Positions 1 to 64,000 of a DNA stretch of 64,000 nt are shown piece by piece (the stretch's first letter is position 1; every line of letters begins with the position of its first letter). Made by a program: the position numbers and the translations under genes. Under the pieces are notes generated by a model, which saw only the letters and a list, made by a program, of their open reading frames with translations, did not search any database and was not told where the DNA came from. Source of the DNA: an uncultured Flavobacteriaceae bacterium (GTDB lineage: Bacteria > Bacteroidota > Bacteroidia > Flavobacteriales > Flavobacteriaceae). Location of the stretch: assembly GCA_943789365.1 (NCBI GenBank), contig CALSTV010000001.1, forward strand, positions 1-64,000, read 5' to 3'.

Positions 1-78
1 AACCGTGTTGATTCACAAGACGAAATCGAACAGCAAGCTGCCGATTACCTAATTAAGAAAGGAGCGGTGAAGTTATGA
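1..78 (+). CDS. C-terminal end of an unidentified gene (cut by window start)
   Basis: Frame 1 is open from the first base to a TGA at 76-78 and encodes 25 residues ending ADYLIKKGAVKL. The stop overlaps the ATG of the next gene (ATGA), which argues for translational coupling and for a real upstream gene of the same element operon. Too little is present to name a family. Confidence 0.5.
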   Translation, partial: NRVDSQDEIEQQAADYLIKKGAVKL

Positions 79-371
79 CAGAAATAATCGATTTACTCTT
101 AACGCTCTCGCAAGATGTTAAGGACTTAAAAGCACGTATCGAATTGTTGCGACAATCGAGAGCAGAAGTATTAAAAGATACGTGGATAGACAATCAAGAT
201 GTATTGCAGACCTTACATATAAGTAAGCGAACACTACAAACTTTAAGAACAAATGGCACTTTACCTTATAGCAAAGTAAAAGGTAAATTTTACTATAGAG
301 TTGCTGATATAGAGCAATTGCTTCAAGACAACTACTACAACCATAATTTCAAGCGAGATGGAAATAAGTAG
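75..371 (+). CDS. Helix-turn-helix (MerR/excisionase-like) protein of a mobile element
   Basis: A 98-aa protein. Residues 1-30 are helical; residues 38-88 form a helix_turn_helix_17-type winged helix (WIDNQDVLQTLHISKRTLQTLR, then a short wing and an RVADIEQLL helix). Small proteins of this type in Bacteroidota integrative elements act as excision or control factors. The start overlaps the upstream stop (ATGA), and its last codons overlap the next gene (ATG at 358), so the genes read as one operon with the primase-like proteins. The role as excisionase or regulator is inferred from family and context; no integrase is visible in this window. Confidence 0.75.
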   Translation: MTEIIDLLLTLSQDVKDLKARIELLRQSRAEVLKDTWIDNQDVLQTLHISKRTLQTLRTNGTLPYSKVKGKFYYRVADIEQLLQDNYYNHNFKRDGNK

Positions 372-1266
372 AGAAGCAATTTTAGACAAAACACATTATG
401 GTTTAAAAATCTATGCCTATGTGTTGAGACAGTATTATCCTAATCAAACAGTCCTTTCTGTAAAAGGAAGGGACTGCGGGATAACTCGAAACCCTTTTAA
501 TGGTGGTAAAGAAACCTTACGGATTCATATTGATGGTATAATAGCAACACATCGAGATACAGAATTAGAAGCCTTTAAAGGTGATGTATTCGATTTTGCA
601 CAATATCATTTTAGAATTACCAATGAAGAAGAATTATTCCAAAAGATAAATCAAGAGTTACATCTAAATTTAGAAATAAAAGAGAAAGACGAATTAGAAT
701 GGCTTAATGAACCAGACAATACCTGGTATGTCAACTGTAGCTTTTTCAAAGCACCTGTTCGCAATGTGTTTCCTTCGGAATCCTTGCGATTACATCAAGT
801 ATTTGCATTAATCACAAGTAATAAATACAAAAAGATTACTGAAGAATTAAGAGCAATTACCAATGTAAAAGAAGCACGTAAATTCAAAGCGAATCGCTTT
901 GATTACGTAACACTTTCAGGAACATTTGAAAAACGTAGCGATAAAAATTTGCTAAAGCATTCTAATTTATTAACCATTGATTTTGACCATTTAGAGAATC
1001 TACAAGAGTTAAGAACGCAACTCTTAAATGATGAATATTTTGAAACCGAAATGCTATTCATATCACCATCTGGTGATGGTTTAAAATGGATTATTAGAAT
1101 AGATGTTTCAGAGGTAACACATTCAGAATATTTCACAGCAGTAGCAAATTACATTAAACACAATTATAACATTGAGGTTGACCAGTCAGGTAAAGACGTT
1201 TCCAGAGCGTGTTTTTTACCATACGACCCAACAGCCTTTTTACATAAAAGACATCAAACATTATGA
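358..1266 (+). CDS. BT4734/BF3469-like (VirE N-terminal) primase-related protein
   Basis: A 302-aa protein typical of Bacteroidota integrative elements. The C-terminal half (about 135-300) resembles the BT4734-like/VirE N-terminal domain, with LTIDFDHL and an FISPSGDGLKWIIRID motif followed by DQSGKDVSRACFLPYDP, the pattern of primase-polymerase-like catalytic domains. The N-terminal 110 residues resemble the CHC2-like region found before it in other elements. It overlaps the following DUF3987 gene by 4 bp, so the two probably act together in element replication or maintenance. Family identity is fairly secure; enzymatic activity is inferred. Confidence 0.75.
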   Translation: MEISREAILDKTHYGLKIYAYVLRQYYPNQTVLSVKGRDCGITRNPFNGGKETLRIHIDGIIATHRDTELEAFKGDVFDFAQYHFRITNEEELFQKINQELHLNLEIKEKDELEWLNEPDNTWYVNCSFFKAPVRNVFPSESLRLHQVFALITSNKYKKITEELRAITNVKEARKFKANRFDYVTLSGTFEKRSDKNLLKHSNLLTIDFDHLENLQELRTQLLNDEYFETEMLFISPSGDGLKWIIRIDVSEVTHSEYFTAVANYIKHNYNIEVDQSGKDVSRACFLPYDPTAFLHKRHQTL

Positions 1267-3014
1267 GTAAAACATTTAATCCAAAAGATTGGTTAGAAGT
1301 TCCTAAAGAGCAACCTCAACCAAAAAACAATACAGCAACAACCAATGTTGTTGCTGTTGCTGATACAGGCATTGAATCCTACATTTCGGCAATAGAGCAA
1401 TCAGGTACAGACATAACAGGAAGTTACGCTATTTGGAGAGATTTAGGCTTTGCTTTAGCAGAAGAATATGGAGAAACAGGAAGAGATTATTTCCATCGTA
1501 TAAGTAAAAATTATGCAGGTTACGATGCTAAAGAGTGTGATGCACAATTCGATAAATGCTCAAACGCAAAAGGACACGGAATTACAATTGCTACCTTTTA
1601 TCACTATGCACATCAGTCAGGTGTCAAACCGACTAAACTACAAAACAACAACGAAGTTGCAACAAAGGTTGTAACTGTAGTTGACACACCAAATGAATCT
1701 ATGCCAACAATACCAGAAAAGGTATATGAGAATTTGCCACAGTTTTTACAACAAGTTGTAAACCCTGCTATTGGACAGGAAGAAAAAGACATTTTATTGT
1801 TAGGTGCATTAACAGCATTTAGTGCGTGTTTTCCTAAACTCTTCGGGATATATGACCAACGTAAAGTGTTTTGTAATTTATATCTATTTGTAACTGCACC
1901 TGCATCTGCAGGTAAAGGAAGGCTTAACCAAATTAAAAATTTAGTAGAGCCTGTTCACAAATTAAAACGAGAACAAGCCAAAGTATTAAAGCAACAATTT
2001 CAATCAGAAAACGCTACTTACAATATGTACAAAGGCAAAGATGAAAACTTGGAAAAACCGAGTAAACCGCCAGAGCGAATGCTGTTCATTCCTGCTAACA
2101 ATAGTGTAACAGGCGTATATCAATTAATTTCTGATAATAAAGGCAGAGGTTTAATTTTTGAAACCGAAGGCGATACGTTAGCACAAGCCTTTAAAAGCGA
2201 TTATGGTAATTATTCCGATGGTTTTCGTAAAGCCTTTCATCACGAAACTATAAGCTATTATCGCAGAACAGATAGAGAATATGTAGATATTGAAAAACCG
2301 TGTTTATCAACAGTATTATCAGGTACACCTAAACAAGTGGCGACTCTAATACCCAACGCAGAAAATGGTTTGTTTAGTCGTTTTATGTTTTACTATATGA
2401 ATATTAAACCAACTTGGAAAAACGTATTTCAAAACAGCAATAAAGTAGGTTTAGATGATTACTATAACCAATTAGGTAGCGAGTTTTTAGAACTGTATAA
2501 AACGCTTAAAAATAACCCAGAGATTGAAATACGATTAACCACAAGCCAACAACAGCAATTCAATACGTTTTTTGAATCCTTACAAACCAAATACATCAAC
2601 CTACAACCCGAAGAATACATTGCAACAATAAGGCGGTTAGGCTTAATTGCATTTAGGATAATGATGCTATTCACAGCATTCCGCATTATGGAAGATGGTG
2701 ATGTAAACACAACTAAAGAATGTGAGGATATAGATTTTGAAAACGCTATAACCATAATTTCAATTTTAGTGAAGCACAGTAGTAAAGTATTTAATGATTT
2801 ACCAATAGAGCAGAGAGCAACCAAACGTTCAAATAGAAAAGAACGCTTTTTAGAAAGTTTGCCAAAGCAATTTAGCAGACAAGAGTATTTAGATTTAGCC
2901 ACAAAACAGAACATCCCACATAAAACCGCAGAAGGTTATATTACCAAATTTGTAGAAGCAGGATTAATTCACAGAGAAGCACACAATAACTATTCAAATC
3001 CTGCAAAGACGTAA
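1263..3014 (+). CDS. PriCT-2 plus DUF3987 helicase-like protein of the mobile element
   Basis: A 583-aa protein. Residues about 35-120 match a primase C-terminal 2 (PriCT-2) domain (AIWRDLGFALAEEYGETGRD, then a small-residue cluster). Residues about 140-520 match DUF3987, a P-loop ATPase-like domain with an APASAGKGR Walker-A-like loop near residue 214. The C-terminal 60 residues form a winged-helix-like tail. It is translationally coupled to the upstream BT4734-like gene. Together they resemble a split primase-helicase used by Bacteroidota integrative elements. The gene ends in front of a long hairpin that separates it from the Argonaute cassette. Confidence 0.8.
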   Translation: MSKTFNPKDWLEVPKEQPQPKNNTATTNVVAVADTGIESYISAIEQSGTDITGSYAIWRDLGFALAEEYGETGRDYFHRISKNYAGYDAKECDAQFDKCSNAKGHGITIATFYHYAHQSGVKPTKLQNNNEVATKVVTVVDTPNESMPTIPEKVYENLPQFLQQVVNPAIGQEEKDILLLGALTAFSACFPKLFGIYDQRKVFCNLYLFVTAPASAGKGRLNQIKNLVEPVHKLKREQAKVLKQQFQSENATYNMYKGKDENLEKPSKPPERMLFIPANNSVTGVYQLISDNKGRGLIFETEGDTLAQAFKSDYGNYSDGFRKAFHHETISYYRRTDREYVDIEKPCLSTVLSGTPKQVATLIPNAENGLFSRFMFYYMNIKPTWKNVFQNSNKVGLDDYYNQLGSEFLELYKTLKNNPEIEIRLTTSQQQQFNTFFESLQTKYINLQPEEYIATIRRLGLIAFRIMMLFTAFRIMEDGDVNTTKECEDIDFENAITIISILVKHSSKVFNDLPIEQRATKRSNRKERFLESLPKQFSRQEYLDLATKQNIPHKTAEGYITKFVEAGLIHREAHNNYSNPAKT

Positions 3015-3016
3015 TT

Positions 3017-3073
3017 AAGGATTTTAAGGATTTAGGGATATGGTTAAATGACTTCCTTAAATCCTTAATATCC
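3017..3073 (+). terminator. Long inverted repeat between DUF3987 gene and Argonaute cassette
   Basis: Arms of about 20 nt (3017-3036 and 3054-3073), built on AAGGAT..TTAAGGATTTA and its complement, start just after the DUF3987 stop. A strict poly-T tail is missing, so it may be an mRNA-end hairpin rather than a classical terminator. It marks the left edge of the Argonaute cassette. Confidence 0.5.
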
Positions 3074-3133
3074 TCACTATCTGTTAATAACTACTTATAT
3101 CTTTTTCTTTTCCTTTAGTTTCCTTTACTTAAA

Positions 3134-3157
3134 TTAGACAAAATTTGACAAGTCTAA
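3134..3157 (+). promoter_or_regulatory. Candidate operator of the XRE regulator
   Basis: TTAGAC at 3134-3139 and GTCTAA at 3152-3157 form a 6+6 bp palindrome 11 bp before the ATG of the XRE gene. Inside it GACAA is also repeated directly with an 11-bp period. A small XRE protein directly downstream is the obvious candidate ligand (autoregulation, as in restriction-modification C proteins). Inference from position and symmetry. Confidence 0.45.
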
Positions 3158-3168
3158 ATAATTCTATT

Positions 3169-3462
3169 ATGGAGTTTGGGGAGTACATACGCTCATTGCG
3201 TGAAAAACGCAATTTGCTATTAAGGGAAATGGCTGCAAACCTAAATATGGACGTTGCCTATTTAAGCAAAATAGAACGAGGAAATCGGATGGCAAGACGT
3301 GAACAAGTAGTTGCATTCGCCAAAACATTAAAAGAAGACGAAAACGAATTAATTAAGTTATGGATGTCCGAACAAATTGTACTAATGCTTAAAAATGAAA
3401 AAGAACGTACGGAAATCCTCAAAATAGCTAAAGAAAAAATTAGTAAGATTGATGAAAACTAA
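3169..3462 (+). CDS. XRE-family helix-turn-helix regulator of the Argonaute cassette
   Basis: A 97-aa protein. The XRE HTH covers residues about 4-62 (FGEYIRSLREKRNLLLREMA, then YLSKIERGNR) and is followed by a helical tail rich in charged residues. I place the start at the ATG at 3169; an upstream TTG in frame lies inside the palindrome. Regulators of this Bacteroidota type are commonly found beside DNA methyltransferases or restriction genes and act like C proteins. Here the partners are a small unknown protein, Argonaute and a HEPN protein on the same strand with short gaps, suggesting expression control of a potentially toxic system. Confidence 0.8.
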   Translation: MEFGEYIRSLREKRNLLLREMAANLNMDVAYLSKIERGNRMARREQVVAFAKTLKEDENELIKLWMSEQIVLMLKNEKERTEILKIAKEKISKIDEN

Positions 3463-3468
3463 ATAAAT

Positions 3469-3792
3469 ATGGCAACAGAAGAAATAAAAGCAATGCGTTT
3501 GGAAGCATTTTTAAATAGAGCATATAATTTGGATAAAAGAATTAAAAGACCTTCAAAAGGAGAATACTATTCACTTACCAGAGCAGAAGAAAAAGGAAAC
3601 CAACAAAAAGAACTTAAAATTCTACAAGAAAGAATAGAACAAGCTATTGAAGTGTTTTTTAAACAATCCATTGACTATAAAACGGAAGAGAGTTTAAAAA
3701 TTTTAGGCTCATTAAATGCACAAACCAATAACAGTAATGATATAAGTTTAGTTATTGAAAAAGGATTAAAAATAACAGAGCAATTCAAATAG
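3469..3792 (+). CDS. Unknown 107-aa helical protein in the Argonaute cassette
   Basis: I do not recognise a family. The protein is predicted to be almost entirely helical and charged (many K, E, Q), with a heptad-like stretch around residues 45-75 (QQKELKILQERIEQAIEVFF). There is no signal peptide or membrane segment. It starts 6 bp after the XRE stop and ends 31 bp before the Argonaute start, so it sits inside the same transcription unit. It could be an accessory, adaptor or antitoxin-like subunit; this is a guess from position only. Confidence 0.6.
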   Translation: MATEEIKAMRLEAFLNRAYNLDKRIKRPSKGEYYSLTRAEEKGNQQKELKILQERIEQAIEVFFKQSIDYKTEESLKILGSLNAQTNNSNDISLVIEKGLKITEQFK

Positions 3793-3823
3793 ATTTTATG
3801 TAAAACTGAAAATTACAATACCA

Positions 3824-5938
3824 ATGCAAGAACACCTCAAAACGAACATACTTAACTTTAAATGGCCTAATAGTGCGCCTACCATTTATTTATCTTTAGA
3901 GGATATGGAAGGTAGCCATCCCATACATAAATCTAAATTTTCAAGGCAGATTAAAGAGGTGTTTCCAGATGCAAACTTATCTAACATAGACCAAATATTT
4001 ACAACATTTACAACAGAAATACCAGATGCACCAAGCATTAAGCTAAATTTAGTAGATGGTAGAGAATTAAGAATATACAAGCAATTCCTTAAACATCAAT
4101 TAAGAAGCTATTTTAAATCTAAAGACTATATAGTAGTAAAAAACTTCGTTGGTGATGTACAAGTGTGGATGCCTTCAAAAAAAGGGAATACAGCAGACTA
4201 TAACCTCTACTATAAATTTTCATTTAAGATACAGTTTGCAAAACTCACAGACTTACCAGAGTTAATTGTATCATACGATGGTACTTCAAAAGTCCTTACA
4301 ACATCGGTTAAGGATATAGAGGATTCAGAGTTTATAAAACGTTGTGTATATGGTCAAAAAACGTTCAATTACCAAATGGACCTCGATACAGAGGAAAAAG
4401 AAGAATTTTACAATGCTATTCAGTTTGAGCAAGCATACCCAATTTTTAATTTGTCATTAGCACGAGCATTAGATATACCTATTGAGGAACCTATAAGACC
4501 AATTAATAAATACCAAAAGTATGTAGCACTCATTAATAATTTCGCTATCAATTATCTATTTACAGAAGATTTTAAAGCCCTATTTCCATTTAAGACTGAT
4601 ACGTTTATTGATGTGCCACTCAATCGTATTAATCATATCGACCCACAAGTAGGATTGTTAGAATTTGGTAAAGACCAATACGGTAACAAGAAAACCCATT
4701 TAGTGCCTAAATTGGCAATGAATAATCTTAATCCTTATAAAAGACCAAACAACCAAAATATTAAGTTTTTCTTTGTGTACCACACCTCACATAAAGAAGC
4801 AATTAAAACCTTTTACAACAACCTTAAAACTGGTGTTACCTCTCAAAAAAAATATTTTAAAGGCATTGAGGCTTATGTAAACATTAAGGCTTCAACGTCT
4901 AAAGAACATTTTATTGAGTTTACCAACGAAAACAACCCAATACCAGAAATAGTTGAAAAGTTAGAGAGCTTAACCTTCGACCACGATAATGTACGTTATG
5001 CGGCGTTCTATTTAAGTCCTTTCGATAAGTTTACACCAAATCCCGAAGACCGAGACATCTATATTCAAATCAAAGAACTCTTTTTAAACGAAGGCATTGT
5101 TACACAAGTTGTAGATTATGAAAAAATGGTGGTCAATATTGAGAACCAATACAACTTCCAATTTTCATTACAAAATATGGCATTGGCAATTCACGCCAAA
5201 TTAGGTGGTGCACCTTGGAAACTCGCAGTAACTGACAAAAAAGAGTTAGTAATCGGTGTTGGTGCATTTACCAATCAAGGCGAAAACAGACGTTACATTG
5301 CAAGTGCCTTTAGTTTTCAAAACAATGGCTTATTTAGAAAGTTCGAGTATTTTGACCAAAGCGAAACAGACCTGTTAGCAGGTAGTATATGCAAAGCCAT
5401 TAGAGATTTTACATCCGTTGCAGAAGCAGATAAAGTAGTCATTCACTTCTATAAGGAAATGAGTTACGAGGAATTAAAACCTATTATAAGAGGGATGCAC
5501 ACATTAGGGTTAAAAATACCTTTGTACATTCTAAATATCAATAAAACAGAAGCAGAAGATATTATTGCTTATGACCTTAATTGGAACAAAAAACTAATGC
5601 CATTAAGTGGCACTTACATACGAATAAGTGAAAATCAATTCCTCTTGTTTAATAATGCACGTTACCCTGCTAATTCACAGCGATACACAGATACAGATGG
5701 TTATCCGTTTCCAATAAAAATTAAGGTAAGTAGTCCAGATGAAGATGCTTTTGAAGATGCAGACGTGGTGTTAGAGTTATTAACACAAGTGTATCAGTTT
5801 AGCAGATTGTATTGGAAATCACTTCGACAACAAAATGTACCTATCACCATAAAATACCCAGAAATGGTAGCACAAATAGCACCACGATTTAATAATGGTG
5901 TTCCAGATGATGCTAAAGATGCGTTATGGTTTTTATAA
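3824..5938 (+). CDS. ago: Long prokaryotic Argonaute, apparently catalytically inactive
   Basis: A 704-aa protein with the length and C-terminal architecture of a long pAgo. The MID 5'-phosphate pocket is intact: Y413, K417, Q428 and K459 (in IHAKLGG) follow the Y-K-Q-K spacing. PIWI begins near residue 470. The first catalytic Asp is expected 21 residues after the last pocket Lys, but GVG is found (G480). The second, in the usual HRDG motif, is HFYK (Y543), and the last, after the KY of the C-terminal VPITIKY motif, is E680. A slicer tetrad is therefore not visible by eye. Other PIWI landmarks are present: LLFNNARY (607-614), YPFPIKIKV, FSRLYWKSL and a hydrophobic C-terminus LWFL. Residues 1-310 would hold N, L1, PAZ-like and L2 regions. 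It probably binds guides and targets without cutting and signals to the adjacent HEPN protein; that is inference. Confidence 0.9.
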   Translation: MQEHLKTNILNFKWPNSAPTIYLSLEDMEGSHPIHKSKFSRQIKEVFPDANLSNIDQIFTTFTTEIPDAPSIKLNLVDGRELRIYKQFLKHQLRSYFKSKDYIVVKNFVGDVQVWMPSKKGNTADYNLYYKFSFKIQFAKLTDLPELIVSYDGTSKVLTTSVKDIEDSEFIKRCVYGQKTFNYQMDLDTEEKEEFYNAIQFEQAYPIFNLSLARALDIPIEEPIRPINKYQKYVALINNFAINYLFTEDFKALFPFKTDTFIDVPLNRINHIDPQVGLLEFGKDQYGNKKTHLVPKLAMNNLNPYKRPNNQNIKFFFVYHTSHKEAIKTFYNNLKTGVTSQKKYFKGIEAYVNIKASTSKEHFIEFTNENNPIPEIVEKLESLTFDHDNVRYAAFYLSPFDKFTPNPEDRDIYIQIKELFLNEGIVTQVVDYEKMVVNIENQYNFQFSLQNMALAIHAKLGGAPWKLAVTDKKELVIGVGAFTNQGENRRYIASAFSFQNNGLFRKFEYFDQSETDLLAGSICKAIRDFTSVAEADKVVIHFYKEMSYEELKPIIRGMHTLGLKIPLYILNINKTEAEDIIAYDLNWNKKLMPLSGTYIRISENQFLLFNNARYPANSQRYTDTDGYPFPIKIKVSSPDEDAFEDADVVLELLTQVYQFSRLYWKSLRQQNVPITIKYPEMVAQIAPRFNNGVPDDAKDALWFL

Positions 5939-5947
5939 AAGAATGAT

Positions 5948-6679
5948 ATGTCAAGATTAAGAAGAAAAGAAACGCTTGCATCGATAATGGGATTTGGTTT
6001 TATCCATTTTGAGTTCCATCTTATTGAAGATTATATGAATCATATGGAAACTCATTTTGAAATGGAATTGAAAAACATTGAGGTTGAATATGATAATTTT
6101 CAAAATTCCAAAGAGGTAGATAAATCAGAATATTCAGAAGAATATTTAGACCACATACAAGATTCCTTTATTGACAATGTGTTTATGTTTAATGATGTTT
6201 ACATCAAAAATTATAGAAACGCTCAAATCATACAACTGTATTCTTTTTTTGAAGATGTTTTAAAACGTGGCTGTGATAGGTTCGCATCATATAAACAAAC
6301 AGACTATAGAGTAGATGACCTAAAGGGTAACAATGATATTGATAAAGTAAAAAAGTTCTTAAAACAGTCCGCTAAAGTTGATTTTTCGATACTAAATCCT
6401 GAATGGAGTTTTATTGATAATTTTAGACAAGTACGTAATTTAGTTGTACATCACAAGGGGATAATTAAAAACAACGATACTGTTAACAATAGCGATAGAA
6501 AGTTCAACAATATTAAGAGTTTTAGTGATAATAGGTTTACTCTAAAACAATATGTGTCTTCAGAAAATAGGTTTGAAATAGTATTTGATAATCCAGAGTT
6601 TTTTAAAGAGATAATTAAGAATATAGAAAGTTTATTAGATAAAATAGGAAGTAAAGAAATGCCATTAAACGAAGTATAA
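5948..6679 (+). CDS. HEPN-type protein, candidate RNase effector of the Argonaute system
   Basis: A 243-aa cytosolic, helical protein starting 9 bp after the Argonaute stop, so almost certainly co-translated. Residues 91-112 (AQIIQLYSFFEDVLKRGCDR) look like the first long helix of MAE_28990/RiboL-PSP-type HEPN domains. Residues 158-171 (NFRQVRNLVVHHKG) contain R163-x4-H168, the catalytic R-x4-6-H signature of HEPN ribonucleases, in the usual RN..VH..G setting. The C-terminal 60 residues are beta-like and end in a helix. HEPN proteins with this motif cut RNA as toxins or abortive-infection effectors. With an inactive Argonaute beside it, a guide-triggered RNase is the natural model, but sequence alone does not prove it. 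Confidence 0.75.
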   Translation: MSRLRRKETLASIMGFGFIHFEFHLIEDYMNHMETHFEMELKNIEVEYDNFQNSKEVDKSEYSEEYLDHIQDSFIDNVFMFNDVYIKNYRNAQIIQLYSFFEDVLKRGCDRFASYKQTDYRVDDLKGNNDIDKVKKFLKQSAKVDFSILNPEWSFIDNFRQVRNLVVHHKGIIKNNDTVNNSDRKFNNIKSFSDNRFTLKQYVSSENRFEIVFDNPEFFKEIIKNIESLLDKIGSKEMPLNEV

Positions 6680-6771
6680 AAAATACCTTCTAAAATGGGT
6701 AAATGGTGATTTATCTAATTTTCTAACCACTAAACTTCTGTTAAACAAAATTAACATATATTAAATTTTTA

Positions 6772-6779
6772 TACCTTTG
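6772..6779 (+). promoter_or_regulatory. Bacteroidota -7 element before the metal island
   Basis: TACCTTTG matches the TAnnTTTG consensus and lies only 9 bases before the ATG at 6789. No good TTTG box is seen 19 bp upstream. Transcription would start about 3-5 nt before the start codon, giving an almost leaderless mRNA. Confidence 0.55.
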
Positions 6780-6788
6780 CAAATAGAT

Positions 6789-7202
6789 ATGAAGCAATTT
6801 TTCCATAAAATAATGTCTTTAGCAATGGCTTTTGTAGTGTTATTCTCTACAATGTCATTTACTGTGAATATGCATTATTGCGGAGATACGTTAGTAGAAA
6901 CTGCTATTTTTCATAAGGCCAAAGGGTGCGGAATGGAAATGGAAAAGCCTTCAACCGAAGGATGTTCTATTACCAAGAAAAATTGTTGTGATGATGAACA
7001 ATTAGCAATTGAAGGTCAAGACGAATTACAATTGCAAGTTGACAAAATCACATTTGAACAACAAGTATTTATAGCTTCATTTGTTTACACTTACATTAAC
7101 CTTTTTGAAGGTTTAGAAAATAACGTTTCTACTTACGAAGAATATAAACCGCCACTCGTCATAAGGCAACTCTACAAGATTGACGAAACATACTTAATTT
7201 GA
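6789..7202 (+). CDS. HYC_CC_PP family secreted protein
   Basis: A 137-aa protein using the ATG at 6789, because the in-frame TTG upstream lies inside the promoter element. Residues 1-24 form a signal peptide (MKQFFHKIMSLAMAFVVLFS). It carries the three family marks: MHYC after the signal, NCC in the middle and KPP near the C-terminus. These Bacteroidota proteins are found beside RND metal pumps and are probably periplasmic metal-sensing or binding proteins with paired cysteines. It opens the metal-resistance island and lies about 110 bp before the pump gene. Family assignment is good; function is inferred from cysteines and context. Confidence 0.8.
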   Translation: MKQFFHKIMSLAMAFVVLFSTMSFTVNMHYCGDTLVETAIFHKAKGCGMEMEKPSTEGCSITKKNCCDDEQLAIEGQDELQLQVDKITFEQQVFIASFVYTYINLFEGLENNVSTYEEYKPPLVIRQLYKIDETYLI

Positions 7203-7311
7203 TTTTTAAACAATAGACTTTTTTATCCTATGACTGCAATGTCGTAAGGATAATTTGCTGTATTCGGTGTTTTTCTTACACCAATGTCTAACTGTTTAAT
7301 AATCAAAGCCA

Positions 7312-10300
7312 ATGCTCAATAAAAGCATCAAATTTTTAATAGAAAACAAACTCGTAGCAGTTCTGCTACTCGTCCTTTTTGTAGGATGGGGAACGGTTAA
7401 TGCACCTTTCAATTGGGATACTGGTTTCTTACCAAGCAATCCTGTTGCTGTAGATGCCATACCAGATATAGGCGAAAACCAACAAATCGTTTTTACTAAA
7501 TGGGATGGTCGCTCACCACAAGATATAGAAGACCAAATCACCTATCCACTCACAACATCTTTACTCGGTATTCCAGGTGTAAAAACCATTCGTAGTTCCT
7601 CTATGTTCGGTTTTTCAAGTATCTATATCATTTTTGAAGAAGACATAGAATTTTACTGGAGTAGAAGTCGTATTCTCGAAAAACTTAATTCCTTACCAAG
7701 TGGTTTATTGCCCGAAGGTGTTAATCCTGCTTTGGGTCCAGATGCAACAGGATTAGGACAAATATTTTGGTACACTTTAGAAGGTCGTGACAAAAACGGA
7801 AATGTAACTGGAGGTTGGGATTTGCAAGAGTTACGCAGTATTCAGGATTACTATGTAAAGTATGCGTTGTCCTCTGCAAGTGGTGTATCTGAAGTTGCAT
7901 CTATTGGTGGTTATGTACAGGAATATCAAGTCGATGTGAATCCAGAATTGATGCGTCAATACGACATTGGTTTAAACCAAGTTGTTAAAGCAGTTAAGGA
8001 AAGTAATAAAGACATTGGTGCACAGACTTTGGAAATTAACCAAGCCGAATATTTAGTTCGTGGTTTGGGTTATGTGAAATCCATTTCAGACATCGAAAAT
8101 GCAGTAGTCACTTCAGAAGATTATACTTCAATTAGGATAAAGGATATTGGTAAAGTTTCTTTAGGTCCTGCAACAAGACGTGGATTATTAGATAAAGAAG
8201 GTGCAGAGGTTGTTGGTGCTGTTGTGGTGGCTCGTTATGGCGCAAACCCAATGGAAGTCATTAATAACGTAAAGGAAAAAATTAATGAATTAAGTGCAGG
8301 ATTACCTTCAAAAGTTTTGGCGGATGGAAGAACCTCACAAGTAACCATAGTGCCTTTTTATGACAGAACAGAACTGATACAAGAAACATTAGGCACACTT
8401 AACGAAGCCTTAACTCTTGAAATATTGATTACCATTTTAGTAATAATTATTATGGTGTTTAATCTTCGAGCTTCCGTACTAATTTCTGGACTATTACCTG
8501 TTGCAGTTTTAATGGTATTTATTGCAATGAAACTCTTTGGTGTAGATGCCAACATTGTCGCTTTATCAGGTATTGCAATTGCTATTGGTACAATGGTCGA
8601 TGTTGGTGTCATACTATCAGAAAATATTATTCGGCATTTAGATGAAGATGATGGAACTCAATCCATTAATACGGTAGTTTACAACGCAACAGCTGAAGTG
8701 TCTGGTGCAATCGTAACCGCAGTAATGACTACGATTATCAGTTTCATTCCAGTATTTACAATGATTGGAGCAGAAGGAAAACTATTCAGACCATTAGCCT
8801 TTACAAAAACCTTTGCATTAACAGCTTCTATAATAGTAGCATTATTTTTAATTCCACCGTTTGCTGCATTTTTATTCAGAAAGAAAAACATCAAAAACAC
8901 TTTTAAATATGTTTTAAATGGTGTTTTAATAGCATTTGGAATCGTAGCCATAGTCTATGGATATTGGTTAGGATTAATTTTAATTGCGTTTGGGATTACA
9001 GCACTTCTCAATCTTCAAAGTAAGATAACAGACAAGCAAGCTAACCTTATTAATATTATCATTTCTGTATCAGCTATTGTGTTCTTGTTAGCCGAATATT
9101 GGAGACCGTTAGGCGTTGATAAAAGCATTTTTTGGAATCTCATTTTTGTGAGTGTTATTTGCTTTGGTTTATTAGGTGTTTTCTCATTATTTATCAAATA
9201 TTACACACGTATTTTAAGGTGGTGTTTAGATAATAAGTTGCTCTTTTTGTCTGTCCCAACAGCTATTGTCATTGCAGGTTTTTTCATTATGAAAAATACA
9301 GGCAAAGAGTTTATGCCCTCATTAAATGAAGGCTCATTTCTACTAATGCCAACCTCGATGCCTCATTCTGGCGTAGAAGAAAACAAACGTGTTTTACAGC
9401 AATTGGATATGGCTGTCGCCAGTATTCCAGAGATTGAAACCGTAGTTGGTAAGGCAGGAAGAACAGAATCAGCTTTAGACCCAGCACCACTATCAATGTA
9501 CGAGAATATGATTCAGTATAAACCAGAATATATGCTGAATGAAAACGGAGTACGCCAACGCTACAAAATAAATGATGATGGCTTCTTTGAATTGAAGGAT
9601 GGTCGTTTGGTTTCTAATCCTAATAATTCCGAAAACATCATTTTTAGCACTATAAAAAGGTCTCAATTAATTGAAGATGATGATGGCGAGTACTATCGTA
9701 ATTGGCGACCAAAAATTGAATCACCAGACGATATTTGGAATGAAATCGTAAGAGTTACAAAGTTACCAGGTGTTACATCTGCACCAAAACTACAACCTAT
9801 TGAAACCCGATTGGTAATGCTTCAAACAGGAATGCGAGCACCAATGGGAATTAAAGTTAAAGGTCAAGACTTAAAGCAAATAGAAGCGTTTGGAGTGCAA
9901 TTAGAAAACATCATCAAGGAAGCTGAAGGTGTTAAAAAAGAAGCTGTTTTTGCAGACCGTATTGTTGGTAAACCCTATTTGTTAATTGATATTGATAGAG
10001 AGAAAATTGCACGTTATGGCATTTCGATACAAGATGTTCAAGATGTATTAAAAGTAGCAGTTGGCGGTATGGTATTAACCCAAACGGTTGAAGGTCGAGA
10101 GCGATATGGTGTACGAGTACGATACCCAAGAGAATTACGAGCAAACCCAACAGACTTACAACAGATTTATGTGCCAGTTGAAAAAGGTAGTCCTGTGCCA
10201 TTAAGCGAATTGGCAACTATAAGATACGAACAAGGTCCACAAGTCATTAAAAGTGAAGACACCTTTTTAGTTGGCTATGTCTTATTTGATAAAATGGATG

Positions 10301-11021
10301 GTTTTGCAGAAGTAAGCGTTGTTGAAAATGCACAAGTACTAATCCAAGAAAAGATAGATTCTGGTGAGCTAATTGTAGTCCAAAAGGAATCAACTATGCA
10401 TTCACAGGAACGTACGAAAATCAGTTACGAGCAGAAAAAACCTTGTCGGTTGTTGTGCCTTTAGCATTGGCAATCATTTTCTTAATTCTGTATTTCCAAT
10501 TCCGTTCTGTTGGTACATCCTTAATGGTATTCACAGGTATCGCAGTAGCGTTTGCAGGTGGTTTTATAATGATTTGGCTCTATGGTCAAGGTTGGTTTTT
10601 AAACTTCAATTTCTTTGGCGAAAATCTGCGCGACTTATTCCAAATGCACCCAATCAATTTAAGTGTTGCAGTTTGGGTTGGGTTTATTGCACTCTTCGGT
10701 ATAGCAACCGATGATGGTGTAGTAATGGCAACCTATTTAACCCAAACTTTCGATAGAAACACACCAGATAATAAAAAGGAAATTAGAGCATCAGTTGTTG
10801 AAGCAGGAGAAAAACGAATCAGACCGTGTTTAATGACTACAGCTACTACAATTTTGGCATTATTACCAGTATTAACCTCTACAGGTCGAGGAAGCGATAT
10901 AATGATACCTATGGCAATACCAAGTTTTGGTGGAATGCTTATAGCCTTAATAACCTTATTTGTTGTTCCAGTATTATATAGCTGGAAAGCCGAATTTCAA
11001 CTTAAAAGAACTGTAAAATGA
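7312..11021 (+). pseudogene. CusA/CzcA-type RND heavy-metal efflux pump, one frameshift
   Basis: Inner-membrane proton-driven pump of a tripartite metal efflux complex. Reading starts at the ATG at 7312 (first TM ENKLVAVLLLVLFVGWG) and runs to 10464; the second half continues in another frame to 11021. The frame is lost near 10386-10388: adding one G to GG restores Q-K-G-I-N-Y-A-F-T-G-T-Y-E-N-Q-L-R-A-E-K-T. The repaired product would be about 1236 aa, the long Bacteroidota CzcA form with an extra hydrophobic insert around residues 520-630. TM4 shows the acidic motif GTMVDVGVILSENIIRHL, and the second repeat has GIATDDGVVMATYL. The stop overlaps the channel gene (ATGA). Either pseudogenised or a sequencing indel. 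Confidence 0.88.
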
Positions 11022-12254
11022 AACACATAAAATCACACATAAAAACAGTCTTTATTCTTTGTTCGTTATTCTTTGTTCTCTTAGCGAAATGCACAACAAT
11101 TAGAATACTCATCAGATGAAGCCTTAACAAACAATCCAGAAATTCAAAAGTTTGAGTTACAATACAAAAGAGCTTCCGAAAAAGTAAACGAAGTCAATAC
11201 CATTCCTAATACCGAATTTGGTGTTGGTTACTTTGTAAGTGAACCGGAAACCAGAACAGGTGCACAACGCTTTAAAGTATCTGCTAAACAAATGTTACCG
11301 TGGTTCGGAACCATTACATCGAGAGAAAATTATGTGAGTTCATTGGCAGATGCTAAATACGAGGACATTGTTATCGCAAAGCGAAAACTAATGGCTTCGG
11401 TATCGCAATCCTATTATAATCTATACGCCAACAAAGCAAAGCAAGAGGTCTTAACTGAAAACATTAAACTATTAGAAACTTATGAGACGTTGGCATTAAC
11501 TTCTGTTGAGGTTGGTAAAGCATCCGCAGTAGATGTGTTGCGATTGCAAATGCGTCAAAACGAAATGCAACAATTAAAAGATGTATTGCAACAACAATTT
11601 TTAGCAGAACAAACTAACTTCAATAATCTATTGAATAGAGATAATGATGTTACCGTGAATGTGGTAGATAGTTTAATGATACCTTCTGAAGACTTTGATA
11701 TTACTTCTGAAAATTTAGCATTACATCCTGAATTACTAAAATATGATAAGCTCTATCAATCCATAGAGCAATCAGAATTATTAAATCAAAAAGAAAGCAG
11801 TCCAATGATTGGTTTTGGATTAGATTATATCAATGTTGCTGAAAGACCAAATATGGATTTTAGCGATAACGGAAAGGATATTGTAATGCCAATGGTTTCG
11901 GTATCTATCCCAATTTTCAATAAGAAATATAAATCCCAAACCAAACAAAATGAGTTGCAACAGCAAGAAATTACTGCTCAAAAACAGGAACGTTTAAATG
12001 CATTGGAAACGCTTTTAGACAAAGCGATTAACGAACGCATTTCTGCAAGAATAAGTTATGCTACCCAAACCAAAAACCTAAAGCAAGCCAAAGATGCAGA
12101 AGACATTTTAATCAAAAGCTATGAAACAGGAACGATTGATTTTAATGATGTTTTGGATATTCAAGAGTTGCAACTAAAGTTTCAAATCAATCAAATAGAG
12201 TCAATTAGAACTTATTATGTTCAATCAACGATTATTAATTATTTAACACAGTAA
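11018..12254 (+). pseudogene. TolC/CzcC-type outer-membrane channel, one frameshift
   Basis: Outer-membrane component for the RND pump. The ATG at 11018 overlaps the pump stop and begins a signal peptide (MKHIKSHIKTVFILCSLFFV). In that frame translation stops after about 35 codons. Removing one A from the AAA at 11087-11089 joins it to ANAQQLEYSSDEALTNNPEI, giving a normal signal cleavage site and a continuous protein of about 411 aa, the usual length. The remaining open part contains the two long coiled-coil OEP repeats (for example KAKQEVLTENIKLLETYETL and AEDILIKSYETGTIDFNDVL). Same explanation problem as for the pump. Confidence 0.85.
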
Positions 12255-12256
12255 TA

Positions 12257-12988
12257 ATGAAACATACATATAAAATATCAGGAATGACCTGTAACAACTG
12301 TAAGGCTTCCGTCGAGAAATATTTAAGTGAAATAGACCACGTATCAGAGGTGTCTGTTAATCTTGAAAAAGGTGAGGCAGAAGTGAAAATGAATAAACAT
12401 ATTTCAACTGATATACTACAAAAAGCATTACCAGAAAAGTATACTTTATCTGAAAAGAATGAGAAGAATGTGTTTGCATCTTCAAGTATGTCGGCAATGC
12501 CAATGGAAGAAGAAAAAAGCAAGTTACAACAATTAAAACCACTCTTGCTTATCATCTTTTATATCGCAACAGCAAGTATATTATTACATTATAAAGATTG
12601 GAGATGGAACGCGTTTATGCTTGACTTTATGGGGTTGTTTTACATCGTGTTTAGTTTTTTCAAGATGTTAGATTTAAAAGGCTTTCCTGAATCCTTCCGT
12701 ATGTACGACCCTTTAGCTAAACGTGTCCCTTTTTATGGGAAAGTTTATCCTTTTATTGAAACAGCTTTAGGACTGATGTTTTTAATGCGGTTTGAAATCA
12801 ATATAGCTTTAATAATTACACTTATAGTATTAGGGATAACAACTATTGGAGTAACAAAAACATTATTGGACAAAAAATCAATACGATGTGCTTGTTTAGG
12901 TACAGCTCTAAAATTGCCTATGACAGAAGCCACATTTATAGAGAATGCAATTATGATTGTTATGGCAAGCTTAATGTTAATCTTTTAA
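12257..12988 (+). CDS. HMA domain fused to MauE/DoxX-like membrane protein
   Basis: A 243-aa protein. Residues 1-68 are a heavy-metal-associated domain with the metal-binding GMTCNNC loop at residues 9-15. Residues 93-243 contain four predicted TM helices of the MauE/DoxX-like redox-associated type, with a conserved RCACLGTALKLP segment near residue 210 whose two cysteines could take part in metal transfer or thiol redox work. It starts 2 bp after the channel stop and is intact. The fusion suggests cytoplasmic metal capture coupled to a membrane thiol protein. Family identity is moderate to good, direction of transport unknown. Confidence 0.8.
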   Translation: MKHTYKISGMTCNNCKASVEKYLSEIDHVSEVSVNLEKGEAEVKMNKHISTDILQKALPEKYTLSEKNEKNVFASSSMSAMPMEEEKSKLQQLKPLLLIIFYIATASILLHYKDWRWNAFMLDFMGLFYIVFSFFKMLDLKGFPESFRMYDPLAKRVPFYGKVYPFIETALGLMFLMRFEINIALIITLIVLGITTIGVTKTLLDKKSIRCACLGTALKLPMTEATFIENAIMIVMASLMLIF

Positions 12989-12999
12989 AATCAAAAAAT

Positions 13000-13482
13000 A
13001 TGGAAAATTCAAAAGAACACTCAAACAAAGGAAATTACAAAACCTTCTTTATTATGTTGGCTTGCTCATTTGTAGCAATGTACATAACGATGTATTTAAA
13101 CACCTATTCCATAGACCACGTATGGTTTAGTTTAACACGATTCTATATGACGTGTTTAGGAATTTCAACAATGGCAGTAATAATGTGGTTTTTTATGCGA
13201 AAAATGTATAATGATAAAAAGAAGAATATCGCAATACTTGCAGGTAGTTTTATACTGTTTGTAGCTGCATTAGGGTTGGTAAGAACACAAGCACCAATTA
13301 TTGGTGATGTCCTTTGGATGAAAGCAATGATACCACATCATTCTATCGCTATTTTAACAAGTGAAAGAGCAGATATTCAAGACCCAGAAGTTAAGAAATT
13401 AGCAGAAGACATTATAAAAGCACAACGTAAAGAAATAGAAGAAATGAAAGCAATGATAAAACGATTAGAGAATGAAAAATAA
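13000..13482 (+). CDS. DUF305 membrane-anchored protein
   Basis: A 160-aa protein. I choose the ATG at 13000 (MENSKEHSNKGNYK) rather than the longer reading that runs into the previous gene. Three TM helices occupy about residues 15-105. The C-terminal DUF305 domain contains the hallmark MIPHHSIAIL with paired histidines, then helices ending EIEEMKAMIKRL. DUF305 proteins are recurrent in copper-resistance loci and probably bind copper through Met/His residues. The stop codon overlaps the start of the CusB-like gene by 11 bp. Confidence 0.8.
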   Translation: MENSKEHSNKGNYKTFFIMLACSFVAMYITMYLNTYSIDHVWFSLTRFYMTCLGISTMAVIMWFFMRKMYNDKKKNIAILAGSFILFVAALGLVRTQAPIIGDVLWMKAMIPHHSIAILTSERADIQDPEVKKLAEDIIKAQRKEIEEMKAMIKRLENEK

Positions 13483-15250
13483 TAAAATAGTCATATATAT
13501 TGGCATACTCGTAGTAGGTGTGTTATTGGGTTGGTTGCTTTTTGGTGGTTCATCAAAAAAAGATACAGAACATAATCACGATGCCATTTCAGAAACCAAT
13601 CAAATGTGGACGTGTTCTATGCATCCACAAATTATGCAACCAGAATCAGGCGATTGTCCTATTTGTGGTATGGATTTAATTCCTGTTGATGGTGGAAGTG
13701 ATGGTTTATTAGCAGACCAATTCAAATTGACTGAAAACGCAATGGCTTTAGCTAATATTCAAACATCTATTGTTGGTAAAGGCAATGTTGAAGGCAATAC
13801 TATCAAATTATCTGGTAAAATTGCTGAAAACGAAGAAGCAAATGCAGTACAGGTAAGTTATTTCGCTGGAAGAATTGAACGTTTGAATGTTAGTTTTACA
13901 GGCGAAGAAGTTCGTAAAGGTCAATTATTGGCAACCATTTATTCGCCAGAACTCTATGCAGCACAACAAGAATTAATTACAGCAGCATCTTTAAAAGAAT
14001 CACAACCTGCTTTATACAAAGCAGTCCGTAATAAATTGAAATTATGGAAGCTCTCTGAAAATCAAATCAATCAGATTGAAGAAACAGGAAAAGTAAAAGA
14101 AAACTTTCCTGTGTATGCAACCGTTTCGGGTACTGTTACAGAAAAATTGGTAGAGCAAGGCGATTACATTAAACAAGGACAACCCTTACTTAAAATTGCT
14201 AATCTAAACACGGTTTGGGGTAACTTTGATGTGTATGAAAATCAGATTGACCGCTTTAAAAAAGGACAGGAAGTGATGATAACAACCAATGCTTATCCTA
14301 ATAAAGAGTTTAAAGGTAAAGTTGATTTCATTGACCCAGTTTTAAACACGAAAACAAGAACTGTAACCTTACGTGTTGTTTTAAGCAATAAGGACGATGT
14401 ATTTAAACCAGGAATGTTTGTAACCGCAAATATTGAAGGCAGTACAGCTAAAAATGACGAAGTATTAACAATTCCTGCATCTTCTGTGTTATGGACAGGT
14501 GAACGTTCTGTGGTGTACCTTAAAACAAATCCAGACCAACCTATTTTTGAAATGCGTGAAATTAAATTAGGCAATCAAATTGGTAATGAATATGAAGTTG
14601 TAGAAGGATTATTTGTTGGAAATGAAATAGTGACTAACGGTACATTTACGGTTGATGCAGCTGCACAATTACAAGGCAAAAAGTCGATGATGAATAAAGA
14701 TGGTGGTAAAGTAATGACTGGACACGAAGGTCATTTAGGTATGGATAACAATGCATCTAACAAAGAAAGTGACCACACTAATATGAATGAGCGTTTGGAA
14801 GTATCAGCGAAATTTCAAGAGCAGTTAAAAGCTGTTTTCAATGCGTATATCAATTTAAAAGATGCTTTAGTAAAAGAAGATTCAAAAAGTACTTCAACAA
14901 GCACAAAAACTTTGTTAAATAAATTGAACAAAGTAGATATGAAATTGTTGTCAGATAATAAGGCGCATAACCATTGGATGTCATTAGAAAAGGAAATAAA
15001 ATCTTCTGCAACTTCAATTTCTGAAACATCCGATATAGAATCACAAAGAGACCATTTTAAACATTTATCATCACATCTAATCAATGCTGTACAACTATTT
15101 GGTGTCAATGAAAAAATCTATGTGGAATTTTGTCCAATGGCAGATAACAACAATGGTGCATATTGGTTGAGTAAAGAAGAACAAGTAATCAATCCATACT
15201 TTGGCGAAGCAATGCTAACCTGTGGTGAAGTAAAACAAGTAATAGAATAA
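13472..15250 (+). CDS. CusB/CzcB-type RND periplasmic adaptor with metal-binding and DUF3347 domains
   Basis: A 592-aa membrane-fusion protein linking the RND pump to the outer channel. One N-terminal TM/anchor (IYIGILVVGVLLGWLLFGG), then a heavy-metal-binding zinc-ribbon-like domain at about 48-73 (WTCSMHPQIM, CPICGMDL), the HlyD barrel-sandwich and beta-barrel parts (about 110-405), a Met/His-rich linker, and a C-terminal DUF3347 domain (about 440-592) with FCPMADNNNGAYWLS near residue 553. DUF3347 and the CSMHP motif are typical of copper-related adaptors in Bacteroidota. Intact, unlike the pump and channel it should serve. Confidence 0.9.
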   Translation: MKNNKIVIYIGILVVGVLLGWLLFGGSSKKDTEHNHDAISETNQMWTCSMHPQIMQPESGDCPICGMDLIPVDGGSDGLLADQFKLTENAMALANIQTSIVGKGNVEGNTIKLSGKIAENEEANAVQVSYFAGRIERLNVSFTGEEVRKGQLLATIYSPELYAAQQELITAASLKESQPALYKAVRNKLKLWKLSENQINQIEETGKVKENFPVYATVSGTVTEKLVEQGDYIKQGQPLLKIANLNTVWGNFDVYENQIDRFKKGQEVMITTNAYPNKEFKGKVDFIDPVLNTKTRTVTLRVVLSNKDDVFKPGMFVTANIEGSTAKNDEVLTIPASSVLWTGERSVVYLKTNPDQPIFEMREIKLGNQIGNEYEVVEGLFVGNEIVTNGTFTVDAAAQLQGKKSMMNKDGGKVMTGHEGHLGMDNNASNKESDHTNMNERLEVSAKFQEQLKAVFNAYINLKDALVKEDSKSTSTSTKTLLNKLNKVDMKLLSDNKAHNHWMSLEKEIKSSATSISETSDIESQRDHFKHLSSHLINAVQLFGVNEKIYVEFCPMADNNNGAYWLSKEEQVINPYFGEAMLTCGEVKQVIE

Positions 15251-15282
15251 TAAATCAAGTAATAACAATTAAATTTTAAACA

Positions 15283-15723
15283 ATGAAGAAAGTAATTTTA
15301 AGTGTAGCTGTAATAGCAGCATTAGGTTTGACAAGTTGTAAAAACGAAACCAAAAAAGAAACAGAAACCACAACTACTGCAATGTCAAAAGATATGGCAA
15401 TGACAGACCTGTCTTTTGGTGTAAGAGGCAATTGCGGAATGTGTAAAAACACTATCGAAAAAGCAGCTAACGGTGTTGAAGGTGTTACAAGTGCCAATTG
15501 GGATGTCGATAAAAAGAAAATAGATGTTTCTTTTGATGACACAAAAGCGGATGCAATGGCAATTCATAAAGCAATAGCAGCTTCAGGTTATGATACCGAA
15601 AAAGTAGCTGGTGATTTAGATGCTTACGACGGTTTACCAGGTTGTTGTAAATACGACCACGAAATGATGATGAATCAATCTGGTGAAGAAAAAAGTGATG
15701 ACCATTCAAATCACGACCATTAA
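15283..15723 (+). CDS. Periplasmic HMA-domain lipoprotein, Met/His-rich tail
   Basis: A 146-aa protein with a lipoprotein signal (MKKVILSVAVIAALGLTSC; lipid Cys 19). Residues about 44-115 form an HMA fold with metal-binding CGMC (VRGNCGMCKNTIEKA). The tail has GCCKYDHEMMMN and ends in HSNHDH, extra sites for soft metal ions. Probably a periplasmic copper or mercury chaperone/buffer for the adaptor upstream. It is the last gene of the pump operon and is followed by a good terminator. Confidence 0.85.
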   Translation: MKKVILSVAVIAALGLTSCKNETKKETETTTTAMSKDMAMTDLSFGVRGNCGMCKNTIEKAANGVEGVTSANWDVDKKKIDVSFDDTKADAMAIHKAIAASGYDTEKVAGDLDAYDGLPGCCKYDHEMMMNQSGEEKSDDHSNHDH

Positions 15724-15732
15724 ACAAAAATG

Positions 15733-15762
15733 AAAGAGTCTTTTTCGGAAGGCTCTTTTTTT
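15733..15762 (+). terminator. Rho-independent terminator of the pump operon
   Basis: AAAGAGTC (15733-15740) pairs with GGCTCTTT (15751-15758), seven of eight pairs plus one G-U, followed by a run of T. It lies 10 bp after the HMA lipoprotein stop. Confidence 0.8.
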
Positions 15763-15815
15763 ATTAAGAAGGAGTAGTATAATTTATTTGCACAACCATT
15801 GCATCATTAAATTTT

Positions 15816-15823
15816 TATCTTTG
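15816..15823 (+). promoter_or_regulatory. -7 element of the DUF6660/TonB unit
   Basis: TATCTTTG fits TAnnTTTG exactly and ends 5 bases before the GTG start at 15829, so the transcript would begin at or within a few bases of the start codon. No TTTG box at the ideal spacing. Confidence 0.55.
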
Positions 15824-15828
15824 TAATT

Positions 15829-16146
15829 GTGAAATTTGTAACAATCATATTATCCTTAATAATACTATTGCTTTCAGCAAAGCCTTGTTCTGATGGTCTA
15901 AACATAGAAGACCAGCATCAAGACGAAATAAGTACAAATCACAATCATCAAGAAGATAGTGACGATTCTTGTCCTGTAACTTGTATTTGTAATTGTTGCG
16001 GTATGACTATTACTTACGAACCAATCAAGACATTTGATTTAAAACTCAATGTTGAAATCTCAACGGAGTTAATTTCTACATATCAGCCTATTTACGGGTT
16101 TAATTTCCTTTCCAATATTTGGCATCCGCCACAAGTAATAAGCTAA
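15829..16146 (+). CDS. DUF6660 family secreted protein
   Basis: A 105-aa protein with GTG start at 15829 and a short signal peptide (MKFVTIILSLIILLLSAKPC). The mature part is rich in His, Asp and Cys: HNHQEDSDDSCP, then CICNCCGMTITYEP. The family occurs before TonB receptors in Bacteroidota metal loci and resembles HYC_CC_PP proteins in layout. Likely an exported metal-binding accessory protein for the receptor 50 bp downstream. Function is inferred from the cysteine/histidine content. Confidence 0.75.
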   Translation: MKFVTIILSLIILLLSAKPCSDGLNIEDQHQDEISTNHNHQEDSDDSCPVTCICNCCGMTITYEPIKTFDLKLNVEISTELISTYQPIYGFNFLSNIWHPPQVIS

Positions 16147-16195
16147 AACAAATCGATTTTATATCAATTATTTAGTTAATTACAAATACAATTCA

Positions 16196-18382
16196 ATGAA
16201 TAAATACCTATTGAGCATAAAGCTCATATTAATACTTTGCCTATCGTTACAGGCACAAATGTCAGACATACAAATAAAAGTCCTAACAGAAGCGGAAAAC
16301 GAGCCTTTATTGGGTGCTACGGTTTACTTTGAGGCATTAGAAAAAGGAGCAGTAACCAATTTTGATGGTATTGCAGAATTTACAGAAATACCAGACGGTC
16401 AGCATCAAATAATAATTTCTTTTTTAGGCTTTGAAACATTTGAGACAACAATTCAAATTCCAAGCAATTCAGCGTTAGTCTTTAAATTAAAAGAAGGTGG
16501 CAATCAATTAGATGCAGTAGTATTGCAATCTTCAAGAAGTACAAGAACCGTAAGAAAAATACCGACACGTATAGAGTTTATAGGTGCAGAGGAATTAGGA
16601 GAAAAAGCAATAATGAATCCTACTAATATTTCTATGGTGCTTCGAGAAAGCACAGGAATACAAATGCAACAAACATCATTAAGTAGTGGGAGTACCAATA
16701 TTCGTATTCAAGGATTAGATGGCAGGTACACACAGCTTTTAAGAGATGGGTTTCCATTATATGGTGGTTTTTCAAGTGGATTAAGTATTTTACAAATACC
16801 ACCTTTAGATTTACAACAATTTGAGATTATTAAAGGAAGTTCATCAACACTTTATGGTGGAGGTGCTATTGCAGGATTAGTAAATATGGTATCTAAAACA
16901 CCAGACGAAGAACCTGCATTAGATATAATGCTCACGCAGACACAAGCGTTAGGAAGTACAGCCAATGTATTTTATAGCAAACGAAATGAAAAATTCGGTG
17001 TTTCACTTTATGGCTCTGGTCATTATCAAAAAGCATACGACCCAGAAGATGATGGCTTTAGCAACCTACCAAAAACAACATCAATTTCATTTAATCCAAA
17101 ATTATTTTATTACCCATCAGATAAAACAACACTTTGGTTTGGATTAAACGGAACGTATGATGATAGAATTGGTGGAGATATTACCAAAATTGAAAGTGGA
17201 GAAAATGGCATACATCAATATACTGAAGAAAACAATTCAAAACGATTAAGCAGTCAATTGGTATATCAAACACAATTAGATTCTGTTAGTTCATTAGAAT
17301 TTAAAAATAGTGTCTCTTTTTTCGATAGGAATTTAACCGTTCCGGATTTCAATTTTGATGGTAAGCAAACAAACACGTTTACTGAAATATCTTATAACAC
17401 AGCTTCAGATAAAACGGATTGGATAGTTGGAGCTAATCTTTATACCTCAAATTTTGATGAAAACGATAATGCACCATTACAGCGAGACCAAAAAGATGTA
17501 ACCTTTGGAGCATTTGCAAATAATATTTATGACTTATCAGATAATTGGATATTAGAAACAGGATTAAGAGCAGATTATAATACTGATTTTGGTTTTTTTC
17601 CTCTTCCGAGAATTTCATTACTCTACAAAAATGATAGTGGATTTTCAAGTAGAATTGGTGGTGGTTTAGGGTATAAGATTCCAGATATTTTTACAGAGGA
17701 AGCCGAATATATCAATTTTGAAAATGTGCTTGCGATAGATAAATCAACAGTAGATGCAGAACGTTCTTATGGTGTTAATTTTGATTTGAATTATCAAACT
17801 CGTCTATCTGATGAAATTGGCTTTTCTATCAATCAATTATTCTATGTGACTGCAATAAATGATGGATTGCTTTTAAATTCATTAGATAACGGATTATTTC
17901 AGTTTGAAAATGCACCAGATGAAATCTTTAGTAAAGGAGCAGAAACCAATATTAAATTTACTTACAAAGACTTCAGATGGTTTTTAAACTATGCGCTTAT
18001 CGATACCAAACTAAATTATTTACCTGGTAATCCACAGAAGCCACTAACCGCAAAACATAATGCAGGTAGTGTTTTAATGTACGAATCTGATAAGTGGAGA
18101 ATAGGTTATGAAACCTTTTACACAGGAAAACAATTCTTATCCAATGGAACAGAAACTACAGACTTTGTAACTATGGGTTTATTGGTTATGCGTAATTTTA
18201 AATTAGGTAGCGTATTTGTAAACTTTGAAAATTTTACAGATAGAAGACAAAGCAGGTTTTCACCTTTGGTTTTACCACCACACGAAAATCCTGTTTTCCC
18301 AGAGATTTATGCACCTACAGATGGTTTTATTTTTAGTGTAGGACTTATTATTAAACCATTTGGAAACGAAGACCACGATTAA
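16196..18382 (+). CDS. TonB-dependent outer-membrane receptor (metal island)
   Basis: A 728-aa outer-membrane receptor. Signal peptide residues 1-20, a CarboxypepD_reg-like domain (about 22-105, EAENEPLLGATVYFEALEKG), plug domain (about 120-235, with IRIQGLDGRYTQLL and GSSSTLYGGGAIAGLVNM) and a 22-strand-type barrel to the C-terminus. Receptors of this kind import metal chelates or cofactors using TonB energy. Its place between DUF6660 and a Fur-type gene suggests metal-controlled uptake or redistribution of a metal complex. Intact; the Fur-type gene starts 2 bp after its stop. Confidence 0.88.
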   Translation: MNKYLLSIKLILILCLSLQAQMSDIQIKVLTEAENEPLLGATVYFEALEKGAVTNFDGIAEFTEIPDGQHQIIISFLGFETFETTIQIPSNSALVFKLKEGGNQLDAVVLQSSRSTRTVRKIPTRIEFIGAEELGEKAIMNPTNISMVLRESTGIQMQQTSLSSGSTNIRIQGLDGRYTQLLRDGFPLYGGFSSGLSILQIPPLDLQQFEIIKGSSSTLYGGGAIAGLVNMVSKTPDEEPALDIMLTQTQALGSTANVFYSKRNEKFGVSLYGSGHYQKAYDPEDDGFSNLPKTTSISFNPKLFYYPSDKTTLWFGLNGTYDDRIGGDITKIESGENGIHQYTEENNSKRLSSQLVYQTQLDSVSSLEFKNSVSFFDRNLTVPDFNFDGKQTNTFTEISYNTASDKTDWIVGANLYTSNFDENDNAPLQRDQKDVTFGAFANNIYDLSDNWILETGLRADYNTDFGFFPLPRISLLYKNDSGFSSRIGGGLGYKIPDIFTEEAEYINFENVLAIDKSTVDAERSYGVNFDLNYQTRLSDEIGFSINQLFYVTAINDGLLLNSLDNGLFQFENAPDEIFSKGAETNIKFTYKDFRWFLNYALIDTKLNYLPGNPQKPLTAKHNAGSVLMYESDKWRIGYETFYTGKQFLSNGTETTDFVTMGLLVMRNFKLGSVFVNFENFTDRRQSRFSPLVLPPHENPVFPEIYAPTDGFIFSVGLIIKPFGNEDHD

Positions 18383-18384
18383 TT

Positions 18385-18799
18385 ATGGAAACAATAGAAC
18401 AATTATTAGAGTCAAAAGATATTCGCATAACGGCAATGCGTTTGCTTATATATAAGTTTCTTGCAGAAAAAGAAATAGCAGTAACATTGAGTGACATTGA
18501 AAATGCTTTTGAAAAGGCAGACAGAACGACATTATACAGAACCATTAAAACTTTTGAGGATAAAGGCATTGTACACCAAATAGATGATGGTACAGGAATT
18601 ACAAAATATGCGCTTTGCGAAAAAGGTTGTAATTGTGAAATTGAAACCGACTTGCATTTGCATTTTCATTGTAACAATTGTGGCTGAAACCGTGTGTTTG
18701 ACAGAGCATAAAATACCGCAGATTAAAGTACCAGATGGTTTTATTTCCGAAGACATAAATTTGGTCGTAAAAGGTATTTGCGATAAGTGTAGTGGCTAA
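18385..18799 (+). pseudogene. Fur-family metalloregulator, one frameshift
   Basis: Transcriptional repressor of the Fur/Zur group. Residues 1-85 are the winged helix (ITAMRLLIYKFLAEKEIAVT, DRTTLYRTIKTFEDKGIVHQ). The reading stops at a TGA at 18685-18687 just after HFHCNNCG. Removing the single T at 18685 continues into ETVCLTEHKIPQIKVPDGF and ends GICDKCSG, restoring a 137-aa protein with both CxxC pairs of the structural zinc site. It is coupled to the TonB gene upstream, so it likely controls uptake and efflux genes of the island. Decay or sequence error cannot be told apart here. Confidence 0.82.
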
Positions 18800-18855
18800 T
18801 TATTGCACTTCCATTGCACTTACTATTAAAGTACATTTATCCAAAATTAGAGGAT

Positions 18856-19218
18856 ATGAAGTTTAATACTAAAATACCTAAACATCTAAAACAGGCGTAT
18901 AACGAAGAATTAAAACAATACAGTTTCTGTTTAGAAAATAAACAATTTGGTGATGCTTGGTATCATTTAGAACGCAGCCATATTATAGGTCAATCTTACC
19001 CAATAGAACATACCTATTCACATTGGCTTATGCTAAAGTTTGGATTTAGACAAAAAGATACTAAAGAAGTAATAGGTCAAATAATTAGGTTGCTTGTGGG
19101 TGGCTGGAAATCATTTATAAATTACGTTCCACTTGGTAATACAGGTGGAGCAAACGTGCCACCATTAAAACGTATGCCTATTCCCAATGATATTGAAAAA
19201 TTATTAGAAATTAAATGA
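18856..19218 (+). CDS. DUF3703 family protein
   Basis: A 120-aa protein using the ATG at 18856. DUF3703 proteins are short helical proteins found in heavy-metal resistance loci. Visible family features are WYHLERSHIIGQSYPIEHTY, a long middle helix, and GWKSFINYVPLGNTGGANVP. There is no signal or TM segment. The stop overlaps the P-type ATPase start (ATGA), so the two are translationally coupled. Biochemical role unknown; the conserved His residues could bind metal. Confidence 0.78.
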   Translation: MKFNTKIPKHLKQAYNEELKQYSFCLENKQFGDAWYHLERSHIIGQSYPIEHTYSHWLMLKFGFRQKDTKEVIGQIIRLLVGGWKSFINYVPLGNTGGANVPPLKRMPIPNDIEKLLEIK

Positions 19219-21165
19219 AAAAAAAGAAAGTCAATTTAAGAGATTTAAAACCAAATTCAGAAGAACAACATTCTCACGATGATGGTCACGACCACGGTGA
19301 TGGAAGTGCATTTAAAACATACATTCCTGCTATCATAAGTTTTGTAATGTTAATTGTAGGTATCGCTGTAGATTATTTTGATGCGATTCCTCAATTTGAA
19401 GGATGGATTCGAGTAGTTTGGTACACTTTAGCATATATTCCTGTTGGATTTCCAGTAATTAAAGAAGGATGGAAAAGTCTTATAAAAGGCGATGTTTTTA
19501 CCGAGTTCTTTTTAATGTCTATTGCTACAATTGGTGCATTTATCATTGGTGAATATCCCGAAGGTGTTGCAGTAATGCTATTTTATGCAGTAGGAGAATT
19601 ATTTCAAAATGCAGCAGTAAATAGAGCAAAAGGAAATATTAAAGCATTATTGGATGTTAGACCAAAAGAAGCCAATGTATTTCGTGATGGTGATTATGTT
19701 AGTGTGTCGCCAGAAGCTGTAAATATTGGAGAGAAAATTCAAATTCGTGTAGGCGAAAAAATTCCATTGGATGGTATTTTATTATCCGAAAAAGCATCTT
19801 TAAATACAGCAGCTTTAACAGGCGAAAGCAAACCAGATTCCATTCAGAAGGAAGCAAAGGTTTATGCAGGTAGTATTAATTTAGAAAGCGTTATTGAAGT
19901 TGAGGTAACCAATAAGTTTGAAGACAGTTCTATTGCGAGAATATTAGACTTGGTTCAAAATGCTACAGCTCGTAAATCGAAAACAGAATTATTTATTAGA
20001 CAGTTTGCTCGTATCTACACACCAATTGTTGTGTTTTTGGCTATTGGCGTTACATTCATTCCTTACTTTTTTGTAGATGATTATGTCTTTAGAGATTGGT
20101 TATACAGAGCATTAATTTTCTTGGTAATATCTTGTCCTTGTGCGTTGGTGATTTCAATTCCATTAGGTTATTTCGGTGGATTGGGAGCAGCTTCAAAAAA
20201 TGGAATATTATTTAAAGGAGCTTCATTTTTAGATGCAATGACCAAGATAAATACTTTGGTAATGGACAAAACAGGAACCGTAACCAAAGGTGTTTTTAAA
20301 ATCAAAGAAGTAAAAGCAATCGGTTGGAATGAAACCGAATTTATGCAATACCTAATGGCGATGGAAGAGCAATCTACGCATCCAATTGCTAAAGCCATTT
20401 TAGAGTATAAAGCTGAAGGAGAAGATTTTGAAGCACAAGACGTTTCTGAAATTGCAGGTAAAGGTTTAAAAGGTATTGTAAATGGTAAAACAGTTTTAGT
20501 AGGTAATAAAGCCTTAATGACTAGCTAATAATATTGATGTTCCAACTGAAACGGAATCTATTGTAGAATCGATAGTATTAGTTGCAATCGATAATCAATT
20601 TGCAGGTTATGTAGTCATAGCAGATGAATTAAAGGAAGATGCAAAAGAAACTATTACAGCATTACATAAAGTAGGCATTAAAAATATTATGATGCTTTCC
20701 GGTGATAAAGATTCCATTACGCAACAAGTAGCTAAAGAGTTAAACATTGAAAATGCAAAAGGTGGTTTACTTACCAGAAGATAAATTAAATGAAGTTGAA
20801 ATTTTAAAGAAAAATCCTGAAAACAAAATAGCTTTTATAGGTGATGGTATTAACGATGCACCAGTTTTAGCAGCGAGTAACGTTGGTATTGCAATGGGTG
20901 GTTTAGGTAGTGATGTCGCTATTGAAACAGCAGACGTTATCATTCAAACCGACCAACCTTCAAAAGTGTTAGAGCCATTAAAATAAGTCGTTCTACACGA
21001 AAAATTGTTTGGCAGAATATCATTTTAGCTTTTGGTGTTAAAGTCATTGTCTTGATTTTAGGAGCAGGTGGTTTAGCTACAATGTGGGAAGCAGTTTTTG
21101 CAGATGTAGGAGTAGCATTATTAGCAATTTTAAATGCAGTTAGATTACAACGAATGAGTTGGTAA
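19215..21165 (+). pseudogene. P1B-type Zn/Cd/Pb-transporting ATPase, three frameshifts
   Basis: Inner-membrane metal-exporting ATPase. Motifs in order: His-rich N-terminus (HSHDDGHDHGDG), TGES, membrane SCPCALVISIP, phosphorylation site [20 protein letters not shown]. Three single-base changes break it: an extra A at about 20523 (after GNKALMT), an extra A at about 20773 ([13 protein letters not shown]) and a missing A at about 20971 ([19 protein letters not shown]). Correcting all three gives a continuous protein of about 649 aa ending AILNAVRLQRMSW, full length for this family. CPC plus the His-rich head suggests zinc, cadmium or cobalt. Opposite-sign indels in one gene are notable. Confidence 0.87.
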
Positions 21166-22244
21166 TTGTCCCCACAACCCAAAACCCAGTTTTTTCGTAC
21201 CTCAAAATCCTCTGTCTTTTGTGCTGTTCGGCTCGCCAATGCATAATTGGTTTTATGTCATAATACTTGTATCCAACGCTATAATAGCACATTGCTTGTT
21301 TTATTTAAAAGTATCTATATAAATAAATTAGTACAATAAAAAAGCAAAGAGCTATTGCCAACGCTCAAACAACTATTACGCCAAAAAACCAATCCCAAGC
21401 TATGTTACATAATAGAAGTTATAGGAGCAAAAATCCTTTCAATGGTTGCCTACGGCGTTTTATTATATTTTCGTCACTATAACTGCTATTATGTAAAATA
21501 TCCGCTCATCCTACGCTCACTTCCGAACTTCTAACTACATTTTGTACAAACATTAAACAGTCGAACATTCAAAGGATAACGTTAATTTATTATAATATTC
21601 GTTATCTCATTCAACTGCACAAAACCATCGTTAAGTCCAAGTATTCCTTACCTCAAGTCTTTGTTTGTTTCATTTCACTAACAAATATTAAAGTCCACTT
21701 TTCCCCACCACCCAAGTAATAGGATATAAAAAAATAGGTTTATAATATTTTGTAGTGCGCCATAGCACATTACTTTTTATCGTGCCTCAAAAAAGCAATA
21801 AGCTATTGTCTAAAAGTCCTGTATAAGTAGCTTGTTTAAATGCTGTTTTATCAAACAACTATTTAAAACGCTACCCATACAAACGCTTCATCCAACGCTC
21901 AAATACGAACTGAAACCTATTTTTTTAAGTGTTCATTCCCCAGAAAAGTTAAAAGTAAATTGAATCAAGTTTAAACAAATTTGAAATATTAAAATAAAAA
22001 AAGATGGCAAATATATGTGGCTACCTCTGCCAACCGCACAAGGCTATAAAGGTCAAGCCCTACGGGTTTTGAATAAAACTTTTTTCAAGACCCTTTTTCT
22101 TTTGATTTAGACATTCAACTCAAAAAACTTTTATCCAAAAACCTTGACAGCCTTACCCACGCCACAACAACTATGGCTATCTTTTTTCTTTTCAAAAAAA
22201 ATAATGGCGCGAAGCGTAGCGAAGCAATTTTAAATTGGATAGCT
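21166..22244 (+). other. Gene-free stretch of about 1.1 kb
   Basis: No convincing ORF on either strand. It contains degenerate repeats: CAACGCT recurs near 21270, 21359 and 21893, and related AGCTATTG and ATAGCACATT segments occur about 440-480 bp apart, as if an older unit had duplicated and decayed. An imperfect inverted repeat lies at 22040-22154. The composition and the element-type genes on both sides suggest intergenic DNA of the mobile element. Confidence 0.5.
22040..22154. repeat. Imperfect inverted repeat, about 36-50 nt arms
   Basis: Left arm 22040-22089 begins AAGGCTATAAAGGTCAAG and ends ATAAAACTTTTTTCAAG. The reverse complement of the right arm 22119-22154 reads AAGGCTGTCAAGG and then GGATAAAAGTTTTTTGAG. 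The left arm carries a GC-rich insertion of about 14 nt in the middle. It might be a transfer origin, a recombination site or an RNA hairpin; no activity is evident from sequence. Confidence 0.5.
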
Positions 22245-22685
22245 ATGTCAACTTTTAAACTAAAAACACACCAAGTCGGAAAGACTTACTCGAACCCTCA
22301 TTTTTTCATTCTAAACAAAGGTCTAAACAGCGGAAAACCACTCTTAAAATCCTGTGCTAACTGTTTCGTTGTCACTACTACAACAGAAGAGGTAAAACAC
22401 ACACTTTTTCACTTATCTATGATGTTGCAAATAGGCGGATTTTACGCTTACTATTTAAAAGGTAGTGTTATTCCGTTTATTTCAATAGATGATTGTAGGA
22501 ACACTTTGAAAAACAGCTACAGCTCATTGTTTTATGATGCAATTCAGTTGCAAAAACATATTAATATTGTGTCAGCAATTAACAAAAAGGAAAAGGAGCT
22601 TCATAAAATTATTTCAAAAATAGCAGATTTGAAAGTATCATATATCCAAAGTTTATTTTCTAAAATGCAAAAAGAAGCAATCTAA
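22245..22685 (+). CDS. Small element-associated protein, DUF6943-like
   Basis: A 146-aa protein using the ATG at 22245 (MSTFKLKTHQVGKTYSNPHF); an upstream in-frame start would include non-conserved low-complexity sequence. The FILNKGLNSGKPL segment, the cysteine pair in SCANCFVV and the GSVIPFISI segment recall DUF6943 proteins of Bacteroidota, often seen near integrative elements; I am only moderately sure of that name. The C-terminal 50 residues are helical. No function known. Confidence 0.6.
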   Translation: MSTFKLKTHQVGKTYSNPHFFILNKGLNSGKPLLKSCANCFVVTTTTEEVKHTLFHLSMMLQIGGFYAYYLKGSVIPFISIDDCRNTLKNSYSSLFYDAIQLQKHINIVSAINKKEKELHKIISKIADLKVSYIQSLFSKMQKEAI

Positions 22686-22810
22686 AGCAACAAAATCCAT
22701 ATCAAAAGAATAGCATAAAACTTGCCATATATTTCAACGGAAGGTACAACTTCGTGTTAAGTCCGTACCAAGTCCGAAGAAAATTATGTTTCATTTAAAT
22801 TATTTATGTT

Positions 22811-23452
22811 ATGGGTAAAATTGCTCAAGGTATTTTAGGAGGTCTTTCAGGTAAGGTTGGTAACGTTATCGGTGGAAGCTGGAAAGGAATTGATTACATT
22901 AGAATTAAACCTTCAAGTGTAGCCAATCCAAGAACTGTTGGTCAAGTAAACCAAAGAACCAAGTTTACTGCCACTTTAGAATTTTTACAGGCTGTAAAGC
23001 CTTTTATTAAGTTAGGTTATAAAGGGTTAGCTGTTAAGAAAACAGAATTTAATGCTGCAATGTCGTATGTATTGAATAATGCTATTACAGGTACTGAACC
23101 TAACTTTGTTGTTGACTATCCAAACGCTTTAGTAAGTCGAGGAGGTTTATCTGGTGTGCTAAACCCAACGACTGATTTAGCAACTGCTGGAGAAGTAACG
23201 TTTGGTTGGGATGATAACTCTGCTGAAGGTAACGCAAATGCTACTGACAAGGCGATGTTATTGGTTTACAATCCTTCAAAAAAGGAATCCATTTCTTTAC
23301 TTGATGGAGCAGACAGAACAGTAGGTTCTCAAATTATTCCAATCCCAACAACTTATGCAGGAGATACAGTAGAGCTATTTATGGCTTTTATTTCTGCTGA
23401 TGGTAGTCAAGTATCAAACAGTATTTATTTAGGCTCTGGTACAGCTAATTAA
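22811..23452 (+). CDS. DUF6266 family protein
   Basis: A 213-aa protein starting MGKIAQGILGGLSGKVGNVIG, the typical glycine-rich beginning of DUF6266, then NPRTVGQVNQRTKF and a beta-rich C-terminal half (about 120-213) with Ig/fibronectin-like alternation (GEVTFGWDDNS, KAMLLVYNPS, DTVELFMAFISADG). No classical signal peptide. The family is common in Bacteroidota and has a structural, phage-protein-like look, but its role is not established. Followed by a strong terminator, so it is a single-gene unit. Confidence 0.8.
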   Translation: MGKIAQGILGGLSGKVGNVIGGSWKGIDYIRIKPSSVANPRTVGQVNQRTKFTATLEFLQAVKPFIKLGYKGLAVKKTEFNAAMSYVLNNAITGTEPNFVVDYPNALVSRGGLSGVLNPTTDLATAGEVTFGWDDNSAEGNANATDKAMLLVYNPSKKESISLLDGADRTVGSQIIPIPTTYAGDTVELFMAFISADGSQVSNSIYLGSGTAN

Positions 23453-23472
23453 TGCTTGGTGTTTTTATTTGG

Positions 23473-23500
23473 AAACCGCTCTAATCGAGCGGTTTTTTTT
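23473..23500 (+). terminator. Terminator of the DUF6266 gene
   Basis: AAACCGCTC (23473-23481) pairs with GAGCGGTTT (23487-23495) around a 5-nt loop and runs into eight T, 20 bp after the stop. Confidence 0.85.
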
Positions 23501-23646
23501 ATGCTATATTTGTTGCTCTATTTATTAATAGTTGTTACTAATCTTCTCTTATTATCCATTTTTTGTATACTATTTGTTGCCCAAATACAATAGCACTAAT
23601 GAATACAAGGGTAGTTAAATGTTGTATTGGGAAGTAACATCATCCG

Positions 23647-23816
23647 GTGCCTTCGAGTACCTCAGGCACCTCTTCCTCAGGCACCTCTTCCTCAGGCACC
23701 TCTTCCTTAAGCACCTTTTCCTCTAACATCTTTTTCTTAGACACTTTTTTCTCTGACTCCTTTTCCTCTAGTACCGGTCTTTGTTCCCTCCCGGTGACTG
23801 AGGCTCTCGAAGGCAC
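23647..23816. repeat. Degenerate 15-bp minisatellite flanked by inverted repeats
   Basis: Units of 15 bp (CTCAGGCACCTCTTC) are exact three times from about 23661, then decay through about five more copies to 23775. Two outer arms, 23647-23665 and 23798-23816, are inverted complements at 17 of 19 positions (core GTGCCTTCGAG). The open reading through the plus strand (GTSSS repeats) is low-complexity and I do not count it as a gene. The right arm touches the stop codon of the GIY-YIG gene. Confidence 0.7.
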
Positions 23817-24115
23817 TATTTTAGATCTCTATACGCCATTGACAATAAAGGCAATTGATTAAATTTGCCATGTATCAAGGCTTCTTTTTTCTTTCGACTC
23901 CAGCCTTGTATTTGTTTTTCCCTATAAAAAGCATGGTCTATTCTTGCAAATTCTTCTAAATAAACAAGTTTTACTGGCAACCTCTTTTTGGTGTGATTGG
24001 CTCCCTCCCCTCCTTGATGTTGTTTGAATCGAAGTTCTATATACTTGGTACTTCCTGTATAATAACTTCCATCGGAACATTCTAATATATACGTATATCC
24101 TTTCATTTTTAGCAT
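23816..24115 (-). CDS. GIY-YIG nuclease family protein (UPF0213-like)
   Basis: A 99-aa single-domain GIY-YIG protein: the two motif strands are YTYILEC and YYTGST, followed by the catalytic-type arginine in LRFKQHQGG and a glutamate in FYREKQIQGWSRKKKEALI. The size fits the stand-alone UPF0213/YhbQ-like group, whose biological role is unsettled (DNA structure cleavage has been proposed for relatives). MLKMKG or MKG three codons later could be the start. The gene's 3' end abuts the repeat arm, so that repeat may have replaced its original end. Confidence 0.85.
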   Translation of the reverse strand: MLKMKGYTYILECSDGSYYTGSTKYIELRFKQHQGGEGANHTKKRLPVKLVYLEEFARIDHAFYREKQIQGWSRKKKEALIHGKFNQLPLLSMAYRDLK

Positions 24116-24181
24116 TTTTGTTATAAGTTACTAAAAATCTAAGCATTTCATTACGTATCTACTCCATAACTTTTATAAGGA

Positions 24182-24385
24182 CTATAAGGCATCCATTGCT
24201 TCAATAAGCAATTGCACATAACTCGAGTGTTTGAGTTCTACCATGTCTTCGTCTATACAATAGGTTCCTAAATAATGGATTTTTTTTAATCCTGTCAGGA
24301 TATCTTTTCCTTCAACAGATTTTAAAAGTTGTAGGAGTCTGTGCTGAGCAGCAGTTACTGCTACCATTGTTTTTTCGTTTGTCAT
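24182..24385 (-). CDS. Unknown 67-aa helical protein
   Basis: Not recognised. A short acidic, helical protein (TAAQHRLLQLLKSVEGKDIL, EDMVELKHSSYVQLLIEAMD) without signal or membrane segment. It is divergent from the XRE gene, sharing a 124-bp AT-rich gap that would hold both promoters, which makes a regulator/partner pair possible. Its coding status is moderately supported by codon use and by a clean start. Confidence 0.45.
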   Translation of the reverse strand: MTNEKTMVAVTAAQHRLLQLLKSVEGKDILTGLKKIHYLGTYCIDEDMVELKHSSYVQLLIEAMDAL

Positions 24386-24509
24386 AGTAATTATCTTTTC
24401 TAATTAAATATTTATTTTAGTTCGGTTTTCTTAAACCTATTATACAAACATACAACAAAATGACACAACAGTCATTGTGTGGGGTGAAATTTATAATGAC
24501 ATTTAAGTC

Positions 24510-24728
24510 ATGAAAACAATCGACGATAAAAAAGAATTGCAAAAACTAGCAACTGCTATTAAGAAACATCGAATTTCAAAGGGAATCACTCAGCAAGAAG
24601 CCTACAACGATACGGGCATTCATTTTGCAAGAATCGAACAAGGGAATAGAAATATCAATTACCTTACGCTTGTGAAGATTTGTCGTTATTTTGAAATTGA
24701 TCCTTGTGAATTTTTCAAGGAGAATTAG
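24510..24728 (+). CDS. XRE-family transcriptional regulator
   Basis: A 72-aa one-domain Cro/CI HTH protein: ELQKLATAIKKHRISKGITQ, then the recognition region TGIHFARIEQGNRNINYLTL and a closing helix KICRYFEIDPCEFFKEN. Proteins of this form regulate small accessory or defence modules. It lies 190 bp upstream of a truncated defence-like gene and 0.5 kb before the type I restriction locus, on the opposite strand to the latter. Confidence 0.8.
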   Translation: MKTIDDKKELQKLATAIKKHRISKGITQQEAYNDTGIHFARIEQGNRNINYLTLVKICRYFEIDPCEFFKEN

Positions 24729-24917
24729 AAAAGTTCCAAAACAAATATTTTACTCACCATTCTACAAGTGATATTTTTTTATTCCTTACATTTATTTAAA
24801 ACAATTGCAGAAAATTTATTGACATCTAATCCTAAGAAAAAAGGCTATAAAAAGCAAATACAAAGATTAATCAATTGATAAACAATAGAGTAATTATACA
24901 ACCATATAAGTAACTCA

Positions 24918-25142
24918 ATGAATAAAGAAGTAAACAAAAAAATACCTGATGCTGATTTATCAAGTGCAGGAGATGATTTTCATATTTTATGGACAATAAA
25001 AAAATCTTTAGAGTTATTAAATTTTGATAGTTTAGGTATAAAGGCTGTCAATATTGAAGGGGTTGAATTATCAGAATCTGAACAATTAGATCCAACTGGA
25101 AAAAATTTATTAGGTAGACCACATACTCATAACTATCTTTAA
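24918..25142 (+). CDS. Probable N-terminal remnant of a large defence-type gene
   Basis: A 74-aa ORF. Residues 14-50 (LSSAGDDFHILWTIKKSLEL, then GIKAVNIEGVE) resemble the conserved N-terminal segment that opens large multidomain defence proteins, such as DUF4297-type dsDNA nuclease/NTPase families. After LGRPHTHNYL it stops, and a repeat-like sequence follows with no continuation in any frame. Most likely a truncated leftover. I am unsure of the exact parent family; it could also be a short protein of its own. Confidence 0.4.
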   Translation: MNKEVNKKIPDADLSSAGDDFHILWTIKKSLELLNFDSLGIKAVNIEGVELSESEQLDPTGKNLLGRPHTHNYL

Positions 25143-25161
25143 ATGCGTCTGGCACAACCGG

Positions 25162-25192
25162 TACCTTAGGTACTTTTCCTTTCCCTAAGGTA
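25162..25192. repeat. Short inverted repeat after the defence remnant
   Basis: TACCTTAGG (25162-25170) and CCTAAGGTA (25184-25192) are perfect inverted 9-mers separated by 13 nt, just 20 bp after the truncated ORF. It may be the scar or end of the element that cut it; no T-run for termination. Confidence 0.45.
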
Positions 25193-25269
25193 AACAGATA
25201 GTAAACTATAAATAAAACAATAGACAATCAAAAGGAGGTGATACCATTTAAAGTTCTTTATTTTACTTC

Positions 25270-26532
25270 TCATCCCTTCCCATTTTTAATAGCTCCCTCA
25301 GCAACCCTACCCAATTCACTTTCCAATTCTAAATTCGTAATTGAAGATTCGTAATTCTTAACAGTAACCTGCCCATTCATTAGCAATGGCAACAACCAAT
25401 CTCTTAATTCCGATAGCTTTTGGTTTTCTAATTTTAGCGTATTAATCTGAGCGAAAATTGCTTTTGTTTTAGTATCAAAATTTGAAATATTTTTTTCATC
25501 AAACATTAGTGGCATTTTTCTTAATGAGCCTAAGCCAATAAATTTCTGAATACTTCCAGCAATGACATTTCCCATATACCTTTGCATATCGTATCCTCTT
25601 AGATATGTGTATATATAATTTTTCAGCTTTTGATTTGCTGATGTTTTATAAAGTGCAACATTCTTGATGGCAAAATCTATGTTTTCTTCTTCAACTTTGT
25701 AAACAGTTCCAATATTCCCAATCATTGAAAAAAGAATATCTCCTGTTTCAACTTGGCTACGTTTATTTATATTTATATAATCTTCTTCACTTATTGAATT
25801 TGCTTTATAAAAATCTAATCCTTCTAACTTTAAATGTTTCGATGTTATTAGCTTAAACCCTTTGTCTATGGGTTTTGGCGAATCATGTGTACCATCTTTT
25901 ACTTCAATAACTTTATTTATTTCTTTCACTTCCCACCCAACAGGAATCTCTCTTTTCAACGCTTCATTAAAAACCATTTTTCCACCAGATGATTTGTATG
26001 GCTTCTCGACTCCGCTCGAAGTGACATGAGGGAAATCGAACTGTACAAACCAATAGTCGTATAGCATTTTCGCCATTTTTTCTAACTCTTGGTTTATTTT
26101 GTTGTTGACTTCTATTTTAGCATCTAAATCTGAAAGTACTTTTGCTATTCGTTTTTGGGTTGACAAATCAGGTAAATTTATTGGAACGTCGTAATAAGCC
26201 CCAAAAGTCATACTTGGCACTCCTGTTCCTGTATTTAAATGACTTAAGTCTAATAGTTTAATGTAATTATATAAAAAATAAGGGTCTGCTTTATTTTCAT
26301 CAACAATTGAATAATAAATTGTATCAACAGTCCAAAATACTTTATCCACATATTGTATATTACTTAAAGTTCCTTTTCTGGGTAACAGAATACTTTTTCC
26401 TTCATAGAGATATTCGTCCACATATCTCATTAGACCTCCACTTCCATAAACAGGAATATTTCCATCTTTAAGATGTTTATAATCTCTCCCATTTTTTATT
26501 TCAAGCAATTCTTTGAGCTTATATTCAATCAT
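25270..26532 (-). CDS. hsdS: Type I restriction-modification specificity subunit HsdS
   Basis: A 420-aa protein that recognises DNA for the methylase and restriction complex. Two target recognition domains: TRD1 about 1-130 (ending NLPDLSTQKRIAKVL), TRD2 about 200-350, each followed by a conserved coiled-coil helix (SDLDAKIEVNNKINQELEKM; INTLKLENQKLSELRDWLLP). It overlaps hsdM by 8 bp. Two oddities: residues about 168-177 (PHVTSSGVEK) come from a REP-like repeat inserted in frame in the central conserved linker, and the C-terminal tail after MNGQVTV (KNYESSITNLELES) is encoded by the AATTACGAATT-type repeat. Both seem tolerated. Confidence 0.9.
   Translation of the reverse strand: MIEYKLKELLEIKNGRDYKHLKDGNIPVYGSGGLMRYVDEYLYEGKSILLPRKGTLSNIQYVDKVFWTVDTIYYSIVDENKADPYFLYNYIKLLDLSHLNTGTGVPSMTFGAYYDVPINLPDLSTQKRIAKVLSDLDAKIEVNNKINQELEKMAKMLYDYWFVQFDFPHVTSSGVEKPYKSSGGKMVFNEALKREIPVGWEVKEINKVIEVKDGTHDSPKPIDKGFKLITSKHLKLEGLDFYKANSISEEDYININKRSQVETGDILFSMIGNIGTVYKVEEENIDFAIKNVALYKTSANQKLKNYIYTYLRGYDMQRYMGNVIAGSIQKFIGLGSLRKMPLMFDEKNISNFDTKTKAIFAQINTLKLENQKLSELRDWLLPLLMNGQVTVKNYESSITNLELESELGRVAEGAIKNGKG
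25332..25358. repeat. AATTACGAATT-type repeat forming the hsdS 3' end
   Basis: AATTCGTAATT is followed by a second ATTCGTAATT 4 nt later. The same core occurs at 28158-28192 and 28536-28564 in this locus. In hsdS it is read as KNYESSITNLE. Confidence 0.6.
26002..26028. repeat. REP-like palindrome inside hsdS
   Basis: On the coding strand the segment CACTTCGAGCGGAGTCGAGAAG has the imperfect palindrome TTCGAGCGGAGTCGAGAA. This type of sequence is familiar as a dispersed intergenic repeat in Flavobacteriaceae; here it lies in frame within coding DNA. Confidence 0.55.
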
Positions 26533-28150
26533 ATTTTAAACTCTTTAAATTCAACTGAATCTCTTTTTCTAAACTTTTAGACTCTGCAAACAAACCTTCT
26601 AAATTACTTTCAAAACCCTTCATTTTTGCTGTAAATTCTTCTTCTGTAATATCTACATATTCAATTTTCACTTCAAAATACTGCCCAGCACTTAAAGAGT
26701 AATTTTTGGCTTTTATGTCGTCATAAGAAACCACCACAGAAAAATCATCTTTTACTTCTTTGGCATTGAAAACATCAATAATTTGTTGTTCTTCAGCGTC
26801 ACTTAAAACCGTTTTTTGGTTCTTGCCTTCTTTTACTTTGGTTCCCAAATTAGAGGCATCTATTAGCACTACATCTTCGGTATTGGTTTTGTCTAAAAAC
26901 AAAATACTCACGTTGGTACCCGTGGTCGCAAATATGTTAGAGGGCATAGAAACCACCCCTGCCAACATTTTACTTTCCACCAATTTTTGGCGTATTTTTT
27001 TATCTATACCACTTTGTGCGGTTATAAAACCTGTAGGTACCACGATCGCCGCTTTTCCTTTGGCAGATAGGCTGTGCATAATATGTTGAATGAACAACAA
27101 ATAGATCGCCATCGATTCTTTTTTGGTTTTCGGAATATTGGGTATTCCTGCAAAAAAGCGTTCTTTGTTGGCTTTAGAATCTAAATCAGCACTGTAATCC
27201 GAAAAATCTAGTTTAAAAGGAGGATTCGAAACAATATAATCGAACTGTTCTAACTGTCCGTTTTCTTGTTTGTGGTACGGATGTAAAATGGTATTTCCTT
27301 GTATGATGTTGTGAATGGAATGTACCAGATTGTTCAAAATCAGATTCAACCGCAACAAGCCCGAAGACTTCTGAGATATATCTTGCGAGTAAATGGTACA
27401 CTTGTCTTCTCCAATGGCATGGGCTATGTTCATCAACAGGGTACCAGAACCAGCACTGGGGTCGTAACAGGTAACATTGTCGACATTAGCATCCGTCACC
27501 AAACAAGCTGCCATAATTTTTGCCACGGCATGTGGTGTAAAATATTCCGCATATTTGCCCCCACTGTTGGTGTTGTAATCTTTTATCAAGTATTCAAAGA
27601 TTCCTGCAAAAAAGTCGAATTTTTGAGTAAATATATGCTCAAAACTAAAGGCAACCAATTTATTTACGATTGCTTTGCAAAACGCATCTCTATTGTCAGT
27701 TACATACTTGCTTATAGCTTCAAACAGCACCACTTTTTCACCTCCCTGTGTCAGTACAGAAAAGATATCGTTGTTGGCGCTGGCAACGGCTAAAAAGGTT
27801 TCGTCGAAAATTGTTGCAAAATTGTCTTTGTTTTGGTTTTCAAACAATCGAGATAATAAATTCTTCGGTGCAAAAACAGCGGTGTCTTGGCTAATTTGCA
27901 TCGTTAACAATTCTAAATCGTCATCAGAAAGTTCATTTAAAGCTACGTCAAAATCTTCAGCCGCTGCCAATGCAGGGTCAATTTGTTTTAACTCATATAC
28001 ATATTTGTCATTCAAGAATTTGTATAAAAAAACTTGCGTGATTATTTTAAATTCATTTCCGTCATTTCCCAATCCGGCATTGGCACATACGCTTTTTAAA
28101 TCGTCTATAAGTGTCTTGGTTTGGGTTTCAAATTGTGCTGTGTTTGTCAT
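26525..28150 (-). CDS. hsdM: Type I restriction-modification DNA adenine methyltransferase HsdM
   Basis: A 541-aa N6-adenine methyltransferase subunit. The N-terminal helical HsdM_N domain covers about 1-170. The catalytic domain has the SAM-binding CYDPSAGSGTLLMNIAHAIG near residue 225 and the catalytic NPPF (VSNPPFKLDFSD) near residue 310, followed by SMAIYLLFIQHIMHSL and FLDKTNTEDVVLID. Length and motifs are complete. With HsdS it forms M2S, with HsdR the restriction enzyme. It overlaps hsdS by 8 bp, and downstream order is M-S. Confidence 0.95.
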   Translation of the reverse strand: MTNTAQFETQTKTLIDDLKSVCANAGLGNDGNEFKIITQVFLYKFLNDKYVYELKQIDPALAAAEDFDVALNELSDDDLELLTMQISQDTAVFAPKNLLSRLFENQNKDNFATIFDETFLAVASANNDIFSVLTQGGEKVVLFEAISKYVTDNRDAFCKAIVNKLVAFSFEHIFTQKFDFFAGIFEYLIKDYNTNSGGKYAEYFTPHAVAKIMAACLVTDANVDNVTCYDPSAGSGTLLMNIAHAIGEDKCTIYSQDISQKSSGLLRLNLILNNLVHSIHNIIQGNTILHPYHKQENGQLEQFDYIVSNPPFKLDFSDYSADLDSKANKERFFAGIPNIPKTKKESMAIYLLFIQHIMHSLSAKGKAAIVVPTGFITAQSGIDKKIRQKLVESKMLAGVVSMPSNIFATTGTNVSILFLDKTNTEDVVLIDASNLGTKVKEGKNQKTVLSDAEEQQIIDVFNAKEVKDDFSVVVSYDDIKAKNYSLSAGQYFEVKIEYVDITEEEFTAKMKGFESNLEGLFAESKSLEKEIQLNLKSLKYD

Positions 28151-28157
28151 AAGTATT

Positions 28158-28192
28158 CAATTACGAATTTTAAATTGTGAATTACGAATTGG
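28158..28192. repeat. AATTACGAATT repeat, left border of four-helix-bundle cassette
   Basis: CAATTACGAATT, then AATTGTGAATTACGAATTGG. It supplies the last codons (NSNS) and stop codon of the four-helix-bundle gene on the minus strand and reaches to 8 bp before the hsdM start. Confidence 0.6.
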
Positions 28193-28538
28193 AGTTTCTA
28201 ATTGTCTTTTGGATACTTCCAATAATTCGTAATAATTCTTCTATTTCTTTTAATAATGGTTCACTTTGTTGTTTGGTTAAATAATCAGTATCGGTTAACA
28301 ACCTTATCCAATACTTTGTTTCTCTTGCTTCTTTGTATGAAATAGTCAACTTCGCAAAGAAATCTTTTTTACTTTGACCACCAATGGCTTCCTCTATATT
28401 TGCACCTATAGATGTTCCCGAACGTACTAATTGTTTACTTAAAATATATGCTTTCTTTTCAGATTGAAGCATTTTAAATGTATTCACAATTTTAATTGCA
28501 AAAGCATACGATTTTGTTTGAACAACATTTTCTTTCAT
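28182..28538 (-). CDS. Four-helix bundle protein (23S rRNA intervening-sequence type)
   Basis: A 118-aa protein of the S23/IVP four-helix-bundle family: SYAFAIKIVNTFKMLQSEKK, then LSKQLVRSGTSIGANIEEAI, GGQSKKDFFAKLTISYKEAR, ETKYWIRLLTDTDYL. The SGTSIGANIEEA segment is the family hallmark. Relatives are encoded in rRNA intervening sequences or near diversity-generating elements (Avd-like), and bind nucleic acid; the cellular function is not settled. Here it stands between the RhuM-Fic gene and hsdM and is enclosed by inverted AATTACGAATT repeats at both ends, as a small mobile cassette would be. Confidence 0.88.
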   Translation of the reverse strand: MKENVVQTKSYAFAIKIVNTFKMLQSEKKAYILSKQLVRSGTSIGANIEEAIGGQSKKDFFAKLTISYKEARETKYWIRLLTDTDYLTKQQSEPLLKEIEELLRIIGSIQKTIRNSNS

Positions 28539-28564
28539 AATTCGTAATTACACATTCGCAATTA
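28536..28564. repeat. AATTCGTAATT repeat, right border of four-helix-bundle cassette
   Basis: AATTCGTAATTACACATTCGCAATT lies directly before the ATG of the four-helix-bundle gene and touches the stop of the RhuM-Fic gene. It is the inverted counterpart of the repeat at 28158-28192. Confidence 0.6.
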
Positions 28565-29533
28565 TTTATTTCTATTCAATACGCTAATGACCAATCTTTT
28601 TACGGATTCCATTTCTTCTGGTTTGCTAGAAGCGATAAACAAAGTCAAACTGGCTAACGTATCGTTACTAATTATAGGTTGATTTTGCTTGTTAAACAAC
28701 AGGTCATTCTGTTGTAAAAACTTTAAAAAACAAGCGGCAGCAATGCGTTTGTTGCCATCTACAAATGAATGATTTTTTACAACAAGATACAATAGCATTG
28801 CCGCTTTTTCTTCGATACTTTTGTAAAAATCGTTGGTTCCAAATCCTTTTTCAATTTGAGCAATAGAACTTAAAAAGCTTTCATCTTTTTCCTTACCAAA
28901 TACATCTGAGTCAAATTCTATTAGCATTTGGTTGATGAGTGCTTGATAATCTTTCAGATTCGGATACACGGCTTCTTTTGTAGTTACCCCTTTAACATCC
29001 AATTCTTCATGATCGTAATCGTCTAACAAACTCAAACCTTTTGCAAATACAGTAAGCCATTGATAATCCTCCTGTTTTTCTTCAATAGCCCTGCTTAAAA
29101 TTTGAATACCATTTTTTAAAACCTGTACTTCTTGCTCTTTTTGCGCCAAGCGTTTTTCATTAATCGTATACCCCTTTACTAAATGATCTTTTAAGGTATT
29201 CGTTGCCCATTGTCTAAATTGTGTAGCTCTTAACGAGTTTATTCTGTAACCAACTGAAATGACAATATCTAAATTATAGACGCTCTGTGTACGTTTTACT
29301 TTTCTCTTTCCTTCTGTTTGAACTATTAAGGATTTCTTAATAGTTGCTTTTTCTTTTTGCTCCCCTTCGAAATATATGTTTTTTAAATGCATATTAACAT
29401 TTGGAATGGTTGTTTGAAAAAGGTCAGACAGTTGTTTTTGTGTCAACCAAATAGTATCGTCCTGTAATGTGACCTGAAGTTGGCTTGTACCATCTTCGGA
29501 TTGATAGATTACTATTTTATTTGACGCTTCCAT
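28562..29533 (-). CDS. RhuM/Fic-DOC fusion protein within the type I locus
   Basis: A 323-aa protein. Residues about 10-150 form the RhuM (virulence) domain, with IVIYQSEDGTSQLQVTLQDD and TIWLTQKQLSDLFQTTIPNV, then YNLDIVISVGYRINSLRATQ. The C-terminal part (about 190-323) is a DOC-type Fic domain with HSFVDGNKRIAAACF, the H-x-F-x-D-G-N-K-R active loop, which in Doc toxins phosphorylates and in Fic enzymes AMP-transfers. Such fusions are common as passengers between hsdR and hsdM. It may be a phage-triggered backup to restriction or a toxin; that is inference. Intact. Confidence 0.9.
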   Translation of the reverse strand: MEASNKIVIYQSEDGTSQLQVTLQDDTIWLTQKQLSDLFQTTIPNVNMHLKNIYFEGEQKEKATIKKSLIVQTEGKRKVKRTQSVYNLDIVISVGYRINSLRATQFRQWATNTLKDHLVKGYTINEKRLAQKEQEVQVLKNGIQILSRAIEEKQEDYQWLTVFAKGLSLLDDYDHEELDVKGVTTKEAVYPNLKDYQALINQMLIEFDSDVFGKEKDESFLSSIAQIEKGFGTNDFYKSIEEKAAMLLYLVVKNHSFVDGNKRIAAACFLKFLQQNDLLFNKQNQPIISNDTLASLTLFIASSKPEEMESVKRLVISVLNRNK

Positions 29534-29681
29534 TTGTTATTTTATATGACCAGTGTAAATTTTGCACGTACCACTTTTAATTGAAATAATCGGTACATCT
29601 GAGCTATTGTGTTTTCTGATAGTTCACTCGAAGAAAGGACATAATTTATCTATTCGCTACCATTTCTTAGTACTTGAGATC

Positions 29682-32600
29682 CTACGCGACATTTCCATTA
29701 TATTCATTAATATATTCTTTAACCAAGATGTTGTTAATGCGTTTTACATCCCTTGCACTGATGTCTAACTGTTGTTTGTTTTTAAATTGATTGATTACCA
29801 AACGCATCATCATTTTTTCTACATAACGTTCGTTTTCTAAAATTTTAGCATTCTGCAAAATCTCATGGTCTACCTCTGTTTTCAATCCTTTTAAGGCTTC
29901 AAAAAGTTTACGCTCATTTTCTGTTAACGGATTCTTTTCTAGCAATCGTTTATGAATACGTGCGTATTTAGCATCATAATCATACTTTGCTTTAAGCAAT
30001 TGATTTTCTCTTTCTAGCTTTTTAGCCTTGTCATAAATTTCATTCAAGGCTTTTATATTGGCTTCCATTTCTTCTTTAGAAACTTCAGTTAAATTTTTCT
30101 TTTTAAACAAACGTTCCAACTCTTCTCGTAAAGAAATAAAAACTGGGTCTTTCTGATCAAAATTATCACCTAAGATTTGACGTGTTTTTTGCAAAGCACC
30201 TTTTAGCTCATCCGCCAACACCATTTCTTCTTCTTTTATTTTGGTAAAAGCAAAAATGACATCTTCTAAAGCCATGTTTAAAACATTGTTGGTTTCTAAA
30301 TTTGTTTCAAGGGCTATTTTGGCATTTATCAAAGCCAATCTATCATTGGTAATTCTACACAACACAACCAATTTTCTAAAGTCTAACTGCTCTAATAATT
30401 CAAAATTACCAGAGAGTCGAATTAAGTTATAGAGCTCTTTAGAGTTGTTTAAAACCTTGGCTATTTTTCTTATCTCTGAGCGGTCATTTATCTCAGAGAT
30501 TTGATGACTAAAAATTTCTGCATTTATCGTATCAAATTTAAACAGTACATCTTTTATTTCTTCGATTTCTTTTGCTATTTCCTCCGCAGATTTAAACAAA
30601 TTGGAATAATGCTCCATCTCATCCCCCAACTCAGACTGTAATTCGTTAAAATAATCTTGGTTGGTTTTGTCAAATTCTTTTTGAATATCTGCAAAATCTA
30701 CAACATAACCATATTTATGATTTTTGTAGGTTCTGTTAACTCTAGTAAGCGTTTGTAATAAGTTATGTGACTTTATTTTACGACCTATGTATAATTTCTT
30801 TAGACGTTTGGCGTCAAAACCTGTGAGCAACATATTGTATACGAATAATAAATCGATGTTTCCGGCTTTATAATCTGCTACCCAATCATTTCGATCTTGC
30901 TTGGTACCAACGTCATGCAAAATTACTTGTGCAGTAGTTACTTTACTATTTTGAATCTTCTTTTTCCCATAACTCTCAGGTTCTTCTGCAACTTGAGATA
31001 AATAAACCTCTTCTTGGCTTGCATAGGTATTATTGAAAATTTCTTGCATCATTTTTGCCTGCTCAGAAGAATCGCAAACTACCATACCACCAATAGAGTT
31101 ATCGTTCATGGCAATTCTTGCCTGTTCTATATCTTGAACAATATAATTTAACATGGGCTCTACAAAGGTATTATGCGCAAAGATTTTCTTTTTATCGGCA
31201 TCCCCCTCCAATACTTTAATTCTTTCTAAAGTCTCTTGAAGTGTCAGCTTGTAATTAGTTTCAATTTCTTCACGAATCAGACGCAAAGTATAACCATCTT
31301 TAATAGATAAATTGTAATAATATTTATGAATATAATCTCCAAATAAGGTTTTAGAATTGTATTCCTTTCCTAAAAGAGGTGTTCCTGTCAATCCAATTTT
31401 AACGGAGTGCTTGTCAGCCAATTCTAAGTTGGCTAAAAAGCTTCCTTTCGGATTGTAACTTCTATGCACTTCATCTAAAAAGAAAACACGTTGTACGCTT
31501 AAGTTGTAATCGTTGTTTTTAATAACATCTGGGTCGTCTTTAAATTTTTGAATATTGACAACCGTTATTTCAGCTTTACCAGAACTGTTATGAATTACGT
31601 TTGTAGATTTTATATCCCTTGTAAATTCTTCTCTGCTATTAACTTTATGCACCACCAAACCCCGAGCACCAAATTCTTTAGCAGCTTGGTTTAATAAATC
31701 TATTCTATCTACAATAAAATAAAATTTAGGAATGGTGTTTTTCTTCTGAAAATAATCAGTCAGATGCTTTACATTGAAATAAGTCAAGGCTGTTTTTCCA
31801 GAACCCTGTGTATGCCAAATGATACCTTTTTTGAGACCGTTTTCTAACTTATGCTCAATAGCTTTGGTTGCAAATATTTGAGGATAACGCATTACATGTT
31901 TCTCCAATCCATTTTCTTCTTCTACATAGGCAAAGGCATATTGCAAAAGAAACTTTAGACGTTCTTTTTGGAATAGAGAAGTTGCAATTGTATTGGTTGC
32001 TGTATTTGGACTTTTATTTGAGGCAAATTCGTTTGAATTTTTAATGCTGATTAAATTGTTATCCTTTAAAACAAAGTTTTCAACTTCATCAGCGATAGGA
32101 ACTAATAATTCATCTAAATCAAACTGTTCTTCTTCTCTAAAGTAATTGAATATTGGTTTTCTGTAATTTGTAGTACTGTAAAAAGCACCTTCTAACATTT
32201 GCGTATCATCATTGCTATATTGCATGTTGTTAGAAAACACCATCAATTGCGTTAGGTTGATAAACTTTCTAAACTTCTTGTTTTGAAAACGCGTTTGCAT
32301 TCTTTTGTGTTCCGCCAAAATACCATCTCTGTTATTTGGCTTTTTAACTTCTATAAAAACAAGTGGCATTCCGTTGATTAGAAGAATGATGTCTGGCCTA
32401 AAATTGTCGTCATCTTTTTCATAGGGCAACTCGGTTACAACATGAAATGAATTGTTTTCAAAATTTTGAAAATCGACCAATTTAACTCCAGATTGATCTA
32501 TCAATTTGTTGTAAAAAGCTCTTCCTAAATCTTCATTTTCTAAAATAAGTGAAGTCTCATTATAAAAACGCTCTGCTTCTTTCTGAGATAGATCTGGGTT

Positions 32601-32750
32601 GATTTCTTTTATTTTTTGGTAAAATATATCGGTAAAAATATTCGTGCTTATATCCCAATTATTTTCTTTAATAGATAGGTATTTATACCCTAACCGTATC
32701 AAATGTAAAATAGCGGGAATTTTTACTCTAGAATCTTCGTTAAACTTCAT
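29682..32750 (-). CDS. hsdR: Type I restriction endonuclease subunit HsdR
   Basis: A 1022-aa motor and nuclease subunit. The N-terminal nuclease domain shows RPDIILLINGMPLVFIEVKK (PD-..-ExK, residues about 118-138). The SF2 translocase follows with Walker A IWHTQGSGKTALTYF near residue 315, the DEAD-like FLDEVHRSY near 430, GLTGTPLLG near 460 and RVNRTYKNHKYGYVVDFADI near 685. The C-terminal 250 residues are helical. Length and order are complete. It is the first gene of the minus-strand R-(RhuM-Fic)-(four-helix)-M-S locus; a 148-bp gap without signals separates it from RhuM-Fic. Confidence 0.95.
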   Translation of the reverse strand: MKFNEDSRVKIPAILHLIRLGYKYLSIKENNWDISTNIFTDIFYQKIKEINPDLSQKEAERFYNETSLILENEDLGRAFYNKLIDQSGVKLVDFQNFENNSFHVVTELPYEKDDDNFRPDIILLINGMPLVFIEVKKPNNRDGILAEHKRMQTRFQNKKFRKFINLTQLMVFSNNMQYSNDDTQMLEGAFYSTTNYRKPIFNYFREEEQFDLDELLVPIADEVENFVLKDNNLISIKNSNEFASNKSPNTATNTIATSLFQKERLKFLLQYAFAYVEEENGLEKHVMRYPQIFATKAIEHKLENGLKKGIIWHTQGSGKTALTYFNVKHLTDYFQKKNTIPKFYFIVDRIDLLNQAAKEFGARGLVVHKVNSREEFTRDIKSTNVIHNSSGKAEITVVNIQKFKDDPDVIKNNDYNLSVQRVFFLDEVHRSYNPKGSFLANLELADKHSVKIGLTGTPLLGKEYNSKTLFGDYIHKYYYNLSIKDGYTLRLIREEIETNYKLTLQETLERIKVLEGDADKKKIFAHNTFVEPMLNYIVQDIEQARIAMNDNSIGGMVVCDSSEQAKMMQEIFNNTYASQEEVYLSQVAEEPESYGKKKIQNSKVTTAQVILHDVGTKQDRNDWVADYKAGNIDLLFVYNMLLTGFDAKRLKKLYIGRKIKSHNLLQTLTRVNRTYKNHKYGYVVDFADIQKEFDKTNQDYFNELQSELGDEMEHYSNLFKSAEEIAKEIEEIKDVLFKFDTINAEIFSHQISEINDRSEIRKIAKVLNNSKELYNLIRLSGNFELLEQLDFRKLVVLCRITNDRLALINAKIALETNLETNNVLNMALEDVIFAFTKIKEEEMVLADELKGALQKTRQILGDNFDQKDPVFISLREELERLFKKKNLTEVSKEEMEANIKALNEIYDKAKKLERENQLLKAKYDYDAKYARIHKRLLEKNPLTENERKLFEALKGLKTEVDHEILQNAKILENERYVEKMMMRLVINQFKNKQQLDISARDVKRINNILVKEYINEYNGNVA

Positions 32751-33140
32751 TTTATTTATTTACATAGCTACGATATAAATATACAAATTACAACGAGATT
32801 TAGCTTTCTTTTGAAAGTTTTTTAACAAGTGTTATTTTATAAAGGCCATAAATAAAATACAATTACTTTATTCAACTCCTGTCAATAATAAAAAGAGTTT
32901 AGACACTCTATAAACTATACACTTTTTTAATTCGTCTAATAAAAACAGCCAAAGAAAAATAAAATGTACAGCTAAAGTACACCTAAACTACGTGTCCCCT
33001 CAATAAATACCATTTGTATCGGGAAGTAGTTACAACAAGTTTAGCCAAATTGAAGTTAAGACAAGATATGTAGTCCCAATCTCTTTTATTACAGTCGTGA
33101 TTTAGAAATTTATTCGTATTTTAGTTCAAAACCAAACTTT
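32751..33140. other. Divergent intergenic region between hsdR and the outer-membrane protein gene
   Basis: About 390 bp, AT-rich, no ORF. It must hold the hsdR promoter (minus strand) and the promoter of the gene at 33141 (plus strand). A TATTTTAG near 33114 is a weak match to the -7 element. It also marks the passage from accessory to core chromosome; I see no attachment-site duplication in it. Confidence 0.4.
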
Positions 33141-33833
33141 ATGAAAAGAATAGCCCCCTTAGTATTTTTATTATTTTCTATCGGTATTTATGCCCAGGAA
33201 ACTTCAACTGAAAGCAGTTCTTCTGCCCCAGCTACGGAGGCTGCAACTCAAAACACACAAAGTGCGACACCAGCAGAACAAGCTCCGCAAACCGTCCAAC
33301 AGGTGGAGTACCAAGAACCCCAAAAACAACAAAAAAAGCAAAAATCAACCGCCAAGCATGAAGATCAGAAAAAATCTGCCATGCCCTTTATAAAGAAACT
33401 CTATTTCGGTGGAACTTTTGGTGCGACTTTCGGTAATTACACTACAATTACAGTCGCCCCTACTATTGGATACCGACTGCGACCTTCATTGTATACAGGT
33501 TTAAAAGTATACTATACCTATTCGAAGCAAAAGTATGGAGGTGATTCTCATGAATATCACAATTATGGTGTGGGTACCTTCTTGCGTTATTATACGTTTA
33601 AAGACTTGTATCTACACGTAGCTCCGGAATATATTAGCTATGAATATACAACTGTGGATGGATCCGACAGAGAATGGGTTCCTTACCTATGGGCTGGAGC
33701 GGGTATTCGTAAAAAGACCAGCAGACGTTCTTGGGTATCTGTCCATGTACTCTTTGATTTGCTACAAAATTCAAATTCTCCTTTTGACGAATGGGAACCA
33801 AATGTGGTTATCGGCGCTGGAACAAGCTTTTAG
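33141..33833 (+). CDS. Outer-membrane beta-barrel protein of unknown function
   Basis: A 230-aa protein with a signal peptide (MKRIAPLVFLLFSIGIYAQ), a low-complexity Ser/Ala/Thr/Gln linker (about 20-85, EYQEPQKQQKKQKS), and an eight-strand-like barrel (about 90-230) of alternating aromatic strands (KKLYFGGTFGATFGNYTTIT, YRLRPSLYTGLKVYYTYSK) ending in the C-terminal VVIGAGTSF. Probably a small porin-like or structural envelope protein. No close family recognised. Followed by a weak hairpin at 33882-33894 (CCACCTGCGGTGG). Confidence 0.75.
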   Translation: MKRIAPLVFLLFSIGIYAQETSTESSSSAPATEAATQNTQSATPAEQAPQTVQQVEYQEPQKQQKKQKSTAKHEDQKKSAMPFIKKLYFGGTFGATFGNYTTITVAPTIGYRLRPSLYTGLKVYYTYSKQKYGGDSHEYHNYGVGTFLRYYTFKDLYLHVAPEYISYEYTTVDGSDREWVPYLWAGAGIRKKTSRRSWVSVHVLFDLLQNSNSPFDEWEPNVVIGAGTSF

Positions 33834-34353
33834 TTAGTGTTTAGTTTTGAATGTTGAGTTTTAAGTTTAGAATATAACCACCTGCGGTGGATTTTACTTT
33901 GGTTGTTAAAAATCGTTTGACAGCAATCTACAAGGGGTGTCTATGAAAACTTAAGAAAGTTAGCTTAAGCAATAATAACTGACATACGCTTTGCCTTCTC
34001 TAACTTAACACTTAAAACTCAACACTTAAAACTTAAAAAAAAAGCCCCATCACAAATATGCGATGAGGCCTAAAACCTTTAGGGTAGTATAATTTTGTTG
34101 TCAATACATGTATCTAACCCCTAGCAAGACAACGTAGATAAATTACTGCTATCCTAAACAAACTAATATAAACTACAAATACAAAAACTGAATCGTTATT
34201 GTTTTGCTCTTCAAAGATACGTCCCTTCTAAGCTTGTACAGAATTTTTACAGGTGAAGTAGACCGAATGTGCAGTGAAGTGTCTAGACAATAAGTTGAAC
34301 TGACCCTTATTAGAAATAAGAAAAAACAAATAGGTTGTTTACTACAATTGCAA
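33834..34353. other. Gene-free region with inverted repeat and terminator
   Basis: 520 bp. A TGTTGAGTTTTAAGTTT segment at about 33851 has inverted counterparts (CTTAAAACTCAACA, AAAACTTAAA) at 34010-34037, a pattern of dispersed flavobacterial repeat. No ORF with coding character. Confidence 0.45.
34033..34069 (-). terminator. Terminator on the minus strand
   Basis: Read on the minus strand, GCCTCATCGC (34060-34069) pairs at 8 of 10 positions with GTGATGGGGC (34044-34053) and runs into a T-tract. It would end the dgoK-eda transcript, about 280 bp after the aldolase stop. Confidence 0.55.
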
Positions 34354-34995
34354 TCAAGCAATACAAGCACGCACTTTCATAGCGATGGTCGTAAAATGCA
34401 TAGAGAGGGCGTCAAAATCTTTGTCGGCAATCATTTTCTTATCAAACAAAGAGCCACCCATTCCCACACCAACGGCACCCGCTTCAAAAAATGAAGTAAT
34501 ATTGTCTACAGAAACTCCTCCAGTTGGTAATAATTTCATTGTATTCAAAGGTGCTAACACGTCTTTTACATAGGAAGCACCTAGTTGCGTGGCAGGAAAT
34601 ATTTTTACTGATGTCGCCCCTAACTTTGCAGCCGTATAAATTTCCAAAGGCGTAAAAGCACCCGGGAAAATTGGAATCTTATTTTCTTTACAGTAATGCA
34701 TCACATCGGTATCCATAATGGGGGTAACAATAAATGAAGCGCCGGCTTCCAAAGCTTTTTTTAAATCATCCATTGTACAAACAGTTCCTGCACCTATATT
34801 CATATCTGGATTTTCAGCTACCAATTGACGAATGATTTCACTGACATTTTCCGTGTTCATCGTAATTTCAAGGGTCGTAAATCCTGCCTTTTTATAATAG
34901 GGCAAGATGTTTTGAATCACCTCCATGGTTACACTTCTTATAATCCCAACTACGGGCATTTGTTCGAATAATTCTGATTGGTATTTTGTAATCAT
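34354..34995 (-). CDS. eda: 2-keto-3-deoxy-6-phosphogluconate/galactonate aldolase
   Basis: A 213-aa class I aldolase that splits KDPG or KDPGal into pyruvate and glyceraldehyde 3-phosphate. Visible landmarks: VGIIRSVTMEVIQNILPYYK, catalytic Glu in LEITMNTENV, GAGTVCTMDDLKKALEAGA, the Schiff-base lysine in SVKIFPATQLGASYVKDVLA and phosphate-binding LPTGGVSVDNI. Gene length is standard. Located 22 bp after dgoK on the same strand, it probably acts on KDPGal from galactose or galactonate (De Ley-Doudoroff route), which marine flavobacteria use for galactans. Substrate choice is inferred from the partner. Confidence 0.9.
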   Translation of the reverse strand: MITKYQSELFEQMPVVGIIRSVTMEVIQNILPYYKKAGFTTLEITMNTENVSEIIRQLVAENPDMNIGAGTVCTMDDLKKALEAGASFIVTPIMDTDVMHYCKENKIPIFPGAFTPLEIYTAAKLGATSVKIFPATQLGASYVKDVLAPLNTMKLLPTGGVSVDNITSFFEAGAVGVGMGGSLFDKKMIADKDFDALSMHFTTIAMKVRACIA

Positions 34996-35017
34996 AATGT
35001 TTTTCGTGTTTTATAAC

Positions 35018-35956
35018 TTAATGCATCACTCTCCATTGACCTTTGACAACAGATTGTTCAACTGTTTGGCTGTCGATAATACTGGTTACCTCTTGTAACC
35101 CCAACTTCTCAATAGCTAGATTGTACAACTCGAATAAATCGCCTCCAGCACATAATTTAATAGCGGTTTTCCCTCTAAGATTCTTTAGTTCCTCTCCAAT
35201 GAGTAGGCCGCTTAAAAAATAGAAATTCTGCGCTGCTGATTGGATTTCAAAAAGATCAAATGCTCTAATTTTAAATAACTCATTTAAGATAGATACACCA
35301 TCAACAGCTGCCAAAACTCCTTTATCAAAAGCCTTAATAGCAGTGGCATCCATGGGGGATTTCTCCAATGAATTACGTAAGATAGTGTGTTTTCGTATCA
35401 CCTCAAACAATTCACCAGTCATAAACGTTGCGAAATTGTATATCTTTCCTTTTTCACAATAAATATGTTTACTATGGGTCCCTGGCAATACGAAAATGGC
35501 ATCTGTTTTCGTGTCTTCAGCGGCTAGCAATCCAACAATTTCAATCTCTTCTCCCCTCATCACATCGGCAACTGCCTTTACTCCTGAAATCAACGTAATA
35601 GGGTTCTCAAATACGGTGTTTATAATGCGCTCCTTATAGAGCGTCTTTCCGGTAGCATCGAAAGGTAAGTTGGCATAAGGTAATTCTTGCAGTCCGATAC
35701 TTGACGACGCCATTCCTGAAATAACAATTTCTAGTGATGAAGGAATTGTTGTTTTAAATTTTTGTAATTGTGAAGCTAAAAACGTTAAAAAGAAGTTTTT
35801 GCGATCAGCGTCTTGTTCGATACAATCGAGATGTACGAATTTAATTCCTTTAGGATAGACCACTTCTTCTATAATTTCAAGAGAAGGCACATTGACATAA
35901 CGAATTCTAAGATTAGAGGTTCCCCAATCTACACTGATAAATGATTCTTGCTGCAT
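35018..35956 (-). CDS. dgoK: 2-dehydro-3-deoxygalactonokinase
   Basis: A 312-aa kinase forming KDPGal from 2-keto-3-deoxy-galactonate with ATP. I use the start at 35956 (MQQESFISVDWGTSNLRIRY), because the upstream extension codes for an unlikely hydrophobic head. Motifs: ISVDWGTSNLRI at the N-terminus, PGTHSKHIYCEKGKI near residue 165 (FVLPGTHSK), and ATAIKAFDKGV. It is the first gene of a two-gene unit with the aldolase; the dehydratase that would supply its substrate is not in this window. Confidence 0.9.
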   Translation of the reverse strand: MQQESFISVDWGTSNLRIRYVNVPSLEIIEEVVYPKGIKFVHLDCIEQDADRKNFFLTFLASQLQKFKTTIPSSLEIVISGMASSSIGLQELPYANLPFDATGKTLYKERIINTVFENPITLISGVKAVADVMRGEEIEIVGLLAAEDTKTDAIFVLPGTHSKHIYCEKGKIYNFATFMTGELFEVIRKHTILRNSLEKSPMDATAIKAFDKGVLAAVDGVSILNELFKIRAFDLFEIQSAAQNFYFLSGLLIGEELKNLRGKTAIKLCAGGDLFELYNLAIEKLGLQEVTSIIDSQTVEQSVVKGQWRVMH

Positions 35957-36063
35957 TGTAATTTTTATAAGTACTAAAGTACAAAAAACAGCGAGCTCTA
36001 CAACGACAGGTATTAACCAATAAAGCACATAAATTACCCTAAATTCGGCGGTTCAACTGCTTG

Positions 36064-36741
36064 TTACAGGGAAGCACTATCTTGCTGATAACGTTCCATA
36101 ATCTTATCTATACTTTTGATTGACTTTTTGAGCCAGGCTGCATAAATTTCTTGTTGTTCTTCAGGAGAAAGTTCCCATTTTATTGAAGTATTGCGCATTC
36201 GTGTTGAAACATCCTGTAATACGATAGCTGCAGCTACAGAAACATTGAGGCTTTCCGTAAAACCGTACATTGGGACTTTTAAATGTCCATCGGCTTGTTC
36301 TAGCATCATATCAGACACACCTTCTTTTTCAACACCAAACACAAAGGCCGACTTTTTGGTTACATCAAAATCACCCACAAATTTTGAGGTTTCATGCGGT
36401 GTAGTAGCAATGATCTGGTATCCTTGTGCTTTTACAGCATCAATACAAGCTTGTGTATTGTGTGCTTCTTGATTGTAGCGGTGAAAAGTTAGCCATTTCT
36501 GCGAACCTTTTCCTACCTGATTGGAGACATAGGTTTTGTATTTATTTTCAATGATATGTAAATCTTGAATTCCAAAAACTTCACAACTTCGTGTAATAGC
36601 ACTTGTGTTGTGTTTTTGGTATAGATCTTCCAAAATAACCGTAAAATGTCGCGTTCTTTCTTGCAAGACTTTTTGAAATATCTCTTTGCGTTCTTCCGTA
36701 ACAAAAGCTTCTAAATACTGTGTCAAATGCTGCGTGTCCAT
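36064..36741 (-). CDS. trmH: tRNA (guanosine(18)-2'-O)-methyltransferase TrmH
   Basis: A 225-aa SPOUT methyltransferase for Gm18 in the D-loop of tRNA. N-terminal helical SpoU_methylase_2-like part, then EDLYQKHNTSAITRSCEVFG (the N-H-N-type arginine region), the SAM knot FVFGVEKEGVSDMM and the closing motif VPMYGFTESLNVSVAAAIVL. A TrmH C-terminal helical tail ends the protein. Complete. Ten bases upstream in transcription order lies the DUF6495 gene, so both may be one unit. Confidence 0.92.
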   Translation of the reverse strand: MDTQHLTQYLEAFVTEERKEIFQKVLQERTRHFTVILEDLYQKHNTSAITRSCEVFGIQDLHIIENKYKTYVSNQVGKGSQKWLTFHRYNQEAHNTQACIDAVKAQGYQIIATTPHETSKFVGDFDVTKKSAFVFGVEKEGVSDMMLEQADGHLKVPMYGFTESLNVSVAAAIVLQDVSTRMRNTSIKWELSPEEQQEIYAAWLKKSIKSIDKIMERYQQDSASL

Positions 36742-36750
36742 AATCTGACT

Positions 36751-37224
36751 TTACTTTTTAATAATTTCTGCAATAGATGTATACAAATGACCTTTGGTCA
36801 TGATGCCTCCTTTTTCTATCAAATCAAACAGTTCTGAATTGCGTTCTTTCGAATAGTCTTTATGTGCATAAAAGTATTCCAGACTCGCATCTCCAGCGTT
36901 TTTACTCAACCATGCTACCCCTTGTTTCGTTAAGAAATCTATGGAAGCATCCGAACACTTCACTAAAATACGTTCTATTAAAGTTTCCTTGCAACGAAAC
37001 AAATTGATACTTTGCTTTGAGTAGTGCTCTATATAGTCTGTTTTAGTCAACACATCATCCCATACAACATCACTAAAAATATTCATCTCCTCTTCGGCCA
37101 CTTCTGGTTTGGATGCTTTGAGATCTTTCCACTCTTTGACATCAATTTTCTGAGACGCCAAAAAAATGGCAAACTCTTCATGAAGTGCTTCAAACTGTTC
37201 TTTGGTCAATTGTCTGTATTTCAT
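36751..37224 (-). CDS. DUF6495 family protein
   Basis: A 157-aa protein, helical, no signal: MKYRQLTKEQFEALHEEFAI at the start, then DVKEWKDLK and SDVVWDDVLTKTDYIEHYSK, matching DUF6495 of Flavobacteriaceae. Function unknown. It is co-oriented with trmH and preceded (minus-strand sense) by a 7-bp repeat array. Confidence 0.75.
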   Translation of the reverse strand: MKYRQLTKEQFEALHEEFAIFLASQKIDVKEWKDLKASKPEVAEEEMNIFSDVVWDDVLTKTDYIEHYSKQSINLFRCKETLIERILVKCSDASIDFLTKQGVAWLSKNAGDASLEYFYAHKDYSKERNSELFDLIEKGGIMTKGHLYTSIAEIIKK

Positions 37225-37252
37225 AGGATTGTTTTGTGCTAATGGTGATTGG

Positions 37253-37367
37253 TTACTGGTTACTGGCTTTCGGCTACCGGCTTTCGGCTGACGGCTTACT
37301 GCTACTTGTTACTGGCTTTCGGCTGACGGCTGACGGCTGACGGCTACCGGCTTTCGGCTTTCGGCCA
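37253..37367. repeat. 7-bp tandem array (CGGCTNN)
   Basis: Units CGGCTTT, CGGCTGA, CGGCTAC run mostly head to tail between 37253 and 37367, with an interruption at CTGCTACTTGTTA. The 7-bp period is not coding-compatible and lies in a gap between genes. Typical dispersed flavobacterial repeat. Confidence 0.75.
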
Positions 37368-37376
37368 TTGTCAAAA

Positions 37377-37416
37377 ATAAAAAAATCCACCGACTCAATG
37401 AGTGGTGGATTTTATT
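37377..37416 (-). terminator. Terminator of the rpsF-rpsR-rplI operon
   Basis: On the minus strand AAATCCACCACTCATTGAGT pairs back with the CGGTGGATTT segment and runs into T-rich sequence, 20 bp after the rplI stop. Confidence 0.8.
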
Positions 37417-37433
37417 CTTTATTCGTAAGTGAA

Positions 37434-37880
37434 TTACTCCGCTACGATATCAAAAGTAATTTCAGCAATTACATCTCTATGCAATCTTACAACTGCATTG
37501 TATTTACCTGTTCTTTTGATCAAACCACCAGTTACTTTGATGAATTTTTTATCTACTTCAACACCTGCTTTCGCAATTGCTTCTGCAACATCAATGTTAG
37601 AAACCGAACCAAATAATTTTGTTCCTTCTCCAACTTTAGCAGCAATCTTAATTTCTAATGCTTTGATAGCTTCTGCTACTTTAGTAGCCTCTTTCACAAC
37701 GTTTGCTTCTTTAAAAGCACGTTGTTTTAAGTTTTCAGCCAATACTTTTTTAGCAGATCCTGTTGCTAAAACAGCTTGTCCTTGAGGAATTAAAAAGTTT
37801 CTTCCATATCCGTTTTTCACAGCTACGATATCATCTTTAAAACCTAAGTTTTCTACGTCTTGTTTTAATATAACTTCCAT
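37434..37880 (-). CDS. rplI: 50S ribosomal protein L9
   Basis: A 148-aa protein with the classic beginning MEVILKQDVENLGFKDDIVA and NGYGRNFLIPQGQAV (rRNA-binding N-domain), the long connecting helix and a C-domain ending YNAVVRLHRDVIAEITF. Complete and in its usual place after rpsF and rpsR. Confidence 0.97.
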   Translation of the reverse strand: MEVILKQDVENLGFKDDIVAVKNGYGRNFLIPQGQAVLATGSAKKVLAENLKQRAFKEANVVKEATKVAEAIKALEIKIAAKVGEGTKLFGSVSNIDVAEAIAKAGVEVDKKFIKVTGGLIKRTGKYNAVVRLHRDVIAEITFDIVAE

Positions 37881-37895
37881 GTCGACTTTTCTTTA

Positions 37896-38192
37896 TTATT
37901 TTAATAAATCTCCAACATAAGGCATTAAAGCCAAGTGACGAGCTCTTTTGATTGCTACTGACACTTTACGTTGAAATTTTAAAGATGTTCCTGTTAAACG
38001 ACGCGGTAAAATTTTACCTTGCTCGTTTACTAAATACATTAAATAATCTGCATCTTTGTAATCAATGTACTTGATTCCATTTTTCTTAAATCTACAGTAT
38101 TTAGCTTCTTTTTTAGTATCGATATCTAAAGGTGTAAGGTATCTTACATCTCCTTGATTTCCTCCTTTTGCTTGTTGATCAATTGACGCCAT
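37896..38192 (-). CDS. rpsR: 30S ribosomal protein S18
   Basis: A 98-aa protein: [20 protein letters not shown] and [20 protein letters not shown] are the family core; the N-terminal 25 residues are a Bacteroidota-type extension. Binds S6 in the platform of the small subunit. Starts 5 bp after rpsF. Confidence 0.97.
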
Positions 38193-38197
38193 ACTTC

Positions 38198-38539
38198 TTA
38201 TTTTTTAGCAGATTTAACACGTTCTTTTCTTTTCTCAGCCCAAGCTGCAGCATGTTTGTCTAACTTTACAGTTAAATAACGCATAATGCTGTCATCTCTT
38301 CTAAATTCCAATTCAAATGCAGCTAAGTTTACACCGGCTAATTTGAATTCAAATAAGTGATAAAATCCACTTTTTTTCTTTTGGATTGGATACGCTAATT
38401 TCTTAAGCCCCCAGTCCTCTTTGTAAATCATTTCGGCACCTTTAGAAACAAGATAGTCCTCAAACTTCTGTACTGCTTCCTTTACCTGAACATCAGATAA
38501 AACGGGATTCAAAATGAAAACAGTTTCGTAATGATTCAT
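38198..38539 (-). CDS. rpsF: 30S ribosomal protein S6
   Basis: A 113-aa protein: [40 protein letters not shown] and [20 protein letters not shown] are the usual S6 motifs. The first gene of the operon rpsF-rpsR-rplI, with a good -7 element upstream and a leader of about 30 nt. Confidence 0.97.
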
Positions 38540-38571
38540 AATTATTCTATTTAAAATTATTTTTAAGGCTG

Positions 38572-38579
38572 CAAATATA
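38572..38579 (-). promoter_or_regulatory. -7 element of the rpsF operon
   Basis: On the minus strand TATATTTG, fitting TAnnTTTG; a TTG lies 16 bp upstream. It stands about 30 bp before the rpsF start. Confidence 0.55.
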
Positions 38580-38675
38580 GTACTTATTTCTCAAACAATA
38601 CAGGCTTTAGATATTTTATTTTTGGCTTGTTTATGGTAAGTTGGTCAGCTAGTCTTCCGGACCTCTGTTTTTTTT

Positions 38676-38730
38676 GTCAGTTCGAGTGGTTTTTGTAGCG
38701 TAGTGAAGAAAATTGTATCGAGAACTGGTC
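38676..38730. repeat. REP-like inverted repeat upstream of pepT
   Basis: GTCAGTTCGAG (38676 on) and ATCGAGAACTG (to 38727) are imperfect inverted arms around TTTTTGTAGCGTAGTGAAG, a sequence type that is dispersed in flavobacterial genomes. An in-frame longer pepT reading runs through it, which I reject as coding. Confidence 0.45.
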
Positions 38731-38782
38731 TTCCTCCTTCACTCCTAACTCCTCCCTTCTTGACATTGTCTCGCGGATATTC

Positions 38783-38790
38783 TATTTTTG
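38783..38790 (+). promoter_or_regulatory. -7 element of pepT
   Basis: TATTTTTG matches TAnnTTTG, 17 bp before the ATG at 38808, with TTGACA about 20 bp upstream. Confidence 0.5.
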
Positions 38791-38807
38791 ACAAAAATTT
38801 AGAATTC

Positions 38808-40052
38808 ATGAAACATATCATTGACCGTTTTATAACATACGTAAAAGTGGATACCCAATCCGACCCTTCGAACGCTGCATTTCCTAGCACCGAAAAACAA
38901 TGGGATTTGGCACAACTCCTCGTCAAGGAATTAACAGAAATTGGTATGAAGAACATCGAAATCGATGCTAATTGTTATATCATGGCTACATTACCAAGTA
39001 ATGTTGCACATAAGGTTCCAACCATAGGTTTTATTGCGCATATGGATACGAGTCCCGATTTTTCTGGAACCAACGTAAACCCTCAAATTCATGAAAACTA
39101 CGATGGGAAAGATATTGTCTTGAACAAAGAAAAAAATATTGTTTTATCTCCTGACTATTTTGAAGATTTGTTATTGTACAAAGGACAAACTATTATAACT
39201 ACAGATGGAACCACCTTACTAGGTGCAGATGACAAAGCGGGCATTACTGAAATTGTAAGTGCCATGGAATATTTAATCCAGCACCCTGAAATTAAACATG
39301 GCGACATTCGCATATGTTTTACACCGGATGAGGAAGTTGGAAAAGGTGCGCATTTATTTGATGTTCAAAAGTTTGGATCCGATTGGGCGTATACAATGGA
39401 CGGTAGTGAAATTGGTGAATTGGAATATGAAAATTTCAATGCTGCTTCTGCAAAAGCTATATTTTCAGGAAAAAGCGTTCATCCGGGATATGCAAAAGGC
39501 AAAATGGTAAATTCTATCTTAACCGCTCATGAGTTTATGGCGCAATTACCAAAGCATGAAATACCAGAGAAAACTTCTGGCTACGAAGGTTTTTATCATT
39601 TACATACGATACAAGGCGGTATTGAAGAAACCGTATTAGAGTATATTATTAGAGACCATGATTTTGATTTGTTTGAAAAAAGAAAAATAACTTTTGAAAA
39701 AATTGCAAATGATATGAATACTGCACTAGGATCGAAACTTGTCAAAACAGAAATCGAAGATCAATATTACAATATGAAGGAAAAGATTGAACCGGTACTA
39801 CATATTGTTACTATTGCTAAAGAAGCAATGGAACAGGCGGGTATTAAACCGCTAATTAAAGCAATTCGAGGTGGTACAGACGGTTCTCAACTTTCATACA
39901 AAGGACTCCCCTGCCCTAATATTTTTGCCGGTGGACATAATTTTCATGGGAAATACGAATATGTTCCAGTAGAATCAATGGTAAAAGCAACTGAAGTAAT
40001 TGTAAATATAGCGCAGCTAGTTGCTGAACAACCAGGGGGCCATACCTACTAG
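38808..40052 (+). CDS. pepT: Peptidase T (tripeptide aminopeptidase)
   Basis: A 414-aa M20-type metallopeptidase that removes the N-terminal residue from tripeptides. I choose the ATG at 38808 ([20 protein letters not shown]); 35 extra codons upstream would run through a promoter and a repeat. Zn site landmarks: [59 protein letters not shown] and [18 protein letters not shown]. The last ten codons (EQPGGHTY) fall inside a long hairpin repeat, so the natural 3' end may have been replaced. Confidence 0.93.
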
Positions 40053-40099
40053 GTCTGTTAGACCTGTAGGTATGGCTCCCTCCATGGTTGTTGAAAAAT
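40025..40099. repeat. Long inverted repeat overlapping the pepT 3' end
   Basis: Left arm AACAACCA..CCATACCTAC..AGGTCT, loop GTT, right arm AGACCT GTAGGTATGG ..GGTTGTT. About 30 nt per arm with few mismatches. It supplies the final pepT codons and stop. No T-run, so not a classical terminator. Confidence 0.75.
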
Positions 40100-40188
40100 A
40101 AACAAATTGAAAAATCTTGATAAAATTTGTTTAAAAAGTGAATTAATAAAAAGAATATTTCAATCTTTGCCGGATAAATACTAATACA

Positions 40189-41394
40189 ATGGAAGCAACA
40201 CTTTTACAATCATTAGCAGAAAAATATGGAAGCCCTCTATATGTGTACGATTCTGCAAAAATCATTTCGCAATACGAACGCATTACAAATGCCTTTTCAG
40301 GAGTGAAAAACTTAAAAGTGCATTTTGCGACCAAAGCCTTGTCCAACATTAATATTTTAAGGTTGTTTCAAAGCCTAGACTCAGGATTGGACACGGTTTC
40401 AATTCAAGAAGTTCTCACTGGTTTGGAAGCTGGTTTTGCAGCTGAAGATATTATTTATACTCCGAATGGCGTTTCTCTTGAAGAAATTGAAAAGGTGGCG
40501 CAAATGGGGGTTAAAATTAATATTGATAACCTATCTATTCTTGAGCAATTTGGACATCATTACCCAAACATTCCTGTTTGTGTACGTATCAACCCGCACA
40601 TTATGGCAGGTGGAAACACAAAGATTTCTGTAGGGCATATCGATTCTAAGTTTGGTATTTCAATTCATCAGGTACCACATATTTTGCGTATTGTAGAGAA
40701 TACCAATATGATAATAAATGGCGTGCATATGCATACAGGTTCAGATATTTTAGACATCTCTGTATTTTCCTCTGCAGCAGATTTGTTATTCGATGTAGCC
40801 AAAGATTTTAAAGATTTGGAATTTATCGATTTAGGAAGTGGATTTAAAGTCCCCTACTATGAAGGTGCAGCAGCTACAGATATTGAAGAGTTAGGAAAGG
40901 TTTTGACCAAAAGATTTAACAAATTCTGTAAATCCTACGGTAAGGATTTGACTTTGATGTTTGAACCGGGAAAGTTCCTAGTAAGTGAAGCTGGAAAATT
41001 CTTAGCAAAAGTAAATGTCGTTAAACAAACTACTTCTATGGTGTTTGCTGGTGTTGACAGTGGCTTTAACCACCTAGCAAGACCAATGATGTACGATGCT
41101 TACCACCATATTTCAAATGTATCAAACCCTAATGGGAAAGAACGTTATTATTCTGTTGTGGGCTATATTTGTGAAACAGATACCTTTGGTGTCAACAGAA
41201 AGATAAATGAGATTTCTGAGGGCGATATATTGTCTTTCGACAATGCTGGGGCCTATTGTTTTTCTATGGCTTCTAACTACAATTCTCGTTTCAAACCGGC
41301 TGAAGTTTTGATACATAACGGAACAGATCAACTGATTCGCAAAAGAGAAACTATGGAAGACATCCTGAAAAATCAAGTTGTCATAGACCTATAA
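40189..41394 (+). CDS. lysA: Diaminopimelate decarboxylase
   Basis: A 401-aa PLP enzyme making L-lysine from meso-DAP. The PLP lysine is in VHFATKALSNINILRLF near residue 48; further marks are SGLDTVSIQEVLTGLEAGF, HIGHID-like SVGHIDSKFGIS, NGVHMHTGSDILD, DLGSGFKVPY, LMFEPGKFLVSEAG and the substrate Cys in VGYICETDTFG. Complete. Ends in a strong terminator. The upstream promoter is weak by eye (AATCTTTG at about 40160). Confidence 0.95.
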   Translation: MEATLLQSLAEKYGSPLYVYDSAKIISQYERITNAFSGVKNLKVHFATKALSNINILRLFQSLDSGLDTVSIQEVLTGLEAGFAAEDIIYTPNGVSLEEIEKVAQMGVKINIDNLSILEQFGHHYPNIPVCVRINPHIMAGGNTKISVGHIDSKFGISIHQVPHILRIVENTNMIINGVHMHTGSDILDISVFSSAADLLFDVAKDFKDLEFIDLGSGFKVPYYEGAAATDIEELGKVLTKRFNKFCKSYGKDLTLMFEPGKFLVSEAGKFLAKVNVVKQTTSMVFAGVDSGFNHLARPMMYDAYHHISNVSNPNGKERYYSVVGYICETDTFGVNRKINEISEGDILSFDNAGAYCFSMASNYNSRFKPAEVLIHNGTDQLIRKRETMEDILKNQVVIDL

Positions 41395-41401
41395 GACACA
41401 G

Positions 41402-41431
41402 GCGACACCTTCAGAAGTGTCGCTTTTTTTT
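41402..41431 (+). terminator. Terminator of lysA
   Basis: GCGACAC (41402-41408) pairs with GTGTCGC (41417-41423), followed by eight T, 8 bp after the stop. Confidence 0.9.
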
Positions 41432-41577
41432 ACAATACACGACGCTAGCGCGTTTGACAATCACTTGGCCATATACTGCTTGTATATAAGCAAAACAATA
41501 CTCTTTTCTGAGCCTAGAACAGCTAACCCACATACTGCTAATTAGTTATAAAAAACCTATGTTTTTAGTTGATATTT

Positions 41578-41608
41578 TTTGCTAAAACCAAGAAACCTAC
41601 TATCTTTG
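41578..41608 (+). promoter_or_regulatory. Consensus Bacteroidota promoter of tRNA-Gly
   Basis: TTTG (41578-41581), exactly 19 bases, then TATCTTTG (41601-41608). This is a perfect TTTG-N19-TAnnTTTG and serves as an internal reference for the other promoter calls. Confidence 0.9.
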
Positions 41609-41624
41609 TAGTGCAATACCAAAC

Positions 41625-41697
41625 GCGAAAGTAGCTCAGTTGGTAGAGCGTCAGCCTTCCAAGCTGAATGTCGCCAGTTCGAACCTGGTCTTTCGCT
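41625..41697 (+). tRNA. tRNA-Gly (anticodon TCC)
   Basis: Acceptor arms GCGAAAG (41625-41631) and CTTTCGC (41690-41696) pair fully; D-arm GTAGCTCAG..GGTAGAGC, anticodon stem TCAGC/GCTGA around loop CTTCCAA with anticodon TCC, and T-arm GTTCGAAC. The CCA end is not encoded (TCAA follows). 73 nt, no intron. No integrated element or attachment duplication is visible behind it. Confidence 0.95.
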
Positions 41698-41700
41698 CAA

Positions 41701-41734
41701 AAAAAGCTCCATCAAATGATGGAGCTTTTTTTGT
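41701..41734 (+). terminator. Terminator of tRNA-Gly
   Basis: AAAAAGCTCCATCA (41701-41714) pairs with TGATGGAGCTTTTT, continuing into more T. Confidence 0.92.
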
Positions 41735-41810
41735 TTATACAACTGAATAAATAGGTCGATAATTCTAAATCAGTTTTTCCAGGCAACACTATTAAAATGC
41801 ATAAGGTGTC

Positions 41811-41845
41811 AAAAAAAAGAAAACCTATAGAAATTTATAGGTTTT
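41811..41845 (-). terminator. Terminator of ychF
   Basis: On the minus strand AAACCTATA (41836-41844) pairs with TATAGGTTT (41821-41829) and continues into eight T. It lies about 35 bp beyond the ychF stop. Confidence 0.8.
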
Positions 41846-41879
41846 GCTTTACATATCAGTGTTGTAACTGGTAATCCTA

Positions 41880-42971
41880 TTATACATTGAAGCGGAAGTT
41901 CATAATGTCACCATCCTGAACTATATATTCTTTCCCTTCTACGCCCAATTTTCCAGCATCTCTTATTTTCGCTTCAGAACTGTACTCCACATAGTCGTTA
42001 TATTTGATAACTTCTGCGCGAATAAATCCTTTTTCAAAATCGGTATGGATGACTCCTGCCGCTTGAGGCGCTGTATCACCTATGTTGATGGTCCATGCAC
42101 GTACTTCTTTTTTTCCTACTGTAAAATAAGTTTGTAGGTTTAAAAGTTTGTAGGCCGAACGAATTAGTTTTGCCGACCCTGGCTCTGTCAATCCTATATC
42201 TTCCAAAAATATTTGACGCTCTTCATAATCTTCTAATTCAGTAATGTCTGCTTCTGTCCCTACAGCAAGAATTACAATTTCTGCATTTTCATTCTGAACG
42301 GCAGCTCGCACCTTTTCCACGTAGTCGTTACCGGAAACCGCAGACGCTTCATCTACATTACAAACATACATCACCGGTTTAATGGTAATGAATTGCATTG
42401 GTTTAATAAACTCTAATTCTTTTTCAGTAAATTCTATAGTTCTTACTGAGTTTCCTCCTAAAAGCGTTTCCTGAACTCTCAGCAAAACGTCTAATTCTGC
42501 CTGTGCCTCTTTGTTACCCGTTTTCGCATTTTTCTTTACACGTTCTATTCTTTTTTCAACGGTTTCAAGATCTTTCAACTGCAATTCTATGTCGATTATT
42601 TCTTTATCACGAACCGGATCTACAGAATCTTCTACATGAATTACATTGTCATTGTCAAAACAACGCAATACATGAATAATCGCATCTGTTTCTCTAATAT
42701 TCCCTAAGAATTGGTTTCCTAATCCTTCACCCTTGCTAGCTCCTTTTACCAATCCTGCAATATCCACAATCTCAACAGTTGCAGGAACTACGCGTTCCGG
42801 ATCTACCATCTCTTCAAGTTTTGCAATTCGATCATCGGGAACATTTACAACACCTATATTTGGCTCTATAGTACAGAATGGAAAATTCGCACTCTGAGCT
42901 TTTGCGTTTGACAAACAATTGAACAAAGTTGATTTACCTACGTTTGGCAATCCTACAATTCCAGCTTTCAT
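41880..42971 (-). CDS. ychF: Redox-regulated ATPase YchF (OBG family)
   Basis: A 363-aa OBG-family P-loop protein: MKAGIVGLPNVGKSTLFNCL at the N-terminus (Walker A GLPNVGKST), FCTIEPNIGVV, VDIAGLVKGASKGEGLGNQF, then a coiled-coil insertion (LKDLETVEKRIERVKKNAKT) and the TGS domain at the C-terminus (WTINIGDTAPQAAGVIHTDF, EYIVQDGDIMNFRFNV). Hydrolyses ATP rather than GTP and links to ribosome/translation stress. Complete, single-gene unit with its own promoter and terminator. Confidence 0.95.
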   Translation of the reverse strand: MKAGIVGLPNVGKSTLFNCLSNAKAQSANFPFCTIEPNIGVVNVPDDRIAKLEEMVDPERVVPATVEIVDIAGLVKGASKGEGLGNQFLGNIRETDAIIHVLRCFDNDNVIHVEDSVDPVRDKEIIDIELQLKDLETVEKRIERVKKNAKTGNKEAQAELDVLLRVQETLLGGNSVRTIEFTEKELEFIKPMQFITIKPVMYVCNVDEASAVSGNDYVEKVRAAVQNENAEIVILAVGTEADITELEDYEERQIFLEDIGLTEPGSAKLIRSAYKLLNLQTYFTVGKKEVRAWTINIGDTAPQAAGVIHTDFEKGFIRAEVIKYNDYVEYSSEAKIRDAGKLGVEGKEYIVQDGDIMNFRFNV

Positions 42972-43325
42972 CTATTTTTGATTTTAAAAATTTGACTGCA
43001 AATATAGTGTTTATTTAAATTAACAATCCTCTAATTATAGATTTTACATGACTTTTATATTTGTGGATTACTTTCATCATCACAAGTGAAAATCCTCTCT
43101 TAAAATCTAAAAAGCGACTGACAACATTTGTATACACCAGTTTAAAAGTTCCCAATTCTTAAGATTAAACAATATTTATACTTAATTTCGCTTCTATTAC
43201 TCCCCCCTTTTTTTTTAGAATGTTTGTAATTCGACTGTTTGGTGTTTTTAGAGAACTTTCTCTAAACGCTCAAGCACTAATATTTCGACACATCATAAGC
43301 ATTCATTAACAAAACATTTATAATA
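42972..43325. other. Divergent intergenic region between ychF and the TonB receptor gene
   Basis: 354 bp. TATATTTG on the minus strand (42999-43006) is the -7 element of ychF, 28 bp before its start. A T-run follows a C-run at 43201-43216. No ORF; promoter of the receptor gene is not clear. Confidence 0.5.
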
Positions 43326-46106
43326 ATGAAGAAACTATTAATTTTATTACTTTTTACGAATGTTGTTGTATTCGCTCAGACACATCTCAATGGAAGTATA
43401 ATAAACGCCAAAACAGACTTGGTTTTAACGGGAGCAACTATCGTGGAAAAGCACACAAACAATGGTACTATTTCCGACAGTAACGGAAATTTTGTTCTGG
43501 AGATTTCCAAAACCCCAACCACTATAATTATAAGTTCTCTCGGATATAAAGAAAAAGAAATTACAATTCAAAATAATGCCCCATTAAGCATTGCACTCAC
43601 AGAAGGTTTCCAACTCGACGAAGTTATTGTAGGTTCCAGATCTTTATTAAAGTCGCATACCAAAACAGCATTGCCAATTAGACTTATCAATTCAAATGAA
43701 ATACTAGCAACAAGAGAAATCAGCTTAGACAAGGCGATTCAATATATTGAACCTTCATTTAACAGCGTCAACATTCCTGTGAGTGATGCATCCTCAATTT
43801 TAGATCCATTTGAATTGAGAAATTTGGGATCGAGTCGTACGCTGGTTTTAATTGACGGGAAACGGAAAAATTCAGGAGCACTCATGTATGCTTTTTCTAC
43901 TGTGGGTAGAGGAGAAACCGGCGTAGACATTTCAGCCATCCCAATAGAAGCTATAGAACGTATTGAGATTCTTCGTGATGGTGCCTCTTCCCAATATGGA
44001 TCGGATGCTATTGCAGGGGTCGTTAATATCATTCTAAAAAAAGAAAATGATGCGCACAAAATCAACCTCACCACAGGAGTTACATCTGAAGGTGATGGCG
44101 AATTTATTGATTTCGGCATGCATAAAGGTACTTCTCTTGGGAAAAACGGCTTCCTAAATTATACACTTAAAATTGCCAAACATGAAAATTCAAACAGATC
44201 AGGACTGGTAGACGAAGCAGGAGAATATGCAGATTTTGTTTATGTCGATCCTACCAAACCTGAAGATTGGCCAATTGATCTAACCAATCCCCTAGAAGTT
44301 AATTTACACAATCAGGAAGGTCTTGAGGATGTCCAAGAATTCCTATCCAACTATCCAGATGCTAAAAACATTAATGGAACTCCGGAAAAAGCAACCGTAC
44401 ATTTTTTATTCAATGGAGGTTTAAACCTAAACGCGAACAATCATTTTTATTACAACGCTGCTTTTAACTATAAAAAACTACAAAGCTTTGCCAATTACAG
44501 AACTCCCTATTGGAGAACTACCGATTGGGGACTCCTCACTCCAATTGGAACTACTTATCAAGGTTACCATCCTAAGTTTGAAGGTGAACTCAAAGACTAC
44601 AACGCCACTATTGGTATAAAAACAGATAAAAATGGATGGAAAACCGACGCTAGTTTTACCGTAGGAGGCAATTCACAAATCTATACAGTACCCAATACTG
44701 TAAACCGTTCTGAAACTGTATTTTTAGACGATGGAATTACACCAAAATACCAAGAAAACAGTCCCATATTATTCAATGCTGGTGGCTTGAAATTCACCCA
44801 TTATGTTACGAACTTTGACGTTTCAAAATTATTGAGTCCAAAACTAAGTTTTGCTGCAGGTACAGAGTTTCGAATAGAAAGTTTTGAAACCATTGAAGGT
44901 GGGCTTCCATCTTGGGAAGGAGGTGGAAGCGATTCTTTCTCTGGCTATACTCCAAACGATTCATTTACTTCAAACCGTTACAATATTGGTGCTTACACCC
45001 AGTTCTCTCTGAATGTTACGGACGATTGGTTGATTGATGCCAGTGCTCGAATAGAAGATTATAGCGATTTTGGAAAGGAGTTTATTTGGAAAATATCCAG
45101 CCACCTTCAACTACTTGACAAAACACTCGCCTTAAGAACAGCACTTTCTACAGGCTTTCGAGCACCGTCTTTGCAACAAAGAAACCTGCAAAAATTACAA
45201 TACAGTTTTGTTGCAGGTGAAGGTGTACAGAAAGAAATGTTAATAAACAATACCTCTTCAGAGGCTCAACAATTAGGCATTCCAAGTTTGTCGCCTGAAG
45301 AATCGTTAAATTTTACTTTGGGTCTAGAATACAATCCTACAAATCAGTTTGATATATCACTAGATTATTACATTATTGAAATTCATAATAGAATTGTACT
45401 GGGAAACCGAATCGAAGGTACAGAAAGTACAACCACCGATTTAGATGCCTTTTTGTTGGCAAATGACATTAAAGGGTTTAACTTTTTTTCCAATGCTTTA
45501 GACACACGTACAAGTGGTATTGATTTGATAAGTAATTATAAAAATATTTTGTTTTTAAAGGGAGTGTTACAGTTCCATTTATCTGCAAATTACAGCTTAG
45601 AAAACAAAGCCATCTCCCCTATCAAGAATCCTTCAATCATTGAAAATACCGGGCAGACAATTTTCAATGAGGAAATGCAGGCATTGCTCTTTACCGCAAG
45701 ACCAGAATACAAAGTACTGTTGGGAATAGATTATAACATAGATAATTTTGATATACATCTTGGTAATCAGGTTATTGGACCGGCTTTATTTAGAAATAAT
45801 GGTATGGACACCAATATAGCTGTAGAATTTGAAACCAAGGCTTTAACAGATTTAGGCCTGAGTTATGCTATAAACAAAAAAACAAATGTTTTTCTGGAAG
45901 CAAAAAACATATTCAATGTTTTACCTGAATGGAAGTTCAAGGCACTAAACAACGATGGCACAACATTATTGTCTGACCCTAGTGCTGTTAATAAACAATC
46001 GAACTTGATAACTTTTAATCAACGATATAGTCAAAACACTTATGACGGTTCTCACTTTAACTATTTGGGTACACGATTTATCATGGGGTTAAGGTATTCT
46101 TTCTAA
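43326..46106 (+). CDS. TonB-dependent receptor with carboxypeptidase-regulatory domain
   Basis: A 926-aa outer-membrane receptor. Signal peptide MKKLLILLLFTNVVVFAQ, CarboxypepD_reg-like domain (about 20-95, INAKTDLVLTGATIVEKHTN), plug (about 105-235, with GSSRTLVLIDGKR and DGASSQYGSDAIAGVVNIIL), then a long barrel ending YLGTRFIMGLRYSF. The length and order are those of TonB receptors for large substrates or siderophores; no SusD gene is beside it, so the substrate cannot be read from context. Intact. Confidence 0.9.
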   Translation: MKKLLILLLFTNVVVFAQTHLNGSIINAKTDLVLTGATIVEKHTNNGTISDSNGNFVLEISKTPTTIIISSLGYKEKEITIQNNAPLSIALTEGFQLDEVIVGSRSLLKSHTKTALPIRLINSNEILATREISLDKAIQYIEPSFNSVNIPVSDASSILDPFELRNLGSSRTLVLIDGKRKNSGALMYAFSTVGRGETGVDISAIPIEAIERIEILRDGASSQYGSDAIAGVVNIILKKENDAHKINLTTGVTSEGDGEFIDFGMHKGTSLGKNGFLNYTLKIAKHENSNRSGLVDEAGEYADFVYVDPTKPEDWPIDLTNPLEVNLHNQEGLEDVQEFLSNYPDAKNINGTPEKATVHFLFNGGLNLNANNHFYYNAAFNYKKLQSFANYRTPYWRTTDWGLLTPIGTTYQGYHPKFEGELKDYNATIGIKTDKNGWKTDASFTVGGNSQIYTVPNTVNRSETVFLDDGITPKYQENSPILFNAGGLKFTHYVTNFDVSKLLSPKLSFAAGTEFRIESFETIEGGLPSWEGGGSDSFSGYTPNDSFTSNRYNIGAYTQFSLNVTDDWLIDASARIEDYSDFGKEFIWKISSHLQLLDKTLALRTALSTGFRAPSLQQRNLQKLQYSFVAGEGVQKEMLINNTSSEAQQLGIPSLSPEESLNFTLGLEYNPTNQFDISLDYYIIEIHNRIVLGNRIEGTESTTTDLDAFLLANDIKGFNFFSNALDTRTSGIDLISNYKNILFLKGVLQFHLSANYSLENKAISPIKNPSIIENTGQTIFNEEMQALLFTARPEYKVLLGIDYNIDNFDIHLGNQVIGPALFRNNGMDTNIAVEFETKALTDLGLSYAINKKTNVFLEAKNIFNVLPEWKFKALNNDGTTLLSDPSAVNKQSNLITFNQRYSQNTYDGSHFNYLGTRFIMGLRYSF

Positions 46107-46115
46107 TTCAAAACC

Positions 46116-46145
46116 AAAAAAAAAGCTCCTCAATCTGAGGAGCTC
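46116..46145 (-). terminator. Terminator of the ferredoxin gene
   Basis: On the minus strand AGCTCCTCA (46136-46144) pairs with TGAGGAGCT (46124-46132) and continues into nine T, about 20 bp beyond the ferredoxin stop. Confidence 0.85.
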
Positions 46146-46164
46146 ATAGGTTTTATCAAAAAGT

Positions 46165-46515
46165 TTATTCTCCGTGCATAAACGCCTTTTTTCCTAATAA
46201 TTCTTCTTCTGTCTCTACAATTTCTTCATCAGGAATACAACAGTCTACCGGACAAACGGCAGCACATTGCGGTTCATCGTGAAAACCTTTACATTCTGTA
46301 CATTTGTCTGGTACAATAAAATATACTTCATCATCTACAGCTTCCTGATCTTCGTCTGCATTTGTTTTTTTACCATTAGGTAATACAATATCTCCTGATA
46401 ACTCAGTACCATCTGAATAACGCCAATCCTCTGCACCTTCATAAATTGCATTGTTTGGACATTCTGGCTCACATGCGCCACAATTGATACATTCGTCTGT
46501 TATTATAATTGCCAT
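46165..46515 (-). CDS. 4Fe-4S dicluster ferredoxin
   Basis: A 116-aa soluble ferredoxin. First cluster motif CINCGACEPECPNNAI at residues 9-24; second CTECKGFHDEPQCAAVCPVD at about 74-93. The acidic insert between the clusters and the C-terminal EEIVETEEEL fit a Bacteroidota version of the Fdx family. Electron carrier; partner not visible here. Convergent with the TonB receptor gene. Confidence 0.9.
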   Translation of the reverse strand: MAIIITDECINCGACEPECPNNAIYEGAEDWRYSDGTELSGDIVLPNGKKTNADEDQEAVDDEVYFIVPDKCTECKGFHDEPQCAAVCPVDCCIPDEEIVETEEELLGKKAFMHGE

Positions 46516-46660
46516 TCTTTTTTTTCTAAATATTATAAGTTACAAAAATAACAAAAGTTTTGTAATTCTTGCGTTTTGAGTCTCGATTCTTTAATTGTTA
46601 TTCAATACACCATTTAGTATCCACAATCGCAAACAGTTAGCCATTGTTTCAACTCATATA

Positions 46661-47998
46661 TTATACAGAAGCTGTTTTAAAAACTCCTTTATTCAAAGCT
46701 CTCAATGCTTCAATCTTATGCTCGGTATTGACTACCAAGGAAACATTGTAATTGCTTCCACCATAAGAAATCATTCGAATTGGAATGTTAGTCAAACTGT
46801 CAAAAATTGCTGTACTCGCACCACGTTGTTGGTGAGAAAAATCTCCTGCTAAACAAATAATAGATTGTTCAGTGTCTACTTCAACACTACCAATTGACTC
46901 CAATTCTCTAGTTATGTCCTCCAAGCTACTTGTGTCATCTATTGTGATAGAAACAGCAACTTCCGAAGTAGTTACCATATCAATAGCTGTTTTATACTTC
47001 TCAAAAACTTCAAAGATATTCTTTAAAAAACCATAGGCCATTAACATTCGGTACGACTTAATTTTAAGTACAGTTATACCATCCTTGGCAGCAATGGCGC
47101 GCACACCGTTTGGCACTTTACAATTTTTTATAATGGTTCCAGCCGAGTTAGGGTGAAAAGTATCTTTTAACAGTACAGGAATGTTCTTTTCTTTCGCAGG
47201 AATTACACTTTGGGGGTGTAATATTTTAGCTCCAAAATATGCAAGCTCAGCGGCTTCATCGAACGATATTTCTTTTAATGAAAAAGTATGATCAACATAG
47301 CGAGGATCGTTGTTGTGCATTCCATCGATATCTGTCCAAATTTGAATTTCTTCAGCTGCAATTGCCGCGCCAATCAAAGAGGCCGAATAATCGCTCCCCC
47401 CTCTTTTTAAATTGTCTATCTCTCCATCATGACTCAAACAAATATACCCCTGCGTCACAAACAACTCCGTGGTTGCATTTGCTTTTATAATTTCACCCAA
47501 ACTTTCAGTGATATAAGCAGCATCAGGTTCTCCTTTTGGATCAATTCGCATAAAGTCAAATGCCGACAATAATTGAACATCCGATTTTATTTCGTTCATA
47601 TACATAGTGAACAAGTTGGTAGAAAGAATTTCTCCCTGTGCTACAATAATTCTTTCAATTGCAGCAATCACGTCAACAGAACCTTCATGAGCATAAGATC
47701 CAATGAAATCAAAACGTTCTTCTACAAAAGCACTTGCTTGTTGGGTGTATTCCTTGCTCTCAAATAAATTTTCAACTACATCTTTATAGCGAGCTATCAA
47801 CATTGCAATTACTTCCTTCGCCTCATCAAAAGCTCCATTTCCAATATGGTCGGTTATTTGATGTAAAACATTGGTTGTTTGAGACATTGCCGATAAAACG
47901 ACAATTTTTGGTCCCTCAATATTCGAGACAATACTCGCTACCTCTTTTATGCTTTTAGGACTTCCTACTGAAGTGCCTCCAAATTTTAAAACTTTCAT
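46661..47998 (-). CDS. lysC: Aspartate kinase
   Basis: A 445-aa monofunctional kinase, first step of the aspartate family (lysine, threonine, methionine, DAP). Catalytic domain KFGGTSVGSPKSIKEVASIV at the start, LKRGGSDYSASLIGAAIAAE and WTDIDGMHNNDPRYVD; C-terminal ACT domains include SVTIDDTS-like AVSITIDDTSSLED and VEVDTEQSIICLAGDFSHQQ, a likely allosteric site. Shares its divergent promoter region with the ACT-like gene at 48250. The lysA gene is 5 kb away. Confidence 0.93.
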   Translation of the reverse strand: MKVLKFGGTSVGSPKSIKEVASIVSNIEGPKIVVLSAMSQTTNVLHQITDHIGNGAFDEAKEVIAMLIARYKDVVENLFESKEYTQQASAFVEERFDFIGSYAHEGSVDVIAAIERIIVAQGEILSTNLFTMYMNEIKSDVQLLSAFDFMRIDPKGEPDAAYITESLGEIIKANATTELFVTQGYICLSHDGEIDNLKRGGSDYSASLIGAAIAAEEIQIWTDIDGMHNNDPRYVDHTFSLKEISFDEAAELAYFGAKILHPQSVIPAKEKNIPVLLKDTFHPNSAGTIIKNCKVPNGVRAIAAKDGITVLKIKSYRMLMAYGFLKNIFEVFEKYKTAIDMVTTSEVAVSITIDDTSSLEDITRELESIGSVEVDTEQSIICLAGDFSHQQRGASTAIFDSLTNIPIRMISYGGSNYNVSLVVNTEHKIEALRALNKGVFKTASV

Positions 47999-48249
47999 TA
48001 TTCTTTATTTAAAACATCACATTCTCTTTCTCGATTCCTTAATTTTCGTAACGATACAAACATCGAATCTCGTAAAAAATGTTTTGCAAAAATCCTTCAA
48101 TTGTGAATCTACTGCAAAAAATTGTAATATATTTACACTTTGTTACAAATTGTTTAGATTTAAACATTTAAAATAATTTTTTCTACACTAAAAGGGGTGT
48201 TAAAAGGTTATTACACGTTATTTCCGCAAATTTTGAATTTTAGATTGTC

Positions 48250-48909
48250 ATGAAAACCATTCAAGAATCCGTAGAAAGCATCATTCGAAAAACTCCTTTT
48301 TATGAAGAGGCACTGAACGACAAATTGATCAACGTATCTTCACTGGCACGTGCTATTCAAGAGGATGTTGAGAAAGACTTAGGAAAAGAGGTGAAATCGG
48401 GCGCTATCATGATGGCTATTAATAGACTCTCTCCTTCTAACCTTTTGCGAATTCGTAAGAATATTAAAAAATTCACGTTTTCCTTAGGCGACTTTATAGT
48501 GCGTTCTAATCTGTGTAACTTTACCTATAAAAACACTCCGAGTCTATTAAAATCTATCACCTCACTTCTCTCAGAGATTGGGGAAGATAAAGATTATTTC
48601 TTTACCATTTCGCAAGGGATATTTGAGACGAATATTGTGACCAGCAAAAATTTAGAAGAGAAGGTAAAGTCTTTGTTTTCAAAAGAAATCTTGATTTATT
48701 CACATGTCGACCTCGCTTCTATCACCATTAAGTTACCCAAAACAAATGTGGAACAGTCTGGGGTCTATTATTTTATTTTAAAACAATTGGCTTGGGCCGG
48801 AATTTCGGTACAAGAAATTATTTCTACCACGCACGAAATGACCATTGTTGTAAAGGAAGAAGATGTCAATAGTACCTTCTCCATATTGATCGACATGAAG
48901 AAAAAATAA
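48250..48909 (+). CDS. ACT-domain-like protein divergent from aspartate kinase
   Basis: A 219-aa protein without signal. Residues 1-80 are helical and look like a winged-helix (NVSSLARAIQEDVEKDLGKE, SGAIMMAINRLSPSNLLRIR). Residues about 85-219 hold two ACT-like beta-alpha-beta units (DLASITIKLPKTNVEQSGVY, ISVQEIISTTHEMTIVVKEE), the second of the aspartokinase type. The divergent pairing with lysC suggests a ligand-sensing regulator of the kinase or of amino acid synthesis. Family name not certain. Confidence 0.65.
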   Translation: MKTIQESVESIIRKTPFYEEALNDKLINVSSLARAIQEDVEKDLGKEVKSGAIMMAINRLSPSNLLRIRKNIKKFTFSLGDFIVRSNLCNFTYKNTPSLLKSITSLLSEIGEDKDYFFTISQGIFETNIVTSKNLEEKVKSLFSKEILIYSHVDLASITIKLPKTNVEQSGVYYFILKQLAWAGISVQEIISTTHEMTIVVKEEDVNSTFSILIDMKKK

Positions 48910-48914
48910 ATAAC

Positions 48915-49301
48915 TTAAGGAAGTACAAGTTCAGAATCTACCTTTTCTTGAGTTATAAATACGGGGTTTTGAAATTCTGAAACAAAAGCATCTACTATCT
49001 CTTCAATATGTTGTCTATTTTGTGAGGTATTGGCATGAACAATCACAATTAGTATGGTTTCTTGGTATGATTCCCCCTCTCTCAAATACCCTTCACCATA
49101 TAATTCGGTGAACCCTTCAAAACGCGGCCCTATTTCTGTAAGTTTAAAATTACCCCAGTCTTCATTAGAAATATCGTTTACCAAACCAAAATAAAAAGTA
49201 GTGCTTATGTCTTTATAAATATCTATTTCAGTTTTCGAACTGCAACTATACATATGGCTTATTATACATAGTCCCGCCAATAATTTTGTTATTAATTTCA
49301 T
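48915..49301 (-). CDS. Small lipoprotein, DUF3574-like
   Basis: A 128-aa protein with lipoprotein signal (MKLITKLLAGLCIISHMYSC; lipid Cys 20). The pattern FYFG, then W..F, GPRFEGFTELYGEGYLREGE and an E/Q-rich strand-helix end resembles DUF3574. Function unknown. Monocistronic, convergent with the ACT-like gene. Confidence 0.6.
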   Translation of the reverse strand: MKLITKLLAGLCIISHMYSCSSKTEIDIYKDISTTFYFGLVNDISNEDWGNFKLTEIGPRFEGFTELYGEGYLREGESYQETILIVIVHANTSQNRQHIEEIVDAFVSEFQNPVFITQEKVDSELVLP

Positions 49302-49358
49302 AATATGTCATGTAATTTACACAACAAACATACTAATATTTTTTAACATTATTTAATA

Positions 49359-51503
49359 CTATTCCGTCATTGTATATGTTATTTTAAAATGAGGTGTAAT
49401 CGAAGTAGAATCCTTCTTAGCATCTTTTGGCCTGTTAATTTCAATGTCGTTTTCTGCGTCCAATTCGTTCAAATATTTTTCTAGCCGGCCAATTCTACCA
49501 TTTTCATATTGTTCCACTAAAGCCGTTAGTTTTTCTTGTTTTATAGCTAGTACACTGGCATCTTCAACAGACAAGTCGACGGTTTTGGCCTTTTTATTTA
49601 CATAAGCTACGAAATCATCCCTTTCTGTAATAACAGGGATGTTCTTCTTTTTCATGTATTTTTTCTCTAATTCATTCACTGCAATACGTACGCGCTCTTG
49701 GTCTTTATTGTTTACGTATTTTAAGGATACTTTTAAACCTTTTTTCTTTTTTTTCAACGATTGTAATATTTTCACTTGTTTTTCCCGTTCAGATGTAATA
49801 GTCGTGTCTAAATAGTTGTATTGAATAACTTCCAATTCCTCTTTATTGGCACCTACCATACCGGCGAGTAATTTCCCGGGAGATGCGGCTGTTTTAATAA
49901 TTAAATTTCTGAATGCGTCCCAGATAACCCCTTTAATTTCGACATCAGATTCTTCCATATCACCTTCAACAGGAACATCCATACGCACAATTCCTCTATT
50001 ATCTTTTAAGAGAAACACGGCAAATTTCACAGGTACATTGTATTCGCCTCCATTTTTATCTCCCAACGAAATATTATGGATAATCACCTTGTTTTCACTT
50101 TTTAGGTAGTTGTTAGAGACAGTGGTGTTTGCTTTGTAATGCAGTTCTCCTTTGTAAATTGGAATGCCTAAATAATCTAGTGAATACGGATTTAAATCTT
50201 TTAATTTTAACCCAGAAACATCATACACCATTTCCAATTCTTGATCTGCTTTTTTAGGGTTGAAATTAAAGTCGATTACCAAATTCCCGGTCTTGTTCAT
50301 TTCCATTTCGGAATGCGTTTCCAACCAAGTGGTACCATTATTTATGGCACTGGTCTGTACACTAAGATTGGAAAGTTCGTAGTAAAATGGGCTTGAGGTA
50401 CGCGCATCTTTTAAGGCCATTTTACCCTTGTTGATTTTAAACGACTCAACGGAGTACATGACATCATTTTCCAAACTATCCACTTCTTTTTGATTGGTCG
50501 GTTCATCGGCCGGAGCTTCTTTTACTATCCTTTCTATATTTGTTGTCTTTTCATATCTAACAAAATCTACAAATGGACTGTCTAATATGACGGTTCCGAT
50601 TTCAAATTGTTGTTTGAGTGGCGTCATCTTTTGTATCGGACAATGTAAATTAGTAAAGGAAAATATTGGTTTATCATCCTTACTGGTTAAAGAAAATTGA
50701 GATACATCAACTGTCCCTTTAACGCTTAAGTCTTCAAAATTCCTAGTACTCCCTTCAAAAGCGAGTTCAGTACTTAAAAAGCCATTTAGGTCTTTAAATT
50801 CAACTGTGTTTTTCAAATATTTTTCAACAGAATTAATCGCTAACGAATCTATTTTTATTTGTGCCGAAAAATCACCCATCACCGGGTCAAATGCTGTTGA
50901 CGAAGTAAAACTTCCACCGTCGGTAAAACGAAACCTTAGATCGGCATTGCTTTTTTCTTCTTGATTCCATTCGATGTTTGGAATAAAAAAGTTTATATTG
51001 TCTATGTCGAAATCCTCATTTACTACCCGATCTGTAAAATTTAAATCAGCATTTACAAACTCAATATTAGAAACACTAAATTTTAATTCTTCTGATATTT
51101 CTTGTTCCTGAATTGTGTCTTTCGGACTGGCATAAAAAGAAACAAGGCTGTCAAAATTGAACAGTGAATCATTTTCTTTTACAAGGGTAGTCTTCAAACT
51201 TTTTAAATATAACTGTTCAACCACTATTTTTGACGTAAAGTATTGGTAAGGCTCTGTATCTAATAACAAGGTATCAAAAGACACAAAGGGAGTGGTGCGA
51301 TCTGCCTCATACATTTTAAAATCTATGGCCTGAACAGTAGCGGTAAAATAATTTATTTTTAACTCGGTTAAACTTACTCTTCTTCCCAACCAGGCCTCAC
51401 TGTTATCTTCCAATAAATTTCTAATAATAGTAGGACTACTCCATAAAAGTAGGCTCAAAAGAATGATTATGCTTATACTAATTTTTGTTATTTTGTTTTT
51501 CAA
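49359..51503 (-). CDS. DUF748/AsmA-like membrane-anchored protein
   Basis: A 714-aa protein: one N-terminal TM (ISISIIILLSLLLWSSPTII), then a long repetitive beta-rich periplasmic part of the AsmA/DUF748 kind (LDTEPYQYFTSKIVVEQLYL, LPNIEW-like FFIPNIEWNQE, NPYSLDYLGIPIYKGELHYK). DUF748 proteins are relatives of the bridge-like lipid transfer proteins of the envelope. The C-terminal 120 residues are helical and charged. Complete. Confidence 0.85.
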   Translation of the reverse strand: MKNKITKISISIIILLSLLLWSSPTIIRNLLEDNSEAWLGRRVSLTELKINYFTATVQAIDFKMYEADRTTPFVSFDTLLLDTEPYQYFTSKIVVEQLYLKSLKTTLVKENDSLFNFDSLVSFYASPKDTIQEQEISEELKFSVSNIEFVNADLNFTDRVVNEDFDIDNINFFIPNIEWNQEEKSNADLRFRFTDGGSFTSSTAFDPVMGDFSAQIKIDSLAINSVEKYLKNTVEFKDLNGFLSTELAFEGSTRNFEDLSVKGTVDVSQFSLTSKDDKPIFSFTNLHCPIQKMTPLKQQFEIGTVILDSPFVDFVRYEKTTNIERIVKEAPADEPTNQKEVDSLENDVMYSVESFKINKGKMALKDARTSSPFYYELSNLSVQTSAINNGTTWLETHSEMEMNKTGNLVIDFNFNPKKADQELEMVYDVSGLKLKDLNPYSLDYLGIPIYKGELHYKANTTVSNNYLKSENKVIIHNISLGDKNGGEYNVPVKFAVFLLKDNRGIVRMDVPVEGDMEESDVEIKGVIWDAFRNLIIKTAASPGKLLAGMVGANKEELEVIQYNYLDTTITSEREKQVKILQSLKKKKKGLKVSLKYVNNKDQERVRIAVNELEKKYMKKKNIPVITERDDFVAYVNKKAKTVDLSVEDASVLAIKQEKLTALVEQYENGRIGRLEKYLNELDAENDIEINRPKDAKKDSTSITPHFKITYTMTE

Positions 51504-51572
51504 AGTAGAAGGAAACTAAAAATGAATACTTTTTTTGTATATGAATACCATACGTAGCTAAATATACAAAAA

Positions 51573-52235
51573 TTAGTCTTCTTTTTTTAAGAGTTCGATA
51601 TGTCTTAACAATCGTTTAGTTGCCAATTTTAAAGTACCATTATACACCCCTCTAATTCTACCTTTTTTATCGATCAATAAAAAATTTTCTGTATGTATAA
51701 ATGTACTGGCCTCCTGTGTTTTTACAAAATCTTCGTCAGAAAAATACGCGGTTCTCGCCAATTCGTAAATCGCTTCTTTGTCTCCTGTTACTAAATTCCA
51801 TTTTTCAGCATTTATTCCATAATTGTCAGCATATTTTTTAAGCACAGGAACAGAATCTAAATCGGGCGTTACAGAATGCGACAATAACAAAACGTCTGGA
51901 TCATTCTTGTAGGTATCTTGTAGAGTTTTCATATTCATACTGAGTTGTCGGCATATACCGGTACAGCTTGTAAAGAAAAAATCGGCTACATAAATCTTCC
52001 CTAAATAATCAGCTCTTGTAATTTTTTCACCTTCTTGATTGATAAAAGAAAAATCGGGAATCTTATGAATATTTTGATACGCCTTCGTGCCTTTCTCAAT
52101 CCATTCTGGCGTAAAGTCTGCCGAATTGAAAAAAGGAAGTGTTACAACCGAATCGTTAGGCACTACTTTTTGTTTTTTTTCACATGATATAAGTATGCAA
52201 ATGAGTGCGTATAAAAAGATTCTTATAAATTTCAT
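51573..52235 (-). CDS. SCO1/SenC family copper chaperone-like protein
   Basis: A 220-aa lipoprotein-type thioredoxin-fold protein. Signal MKFIRIFLYALICILISC (lipid Cys 18), copper motif TSCTGICRQL at about 91-100 and the third ligand in FIHTENFLLID near residue 184. These proteins deliver Cu to cytochrome oxidase. The next genes downstream of transcription direction upstream are a YwqK-like and a YHYH protein, closely spaced, so all three form an operon on the minus strand. Confidence 0.9.
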   Translation of the reverse strand: MKFIRIFLYALICILISCEKKQKVVPNDSVVTLPFFNSADFTPEWIEKGTKAYQNIHKIPDFSFINQEGEKITRADYLGKIYVADFFFTSCTGICRQLSMNMKTLQDTYKNDPDVLLLSHSVTPDLDSVPVLKKYADNYGINAEKWNLVTGDKEAIYELARTAYFSDEDFVKTQEASTFIHTENFLLIDKKGRIRGVYNGTLKLATKRLLRHIELLKKED

Positions 52236-52245
52236 ATATTTTTAA

Positions 52246-52791
52246 TTACATGGTAGATATGGCATCGCATTTTTTAAGTCCTATCAATCCAAATCGTTCT
52301 CCATCCTTTACAACGTAATTTGCACGAATGTTTCCATTTGGTTGATACAATTTCTGACTTCCCTCCTCTTTTCCATTTGCATAATGAAAATCTCTGTATA
52401 GGGTTCCATCCTCAAACCATTCTTTCATGGTTCCTTGGTATGCTCCTTTATCATTGAAATAAAACTCAAACTTTCGATTCTTATTAGGCCACCAGCCTTT
52501 GTGCAATCCAATTTTAATTCCTTTATTATAAAATCGTTCCATTGCCAAAACACCACTAACATACCACTTTTCTTCTTTGCCATGTTTTCTTCCATGGTTG
52601 TAAGTACAGCTATAAGCCAACGCGTTTGTATTGTGATAGGTAACAATATTCCCTGAAAACGGTTTTCCCATATACATGGTAACTCCATTTTCAACATGCA
52701 AATTCACATCCGACTTAAGCAGCCTATTTGGACTTTTTTCACATCCAAAAGCAATTAGAAAAATTAGGAAAATGTAGGCAGAATAACGCAT
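52246..52791 (-). CDS. YwqK/MORN-repeat-like lipoprotein
   Basis: A 181-aa protein with lipoprotein signal (MRYSAYIFLIFLIAFGC). Repeats of about 24 residues with G-Y/F-W-Y patterns (GNIVTYHNTNALAYSCTYNH, KWYVSGVLAMERFYNKG, KEWFEDGTLYRDFHYANG) are of the MORN/YwqK antitoxin-like kind. The tail GLIGLKKCD is unusual and carries a conserved-looking cysteine. Role in the SCO operon unknown. Confidence 0.75.
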   Translation of the reverse strand: MRYSAYIFLIFLIAFGCEKSPNRLLKSDVNLHVENGVTMYMGKPFSGNIVTYHNTNALAYSCTYNHGRKHGKEEKWYVSGVLAMERFYNKGIKIGLHKGWWPNKNRKFEFYFNDKGAYQGTMKEWFEDGTLYRDFHYANGKEEGSQKLYQPNGNIRANYVVKDGERFGLIGLKKCDAISTM

Positions 52792-52796
52792 GGTAT

Positions 52797-53648
52797 TTAT
52801 CTTGAAATATTACCTGGTGTTCCGTAAAAACCATCTCCGTTTATATAAGGATCATCTGCTGTTATATGGTAATGATAGATTCCATCAGGAAATTCTAGTG
52901 TAGCACCGTAATACCCATGAAATTCGTCCAAATCTTGTGAAGAAATTGTTACATCATTCTCCTTGGGTCCATATACAGGAAAACCATCTGCCAACAATCC
53001 TAACAACGCATCTTCTCCATAAGTTGTTGTCAAATAGGTAGGCTCTATATGATAATGATAGGCACTTGTTCCTGTTGGATGTCCTAAGTATTGATCGAAG
53101 GAATTAATTTCTCCATCTAACGCCGAGCGTCCTGCAGCGTATTGATTAAAAAACACGACCCCGTTTCTAGAAATCCCCATGGGTCCCATTGGTGTTTCTT
53201 CGTTAGTACTTGCCGCCTCAGGATGCAAAGGAATGGTAAAGGTTATATCTTGTTCACCAATTCTATTCGGGTTTAAATTAAATGCATTGTTTGTACCGTT
53301 ATAGGCTTCATACAAATCGTCATGCCAAGCGGTATCTAAGTAATACGGACTTGTGTGATTTGGTAAATTTGTTGTTGAAATAATCACATTATTCCCACTA
53401 ATTTCGTAAGTTACTACAGACGAATGCTCAGAAAAAACAGATAATATAGCGCTAATATCATAGTCGGTCTCAGAAGGTTCTGTAGTTGTATCATCTGGAT
53501 CATCTGTCGTATCATCAACTGGTTCTTCAGTTGTGTCATCAATAATTTCATCTTCTTGAGAATTGGATGTACAATTCACAAAAAAGAGCAATCCAACAAA
53601 TAGGAATACAAACGAACGGCTTATTTTTTTTAGGGCTAATGTCTTCAT
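52797..53648 (-). CDS. YHYH domain lipoprotein
   Basis: A 283-aa protein with signal and lipid Cys (FVGLLFFVNCTSNSQ), an acidic D/T/E-rich linker (about 33-65), then the YHYH domain (about 75-283): SAYHYHIEPTYL, a middle FPVYGPKENDVTI, and GIYHYHITADDPYINGDGF. The paired YHYH signatures can bind metal, and its operon with SCO suggests copper. It is the first gene of the unit. No exact function known. Confidence 0.85.
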   Translation of the reverse strand: MKTLALKKISRSFVFLFVGLLFFVNCTSNSQEDEIIDDTTEEPVDDTTDDPDDTTTEPSETDYDISAILSVFSEHSSVVTYEISGNNVIISTTNLPNHTSPYYLDTAWHDDLYEAYNGTNNAFNLNPNRIGEQDITFTIPLHPEAASTNEETPMGPMGISRNGVVFFNQYAAGRSALDGEINSFDQYLGHPTGTSAYHYHIEPTYLTTTYGEDALLGLLADGFPVYGPKENDVTISSQDLDEFHGYYGATLEFPDGIYHYHITADDPYINGDGFYGTPGNISR

Positions 53649-53821
53649 GGGGGGATTTTTAAAATTAGTTATTATTTAGGACTTAGATTTGTACTTTTGG
53701 TTTAATCTTATAGTATTAAAACAATTGAAAACTAAAATACCCTACCACAAAAACATAGTAGCAGAAAAATATTCATATTAAATAAATCAAAACTATATTT
53801 GTACATCCAAACATGTAATAT

Positions 53822-54394
53822 ATGAAAATTGTTTTTGCCACGCATAACAGAAATAAAGCCGAAGAGGTAGCGGCTTTGTTATCTCAGATAGAGATACTCT
53901 CTTTGTCCGACATTAATTGTCATGAGGATATTCCTGAGACTTCAGAGACCTTGGAAGGAAACGCAATTCTAAAAGCAAATCATATCACAGAAAATTATAA
54001 ATTAAATTGTTTTGCTGATGACACGGGGTTAGAAGTTGCCGCATTAGATGGTGCTCCTGGTGTTTATTCTGCTCGTTATGCTGGACCAGACAATGATGCT
54101 TCAGCAAATATGGAAAAATTGCTCAGTACCATGAAAGGTGTTGACAATCGGAATGCTCGGTTTAGAACAGTCATCGCCTTGCATATAGATGGAAACCAGT
54201 ATTTGTTTGAGGGTGTGTGCGAAGGGATTATTCTCAAAAAAAAATCGGGCACAGAAGGTTTTGGGTACGACCCTATTTTTCAACCTAAAGGATACAATCG
54301 GTCCTTTGCTGAAATGAGCATGGAAGAAAAGGGGAAAATTAGCCACAGAGGTATAGCTGTTTCAAAACTCATTTCTTTTTTAAACAACTTGTAA
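53822..54394 (+). CDS. rdgB: Non-canonical purine NTP diphosphatase (RdgB/HAM1)
   Basis: A 190-aa housekeeping enzyme that hydrolyses dITP/XTP to keep them out of DNA. Marks: [94 protein letters not shown]. Complete. The ABC permease gene starts with GTG 3 bp after its stop, so both are co-transcribed. Confidence 0.95.
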
Positions 54395-54397
54395 TTT

Positions 54398-55432
54398 GTG
54401 AAGAAAATAAAGAGCTCATATACAAAATCTACCGTAGGCATGCTAATTCTTTTAGTATTGGTGTGGTTTCTAAACATTAACTTGGGCTCTATTCATATCC
54501 CTTTCAAACAATTCGTTGCCATTTTACTGAACTCCCCAGTTGAAAATGAAAGTTGGCGCTATATAGTATTGCACTTTAGAATACCTAAATCAATCTCAGC
54601 TATTTTAGTAGGCTCTGGACTCGGCATTAGTGGTTTGTTAATGCAAACACTCTTTCGAAATCCATTGGCAGGTCCCTTTGTCCTAGGAATTAGCTCAGGA
54701 GCCAGTTTAGGCGTTGCAACACTTTTGTTAGGTGCTTCAGCAATCGGTGGCGTTTTCAGCAGCATTGCAGTCTCAAATTGGAGTATTTCCATCGCGTCTA
54801 GTTTGGGTTCATTTATGGTGCTTTCGGCTGTGTTAATTGCTGTAAAGCGAATTCGAAACACCATGTCAATACTAATCATTGGGCTTATGTTTGGTAGTAT
54901 CAGTGCAGCCATTATCAATGTCCTAAGTTATTTTAGCAGTGCCGAAGAATTGCAACAATTTATTTTTTGGAGTTTTGGTAGTTTGGGCAATCTTAGCTGG
55001 GAAGAGCTCGGGGTTTTTGCTTCTATTCTTTTCATAAGCTTCCTATTCCTTATACTGGTGATAAAGCCATTAAACTCATTACTATTAGGTGAAAACTACG
55101 CGAGAAGTCTGGGAATCAATTTAAAACAAACACGTTATATCGTTCTTATTGTAACCAGTCTTATTACAGGTGTGATTACTGCATTCTCGGGCCCTATTGC
55201 ATTTATAGGATTGGCAGTTCCCCATTTGACCAAATTAATTTTTACGACCTCTAATCACAGAATATTATTACCCGCAGTTGCTATCCTTGGTGCAATTCTA
55301 ATGCTTATTTGTGATTCCATTGCTCAGGTGCCTACAAGTGAATATACACTCCCCATCAATGCAGTTACCTCTTTATTCGGAGCGCCCATCGTGATATGGT
55401 TACTCGTTCGTAAACATAAAACCGTTTTGTAA
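54398..55432 (+). CDS. FecCD/BtuC-type ABC transporter permease
   Basis: A 344-aa inner-membrane permease with about ten TM helices. FecCD family marks: LHFRIPKSISAILVGSGLGI, LMQTLFRNPLAGPFVLGISS, GPIAFIGLAVPHLTKLIFTT. I use GTG at 54398 as start. It moves siderophores, haem or vitamin B12; the substrate is undetermined because no binding protein gene is present here. Confidence 0.9.
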   Translation: MKKIKSSYTKSTVGMLILLVLVWFLNINLGSIHIPFKQFVAILLNSPVENESWRYIVLHFRIPKSISAILVGSGLGISGLLMQTLFRNPLAGPFVLGISSGASLGVATLLLGASAIGGVFSSIAVSNWSISIASSLGSFMVLSAVLIAVKRIRNTMSILIIGLMFGSISAAIINVLSYFSSAEELQQFIFWSFGSLGNLSWEELGVFASILFISFLFLILVIKPLNSLLLGENYARSLGINLKQTRYIVLIVTSLITGVITAFSGPIAFIGLAVPHLTKLIFTTSNHRILLPAVAILGAILMLICDSIAQVPTSEYTLPINAVTSLFGAPIVIWLLVRKHKTVL

Positions 55433-55433
55433 T

Positions 55434-56219
55434 ATGGAAATGAAGAACATCCTTAAAGCATCTAAACTCTCTATAGGCTACGCTCATAAAAAGGGAAACT
55501 ATAGCATTGCAAATGACATTAGTTTTGAGCTTACAAAGGGAAAAATGGTATGCCTTCTTGGAAAAAATGGAATTGGAAAGTCAACGTTATTGCGAACACT
55601 TTCAAAAATGCAACCCCCATTAAACGGTAGTGTTTTTGTCGACGAAACCAATTTGAATTCAATCTCAGAAACTTTATTGGCTCAAAAAATGAGTGTTGTT
55701 CTCACAGAACGCATCCCTGAAAGTCAACTTACTGTATTTGAACTTGTGGCATTGGGCAGACAGCCATATACCAACTGGCTAGGAAAACTAAATGATCAGG
55801 ATTATAAAAAAATACAATATGCCTTGGAGCAAGTTGGGATTTCAGACATCCAATCCAAAAAAAATTATGAGTTGAGCGATGGACAGCTTCAAAAAGTTAT
55901 GATTGCGAGGGCTTTGGCTCAAGACACCTCACTTATTATTCTTGATGAACCCACGGCTCATCTCGATATACATCATAAAATTGAGGTATTCAATATTTTA
56001 AAAGCCCTCGTCAAAAACACAAAAAAAACCGTAATATTATCGACTCATGAAGTCAATTTAGCACTAAAAATGGCGGATGAATTGTGGCTCATGACCGAAA
56101 ACGATTTTAAAAGTGGCACACAAGAAGAACTTATTGCTTTAAAGGAACTCGACAAATTATTTCCTCAAGATCTCATTCTTTTTAATCCGAAAAGCAAACA
56201 ATTTGAAATAAATAACTGA
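55434..56219 (+). CDS. ABC transporter ATP-binding protein (iron/B12 type)
   Basis: A 261-aa ATPase for the permease upstream (1 bp gap). Walker A GKNGIGKST, signature LSDGQLQKV (one residue unlike LSGGQ), Walker B LIILDEPTAHLD, and the switch His in STHEVNLALKMAD. Complete. Confidence 0.92.
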   Translation: MEMKNILKASKLSIGYAHKKGNYSIANDISFELTKGKMVCLLGKNGIGKSTLLRTLSKMQPPLNGSVFVDETNLNSISETLLAQKMSVVLTERIPESQLTVFELVALGRQPYTNWLGKLNDQDYKKIQYALEQVGISDIQSKKNYELSDGQLQKVMIARALAQDTSLIILDEPTAHLDIHHKIEVFNILKALVKNTKKTVILSTHEVNLALKMADELWLMTENDFKSGTQEELIALKELDKLFPQDLILFNPKSKQFEINN

Positions 56220-56259
56220 TATTTAAAGGCTGTAATTTTGTAAACATAACAGATTCCTT

Positions 56260-57270
56260 ATGAAAACAATACACTTTTTTTATGCAATCCTATTAGGTAT
56301 TCTCATTTCTTGTAACGCATCTAGAAATTCATTAAACCACGAAAATAAGTCTGTAGAAACTTATGCCAATACCATTACATTAGAAGAACTAAAAGCAAAC
56401 TTATACGAAATTTCATCGGATGCATATGAAGGGAGAGACACCGGAGAACCCGGTCAGAAAAAAGCGGCAGAATTTTTAAAGAAACAATACAAAGAAAGTG
56501 GTCTGACAACGCCAATAGGAGATGACGATTATTTTCAAGAAGTGCCAAAGTCTTTCCTTCCAGGAGGTATAAAGGCCTCTGAAAATGTTGTCGCCTATAT
56601 AAAGGGTTCAGAATTCCCAGAAGAGATTCTTGTTCTTACCGCTCATTACGATCATATTGGCACAGAAGGTGAAGAAATATTTAATGGTGCAGATGACGAC
56701 GGCTCAGGGACTGTAGCTATTTTGGAAATAGCTGAAGCTTTCCAACAAGCAGTAAATGCTGGTAACGGGCCCAAGCGCTCCATACTTTTTATGAACCTAA
56801 CTGCAGAAGAAAAAGGATTGTATGGCTCGAAGTGGTATGTGGCCAATCCATTATTCCCTTTAGAAAATCATATTGCCAACTTAAATATTGACATGATTGG
56901 TAGGGTTGATGCTGCCCATGAAGCCAATCCTAACTTTATCTACCTTATAGGTTCCGACAAGTTAAGTACGGAATTGCATGAACTTTCAGAAGAAGTAAAT
57001 GATTCCTATATTCAATTGGATCTAGATTACACCTATAATGATATCAACGACCCTAATAGATACTATTACCGTTCTGATCACTATAATTTTGCCAAAAACA
57101 ACATTCCTGTTATCTTTTATTTTAACGGCGTACATGAAGATTACCACAAAGTGACAGATACACCTGAAAAAATAAATTATAAACTGCTTACAAAAAGGAC
57201 CAAACTCATCTTTTATACCGCTTGGGAGATTGCCAATAGAAAGGCTAGATTGGTGGTTGATAAAAAGTAA
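56260..57270 (+). CDS. M28-family zinc aminopeptidase, lipoprotein
   Basis: A 336-aa secreted lipoprotein (MKTIHFFYAILLGILISC). Zinc ligands lie in TAHYDHIGTEG, GADDDGSGTVA, TAEEKGLYGSKW, NIDMIGRVD and RSDHYNFAK. The family removes N-terminal residues from peptides. It lies 40 bp after the ABC ATPase gene on the same strand; common transcription is possible. Confidence 0.92.
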   Translation: MKTIHFFYAILLGILISCNASRNSLNHENKSVETYANTITLEELKANLYEISSDAYEGRDTGEPGQKKAAEFLKKQYKESGLTTPIGDDDYFQEVPKSFLPGGIKASENVVAYIKGSEFPEEILVLTAHYDHIGTEGEEIFNGADDDGSGTVAILEIAEAFQQAVNAGNGPKRSILFMNLTAEEKGLYGSKWYVANPLFPLENHIANLNIDMIGRVDAAHEANPNFIYLIGSDKLSTELHELSEEVNDSYIQLDLDYTYNDINDPNRYYYRSDHYNFAKNNIPVIFYFNGVHEDYHKVTDTPEKINYKLLTKRTKLIFYTAWEIANRKARLVVDKK

Positions 57271-57444
57271 TTCTTTAGCTTTTTTATTAATAAAGGGCTG
57301 AAAAAACAGCAATTAATACAGATTCTCTAAGAAAATAGATGAAATATTATTTTTTTTTAATCGAATTTCTTTGAAATCAAACAATTTTATTATATTGCCA
57401 ACATATCAGTAATAAATGCATTCAAAAATACAGTTGTAAAAAAT

Positions 57445-57666
57445 ATGGAAATATTAAAAAAAGCTTTGGAATTTGAAGAGAATGTTTCAACATTTAAATC
57501 TAGAGATGAACGCATTCGTGCTTCACATACTGCAAAGGAACTTGTTTTGTCTTTGAATGAAATTTACAAAGTTGACAAAGATCCTGAAATTATGGATGTT
57601 ATGAAACGAATTACTGCTATCAAACAAAAATTTGAAAAAAGATTGAAAGGTAGATTAACTCCTTAA
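57445..57666 (+). CDS. Small conserved helical protein of unknown function
   Basis: A 73-aa cytosolic protein, all helical and charged (MEILKKALEFEENVSTFKSR, then SLNEIYKVDKDPEIMDVMKR). Not recognised. It ends directly before the stop codon of the convergent cysteine desulfurase gene with no gap, so no terminator separates the two. Confidence 0.65.
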   Translation: MEILKKALEFEENVSTFKSRDERIRASHTAKELVLSLNEIYKVDKDPEIMDVMKRITAIKQKFEKRLKGRLTP

Positions 57667-58812
57667 TCAATTATTTTTTTGAATTAATTCTTTTAATTCG
57701 GTCACGACATAGGCTATCTCCTCTTTAGTGGTAAGCATACTAAAAGACAAACGTAAAGAAGTCTTCAATGTCTCTTCCACAGGCAACACAGCTCTTAATA
57801 CATGTGAACCATTGTTAGCACCACTTTGGCAAGCACTCCCCCCTGAAACCGCAATACCTTTTAAATCTAGATTGAATAACAGAAATGGCAGTTCAATTGG
57901 CAGTCTTATATTTAATACTGTCACCGTAGTTTGAGCAAGATTATCTGAACCACCATTGAAACGAATCTCAGGTACTTCTTTTTTAAACAGATTAATACAA
58001 TATTGTTTCAGGTCTTTAATATACTGAACATCTTCAGCAACTTTTGATGTGCATATTTCTAAAGCCTTAGCCATACCAATAATTGTATGTACACCTTCAG
58101 TACCAGCCCTCGCACCTTTTTCTTGCGAACCTCCTAACAACATAGGCTTCACACCATATCCTTTTTTAAAATAAGCAAAACCCACACCTTTAGGGCCGTG
58201 AAACTTGTGTGCACTAGCCGAGATAAAATCCACACCTAGTAAAGACAAATCCAAATCAAAGTGACCAATGGCTTGCACGGCATCAGAATGAAATAACGCA
58301 TTGTATTCTCTACAAATTCCAGCTGTTTTCTCTAAATCTAAAATAGTTCCTATCTCGTTGTTTACAAACATCAAACTCACCAAGGTCTTATGCTTGTTAT
58401 CTGCTAACAATGCTCTTAGATGTACCAAATCTACGATACCATTAGAATCTACACCAACATAATCAATTTGAACCTGAGAAGAAATTTTTAGTTCCTCAAT
58501 TGTATTTAGTACCGCATGGTGTTCAATTTCAGTTGAAATTATCTTGGTAACTCCTAAATTTTGTACGGCATTGGTCAATATCAAATTGTTGGCCTCTGTG
58601 CCCCCAGAAGTAAAAATTAATTCACTAGCAGCTACCCCTAATTGTTTGGCGATGGTTTTACGGGCGTTCTCGATGGCAGCCTTTGCCGTCCTACCAAACT
58701 GATGCGTGGAAGATGGATTGCCATACATACTGCGCATTGCATTTGACATTTCAGTAATCACTTCTTCAAATACTGGAGTACTGGCAGCATTATCTAAGTA
58801 CACTTTTTTCAT
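57667..58812 (-). CDS. Cysteine desulfurase (NifS/IscS type)
   Basis: A 381-aa PLP enzyme that takes sulfur from cysteine. Marks: KKVYLDNAASTPVFEEVITE, GNPSSTHQFGR, TSGGTEANNLIL, HSDAVQAIGHFDLDLS, the PLP lysine in SASAHKFHGPKGVGFAYF, and the catalytic loop Cys in SGGSACQSGANNGSHVLRAV. Complete; no scaffold genes nearby, so a group II or a tRNA-thiolation role cannot be told. Confidence 0.93.
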   Translation of the reverse strand: MKKVYLDNAASTPVFEEVITEMSNAMRSMYGNPSSTHQFGRTAKAAIENARKTIAKQLGVAASELIFTSGGTEANNLILTNAVQNLGVTKIISTEIEHHAVLNTIEELKISSQVQIDYVGVDSNGIVDLVHLRALLADNKHKTLVSLMFVNNEIGTILDLEKTAGICREYNALFHSDAVQAIGHFDLDLSLLGVDFISASAHKFHGPKGVGFAYFKKGYGVKPMLLGGSQEKGARAGTEGVHTIIGMAKALEICTSKVAEDVQYIKDLKQYCINLFKKEVPEIRFNGGSDNLAQTTVTVLNIRLPIELPFLLFNLDLKGIAVSGGSACQSGANNGSHVLRAVLPVEETLKTSLRLSFSMLTTKEEIAYVVTELKELIQKNN

Positions 58813-58924
58813 ACAAATAGTCTTTAATATTTGAAATTATGATGTTGTCACACCTAAACTTATAACAAATGTATGTCAATTAAAATTAACGAAAAAACAC
58901 TTTTACCATTCTCTTGAAAACCAT

Positions 58925-58932
58925 TACATTTG
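58925..58932 (+). promoter_or_regulatory. -7 element of the calcium-repeat lipoprotein gene
   Basis: TACATTTG fits TAnnTTTG, 18 bp before the ATG at 58951; the distal box is weak. Confidence 0.5.
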
Positions 58933-58950
58933 CTGTACAAACCATCATCG

Positions 58951-59826
58951 ATGAAAATATTTAAACTTCTGGTTATTATGTTAGCCGTCATGGCCTGTGA
59001 TGACGGAGATTTTAACGTGCCTTCTTTTGATTTTGACAACGTTGCCATCAATAATTGTGGGGATCTTGTCATGACTAAAATTAGCAGTTCTTCTACAGAG
59101 TCATTAATTCTAAAGCTCGATGTAGACAATACAGATGACATCTTCTTTAAAACACCTTTGACCAACGCTGTTTACAATATTTCAAGTACGAGTGAACATA
59201 ATTTTTACTACCGTATTTTTAATGGAACCATTGGTACCGATTATTTTTGTCAAGAAATTCCACCGGTAGAACCAACCGTTTCAGAACAATGGATTGGAAG
59301 TGGTGAATTGGTTATCAACAATACCATTTCTTATGATGATAACGACAATGTAGACGCTGAAATAGAAGACAGAAATGGCGATCGTGATCCAACCAATGAC
59401 GATACAGATGGTGATGGTTATCCCGACTATATCGATACGGATGATGATGGCGACAATATTACAACACTAAGTGAAGATTTGGACGGAGACGGAGACCCAA
59501 CAAATGACGATACCGATTTGGATGGAATTCCAAACTACCTAGATGACGATGATGATAATGATGGTATTTTATCGATAAACGAATCAAAAACAGCAGATGT
59601 CGATGTTGACACTATTGTCGATTATTTGGATGATGACCATCCAGAAAACAGTATAGAAGCCGGAACTCCAGCTACAAATAATTTCAGTTATAATTACACG
59701 ATGTTATTAGAGTTTACAACGCTCAATCTAACAAGTGATTCAAGTGAAGCCATCAACTACCCAGACGGATATACATTTGGAACAAAAACGGGTTCTTTTA
59801 CTACGAGCGAAATTCCTGTGGAATAA
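58951..59826 (+). CDS. Lipoprotein with thrombospondin type 3-like calcium repeats
   Basis: A 291-aa protein from ATG 58951 ([20 protein letters not shown]; lipid Cys 16). Residues about 130-215 consist of acidic DxDxDGxxD repeats ([40 protein letters not shown]), the calcium-binding pattern of TSP type 3 domains, leading to a beta-like C-terminal part. Likely at the cell surface. No specific function. Confidence 0.85.
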
Positions 59827-59845
59827 TCGAGTGTCTAGTTTTGCT

Positions 59846-60403
59846 TTAACGTACGTTTTGAAGTATGTAAACTTCCGTAGCGCCTAATCCATATTTTTGA
59901 TAGGAAGCTTGCGAAGTTTTAACCGGATATTTAGCAAATAAATACCCTAACTCTTGTTGCAACACCCCTTCTCCAACACCATGAATAAATACAATTCTTG
60001 GAATTCGTTTGCGCATTGCAAATTCTAATTTATGTTTTGCCGTGTGAATTTGAAGATCTAGAATTTCAAAATTAGACATCCCTTTTTTTGACTTTACCAA
60101 ATGTTGTATATGCAAATCCACCTCCACAGGAGGATGTAACTCTGCTTTCTTTTGTTTGCTTTTTACAACTACTTTTCTTCCTGGCTTTTCAAATTTCTTT
60201 TGTTGAAAAAAGTGATTATTAATATCCGTAAAACGAGATAATTCCCCTTGATCTTGTTCAATTTTCACCAAAAGTCTTTCTTCGAATTTCAATTCAAAAC
60301 CGTGTTCATCACAAACCACTATCTGAGTACCGTCAACAGCTACAACAACACCTCGTATTTGCGCATCTAATACCGCAACTTTGTCTCCTTTACAAAATTT
60401 CAT
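59846..60403 (-). CDS. Smr-domain protein (MutS2-like C-terminal)
   Basis: A 185-aa protein. Residues 1-65 resemble a KOW/SH3-like barrel (GDKVAVLDAQIRGVVVAVDG), and about 95-185 is the Smr domain with VDLHIQHL and the nuclease-type FIHGVGEGVLQQEL. Free Smr proteins can act on nucleic acids; relatives rescue ribosomes or cut DNA. Separate from any MutS gene here. Confidence 0.88.
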   Translation of the reverse strand: MKFCKGDKVAVLDAQIRGVVVAVDGTQIVVCDEHGFELKFEERLLVKIEQDQGELSRFTDINNHFFQQKKFEKPGRKVVVKSKQKKAELHPPVEVDLHIQHLVKSKKGMSNFEILDLQIHTAKHKLEFAMRKRIPRIVFIHGVGEGVLQQELGYLFAKYPVKTSQASYQKYGLGATEVYILQNVR

Positions 60404-60421
60404 GACACTTCTAAAACTGCG

Positions 60422-61207
60422 TTAAACCTCCCTGTTCCTGTCATAAGGAATCTGTGACAACAAATACTCTATGGAATTGATCCTAGCTAATGTTTTACGA
60501 TTGGCTTTTATAATTTTCCAAGGAATACCTTCTTCTTTTGTGTTGTCAAACATTTTTGTTTTGTACACCGTGTAGGCATCCCATAATTCCTGTGCCGCCC
60601 TGTCAACATCCGTCATTTTCCATTGTTTTAACGGATCTTTCTGAATGTCTTCAAAACGTTTGGCTTGCTCTTTCTTATTAATAGACATATAAATCTTGAC
60701 CAAACGAATTCCAGATTGGGTAATCATCCGTTCAAAGTCATTCACCTGACTCATAAAGATGTCATATTCTTCTTGGGTACAAAAATTGTTTACAGGCTCT
60801 ACAACTGCCCTGTTATACCAACTTCTATCGAAAAAAACAATTTCACCTGCTTTTGGAAATTTCTCAATATATCGCTGAAAGTACCACTGTGTTTGTTCTT
60901 CTTTAGTTGGCTTTGAAAGGGCTACAATTCTAAAATGTCTAGGATTGATTCTTTCAGTGATCCTTCTAATTGCTCCACCTTTACCAGCAGCATCCCTTCC
61001 TTCAAACAACACAATAACGCGTTCGTTCTTTTCTATAACCGAAGCCTGCATTTTAATCAATTCGGCTTGTAATTTTTTCAGCTTCTTTTCGTAATCATAA
61101 ATACGAAGTGACCTATCAATACTTACTGAATCTTTCGCCAACAACCCTTTAATTCCTAGCTTGGTGTTCAATTTATCTATTACAGATTTCCCTTTCTTCA
61201 TTTCCAT
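60422..61207 (-). CDS. ppk2: Polyphosphate kinase 2 family protein
   Basis: A 261-aa kinase that uses polyphosphate to phosphorylate nucleotides. Walker A VLFEGRDAAGKGGAIRRITE, KAGEIVFFDRSWYNRAVVEP, then the lid with KQWKMTDVDRAAQELWDAYT. Second of two adjacent PPK2 paralogs, 44 bp after the first. ADP/GDP or AMP preference is not decidable by eye. Confidence 0.92.
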   Translation of the reverse strand: MEMKKGKSVIDKLNTKLGIKGLLAKDSVSIDRSLRIYDYEKKLKKLQAELIKMQASVIEKNERVIVLFEGRDAAGKGGAIRRITERINPRHFRIVALSKPTKEEQTQWYFQRYIEKFPKAGEIVFFDRSWYNRAVVEPVNNFCTQEEYDIFMSQVNDFERMITQSGIRLVKIYMSINKKEQAKRFEDIQKDPLKQWKMTDVDRAAQELWDAYTVYKTKMFDNTKEEGIPWKIIKANRKTLARINSIEYLLSQIPYDRNREV

Positions 61208-61251
61208 AAAATCGCCTACAATTTATTTTGTACTTCTATTCTTTGAATCGA

Positions 61252-62109
61252 TTAATCAATTTGGTGTGAGGACCTAAAATAATGCATTATTACATTTGGA
61301 TCAGGCAATAAAGTTGTCTTTGACTCTTCTTTCCCTTCGTAATTAAACTTCGACAATACATATCGAATACATTCCAACCTAGCCGTTTCTTTATTATTCG
61401 TTTTTACAATTACCCATGGGCTGTAACTCGTATGCGTTTTACTATACATCTGTTCTTTGTAATAGGTGTATCGATCCCAAAGTTCCTGACCTTTTTGGTC
61501 TACTGGACTAAACTTCCAACGTTTTAAAGGGTTTTGCATTCTCGAATTAAAGCGTTTTTGTTGTTCTTCTTTCGAAATTGACAACCAAAATTTAATGATA
61601 ATCAATCCGTCTTCATACAGCATATGTTCAAATTCTGGTACTTGAGACATAAACTCATCGTATTCTTGTTCATTACAAAATCCCATAACAGGTTCCACGA
61701 CCGCTCTATTGTACCAGCTTCTATCATAAAAGACAATCTCACCAGGGTCTGGCAACTCTTTGATATAACGCATAAAATACCATTGCCCTTTTTCAATCTC
61801 GGTAGGTTTGTTCAAAGCCACCAAACGCGATGACCTAGGACTCAAATGTTCCATAAATCTACGAATAGCTCCTCCTTTTCCTGCGGCATCTCTTCCTTCA
61901 AAAATTACGGCTACACGTTTGTTATTCTTGGCAACCCATTGTTGTAATTTCACCAATTCCATTTGCAGCTTTTTCAGCTCTTCTTCATATTCTATGGTAT
62001 TCAGAATTTTGGTAAACTTTTCACTTTTGTCCGCAAGAATCGCTTTCAATTCTGCTTTAGAACTAACCTTTTCTATCTCCTCTATGGTTAAGTGTTGATC
62101 TTTCTTCAT
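61252..62109 (-). CDS. ppk2: Polyphosphate kinase 2 family protein (second paralog)
   Basis: A 285-aa paralog of the next gene: IFEGRDAAGKGGAIRRFMEH, DPGEIVFYDRSWYNRAVVEP, LKRWKFSPVDQKGQELWDRY. The N-terminal 35 residues are extra, and the C-terminal LLPDPNVIMHYFRSSHQ is specific. First gene of the pair in transcription order. Confidence 0.92.
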   Translation of the reverse strand: MKKDQHLTIEEIEKVSSKAELKAILADKSEKFTKILNTIEYEEELKKLQMELVKLQQWVAKNNKRVAVIFEGRDAAGKGGAIRRFMEHLSPRSSRLVALNKPTEIEKGQWYFMRYIKELPDPGEIVFYDRSWYNRAVVEPVMGFCNEQEYDEFMSQVPEFEHMLYEDGLIIIKFWLSISKEEQQKRFNSRMQNPLKRWKFSPVDQKGQELWDRYTYYKEQMYSKTHTSYSPWVIVKTNNKETARLECIRYVLSKFNYEGKEESKTTLLPDPNVIMHYFRSSHQID

Positions 62110-62158
62110 AGTTTTTGAACTGAGTATAAATACTCTTCTCCTTTTTTTTTATTGAACT

Positions 62159-64000
62159 CTAATTTCCTATTTCACTTAAAAACTTAATTCGCATCAAGCG
62201 CAATTCTTCCTCTTCATAATCTCCGTCGAATTCATCCAAAGCTTCCTGAATATCATCCGACTCAGCTTCCATAAAATACTCCATAATATCCTCCTGTTGA
62301 TCTTCATCCAAAATGTCATCAATACAATAGGAAATATCCAATTTAGTTCCAGAATACACGATGGTTTCAATTTCTTTTATCAACGCATCCATTTCCAAAC
62401 CTTTTGAACTTGAAATATCTTCAAGCGACAGTTTCCTATCTGTATTTTGAATGATATAGAGTTTTAAACCAGATTTCACACCTGTACCCTTTACAATAAG
62501 ATCATCCGGTCTGGTAATGTCATTTTCTTTTACATAGCCTTCAATAAGCGTGACAAATTCCTTTCCAAACTTCTTTGCTTTTCCATCTCCAACCCCATGT
62601 ACATTAGATAGTTCTTCTAATGAAATTGGATAACGCAATGCCATGGCTTCAAGGGATGGGTCTTGAAAAATTGCAAATGGAGGAATCCCTTTTTTCTTCG
62701 CCATCTTCCTTCTTAAATCTTTAAGAATGGCCATTAATTTTTGATCGCTTACGCCACCAACTGCTTTCGACGTTACCACGCCATCTCCTACGGTATCTTC
62801 CTGACTGTATACATGATCAGCAGTCATCATAAATGACTTTGGATTTTCAATGAAATCCAATCCTTCTTGTGTCATTTTTAAAACGCCATACTGTTCAATT
62901 TCTTTGCGTAAATAATTCACAACCAAAGTTTGTCGAATCAAAGCCATCCAATAATCTGCTTTGTGTTTTTTTCCGATGCCAAAAAAATCACGTTCTGGTG
63001 TTTTATGAGAATTCAGCATTGCATTTTCTTTTCCAATCAACGTAGCAACAATGTCTTTGGCTTTATATTTTTCTTTGGAATCTCGAACTACTGTTAACAA
63101 CGATTTTACTTGCTCCTGTGCCTCTACTTTGGGTTTTGGGTTCTTAGTATTATCATCCATATTGGCACCCAAACCATTCACTTCATCGAATTCTTCTCCA
63201 AAATAATGCAGTAGATATTTACGTCTACTCATAGATGTTTCCGCGTAGCCAACAACTTCTTGCAACAAGGCATGTCCTATTTCTTGTTCAGCAACGGGCT
63301 TACTCGCCATAAACTTTTCTAATTTCTCGATGTCCTTATACGCATAATAAGCCAAACAATAGCCTTCACCATCATCTCTCCCCGCACGACCTGTTTCTTG
63401 ATAATAGCTCTCCAAACTCTTGGGTATGTCATGATGAATCACAAAACGCACATCGGGCTTATCAATCCCCATTCCAAATGCAATTGTGGCAACGATAACG
63501 TCTGTATCTTCCATCAAAAACATATCCTGATGCTTTGCCCTGGTCTTGGCATCTAGTCCGGCATGATACGGCATTGCTTTGATTCCATTAACTTGTAAAA
63601 TCTGGGCTACTTCTTCTACTTTCTTTCTACTCAAACAATAAATCACACCAGACTTACCTTGGTAGCCTTTTACAAAACGAATGATATCGCTGTAGATATC
63701 TTTTGTTTTTGGACGTACATCGTAAAAGAGATTGGGCCTATTAAAAGAAGCCTTGAAAGTATTGGCATCAGACATTCCCAATGACTTCAATATATCTTCC
63801 TGAACTTTTTCGGTAGCGGTGGCGGTTAAACCTATCACCGAAACATTGTCTATGTTCTTTATAATCGTGCGAAGATTTCGATATTCTGGTCTAAAATCGT
63901 GTCCCCATTCCGAAATACAATGTGCCTCATCTATGGCAACAAAAGAAATCTTTTGAGTCTGTAAAAATTGAACATATTCTTCTTTAATTAGTGATTCCGG
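62159..64000 (-). CDS. recQ: ATP-dependent DNA helicase RecQ (5' end beyond window)
   Basis: About 613 of an expected 700-plus residues are visible. The frame remains open to the window end: upstream of SVIGLTATATEKVQEDILKS the sequence encodes FVAIDEAHCISEWGHDFRPE, the RecQ DEAH box. Then PKTKDIYSDI, VIVATIAFGMGIDKPDVRFV and ETGRAGRDDGEG, and a C-terminal HRDC domain (about residues 415-495, PPFAIFQDPSLEAMALRYPI). A Zn-binding RecQ-Ct is present in part. Not truncated biologically as far as seen. Confidence 0.93.
   Translation of the reverse strand, partial: PESLIKEEYVQFLQTQKISFVAIDEAHCISEWGHDFRPEYRNLRTIIKNIDNVSVIGLTATATEKVQEDILKSLGMSDANTFKASFNRPNLFYDVRPKTKDIYSDIIRFVKGYQGKSGVIYCLSRKKVEEVAQILQVNGIKAMPYHAGLDAKTRAKHQDMFLMEDTDVIVATIAFGMGIDKPDVRFVIHHDIPKSLESYYQETGRAGRDDGEGYCLAYYAYKDIEKLEKFMASKPVAEQEIGHALLQEVVGYAETSMSRRKYLLHYFGEEFDEVNGLGANMDDNTKNPKPKVEAQEQVKSLLTVVRDSKEKYKAKDIVATLIGKENAMLNSHKTPERDFFGIGKKHKADYWMALIRQTLVVNYLRKEIEQYGVLKMTQEGLDFIENPKSFMMTADHVYSQEDTVGDGVVTSKAVGGVSDQKLMAILKDLRRKMAKKKGIPPFAIFQDPSLEAMALRYPISLEELSNVHGVGDGKAKKFGKEFVTLIEGYVKENDITRPDDLIVKGTGVKSGLKLYIIQNTDRKLSLEDISSSKGLEMDALIKEIETIVYSGTKLDISYCIDDILDEDQQEDIMEYFMEAESDDIQEALDEFDGDYEEEELRLMRIKFLSEIGN

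What the first reader, a model, noticed from the sequence alone, without database searches (positions are those of the whole stretch)
28158..28564. Four-helix-bundle gene as a repeat-bounded cassette inside the type I locus
AATTACGAATT-type repeats stand at both ends in opposite orientation; one supplies the last codons and stop, the other touches the ATG. The unit of about 400 bp would be a minimal mobile gene. The same repeat has become the hsdS 3' end 2.8 kb away. The family has no settled function.
Basis: partly seen in the sequence, partly recalled or inferred. Interest (0 to 1): 0.55.

Follow-up and report, generated by a model that had tools for sequence, protein, structure and literature searches.

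The report
Four-helix-bundle gene with heptad-repeat arms
A very small gene in a bacterial restriction locus carries matching arrays of seven-letter repeats, facing each other, at its two ends; related genes in many bacteria have the same layout, and versions of the same places without gene and repeats exist, so it looks like a tiny mobile element akin to the 'intervening sequences' known from ribosomal RNA genes.

Summary
Confirmed and generalised. The gene at 28182-28538(-) belongs to PF05635/TIGR02436 (S23p/IVP). Its flanking repeats are worn, inverted arrays of AATT boxes at 7-bp pitch. At the homologous type I junction, three alleles with the gene have arrays on both sides; four with RhuM-Fic and hsdM but no gene have none. 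The AATTACG word is not general, but 7-bp arrays beside IVP genes are: in the named subfamily set 37 of 79 loci have them on both sides above threshold, against 3 of 288 neighbouring genes. Words differ between loci, yet the two ends of one gene match in inverted orientation (22.95 against 14.56 permuted and 15.35 direct). Three cyanobacterial plasmid sites with empty counterparts show the arrays at the insert's edges, replacing about 190, 322 and 26 bp of host DNA. Best reading: an IVS-type selfish cassette outside rRNA. The Coxiella 23S IVS is described with the same anatomy (PMC4990558). How it moves, whether RNase III excises it, and what the protein does are inferred.

The parts
28182..28538 (-). 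four-helix-bundle (S23p/IVP) gene, 118 aa
   Evidence: PF05635 97.6 bits (cut-off 33.8), TIGR02436 110.4 bits (cut-off 24); nearest solved structure by sequence 2rld, E 5.3e-32, one entry with five chains
28539..28563 (-). 5' arm: degenerate heptad array AATTGCG-AATGTGT-AATTACG-AATT abutting the ATG and overlapping the RhuM-Fic stop
28159..28190 (-). 3' arm: five AATT boxes at 7-bp pitch, inverted relative to the 5' arm; supplies the last two codons and the stop
   Evidence: pairs with the 5' arm in the predicted minimum-energy RNA fold
25325..25356 (-). orphan array of the same word inside the hsdS C-terminal coding region (peptide KNYESSITN)
   Evidence: no counterpart peptide in 23 aligned homologues
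28562..29533 (-). RhuM-Fic fusion gene, upstream neighbour; itself present between hsdR and hsdM in 6 of 24 homologous regions
26525..28150 (-). hsdM, downstream neighbour used to find filled and empty alleles
25270..26532 (-). hsdS (host of the orphan array)
29682..32750 (-). hsdR of the type I locus

Best explanation
The feature is an IVS-type selfish cassette of about 0.4 kb living outside ribosomal RNA: one gene for a (by homology pentameric) four-helix-bundle protein of the S23p/IVP family, closed at both ends by arrays of a seven-base word in opposite orientation. Shown by comparison: gene and arms are present or absent together at the sites compared; the arms stand at the edges of the insert; words differ between cassettes and match in inverted orientation between the two ends of one; arrays without the gene also occur. 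Inferred: insertion happens at DNA level by replacement at short matches to the word, without a transposase of its own, with loss of some host DNA, and in either orientation. Copies persist mainly in sense between co-directional genes, where the paired arms in the transcript can form a stem like the one that RNase III cuts out of 23S rRNA precursors, so that the passenger does little harm. The protein probably binds its own array (RNA or single-stranded DNA). In this window such a cassette entered the RhuM-Fic/hsdM junction, probably in an ancestor shared with L045 and L048, and is now wearing out; an array alone entered hsdS.
For: Empty and filled alleles at the hsd junction; AATT triple boxes at the cassette ends of both filled regions (L045, L048) and in 1 of the 22 other fetched regions, there not at the junction (L053). 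Three plasmid sites with empty counterparts, arms at or within a few bases of the insert edges, host segments of about 190, 322 and 26 bp replaced, one inside a cytosine-methyltransferase gene. 7-bp period at lags 7, 14 and 21 on both sides in all three sets. Arrays above threshold on both sides: 37 of 79 named subfamily loci and 11 of 80 classic IVP loci, against 3 of 288 and 4 of 423 control genes. In 32 loci titled outside Bacteroidetes, 28 have the upstream and 23 the downstream array, against 0 or 1 for lags 5, 6, 8 and 9. Inverted matching of own ends: 22.95 against 14.56 (sd 0.47) permuted, n 78; 24.43 against 13.46 (0.90), n 30; classic 15.99 against 10.55 (0.30), n 80. Inverted beats direct matching in 65 of 78, 24 of 27 (family set) and 58 of 80 loci. 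Perfect 33/33-bp arms on two Nostoc plasmids. 62 distinct upstream neighbour families among 75 named loci. Same anatomy in the Coxiella 23S IVS: S23p ORF, tandem heptameric repeats before the ATG, 28-bp stem of inverted termini, RNase III cleavage in vitro (PMC4990558; passages, Discussion).
Against: No excision, transcription or transposition was observed. The cassette holds no transposase or nuclease. Three sites are few for a junction rule; at the first the host AATT is present in only three of five empty records. Within one conserved site own partners match no better than orthologues' partners (rlmB-M48 18.8 against 19.4, thiD 16.9 against 17.8, hsd 18.3 against 20.0), so there is no sign that compensatory change keeps a stem. 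In the closer family set only 3 of 27 loci pass the threshold on both sides. Direct matching wins in 10 of 78, 3 of 27 and 16 of 80 loci, and in two of nine plasmid loci (L265, L268). In the own genome only 4 of 6 upstream flanks match their own downstream flank best, and L003 has its main arrays in the same orientation on both sides. The classic set also has some 8-bp arrays (7 and 5 of 80). The window's RNA fold is only mildly better than shuffles (z -2.1; 3 of 100 fold as well), and the arm stem is absent from the centroid structure. Orphan arrays exist. For Coxiella the authors conclude that S23p is probably not made in vivo and that the RNA matters more, against a role for the protein there.
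Confidence: 0.6

Rival explanations
1. Autoregulatory binding site: the heptad arrays are operators on the mRNA or DNA that a pentameric ring of the protein wraps, one heptad per subunit, as TRAP does with its repeats (analogy recalled). The gene is an ordinary regulator and the inverted 3' copy a decoy or terminator-like element.
For: Arrays within 150 bp of the gene peak at 30-34 nt, about five boxes at 7-bp pitch (75 of 196; commonest exact length 33); median 33 nt in the subfamily, 32.5 in the classic set. Nearest structure 2rld has five chains and PMC4990558 calls the Xanthomonas homologue a homopentamer (passage). The window's 5' arm touches the start codon.
Against: Does not explain empty sites, replaced host DNA, orphan arrays, changing words or inverted arms after the stop. 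Some arrays run to more than 100 nt, and arrays over 500 bp from the gene have a similar peak (33 of 118 at 30-34 nt).
Confidence: 0.3
2. Hitch-hiking: bacterial genomes hold many heptameric repeats of unrelated origin in intergenic DNA, and small dispensable genes end up among them.
For: Orphan arrays: 6 in 464 kb of own genome, all intergenic, none next to an IVP gene. Heptameric repeats are in print for Xanthomonas and Nostoc (PMC4692102) and Beggiatoaceae (PMC4679880), with no occurrence of 'S23' or 'four helix' in their main texts.
Against: In the named set density is 3652 per Mb within 150 bp of the gene against 62-221 per Mb further out; in the classic set 1000 against 0-63. Own ends match each other better than ends of other cassettes. 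Empty sites lack the arrays.
Confidence: 0.08
3. Ordinary transposon remnant or MITE moved by a transposase acting in trans, with the four-helix-bundle gene as passenger.
For: Terminal inverted repeats; a gene-less inverted array pair with nearly the same ends (L298 1949-2116).
Against: Words differ between cassettes, also within one genome, which is hard to square with one transposase. No target duplication in three sites, replacement instead. Word similarity goes with protein identity (Mantel r 0.41, permutation maximum 0.18), as expected if gene and word belong together; but loci were sampled by the gene, so other passengers would have been missed.
Confidence: 0.1

Closest known systems
23S rRNA intervening sequence (IVS) with S23p ORF, e.g. 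Coxiella burnetii (PMC4990558)
   Same: ORF of the same family, about 0.43 kb, inverted termini forming a stem, tandem heptameric repeats just upstream of the ATG, sense orientation in a transcript, called a selfish element
   Different: Sits in helix 45 of 23S rRNA; the window's cassette sits between protein-coding genes of a type I locus, with another word and worn arms; excision is not tested here
rRNA-gene insertion sequences of CPR bacteria (PMC11270868, passages)
   Same: Some encode the 23S_rRNA_IVP domain, in 16S and in 23S rRNA genes
   Different: In rRNA genes; most of their domain-bearing ORFs are homing endonucleases; no heptad arms in the passages that I saw
Heptameric intergenic repeats (GGGAATC and GGGGA(C/T)T in Xanthomonas and Nostoc, PMC4692102; TAACTGA in Beggiatoaceae, PMC4679880; STRR of cyanobacteria, recalled)
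   Same: Seven-base units, mostly intergenic, short arrays, some inverted pairs
   Different: 'S23' and 'four helix' do not occur in either main text; I saw no partner protein of this family proposed in the passages
REP/RAYT and REPIN systems (PMC3116915 seen only in a search listing; content recalled)
   Same: Word-like repeats in inverted pairs, dispersed copies without the gene, one gene as candidate partner
   Different: Protein is not a Y1 transposase; repeats have a 7-bp period; insertion replaces host DNA
Avd / bAvd of diversity-generating retroelements (PF22296; PMC10053308, passages)
   Same: Related four-helix-bundle fold; weak profile match (20.6 bits, cut-off 40)
   Different: Below cut-off; the four neighbours scanned are hsdR, RhuM-Fic, hsdM and hsdS, none a reverse transcriptase

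Membership tests
PF05635 / TIGR02436 four-helix-bundle (S23p/IVP) | profile score over the curated cut-off | tested here: met
   97.6 bits (33.8) and 110.4 bits (24)
23S rRNA IVS element | encodes an S23p/IVP ORF in a unit of about 0.4 kb | tested here: met
23S rRNA IVS element | complementary termini that can close the unit as a stem | tested here: met
   inverted arms; paired in the minimum-energy fold, z -2.1, but not in the centroid
23S rRNA IVS element | heptameric repeats upstream of the ORF | tested here: inconclusive
   clear in many homologues; in the window only as boxes at 7-bp pitch, lag-7 score 4.0, below threshold
23S rRNA IVS element | insertion in a helix of 23S rRNA | tested here: not met
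   lies between RhuM-Fic and hsdM; no rRNA found in 18 other IVP loci scanned
23S rRNA IVS element | excision by RNase III | not testable with these tools
   no RNA data
Transposon / insertion sequence | encodes a transposase | tested here: not met
   the only gene between the arms is of the S23p family
Transposon / insertion sequence | target-site duplication | tested here: not met
   three plasmid sites show replacement of about 190, 322 and 26 bp instead; not testable at the window's own site
Transposon / insertion sequence | terminal inverted repeats | tested here: met
DGR accessory protein Avd (PF22296) | profile score over the curated cut-off | tested here: not met
   20.6 bits against 40

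The most novel reading that the evidence does not exclude
The S23p/IVP family is the missing protein partner of the heptanucleotide repeats that are over-represented in many bacteria: each pentamer recognises about five units of its own seven-base word, and the protein drives the spread of that word, both as full cassettes and as gene-less arrays. The 23S rRNA intervening sequences would then be only the best-known landing site of a far larger class of mobile elements.
Probability: 0.3. Interest if true: 0.88.

Novelty: new variant of a known kind. Interest (0 to 1): 0.72.

Why it matters
PMC4692102 says that no detailed literature on heptameric repeats was available and quotes polymerase slippage as a hypothesis (passages). 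PMC4679880 says of its TAACTGA repeats that no mechanism of horizontal transmission is evident (abstract passage). PMC4990558 leaves the function and origin of IVSs unclear (Discussion). A one-gene cassette whose ends are heptad arrays links the three questions and makes them testable with one protein, one RNA and one pair of strains. It also warns annotators that tails of the NYE..ITN kind can be repeat insertions rather than protein features.

Tried and rejected
A first test with a fixed AATTNNNAATT motif suggested that repeats were absent around IVP genes in general (2 of 80 on both sides); it failed because the word changes, and the lag-7 measure replaced it. The pattern AATTACGAATTACGAATTACGAATT with up to one mismatch is found in 5 of 149 family genomes only, so this word is not a family-wide repeat. 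A 'five boxes always' rule was rejected: perfect arrays on the Dolichospermum plasmid run from 21 to 60 nt. Covariation of the two ends within one conserved site was looked for and not found. RNA-mediated insertion, suggested by the sense bias (165 of 181 loci co-directional with both neighbours; control genes of the named and classic loci 523 of 752), was set back because 4 of 8 cyanobacterial plasmid cassettes are antisense to both neighbours (L260, L261, L263, L265). Empty-site searches for L266, L262, L260 and L265 gave no usable pair. Nine literature searches found only the Coxiella paper joining S23p and heptamers; this speaks of those searches in an open-access library only. No structure was predicted.

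Selection and rows dropped. The 80 'classic' loci (my label) are the first listed match of 80 genomes, so biased to high Pfam scores; the own genome was left out, and so were at least G079 (match at a contig edge) and G094 (overlooked). Nine of the 80 had an in-frame stop or no clear ATG and were kept. Of 30 family loci three (L160, L174, L179) were lost because my motif filter did not match. One search used 78 of 80 named loci; one search used 79; searches used 78, and 30 of 32 for the non-Bacteroidetes means; one search used 105. The 32 'outside Bacteroidetes' loci were picked by me from record titles; many are metagenome bins that may be contaminated, and five are Ignavibacteria, which some taxonomies place in Bacteroidota (recalled). 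Control genes come from the same loci, so some lie near orphan arrays. Gene starts follow a nearest-ATG rule. In one search the built-in control (pattern read backwards) also found 34 against 60 matches, because that word read backwards is nearly itself; it is not informative. In one search it found 0 against 7.

Full report
What was checked. The gene at 28182-28538 on the minus strand encodes 118 residues and belongs to the four-helix-bundle family known as S23p or 23S rRNA-intervening sequence protein, IVP. It lies in a type I restriction locus in the order hsdR, RhuM-Fic, gene, hsdM, hsdS, all on the minus strand. AATTACGAATT occurs four times in the window, all in this locus, where 100 shuffles give 0.11 on average and never four. 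Read closely, the repeats are arrays of AATT boxes at a 7-bp pitch: five boxes in the 3' arm (28159-28190), where four in a row occur in no shuffle, and four positions, one degenerate, in the 5' arm (28539-28563).

Empty and filled alleles at this locus. A search of 397 genomes of the family with HsdM gave a group of close homologues, and 24 regions around them were fetched. Two of them (L045, L048) and the window have RhuM-Fic, the four-helix-bundle gene and hsdM. Four (L041, L043, L046, L049) have RhuM-Fic followed by hsdM after a short A-rich spacer. The other 18 showed neither small gene between hsdR and hsdM. The spacers of the four empty alleles hold no array; the three filled alleles have arrays on both sides in opposite orientation. 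Three consecutive AATT boxes at 7-bp pitch occur in L045 and L048 only at the cassette ends, in L053 once elsewhere, and in none of the other 21 regions. To the window's copies, the genes of L048 and L045 are 84 and 86% identical and their hsdM 87%, so one shared insertion is the simplest reading. The next nearest relatives, 79 and 78% identical, were found in two further genomes with the same kind of repeats (L153, L154); the L154 contig is not the one that carries that genome's hsdM.

The period is general, the word is not. A motif search for the AATT word found almost nothing around other members (2 of 80). The flanks of subfamily members in the family and of 80 named loci from the genome collection nevertheless showed arrays of other words, such as GCAGAAT, AGGTATG, GAATGCT or CACAATG. 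The mean match of a flank with itself has maxima at lags 7, 14 and 21 on both sides in all three sets (0.47, 0.43, 0.41 upstream in the named set; 0.41, 0.37, 0.37 in the classic set), against 0.27 at lag 7 elsewhere in the same loci. With a threshold of 10 on a lag-7 score, the named set has arrays upstream in 56, downstream in 48 and on both sides in 37 of 79 loci, against 20, 26 and 3 of 288 control genes. The classic set has 24, 17 and 11 of 80, against 19, 16 and 4 of 423. The family set is weaker: 8, 7 and 3 of 27. Other lags are rare: lag 6 in at most 3 of 79, lag 8 in at most 1 of 79 in the named set, but lag 8 in 7 and 5 of 80 classic loci. In 32 loci whose titles lie outside Bacteroidetes, 28 have the upstream and 23 the downstream array. 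In the named set array density falls from 3652 per Mb within 150 bp of the gene to 62-221 per Mb between 150 bp and 4 kb; in the classic set from 1000 to 0-63 per Mb.

Own ends match, inverted. The upstream flank aligns to the reverse complement of the downstream flank of the same gene with a mean score of 22.95, against 14.56 (sd 0.47) for permuted partners, maximum 16.31 in 5000 permutations (n 78); the loci outside Bacteroidetes give 24.43 against 13.46 (n 30), the classic loci 15.99 against 10.55 (n 80). The same flanks aligned directly give 15.35, 15.47 and 12.55. Inverted exceeds direct in 65 of 78 named, 24 of 27 family and 58 of 80 classic loci; the opposite holds in 10, 3 and 16. In the own genome six cassettes give 16.7 on the diagonal and 10.9 off it, but only four of six upstream flanks match their own downstream flank best, and one (L003) is surrounded by long arrays that read the same way on both sides (39 of 60 matches of that word). 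Word similarity goes with protein identity (Mantel r 0.41, maximum of 2000 permutations 0.18, 0.40 after removing the effect of GC difference; n 105). Against a stem kept by selection, own partners are no better than orthologous partners within one conserved site.

Clean insertions. The eight cyanobacterial loci and one of Treponema that I read all have 7-bp arrays within 200 bp of both ends; inverted matching is the stronger in seven, direct matching in L265 and L268. Some are pristine: (AATTCGT)4AATT before the ATG and (AATTACG)4AATT at the stop in Nostoc sp. C052, 33 bp each; the same with AATTCGC/AATTGCG in Nostoc N6. Related plasmids give empty sites. In Nostoc C052 the insert replaces about 190 bp that five other plasmid copies have; its right flank is 99.8% and its left flank 90% identical to a sister plasmid of the same strain, so the cassette lies at a recombination boundary. 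In Nostoc N6 and ATCC 53789 the insert interrupts a cytosine-methyltransferase gene that is whole in three other records, replacing about 322 bp. In Aulosira it replaces about 26 bp. In all three the arrays stand at or within a few bases of the edges of the insert (in Nostoc N6 six further bases follow the 3' array), and no target duplication is seen. The left edge lies at or near a host AATT: in the methyltransferase gene at CAATTCG, the very word of the array; in the first site in three of five empty records; in Aulosira within about ten bases. Three sites are too few to make a rule of this.

Arrays without the gene. In 464 kb of own genome (window plus twenty 20-kb stretches) there are six lag-7 arrays above a score of 14, all intergenic though 85% of the sample is coding by my ORF rule, none beside an IVP gene; lags 5, 9, 10, 11 and 13 give none, lags 4, 6, 8, 12 and 15 between one and four. 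Words of two resident cassettes recur in such orphans. ATCC 53789 has a gene-less inverted pair with nearly the same ends about 0.6 kb from its cassette. In the 50 kb read of a Dolichospermum plasmid, twelve of thirteen perfect 7-bp arrays have AATT words and lie within 6.4 kb around its gene. The hsdS array of the window fits this: KNYESSITN is absent from 23 aligned homologues.

Context. The gene is co-directional with both neighbours in 61 of 75 named, 26 of 26 family and 78 of 80 classic loci, against 197 of 301 and 326 of 451 control genes of the named and classic loci. The 75 named loci have 62 distinct upstream neighbour families. On the cyanobacterial plasmids, however, four of eight cassettes are antisense to both neighbours. 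I read this as insertion in either orientation and later persistence in sense.

How it may work. [quoted passage not shown] they also conclude that S23p is probably not made in vivo and that the RNA matters more (PMC4990558; passages, Discussion). The window's cassette has the same anatomy at a different address, and its minimum-energy RNA fold pairs the two arms around the gene, though the centroid does not (z -2.1). I therefore think that IVSs and these cassettes are one class of element. The insertion mechanism, RNase III cutting and the role of the protein are inferred. The nearest solved structure has five chains, and arrays next to the gene are most often 30-34 nt, about five boxes long; this suggests, but does not show, that a pentamer reads five units.

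Known and new. The IVS, its ORF and its inverted ends are known, and heptamers in front of the ORF were reported for Coxiella. Heptameric repeats were reported for Xanthomonas, Nostoc and Beggiatoaceae (PMC4692102 and PMC4679880, passages) without 'S23' or 'four helix' in their main texts. What I did not find in print, in the nine searches named under Tried and rejected, are the family-wide heptad arms outside rRNA, the matched words and the empty sites with replacement. I file it as a new variant of a known kind.

Noticed in passing
window 37243-37365: Intergenic 7-bp array of the word GGCTTTC without a four-helix-bundle gene; the same word surrounds the own-genome cassette near C1:227545 and occurs at several other places.
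   Followed up: partly
window 34003-34038: Second orphan 7-bp array (CACTTAAAACT type); a similar word takes part in a gene-less inverted pair at L276 6520-6596.
   Followed up: no
window 28562-29533: RhuM-Fic fusion gene is present between hsdR and hsdM in 6 of 24 homologous regions, so it is a variable passenger of this type I locus as well.
   Followed up: partly
L042, L044, L055 (hsdS C-terminus): The hsdS linker after MNGQVTV carries other short repeat-like inserts (SLRGTKQSH, QVQDD) in homologues, so it looks like a tolerant landing place.
   Followed up: no
window 23660-23769: 15-bp-period array.
   Followed up: no
L260 and L265: Four-helix-bundle genes between cas2 and cas1 on Nostocales plasmids, antisense to both; a figure legend of PMC10910872 also names the 23S rRNA IVP domain among CRISPR-linked domains.
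   Followed up: partly
L065-L068 (own genome 392396, 581667, 2740964, 3169519): Four copies of an inverted AATT-type 7-bp array, in L067 directly beside a tRNA-like sequence (by eye).
   Followed up: no
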